Of a stretch of DNA of 7,076 bases, positions 1 through 7,076 are shown in pieces (positions within the stretch are counted from its first letter, which is position 1; each line of letters begins with the position of its first letter). Under the pieces are notes generated by a model. That model saw only the letters and a program-made list of their open reading frames with translations. It was not told where the DNA came from and made no database searches. The position numbers were made by a program, and so were the translations under genes. The stretch is taken from positions 1 to 7,076 of the forward strand of contig CATKXN010000142.1 in assembly GCA_949840605.1 (NCBI GenBank), read 5' to 3'. The DNA is from an uncultured Alistipes sp. (GTDB lineage: Bacteria; Bacteroidota; Bacteroidia; Bacteroidales; Rikenellaceae).

Positions 1-174
1 ATGCGGAGCATCGCCTTCATGGTCCGTCCGGCAGTGGATTACAAGCGTTACGGGATGCTGCTCGACATGAAGAAGCTCTACCGCAGCGCCCTCGGCACCT
101 CTGCGTCGGAGCGGATGAAGAACCACTACCGCTACATGCTTCTGGCGATCGACCGGGCGCTCAAAGTAGACTGA
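1..174 (+). CDS. C-terminal part of an unrecognised protein (5' end probably outside the window)
   Basis: Frame 1 is open from the first base to a TGA at 172-174, giving 57 residues. The first codon is ATG, but the window begins there, so it cannot be said whether this is the true start; I treat the gene as 5'-partial. The visible peptide is basic and probably helical, ending in KNHYRYMLLAIDRALKVD, with no motif, signal peptide or membrane segment that I recognise. A strong stem-loop terminator follows 17 bases after the stop, which supports this being a real gene end. It converges on the dehydrogenase gene at 236. I assign no function. Confidence 0.55.
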   Translation: MRSIAFMVRPAVDYKRYGMLLDMKKLYRSALGTSASERMKNHYRYMLLAIDRALKVD

Positions 175-191
175 CGAGTGGAATAAGCGTA

Positions 192-227
192 AAAAAACAA
201 TGCGGCCCGAAAGCCGCATTGTTTTTT
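192..227. terminator. Bidirectional rho-independent terminator
   Basis: A perfect 15-bp inverted repeat (192-206 paired with 213-227) has a 6-base loop at 207-212. The GC core GCGGC/GCCGC is flanked by A6 on the left and T6 on the right, so the structure has a U-tract in both directions. It lies between two convergent genes, the plus-strand gene ending at 174 and the minus-strand dehydrogenase ending at 236, and probably stops transcription of both. Confidence 0.9.
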
Positions 228-235
228 GCGTATGA

Positions 236-1048
236 CTACGCCTGGAATTTCATCGTAAACTTCCGGAGCGGTCTCAGCACCCACATCGGCAGCGCTTTGC
301 AGAGGGGAATCCACGCGCGGTTCCACCAGTCGGGAACGATGCACCGACGGCCCCGCCACAAGGCCCGCAGTCCGCGCCGGGCGCACGAGTCGGCGGAGAT
401 GAGCACTCCGAGACGGCGGCCGATGCGCTGCCAGCGGGGCGTCAGCCCGTAGAGGTCCGTGGCGACGCCTGCCGGACATACCGCCGTGACGCGGATGCCG
501 TGCTCCTCGACCTCTTTCGAAAAGGCCACCGAAAACGACCGCAGATAAGCCTTCGACGCGCTGTACAGCGACAGCCCCGGGAAGGGCATCCACAGCGAGT
601 AGGAGGACATGTTGAGGATATATCCCCGGCAGCCTCTGCGCACCATGTCGGCGGCCGCCAGACGGCACAGCTGGGTGTTCGTCAGGGCGTGCAGGAGGAT
701 GATCCGTTCGATGCGTTCGGGCGGCGTCCGCAAGATGTCGCGGAACGAGAAAATCCCCGCGTTGTTTATCAGTACGTCGACTGCCACGCCCTCCCGCCGC
801 ACGGCTTCCCAAAGCTCCTCGGCGGCCTCCGTGCGGGCCAGGTCGATCTCGACGATGCGCACGTCGCAGCGGTTCGCGGCGGCATGTATTTCCGCGGCAA
901 CGGCCTCCAGCGGTTCGCGGCGGTTGCCCGCCAGCACGAGGTCGTAGCCCAGCGCCGCCAGCCGCAGGGCGTAGCAGCGTCCGATGCCCGATCCGGCGCC
1001 CGTCACCAGCGCCCGGGCGCTTCCCGGTGTGATCGCTCCGCGTTTCAT
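236..1048 (-). CDS. Short-chain dehydrogenase/reductase (SDR), candidate hydroxysteroid dehydrogenase
   Basis: This is a 270-residue classical SDR, the usual size for the family. The cofactor-binding motif TGAGSGIG is at residues 16-23, NNAG at 95-98, the catalytic Ser at 148/149 (NMSSYS) and the YSASK motif gives Tyr162 and Lys166. The residues after beta-strand 2 (AGNRRE, 41-46) are basic rather than acidic, which in SDRs usually favours NADP(H). The C-terminal 30 residues are rich in Trp, Pro and basic residues and may form an amphipathic or membrane-touching tail. The ATG shares a base with the stop of the OYE gene upstream (TGATG), so I chose this start even though the frame stays open further. 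As the last gene of the 5-alpha-reductase/OYE operon, it could reduce or oxidise the 3-position (3-alpha or 3-beta HSDH) of a steroid or bile acid. Membership of the SDR family is certain; the substrate is inferred from context only. Confidence 0.9.
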   Translation of the reverse strand: MKRGAITPGSARALVTGAGSGIGRCYALRLAALGYDLVLAGNRREPLEAVAAEIHAAANRCDVRIVEIDLARTEAAEELWEAVRREGVAVDVLINNAGIFSFRDILRTPPERIERIILLHALTNTQLCRLAAADMVRRGCRGYILNMSSYSLWMPFPGLSLYSASKAYLRSFSVAFSKEVEEHGIRVTAVCPAGVATDLYGLTPRWQRIGRRLGVLISADSCARRGLRALWRGRRCIVPDWWNRAWIPLCKALPMWVLRPLRKFTMKFQA

Positions 1049-1050
1049 CA
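1046..1050 (-). other. TGATG stop/start overlap joining the OYE and SDR genes
   Basis: On the minus strand the TGA stop of the OYE frame (1050-1048) and the ATG of the SDR (1048-1046) share one base. This is a common arrangement for translational coupling through termination-reinitiation, and it decides the SDR start. If the frameshift in the OYE gene is real, ribosomes starting at its first codon stop about 900 bases upstream, so coupled translation of the SDR would be weakened. Confidence 0.8.
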
Positions 1051-2255
1051 GGGCAGGCGTTTCAGTTCTTCGACGATTTTCCGCGGCAGGTCGGGGCAGT
1101 CCTTGCAGCACTTCATGTCCACGGAGTACATCCGCGCGATGCAGTAGTTGCGGTGGTCGCAGGCGCTGCGCGTCGAGGCGTCGCCCGCGCGGAGCTTGTC
1201 GACGAACGACGGGTCGTTGACCAGCGCCCGGGCCATCTGCACCAGCTCGAACCCGGCGTCCAGCGCCCGGTCGATGCCCTCGCGGCTGACGAGTCCCCCG
1301 ACGTAGATCAGCGGACCTTTCAGCGCCGCGCGGAACTTCTTGGCGTCCTCGAGGAAATAACACTCCTCGAAGGGGAACTGCCGGATCATGAAGGGTCCGC
1401 ACCAGCGGATGAAGTAGCGCAGCCACAGCGGCGAGTAGTAGCTCATGGTATAGATCGGGATCAGCCCCCGCATGACGGCCATCGGGGCCTTCGACACGAA
1501 TCCGCCCGAGAGGACGATGCCGTCCACGCCGAAGGATTCGATGACCCGCGCTATCTCGATGCTTTCGGGGATTTCGACGCCCCCTTTGAATCCGTCGTAC
1601 ATGTTGTGCTTCACGGTGACGGCCATGCCGCAGGCGCGGGCCGCCTCGACGGCCTCCCCGAGACACATCCGCATGAACCGCATGCGGTTCTCCAGCGATC
1701 CGCCGTATTCGTCGCGGCGGCGGTTGGTGTAGGGCGAGAGGAACTGCGAGATGAGGTAACCGTGCCCGGCATGCACCTCCACGGAGTCGAATCCCGCGTC
1801 GTGCGCCGTGCGCACCGCCGTGCCGAAATCCCGCGCGACCTGCTCGATCTCGCGTTTCTTCATGCCCCGCACGGGCGTATAGGCATAGAGGTTGAATCCC
1901 GACGAGGCGCCGATGGGCATCTGCCCGGCGGTCGTCCAGTGGGTCATATTGCCGCAGTGACCAATCTGGATGGCGGCGGCGGCCCCTTCGCGGTGGACGG
2001 CGTCGGTGATGTCGCGCAGCCCCGGGACGATCTCGGGACGCAGCCACAGCTGTTGACCGAACGGCCGCTCCGGCATCCGGCGGCGTAGGCCAGTGTGGTC
2101 ATGCCTACGCCTCCGCGGGCTACGGCGACGTGGTAATCCTTGAGTTGCTGCGTGGGGCCGAAATCCCGGCCCATCGACTCGAAGGCCGCCGAACGGATCG
2201 TGCGGTTGCGCAGCGTGACGGGGCCTAATTTGTAAGGGGTGAAGAGAGTGGACAT
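1048..2255 (-). pseudogene. Old yellow enzyme-family NADH:flavin oxidoreductase, frameshifted; candidate delta4-3-ketosteroid (5-beta) reductase
   Basis: Two minus-strand frames make one OYE protein. The start at 2255 gives MSTLFTPYKLGPVTLRNR and stays correct to about residue 61 (TLAYAAGC). The rest, from PERPFGQQLW to the stop at 1048, is one frame away. Adding one C to the CC of TGCCGG (near 2072-2073) restores one 402-residue protein, a normal size for a single-domain OYE. In that numbering, QIGHCGNM (97-104), the active-site HAGHGYL (His162, His165, Tyr167), the TIM-barrel signature RRDEYGGSLENR (about 180-191) and the FMN phosphate region YVGGLVSREG are all present. A C-terminal Cys group (366, 372, 383, 384, 387) resembles but does not match the 4Fe-4S motif of dienoyl-CoA reductase relatives. 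There is no FAD/NAD domain as in BaiCD/BaiH. Its place between a 5-alpha-reductase and an SDR suggests a 3-oxo-delta4 steroid or bile acid 5-beta-reductase, but OYE substrates vary widely. The break may be a real mutation or a base error. Restart at the ATG at 2076 would lose the first barrel strand and probably FMN contacts. Confidence 0.85.
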
Positions 2256-2283
2256 TTTATGAATTGAAAGTTGGAAGCGCAGA

Positions 2284-2340
2284 ACCGGCTGGTGAGCAGG
2301 CGGGGTATCCGTCGCCCCTAAAGCCGGCTCACCAGCCGGT
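2284..2340. repeat. 14-bp perfect inverted repeat between the 5-alpha-reductase and OYE genes
   Basis: ACCGGCTGGTGAGC at 2284-2297 is exactly complementary to 2327-2340, with 29 bases between, including a GGGG/CCCC pairing (2302-2305 with 2315-2318). The right arm can also fold alone: CCGGCT-CACC-AGCCGG at 2324-2339 gives a 6-bp stem with a 4-base loop. The two folds exclude each other. The repeat abuts the stop codon of the 5-alpha-reductase. No T-run follows in the direction of transcription, so it is not a standard terminator. It may act as an mRNA stability element, an attenuator, or a REP-like intergenic repeat. Confidence 0.85.
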
Positions 2341-3101
2341 CAGTAGATGAAAGGTATGATGCGTTTGCGGTGCAGTTTCGAGAATTCTTCGCCGAACTCC
2401 TGCTCGTAACGGCGGCGGAGCGACGCGGCGCGGGGGGCGAGGTTGGCGAACGTCCACCATGCGAACACCGCTCCGGCCCACGACCACGAGGCGATGGCGA
2501 AGCCCGTCCATTCGGTCAGCTCGCCGAAATAGTTGGCCGACGAAACGTAGCGGAACATCCCGCCGCGGGGAATGTAGTGGCGCGTGTCGCCGGGTTTCCG
2601 CAGGTTGCGGATGATGTGGTCGGAATGGAGGTTGACGGCCATGCCGGCCAGGAACAGCGCCCCGCCGATGTAGATGTAGGGCTGTGAGAACCAGTCGGCG
2701 TAATAGTCCGCGGGCGAGACGTAGAAGATCCATCCGCCCTGCATCAGGGCGTTGAGCGTGTTGAAGACCATGCCCATCAGAACGATGCCGAGGGGCATTT
2801 TGCCTTTGCCGCGGATCAGCAGCGGGAAGATGAAGGCCCGCTGGAGGTAGTGCGCCTGGAAAAGGCAGAACAGCGTCAGCGGTCCGGCCTGCCACATCCG
2901 CTCGGACGAGGCCCACAGCACGCACATCAGGATAAAGACCGGGGATTCCATCACCACCCAGCCGATTTTGTTCGGCACGGGAGGTCCGTAGCGTCGGTCG
3001 AAGAGGTAGCCGTAGCCGGCTTCGAAAAAATGGAGTGCGGCGAAGACCACGGCGGCCAGCAGGGCCATGACGGTCAGGAAGATCGTGAAGGTTTCTGTCA
3101 T
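2340..3101 (-). CDS. Steroid 5-alpha-reductase family (SRD5A-like) membrane oxidoreductase
   Basis: This 253-residue polytopic membrane protein matches the length of human SRD5A1/2 (259/254). Its C-terminal domain carries the family signature almost unbroken: NLHSD (157-161), LRKPG (167-171), IPRGGMFRYVSSANYFGE (177-194), EWTGFAIASWS (197-207) and the closing RKRIIPFIY. From memory of human SRD5A2, Glu57, Tyr91, Asp164, Asn193 and Glu197 correspond here to Glu52 (MESP), Tyr85 (AHYLQR), Asp161, Asn190 and Glu194, so the NADPH- and ketone-binding positions look intact. The expected reaction is NADPH-dependent reduction of the delta4 bond of a 3-oxo-delta4 steroid or bile acid to the 5-alpha (allo) product in the inner membrane. 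I chose the start at 3101 because the protein then begins with a hydrophobic helix, aligns to family length and lies 43 bases below a consensus promoter; the frame upstream to 3281 would read through that promoter. It is the first gene of an operon with an OYE and an SDR. An enoyl-lipid reductase role is a weaker alternative. Confidence 0.9.
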   Translation of the reverse strand: MTETFTIFLTVMALLAAVVFAALHFFEAGYGYLFDRRYGPPVPNKIGWVVMESPVFILMCVLWASSERMWQAGPLTLFCLFQAHYLQRAFIFPLLIRGKGKMPLGIVLMGMVFNTLNALMQGGWIFYVSPADYYADWFSQPYIYIGGALFLAGMAVNLHSDHIIRNLRKPGDTRHYIPRGGMFRYVSSANYFGELTEWTGFAIASWSWAGAVFAWWTFANLAPRAASLRRRYEQEFGEEFSKLHRKRIIPFIY

Positions 3102-3144
3102 AATCGTATGCGTCGGGTAAAAACGCGGAGTATTTCGGTGCAGC

Positions 3145-3175
3145 CAAAGGTACGCATTTTTCCGCTTCCGGCAAA
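3145..3175 (-). promoter_or_regulatory. Consensus Bacteroidetes sigma-ABfr promoter for the 5-alpha-reductase operon
   Basis: On the minus strand, TTTG (3175-3172) is followed after exactly 19 bases by TACCTTTG (3152-3145), an exact match to the Bacteroidetes pattern TTTG-N19-TAnnTTTG. The -7 box ends 43 bases before the ATG at 3101, giving a leader of roughly 35 bases. The promoter lies in the gap after the glutamate decarboxylase gene, so the reductase/OYE/SDR operon can be transcribed independently of it. Confidence 0.85.
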
Positions 3176-3196
3176 TTCTCCGGCGCAGGGATATTC

Positions 3197-3214
3197 TCCT
3201 GTTTGGCAACAGGA
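3197..3214. promoter_or_regulatory. 7-bp dyad just upstream of the 5-alpha-reductase promoter
   Basis: TCCTGTT (3197-3203) and AACAGGA (3208-3214) form a perfect inverted repeat around a 4-base spacer. It lies 21 bases upstream of the -33 box of the operon promoter, a suitable place for an activator or repressor site. It could equally be a small hairpin in the 3' untranslated RNA of the glutamate decarboxylase. No regulator gene is visible in the window to pair with it. Confidence 0.4.
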
Positions 3215-3241
3215 TTCGCCGTTTGGTAGGAACACAAGGCA

Positions 3242-3271
3242 GCCCCCGCCTCATTTTTCGGAAGCGGGGGC
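3242..3271. other. GC-rich stem-loop downstream of glutamate decarboxylase
   Basis: GCCCCCGC (3242-3249) pairs with GCGGGGGC (3264-3271) around a 14-base loop containing a T5 run. No U-tract follows on either strand, so it is at best a weak or factor-dependent terminator for the decarboxylase transcript, which enters from the right. Confidence 0.5.
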
Positions 3272-3283
3272 CGTCAGGCACAG

Positions 3284-3311
3284 GGCCGGGGCGTAATGTG
3301 CACGCCCGGCC
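3284..3311. other. Bulged GC-rich stem-loop next to the glutamate decarboxylase stop codon
   Basis: GGCCGGGGCGT (3284-3294) pairs with ACGCCCGGCC (3302-3311) with a single bulged G and a 7-base loop. It begins 9 bases past the decarboxylase stop codon. Like the stem-loop at 3242-3271, it lacks a T-run in the reading direction. The pair together may end or stabilise the decarboxylase mRNA. Confidence 0.5.
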
Positions 3312-3320
3312 GGCGGCGGT

Positions 3321-4736
3321 TTAATGCGTGTAGACCTTGCCCTTCTGGTGCTCCTGGTTCTCGTACTTGATGCGCGAGGGGGTGGGGTACTGGAGTTTCT
3401 CGAACTCGGCGACGGCGTTGCGGATGTCGCCCAGCAGCATGTCGGCCATGTCGCGCGACATGCCCTGGCGCACGACGATGCGCATGACGATCATATCGTC
3501 GATGTTCTTGGGCATGGTGTAGGCCGGAACCATCCAGCCGCTCTGCTGCAGCGAAGCCTGCAGGTCGAAGAGCGTCCATTTGGCCTTCTTGTCGTACTCG
3601 GGGTCCATCATCCAGATGAACAGCGGGTTGACGACCTCACGGGCGTAGTTCCTGAAGCACGGCATCTTGCCGATCTGCTCGTGGCAGTATTGGGCGATGT
3701 CCATCGAGTTCTGCTGAACCTCCCGGTAACCCTCGAATCCCAGGCGGATGAAGTTGTAGTACTGGCCGAGGATCTGCGCCGCCGGGCGCGAGAAGTTGAG
3801 GCCCACCTGCGTGATGTTGGCGCCGAGGTAGTTGACCGAGAACGACATCTCGTCGGGCAGATACTTCTTGTCCTTCCATACGACCCAGCCCAGACCCGGG
3901 TATACCAGTCCGTACTTGTGGCCCGACGTGGAGATCGACAGCACCCATTTGAGGCGGAAGTCCCACTTCTTCTCGGGTTTGAGGAACGGCAGGATGAAAC
4001 CGCCCGACGCCGCGTCGACGTGGATCGGAATTTCATAGCCGGTCTTCTGGTTGTAGGCGTCGAGGGCCTTGTCCAATCCTTCGATGTCGTCGTCCAGACC
4101 CGTCCACGTCACACCGGCGATGGGCACGATGCAGATGGTGTTTTCGTCGCAGACTTTCAGGGCCTCGTCGATGTCGAGCGTGGGCTTGTCGAGGGTCAGG
4201 GGCACGGTGCGCATCTCGATCTGCCACAGCTGGCAGAACTTCTCCCACACGACCTGGAATCCGGTGCTCATCACCAGATTGGGTTTGTCGAAGGGTTTGC
4301 CGGCGGCCTTGCGGCGGTTGCGCCAGCGGAGCCATGCGGCCACGCCGCCCAGCATGCAGGCTTCGGACGATCCGATGCCCAGCGCTCCGGTTTTCCATTC
4401 GGCCTTTTCGGGCGTGTTCCACATATTGGCGACGATGTTGAGGCAGCGTCCGCACATCACCGCTACGCGCGGGTATTCCGTCTCGTCGATGTAGTTGATG
4501 TTGATGGCCTCGTTCATCAGACGGGTGGCGTAGTCGTCCATGTAGGTCGTCACGAAAGTCGCCAGGTTCAGCCGCGGCTGGGTCTGGGGATAGGTCTCGT
4601 CCTTGACCAGCTGATAGGCGATCTCAGGGGCCGTCTTCTCCTTGGGAATGAACTCCGTCGGAGCCGGCGAACGCATCTCTTTCGATCCGAAAATGTCTGT
4701 CAGAGTGTCCTCGGTGGTGTGTTTCTGCTGATTCAT
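3321..4736 (-). CDS. gadB: Glutamate decarboxylase (PLP-dependent, GadA/GadB type)
   Basis: This enzyme converts glutamate to GABA and CO2 in the cytoplasm, consuming a proton, and usually serves acid resistance. The 471 residues compare with 466 in E. coli GadB. Clear family landmarks are NLATF (57-61), GSSEACMLGG (122-131), DENT..VVP-like DENTICIVP (197-205), HVDAASGGF (239-247) with the PLP-ring Asp241, and STSGHKYG (269-276) with the PLP Lys274. NFSRPA (314-319) and the late VMRIVVRQG are also kept. The protein ends in KVYTH; its terminal His sits where the E. coli tail (FKHT) has the His that closes the active site at neutral pH. I chose the ATG at 4736 (MNQQKHTTED) rather than 4781, because it fits family length and follows an A-rich leader typical of Bacteroidetes; the longer form would extend into the region upstream. 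No glutamate/GABA antiporter (gadC) lies in the window. No consensus promoter was found in the 95-base gap upstream on this strand. Confidence 0.96.
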   Translation of the reverse strand: MNQQKHTTEDTLTDIFGSKEMRSPAPTEFIPKEKTAPEIAYQLVKDETYPQTQPRLNLATFVTTYMDDYATRLMNEAININYIDETEYPRVAVMCGRCLNIVANMWNTPEKAEWKTGALGIGSSEACMLGGVAAWLRWRNRRKAAGKPFDKPNLVMSTGFQVVWEKFCQLWQIEMRTVPLTLDKPTLDIDEALKVCDENTICIVPIAGVTWTGLDDDIEGLDKALDAYNQKTGYEIPIHVDAASGGFILPFLKPEKKWDFRLKWVLSISTSGHKYGLVYPGLGWVVWKDKKYLPDEMSFSVNYLGANITQVGLNFSRPAAQILGQYYNFIRLGFEGYREVQQNSMDIAQYCHEQIGKMPCFRNYAREVVNPLFIWMMDPEYDKKAKWTLFDLQASLQQSGWMVPAYTMPKNIDDMIVMRIVVRQGMSRDMADMLLGDIRNAVAEFEKLQYPTPSRIKYENQEHQKGKVYTH

Positions 4737-4775
4737 AATGTAAAAGTTTTGTTTTTGGTATACATCGGCTGAATC

Positions 4776-4809
4776 TTGCATGAACTATGCCATAAATTTC
4801 GTACCTTTA
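4776..4809 (+). promoter_or_regulatory. Probable promoter of the sirtuin gene
   Basis: TACCTTTA at 4802-4809 differs from the Bacteroidetes -7 box TAnnTTTG only in its last base. A TTG at 4776-4778 could be the -33 element, but the 23-base spacing is longer than the usual 19-21. The ATG follows 22 bases after the -7 box, giving a short leader without a Shine-Dalgarno site, as is common in this phylum. Confidence 0.45.
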
Positions 4810-4831
4810 CACCTGCGTAACTATCCATGTC

Positions 4832-5545
4832 ATGAAAAAACTCGTAGTCTTTACCGGCGCCGGCGTCAGCGCCGACAGCGGTCTTGCGACGTTCCGGGAT
4901 TCGGACGGGACGTGGGGGAATTACAAGATCGAGGAGGTCTGCATCCCCGAGGCCCTGGACTTCAACCGCCGGGGCGTGATCCGCTTCTACAACGACCGCC
5001 GCCGCGAAATGCTCGCCGCCGAACCCAATCCCGCACATCGGGCCGTTGCCGCCCTGGAACGCGATTTCGACGTGCAGGTCATCACCCAGAATGTCGACAA
5101 CCTGCACGAACGCGCCGGCTCGACGCATATTCTCCACTTACACGGAGAACTCACCAAGCTGCGCTCGTCGGACGATCCGTCGCTCATCGTGCCGTTCGAC
5201 GGTGTCGAGCAGGGTTTCGACGATGTGGCGCCCGACGGTTCGCTGCTGCGGCCGCATATCGTTTTCTTCGGCGAACCGGTTCCCGAGTTCGAGCGAGCTG
5301 CGGCGCTTGCCGCCGAGGCCGATATCTTCGTGGTGATCGGCACGTCGCTGGCGGTCTATCCCGCGGCGTCGCTGGTGCGGTGCGTGCGTTCCGAAATCCC
5401 GGTCTATGTGGTCGATCCGGGGCGTCCGGCGATCCGGGGCATCCGCAATCCGCTGGAGGTGATCCGCAAACGCGCCGGCGAAGGCGTTCCGGAATTGGCC
5501 GGACGCCTGCGCGAAATGTACGCGGAACATCCTGTGCACGCGTAA
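4832..5545 (+). CDS. NAD-dependent protein deacylase, class III sirtuin (CobB/SIRT5-like), lacking zinc cysteines
   Basis: This 237-residue sirtuin removes acyl groups from lysine, using NAD. NAD-binding motifs are GAGVSADSGLATFRD (9-23), TQNVDNLH (85-92) and GTS (170-172), and the catalytic His is His104 in LHGEL. Tyr53 and Arg56 in FYNDRRR occupy the Y-x-x-R positions that in E. coli CobB and human SIRT5 bind the carboxylate of succinyl, malonyl or glutaryl lysine, so desuccinylase-type activity is likely. Between His104 and RPHIVFFGE (140-148) there is no cysteine, so the usual four-Cys zinc module is missing; related Bacteroidetes sirtuins, as I recall them, share this feature. The start at 4832 gives the expected MKKLVVFTGAG beginning; an ATG five bases earlier is out of frame. 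It converges on the MeaB gene with a shared terminator. A nucleoside-handling role cannot be excluded but is less likely. Confidence 0.93.
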   Translation: MKKLVVFTGAGVSADSGLATFRDSDGTWGNYKIEEVCIPEALDFNRRGVIRFYNDRRREMLAAEPNPAHRAVAALERDFDVQVITQNVDNLHERAGSTHILHLHGELTKLRSSDDPSLIVPFDGVEQGFDDVAPDGSLLRPHIVFFGEPVPEFERAAALAAEADIFVVIGTSLAVYPAASLVRCVRSEIPVYVVDPGRPAIRGIRNPLEVIRKRAGEGVPELAGRLREMYAEHPVHA

Positions 5546-5561
5546 GACGCCCAGCATACGT

Positions 5562-5597
5562 AAAACCCGCCCCTCATTGCCGAGGGGCGGGTTTTTT
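5562..5597. terminator. Bidirectional rho-independent terminator
   Basis: A perfect 14-bp inverted repeat pairs 5562-5575 with 5582-5595 around the 6-base loop ATTGCC. Its core CCCGCCCCTC/GAGGGGCGGG is flanked by A4 on the left and T6 (5592-5597) on the right. It sits 16 bases after the sirtuin stop and 25 bases from the stop of the convergent MeaB gene. It is strongest in the plus direction (six T) and can also serve the minus strand (four T). Confidence 0.92.
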
Positions 5598-5622
5598 GTC
5601 CGATTATGGGACGGCGGAGCGG

Positions 5623-6750
5623 TTATTCCGACTTCCCGGCCGTATCCTTGAAATAGATTTCCAACAGCTCCTTGGCCGCGATGAACGACGAAATCCGGTC
5701 CTCCAGTACGCGCTTCTCGTACTCCCCGATACGCCCTTCGACGGCCGGATCGCGGTAGAAACTCTCCCGCAGGGCCTCGTTGATCGTTTCGTACATCCAG
5801 TATTTGTTCTGCCGGTTGCGGTTGTGGCGGAAATAGCCGTTTTTCTCGATGTGCTCGAGGTATTCCTCGACGCCTTTCCAGACCTCCTCCAGACCCGTTC
5901 GGGTCACCGCCGACGAGGTGTAGACCTTGGGCCGCCAGCCCGATTCGGGCACCGGGAACAGCCTCAGGGCGCCCTGGAACTGCGTCTGCGCCAGTTCGGC
6001 CTTGTGGACGTTCTCGCCGTCGGCCTTGGTGATGACCATCAGGTCGGCCATCTCCATAATGCCGCGCTTGATGCCCTGCAATTCGTCTCCCGCGCCCGAG
6101 ATCTGCAGCAGCATGAAGAGATCGACCATCGAATGTACGGCGGTCTCCGACTGCCCGACGCCCACCGTCTCGATGAAGATGACGTCGAACCCGGCGGCCT
6201 CGCACAGTACGATCGTCTCGCGCGTCTTGCGGGCCACGCCGCCAAGCGATCCCGCCGACGGGGAGGGGCGCACGAAGACCGAAGGGTTGTTGCAGATGCT
6301 CTCCATGCGGGTTTTGTCGCCGAGAATCGAGCCCCCGCTGCGTTCCGACGAGGGGTCGATGGCCAGCACCGCGAGCTTGTGGCGCAGCGAGACGACCATG
6401 TTGCCGATGGCCTCGATAAAGGTGGATTTTCCGGCTCCCGGGACGCCCGTGATGCCGATGCGGACCGAGCGTCCGGCGTGGGGCAGGCACGCCTCGATGA
6501 TCTCCTGCGCCTGCGCATAGTGCGCCGGATTGGACGATTCGACCAGCGTGATGGCCTGCGAGAGGGTGGTGATGTTGCCCGCGAGGATGCCCTCGACATA
6601 CTCTCCGGTCGAAAGCGCGCGCTTCTTGCGACGCTTGAAATAAGGGCTTACTATGGGTTGATCCTCAACGCCCTCCGTGACGTTCAGGGCCGTGTCGTGA
6701 TGACAGTCGGCGTACTCTTTTTCGTAGTGGTCTATCTTGGTGAATGACAT
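5623..6750 (-). CDS. meaB: MeaB/ArgK-family GTPase, chaperone of methylmalonyl-CoA mutase
   Basis: This 375-residue G3E-family GTPase corresponds to MeaB/MMAA, which loads, guards and repairs the adenosylcobalamin cofactor of methylmalonyl-CoA mutase in the cytoplasm (the succinyl-CoA/methylmalonyl-CoA step of propionate metabolism). Visible motifs are the P-loop GVPGAGKS (102-109), DPSSERSGGSILGDKTRM (132-149), Walker B with the base-region ETVGVGQSE (194-202), and the guanine-specificity TKAD (241-244). SGAGDELQGIKRGIMEMAD (218-236) is also characteristic. The protein is about 40 residues longer than E. coli ArgK, due to an N-terminal extension rich in charged residues. The gene starts 6 bases after the stop of the upstream thioredoxin-fold gene, so both are probably co-transcribed from outside the window. 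The mutase genes are not in view. Older annotation as a lysine/arginine transport kinase (ArgK) is not supported by the motifs. Confidence 0.95.
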   Translation of the reverse strand: MSFTKIDHYEKEYADCHHDTALNVTEGVEDQPIVSPYFKRRKKRALSTGEYVEGILAGNITTLSQAITLVESSNPAHYAQAQEIIEACLPHAGRSVRIGITGVPGAGKSTFIEAIGNMVVSLRHKLAVLAIDPSSERSGGSILGDKTRMESICNNPSVFVRPSPSAGSLGGVARKTRETIVLCEAAGFDVIFIETVGVGQSETAVHSMVDLFMLLQISGAGDELQGIKRGIMEMADLMVITKADGENVHKAELAQTQFQGALRLFPVPESGWRPKVYTSSAVTRTGLEEVWKGVEEYLEHIEKNGYFRHNRNRQNKYWMYETINEALRESFYRDPAVEGRIGEYEKRVLEDRISSFIAAKELLEIYFKDTAGKSE

Positions 6751-6756
6751 GGAATG

Positions 6757-7076
6757 CTACCTGGTGGTTTGTTCGATCAGTTTTTCATTGAATTGCAGTG
6801 AATTGCCCATCCACACCGCGCGGTTGCGGGCGTCGGTGAGCACCCCGAATGGCACATAGGTGACGCCGAATGCGGTGAACGCCTTTTCCGTGTCGAGGGC
6901 CGCGCCGATCCGTTTCGAGAGGTAGGGTCTGAGCAGCGGAGTGACTTTCGCGGCGTCTTCTTTCGTCACGACGATCACGCGCAGTTTGGCCCCTGTTTTG
7001 TCGGTGATCTCCTTCAGGCGTTTGAGCGAGGTGATGCAGGCGGGGTTCGAAGAGTGGAAAAACTCGATGTAGGTCG
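6757..7076 (-). CDS. Thioredoxin-fold (TlpA-like) protein, 5' end outside the window
   Basis: The frame is open from the right edge to a TAG at 6757-6759, giving 105 complete residues; the start lies beyond the window, and a GTG at 6978 is internal. The visible part reads as most of a thioredoxin domain: strand TYIEFF, an active-site loop HSSNPAC, helix ITSLKRLKEI, strand LRVIVVTKED, then TYVPFGVLTD with a cis-proline (codon 6850-6852), and AVWMGNS before a final helix. In TlpA-type proteins the loop is C-x-x-C; here the first cysteine position is Asn (codon 7045-7047) and only the second Cys (7036-7038) remains. A classical disulfide reductase mechanism is therefore doubtful. It is probably exported, as TlpA proteins are, but the signal peptide would be outside the window. 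It is immediately upstream of meaB in the same direction. Confidence 0.75.
   Translation of the reverse strand, partial: TYIEFFHSSNPACITSLKRLKEITDKTGAKLRVIVVTKEDAAKVTPLLRPYLSKRIGAALDTEKAFTAFGVTYVPFGVLTDARNRAVWMGNSLQFNEKLIEQTTR

Follow-up and report, generated by a model that had tools for sequence, protein, structure and literature searches.

The window, a 7,076-nt stretch of Alistipes-like DNA from a gut bacterium near the genus Alistipes, contains a locus that is probably the form which the known Bacteroidales 5-alpha-reductase operon takes in Alistipes (Rikenellaceae), with a single promoter at its start and a single terminator at its end. Alistipes is a genus common in the gut. For this locus, the order of the genes, the families to which they belong, the retention of active-site residues and the conservation across relatives were established. 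This kind of operon is already known; the modest new lead is an apparently broken copy of the OYE gene together with an SDR that appears to be of a different family from that of the Parabacteroides-type operons.

In the excerpt available of the Parabacteroides merdae study (PMC10382948), the 5AR gene sits in a cluster beside an NADH:flavin oxidoreductase gene and one predicted to encode a 3-beta-HSDH, its disruption left no alloLCA derivatives, and the Parabacteroides/Odoribacter cluster is tied to iso/allo-lithocholic acids. The same gene is annotated in all but a few of the Bacteroidetes isolates in the part seen of a published comparison. The Bacteroidales isoallolithocholic acid (isoalloLCA) cluster of P. 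merdae and others (Sato et al. 2021), as given in excerpts of PMC10382948 and PMC12692668, places the same three kinds of enzyme side by side (5AR, "5BR" and 3-beta-HSDH). The features of the window are as follows.

192..227, minus strand: terminator-like 15-bp perfect hairpin with a T run, after the SDR gene (MFE -23.2, z -6.06)
236..1048, minus strand: SDR of type W, a short-chain dehydrogenase (270 aa; PF00106)
1048..2255, minus strand: OYE-family flavin oxidoreductase gene whose frame breaks near 2050-2080; the N part starts at 2255 and the C part ends at 1048
2284..2340, no strand assigned: hairpin whose arms of 18 nt are 94% complementary, running from the stop codon of 5AR into the gap before OYE (MFE -41.1, z -5.55)
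2340..3101, minus strand: 5AR, predicted SRD5A-type 3-oxo-delta4-steroid 5-alpha-reductase (253 aa, membrane enzyme; PF02544, PDB matches, AlphaFold model)
3145..3175, minus strand: Bacteroidetes-type promoter motif TTTG-N19-TAnnTTTG (here TTTG-N19-TACCTTTG), 43 nt before the 5AR ATG
3240..3273, minus strand: terminator-like hairpin separating the operon from the glutamate decarboxylase (GAD) gene upstream (MFE -27.4, z -5.28)

Gene order, promoter and hairpins

The reading frames bear out the three tandem minus-strand genes described in the first-pass annotation (5AR 3101-2340, OYE region 2255-1048 and SDR 1048-236), as well as the TGATG overlap between the OYE stop and the SDR start, found at 1050-1046. 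In the synteny search suggested there, 75 of 80 Rikenellaceae-type loci had their genes in the order 5AR-OYE-SDR. The remaining five break off after OYE, within 300 nt of a contig end, so the recurrence of the order is more than chance. The 5AR gene adjoins an OYE-family gene in the window and in all 80 loci; the two lie 1-222 nt apart in 79 of these loci and 1515 nt apart in the remaining one. In the order sample, OYE is found on the same locus in 29 of 36 operon-type 5AR copies. Of 61 genomes sampled from the genus to which locus L005 (A. montrealensis) belongs, 52 have a strong 5AR match. The dN/dS values against the relative L001 are low for 5AR (0.129), the C part of OYE (0.071) and SDR (0.144).

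A single promoter before the first gene had also been proposed, and the window indeed contains one site (0.025 expected from 200 order-1 Markov sequences) matching TTTG-N19-TAnnTTTG, which we take to be the Bacteroidetes-type consensus. A scan for a sigma-70 promoter before 5AR gave no site; the Bacteroidetes motif fits. Taken by itself, the -7 element occurs in the 150 nt before 5AR in 46 of 78 relatives vs 192 of 3900 random stretches. Both parts of the full site occur together in 3/78 relatives (18/1560 random stretches), and a two-part site with relaxed -33 element in 9/78 (63/3900). Since few relatives have the full promoter, its support comes mainly from the -7 element. This element was found before OYE in none of 80 loci, before SDR in none of 75 and before GAD in none of 13. 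GAD presumably has its own promoter, so little weight attaches to the lack of the element before OYE and SDR. The three genes are probably co-transcribed.

The hairpin between genes 1 and 2 (2284-2340) had been overlooked in the first-pass annotation. A repeat family was considered and rejected: its exact 14-nt stem is found in 0/174 loci and the exact palindrome in 0/101 genomes of the genus. The hairpin at 192..227 also faces a plus-strand gene ending at 173.

The 5-alpha-reductase

The SRD5A signature reported earlier for the lead protein is real. 5AR scores 147 bits to PF02544 (Steroid_dh, cut-off 22.6), and its best PDB matches are PbSRD5A (7c83, E 2e-56) and human SRD5A2 (7bw1, E 2e-40). 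It is barely above the cut-off of DUF1295 (PF06966, 23.4 vs 20.4) and matches the enoyl-CoA reductase art-1 at E 1.8e-8 only; by these scores, 5AR was ruled out as a fatty enoyl reductase. The AlphaFold model (pLDDT 92.1) has the SRD5A fold, with TM 0.90 to 7c83 and 0.86 to 7bw1. The human relative is the enzyme making dihydrotestosterone. In the 5AR tree (28 of the 80 Rikenellaceae-type loci used; L111, which is partial, left out) the window 5AR falls inside an operon-type group that a 100/99 branch parts from the stand-alone copies and PbSRD5A. PbSRD5A is a long branch placed among the stand-alone copies, outside the operon type. The 5AR of locus L174, 60% identical to that of the window, belongs to the operon-type group.

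The positions of human Glu57, Tyr91, Asp164 and Asn193 are all kept, as had been claimed. The catalytic pair Glu57/Tyr91 corresponds to E52/Y85 in the window, invariant in alignment A1 and kept in 116/116 operon-type relatives. The NADPH-contact residues Y32, N159, D163, R170, N192, Y193, E196, T219, N222 and R226 (PbSRD5A numbers) are also kept, each of those from N159 onward in at least 112 of 116 operon-type relatives. The departures among the contacts are Y177 to His, H230 to Leu, R34 to Tyr, M98 to Ile and V100 to Gly. Two changes had escaped the first-pass annotation: human His231 is Leu in the window, and Gln56 of the "QEY" motif is Met. Met occupies this column in 80/80 Rikenellaceae-type loci, the other 36/36 operon-type copies and 26/27 stand-alone copies (the 27th is gapped), or 142/142 with a residue there. 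These residue counts exclude matches below 60 bits (L148-L150) and loci lacking 5AR (L151-L154). In human SRD5A2, replacement of Gln56 by Ala or Leu abolished activity, according to the excerpt seen of PMC7815742. As the change to Met runs through the whole group, it speaks against defining the QEY motif strictly and not against SRD5A membership. PbSRD5A, human SRD5A2 and the window 5AR thus have in common the fold, the Glu/Tyr pair and most NADPH residues, and the window protein differs from both at the QEY Gln and from the human enzyme at His231. It was concluded from family, predicted fold and active-site residues that the lead protein genuinely belongs to the SRD5A-type 5-alpha-reductases.

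The interrupted OYE gene and the SDR

The OYE gene departs from the earlier description. Its N-terminal and C-terminal parts lie in different frames and Pfam finds two fragments of one family, unlike the 76/76 relatives not cut by contig ends, in which OYE is a single uninterrupted frame of 401-407 aa, counted from where the match starts. The break has a net four-base shortfall. Three residues are replaced there, one at a site that is Phe in 76/76 relatives and two at sites that are V/I-only or L/I/V-only. Outside the break, one of 194 near-invariant positions departs (I227V), and four intact relatives depart at 0 to 1 each. The C part is 97% identical to P0121 (404 aa, named Alistipes senegalensis). 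Because the damage is confined to about ten codons near 2050-2080, the break is a sequence error or else a loss that happened very recently. With OYE out of frame, the window copy as read retains the 5-alpha step and that of the SDR alone.

Like BaiCD and the clostridial 5-beta-reductase ci2350 (in the portion seen of PMC12238238), OYE is an OYE-family flavin oxidoreductase, and the active-site Tyr of those enzymes is kept in the OYE relatives. The BaiCD model is long (642 positions), compared to about 403 aa for the Alistipes-type OYE, and the intact OYE of L001 scores 163.8 bits on this NCBIfam model (cut-off 825). The same source assigns N166/S171 to hormone 5-beta-reductases and Y or S166 with E171 to bile acid 5-beta-reductases. 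OYE has G166 and Q171 in 76/76 relatives; among 29 others G is found in 26 and Q in all 29, the two positions being matched by their place beside the common Tyr and not by alignment of ci2350 itself. By the score and these two active-site residues, OYE was ruled out as BaiCD or a clostridial 5-beta-reductase. Its nearest solved relatives are NADPH dehydrogenases of the YqjM kind. As the frame is broken, the earlier assignment of this copy as a working 5-beta-reductase is not supported.

The SDR scores 140 bits to PF00106 and keeps the NNAG, Ser and YxxxK motif residues. Over 201 aa it is 24% identical to the SDR in the L174 operon, which stands in here for the P. merdae protein. We infer from named matches (Tannerellaceae, Parabacteroides) that the family of L174 is Tannerellaceae. 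It is represented by 59 genomes, 12 with a match, and 10 were examined beyond L174 (G109 is L174; G402, a weak match, was omitted). There are two SDR types. The window has type W; type T is present in all 11 examined loci of that family, L174 included, and type W in 0 of the 10 further ones, while W and T stand in tandem elsewhere. A search of 41 Alistipes genomes for type T gave none, the SDR matches being weak in all 41 (best 41.6 bits, 31% identity). By sequence, the window SDR and that of the L174-family operons are related only at the level of the SDR superfamily. In the part seen of PMC12692668, a table citing Sato 2021 gives A. onderdonkii for conversion of 3-oxo-delta4-LCA to 3-oxoalloLCA and does not have it among the 3-beta-HSDH strains. 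Calling the window SDR the 3-beta-HSDH of the known set, as the first-pass annotation did, is not supported. The window appears to differ from the isoalloLCA cluster in the SDR (W here, T in L174's family), and it differs in the frame of OYE. The earlier proposal of a variant of the known Bacteroidales set stands for the kind of operon (the 100/99 group, OYE on the same locus as 29 of 36 copies), and not for a working 5-beta-reductase or a 3-beta-HSDH.

Possible function and alternative readings

In the proposed pathway, the membrane 5AR would use NADPH to reduce the delta4 double bond in bile acids or steroids of the 3-oxo-delta4 type that the cell meets in the gut; the products would be flat (5-alpha, allo). 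OYE, where intact, may act on the same A/B-ring enone from the 5-beta side. The SDR would then reduce or oxidise a steroid carbonyl, most likely at C3. Counted against this Alistipes-operon reading are the Gln56 to Met change, the changes at His231, Y177 and R34, the lack of the BaiCD/clostridial pattern in OYE and the full promoter in 3/78 relatives.

The locus may instead be a complete isoallo-bile-acid operon, the OYE break being a local sequence or assembly error, OYE a 5-beta-reductase and SDR a 3-beta-HSDH, in a strain that makes isoalloLCA. The single departure outside the break is as expected of a local error, the rest of OYE is strongly constrained and every uncut relative has OYE intact. 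We nevertheless consider this rather unlikely, as the SDR is W and not the T of 10/10 L174-family operons, type T was found in 0/41 genus genomes, A. onderdonkii is listed (in the excerpt of PMC12692668) for 3-oxoalloLCA and not for 3-beta-HSDH activity, and OYE does not have the residues that mark the characterised clades of 5-beta-reductases. Decay of the operon in the window lineage, with OYE lost for good and the rest either following or serving as a one-way 5-alpha reductase, is also unlikely. It would account for a four-base shortfall and three replacements in one short stretch, and for the extra hairpin between genes 1 and 2, which exact-sequence searches did not find in relatives. OYE had no match in 3 of 10 L174-family operons, so its loss is tolerated elsewhere. 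Against decay, 5AR, SDR and the remaining OYE still look constrained, and OYE is undamaged in all 76 uncut relatives. Least probable is that the set acts on a non-steroid enone (a bacterial polyisoprenoid, a fatty enoyl or a plant compound), a view that the DUF1295 match, the YqjM-kind neighbours of OYE and the Met at Gln56 would favor. The Steroid_dh score and the E-values of the SRD5A structures relative to art-1 speak against it, as do the P. merdae genetics, which point to bile acids in the text available of PMC10382948.

Returning to the Alistipes form of the 5-alpha-reductase operon, we tentatively put forward a further idea, itself rather unlikely: W and T may be SDRs of different families for the 3-oxo step, once in tandem and since sorted by lineage, with T forming the isoallo product and W another. 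Alistipes, having W alone, would then release 3-oxo-allo or 3-alpha-allo steroids and not isoalloLCA, and the window strain, lacking OYE, would be locked to the 5-alpha side. If the SDR of the Alistipes operon is not a 3-beta-HSDH, annotation that takes the gene order 5AR-OYE-SDR as a sign of isoalloLCA production would over-count the producers.

Gene order and transcription signals

The first-pass annotation had described a candidate steroid/bile acid operon of an SRD5A-type 5-alpha-reductase (5AR), an OYE flavin oxidoreductase read as a 5-beta-reductase, and an SDR. The features of the 7076-base window are as follows.

up to 173 (end of stop codon), plus strand: gene, 3' end only
227-192, minus strand: hairpin with a perfect 15-bp stem and a T run, 3' of the SDR gene
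236-1048, minus strand: SDR gene
1048-2255, minus strand: OYE gene, broken
2284-2340: hairpin with 18-nt arms (MFE -41.1, z -5.55)
2340-3101, minus strand: 5AR gene
3273-3240, minus strand: hairpin between the operon and the glutamate decarboxylase gene
about 3321-4733, minus strand: glutamate decarboxylase (GAD) gene
4832-5545, plus strand: SIR2-family deacylase gene
5623-6750, minus strand: MeaB GTPase gene
right end of the window, beyond the MeaB GTPase gene: partial gene

For comparison we used 80 of 405 loci found, called Rikenellaceae-type. By title they are mostly Alistipes/Rikenellaceae (exceptions: L061, Prevotellaceae; L011, Millionella; L079, Bacteroidales). Among these 80, the closest kin of the window is L001 (Alistipes sp. 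Zagget8), with 89-91% DNA identity over aligned blocks; A. montrealensis (L005) is also among the closest. The divergent GAD (3321-4733) and SIR2-family deacylase (4832-5545) genes adjoin the operon in the window, and both are found near 5AR in part of the 80 relatives too, on varying strands.

A match to the Bacteroidetes-type promoter consensus lies before 5AR at 3175-3145 (minus strand). It is the sole such motif in the window (0.025 expected), in agreement with the single promoter annotated before the first gene. Its -7 element occurs in the 150 nt before 5AR in 46/78 relatives (192/3900 random stretches), and in none before OYE (0/80), SDR (0/75) or GAD (0/13). The full two-part motif precedes 5AR in only 3/78 relatives, versus 18/1560 random stretches, which counts against it. 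The hairpin at 2284-2340 starts at the 5AR stop codon and runs into the 5AR-OYE gap; its 14-nt stem has no exact copy in 174 loci and its palindrome no exact occurrence in 101 genomes of the A. montrealensis genus. This gap is 84 nt in the window and 1 to 222 nt in the 80 relatives, bar one of 1515 nt (L019, titled A. senegalensis, about 6763-8277).

The 5-alpha-reductase and its two groups

The 253-aa 5AR matches Steroid_dh (PF02544) with 147 bits (cut-off 22.6) and DUF1295 weakly (23 bits). In a PDB sequence search it hit PbSRD5A (7c83, E 2e-56) and human SRD5A2 (7bw1, E 2e-40), with enoyl-CoA reductase far below (E 1.8e-8). Its AlphaFold model (pLDDT 92.1, alignment of 39 sequences) overlays 7c83 at TM 0.90 and 7bw1 at TM 0.86; structure comparison gave no match beyond these two at E 0.001.

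In the A. montrealensis genus, 52 of 61 genomes carry a strong 5AR, two have weak matches only and seven have none. A sample of the order gave PF02544 matches at E 0.001 in 116/295 genomes, many of them weak; its loci comprise the neighbourhoods of 60 places and 30 short loci. A tree of 92 proteins splits 5AR into a stand-alone and an operon type (branch support 100/99; bootstrap unsettled). PbSRD5A, on a long branch, falls within the stand-alone type; the window 5AR and all 28 Rikenellaceae-type sequences used are of the operon type. OYE is on the same locus in 29/36 operon-type copies of the order sample, within about 150 nt in 25 of them, and beside none of the 17 stand-alone copies with longer flanks (L155-L171, 6 to 10.5 kb). 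Operon-type 5AR genes with no OYE or SDR nearby are L138, L139, L142 and L144-L147; two genomes carry such genes in pairs, G005 (L144, L147) and G124 (L142, L146).

All active-site residues that the first reading had claimed for 5AR are there. Two substitutions were absent from that account. In place of the Gln of the 'QEY' triad, the window 5AR has Met, as do 80/80 loci, 36/36 order-sample operon-type copies and 26/27 stand-alone copies (the 27th is gapped at that column). PbSRD5A His230 corresponds to human His231; the window 5AR and 80/80 loci have Leu there, 36/36 operon-type copies have I/L/V, and 20/27 stand-alone copies have His. According to the PbSRD5A paper, human SRD5A2 loses its activity with Q56A/L (PMC7815742). 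Since Met is group-wide and the P. merdae 5AR is reported to be necessary for allo products (PMC10382948), Met is probably tolerated. P0002, a 253-aa metagenome relative that stands for 1212 sequences and is 90% identical to the window 5AR, has Asp at the expected catalytic Glu position.

The broken OYE gene and the 5-beta-reductase label

The N- and C-terminal parts of the window OYE are in different frames, and the break stretch is a net four bases short against six relatives. In its own frame, the N part keeps R, S, G and S at near-invariant positions (97% or more) ahead of the break. In the same part Gly replaces a residue that is always Val or Ile in 76 relatives, Arg one that is Leu, Ile or Val in them, and Val a Phe kept in 76/76. 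Outside the break, one of 194 near-invariant positions departs (I227V), as against 0 or 1 in each of four intact relatives. The C part has a dN/dS of 0.071 against L001; over 337 aa it is 97% identical to P0121 (named Alistipes senegalensis, 404 aa). OYE is full-length in 76/76 loci uncut by a contig end (the other four of the 80 are cut). The break is thus either of very recent origin or a local error in the sequence. OYE loss is tolerated elsewhere, in the family of locus L174: 3/10 operons there have none. In L178, L179 and L180, three operons of this family without OYE, 5AR is followed directly by the SDR of that family (type T). Of the first reading, the gene set and 5AR residues hold and the operon is of a known kind, while the OYE frame is interrupted in the window copy; its observation is confirmed, and its interpretation supported, in part.

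We scored the intact OYE of L001 as a stand-in. The best NCBIfam model was mycofactocin OYE_2 (190.8 bits, cut-off 793), followed by BaiCD (163.8, cut-off 825) and NamA (149.2, cut-off 431), all under cut-off. The closest solved structures are NADPH dehydrogenases and YqjM; in the H-x-x-H-x-Y stretch aligned with them, both His and the Tyr are kept in 76 relatives and 29 others. Two positions separate clostridial hormone from bile-acid 5-beta-reductases (PMC12238238, section 9). Unlike both clades, OYE has G at the first (76/76 relatives, 26/29 others) and Q at the second (76/76 and 29/29). The '5-beta-reductase' label therefore comes from gene context and a literature hypothesis and not from placement in a tested clade.

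Two SDR types and the 3-beta-HSDH question

The window SDR (type W) and the type T SDR that follows OYE in L174 share 24% identity over 201 aa, which at sequence level is that of different SDR families, and their best NCBIfam models differ. The family of L174 is provisionally termed Tannerellaceae after the named kin of its 5AR, most of which are 'Tannerellaceae bacterium' or 'Parabacteroides sp. PF5-5' (75-78% identity); one is a Candidatus Caccoplasma (68%).

W follows OYE in 75/80 Rikenellaceae-type loci; in the other five the contig ends no more than 300 nt further on. No T was found past W in 67 of the 75, each with at least 900 nt beyond W. The remaining eight have less than 900 nt: L080 has T in tandem after W and seven are too short to judge. 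Among 36 other operon-type loci, 11 have W then T in tandem, seven T without W, seven W without T (in L134 and L136, W lies >800 nt past OYE), four OYE with neither (one at a contig end) and seven 5AR alone. Ten further loci of L174's family have T in 10/10 and W in 0/10. No T-like protein was found in 41 genomes of the A. montrealensis genus (best match 41.6 bits, 31% identity); by tblastn, whose scale differs, operon T copies reach 142-347 bits and 34-62% identity, query excluded. This distribution is most simply read as descent from an ancestral 5AR-OYE-W-T set, from which T would have been lost in most Rikenellaceae and W in the putative Tannerellaceae. L131 has two type W copies in tandem in its operon, and at L027:7998-9023 the SDR match is in two same-frame pieces about 230 nt apart, as if by insertion.

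The presence of 5AR in Bacteroidetes isolates, a set including Alistipes, was noted in 2018 (PMC6069880), and a review names 'Alistipes sp' under 5-alpha-reductase (PMC12789469). The enzyme trio or its gene cluster, together with the isoalloLCA connection, is described in PMC10382948, PMC11271093 and PMC12697870. A further review has a table, citing Sato et al. 2021, that places A. onderdonkii under 5-alpha-reductase (3-oxo-delta4-LCA to 3-oxoalloLCA); under 3-beta-HSDH it has O. laneus, Odoribacteraceae, P. distasonis and P. merdae, with no Alistipes (PMC12692668). None of the 80 loci is titled A. onderdonkii. By this listing T, rather than W, would be the candidate 3-beta-HSDH, absence from a table being weak evidence. 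Our literature search, with most subscription papers outside its reach, found no account of the W/T split. The locus is ordinary in kind; what is particular to the window copy is its broken OYE gene, and the SDR question is testable.
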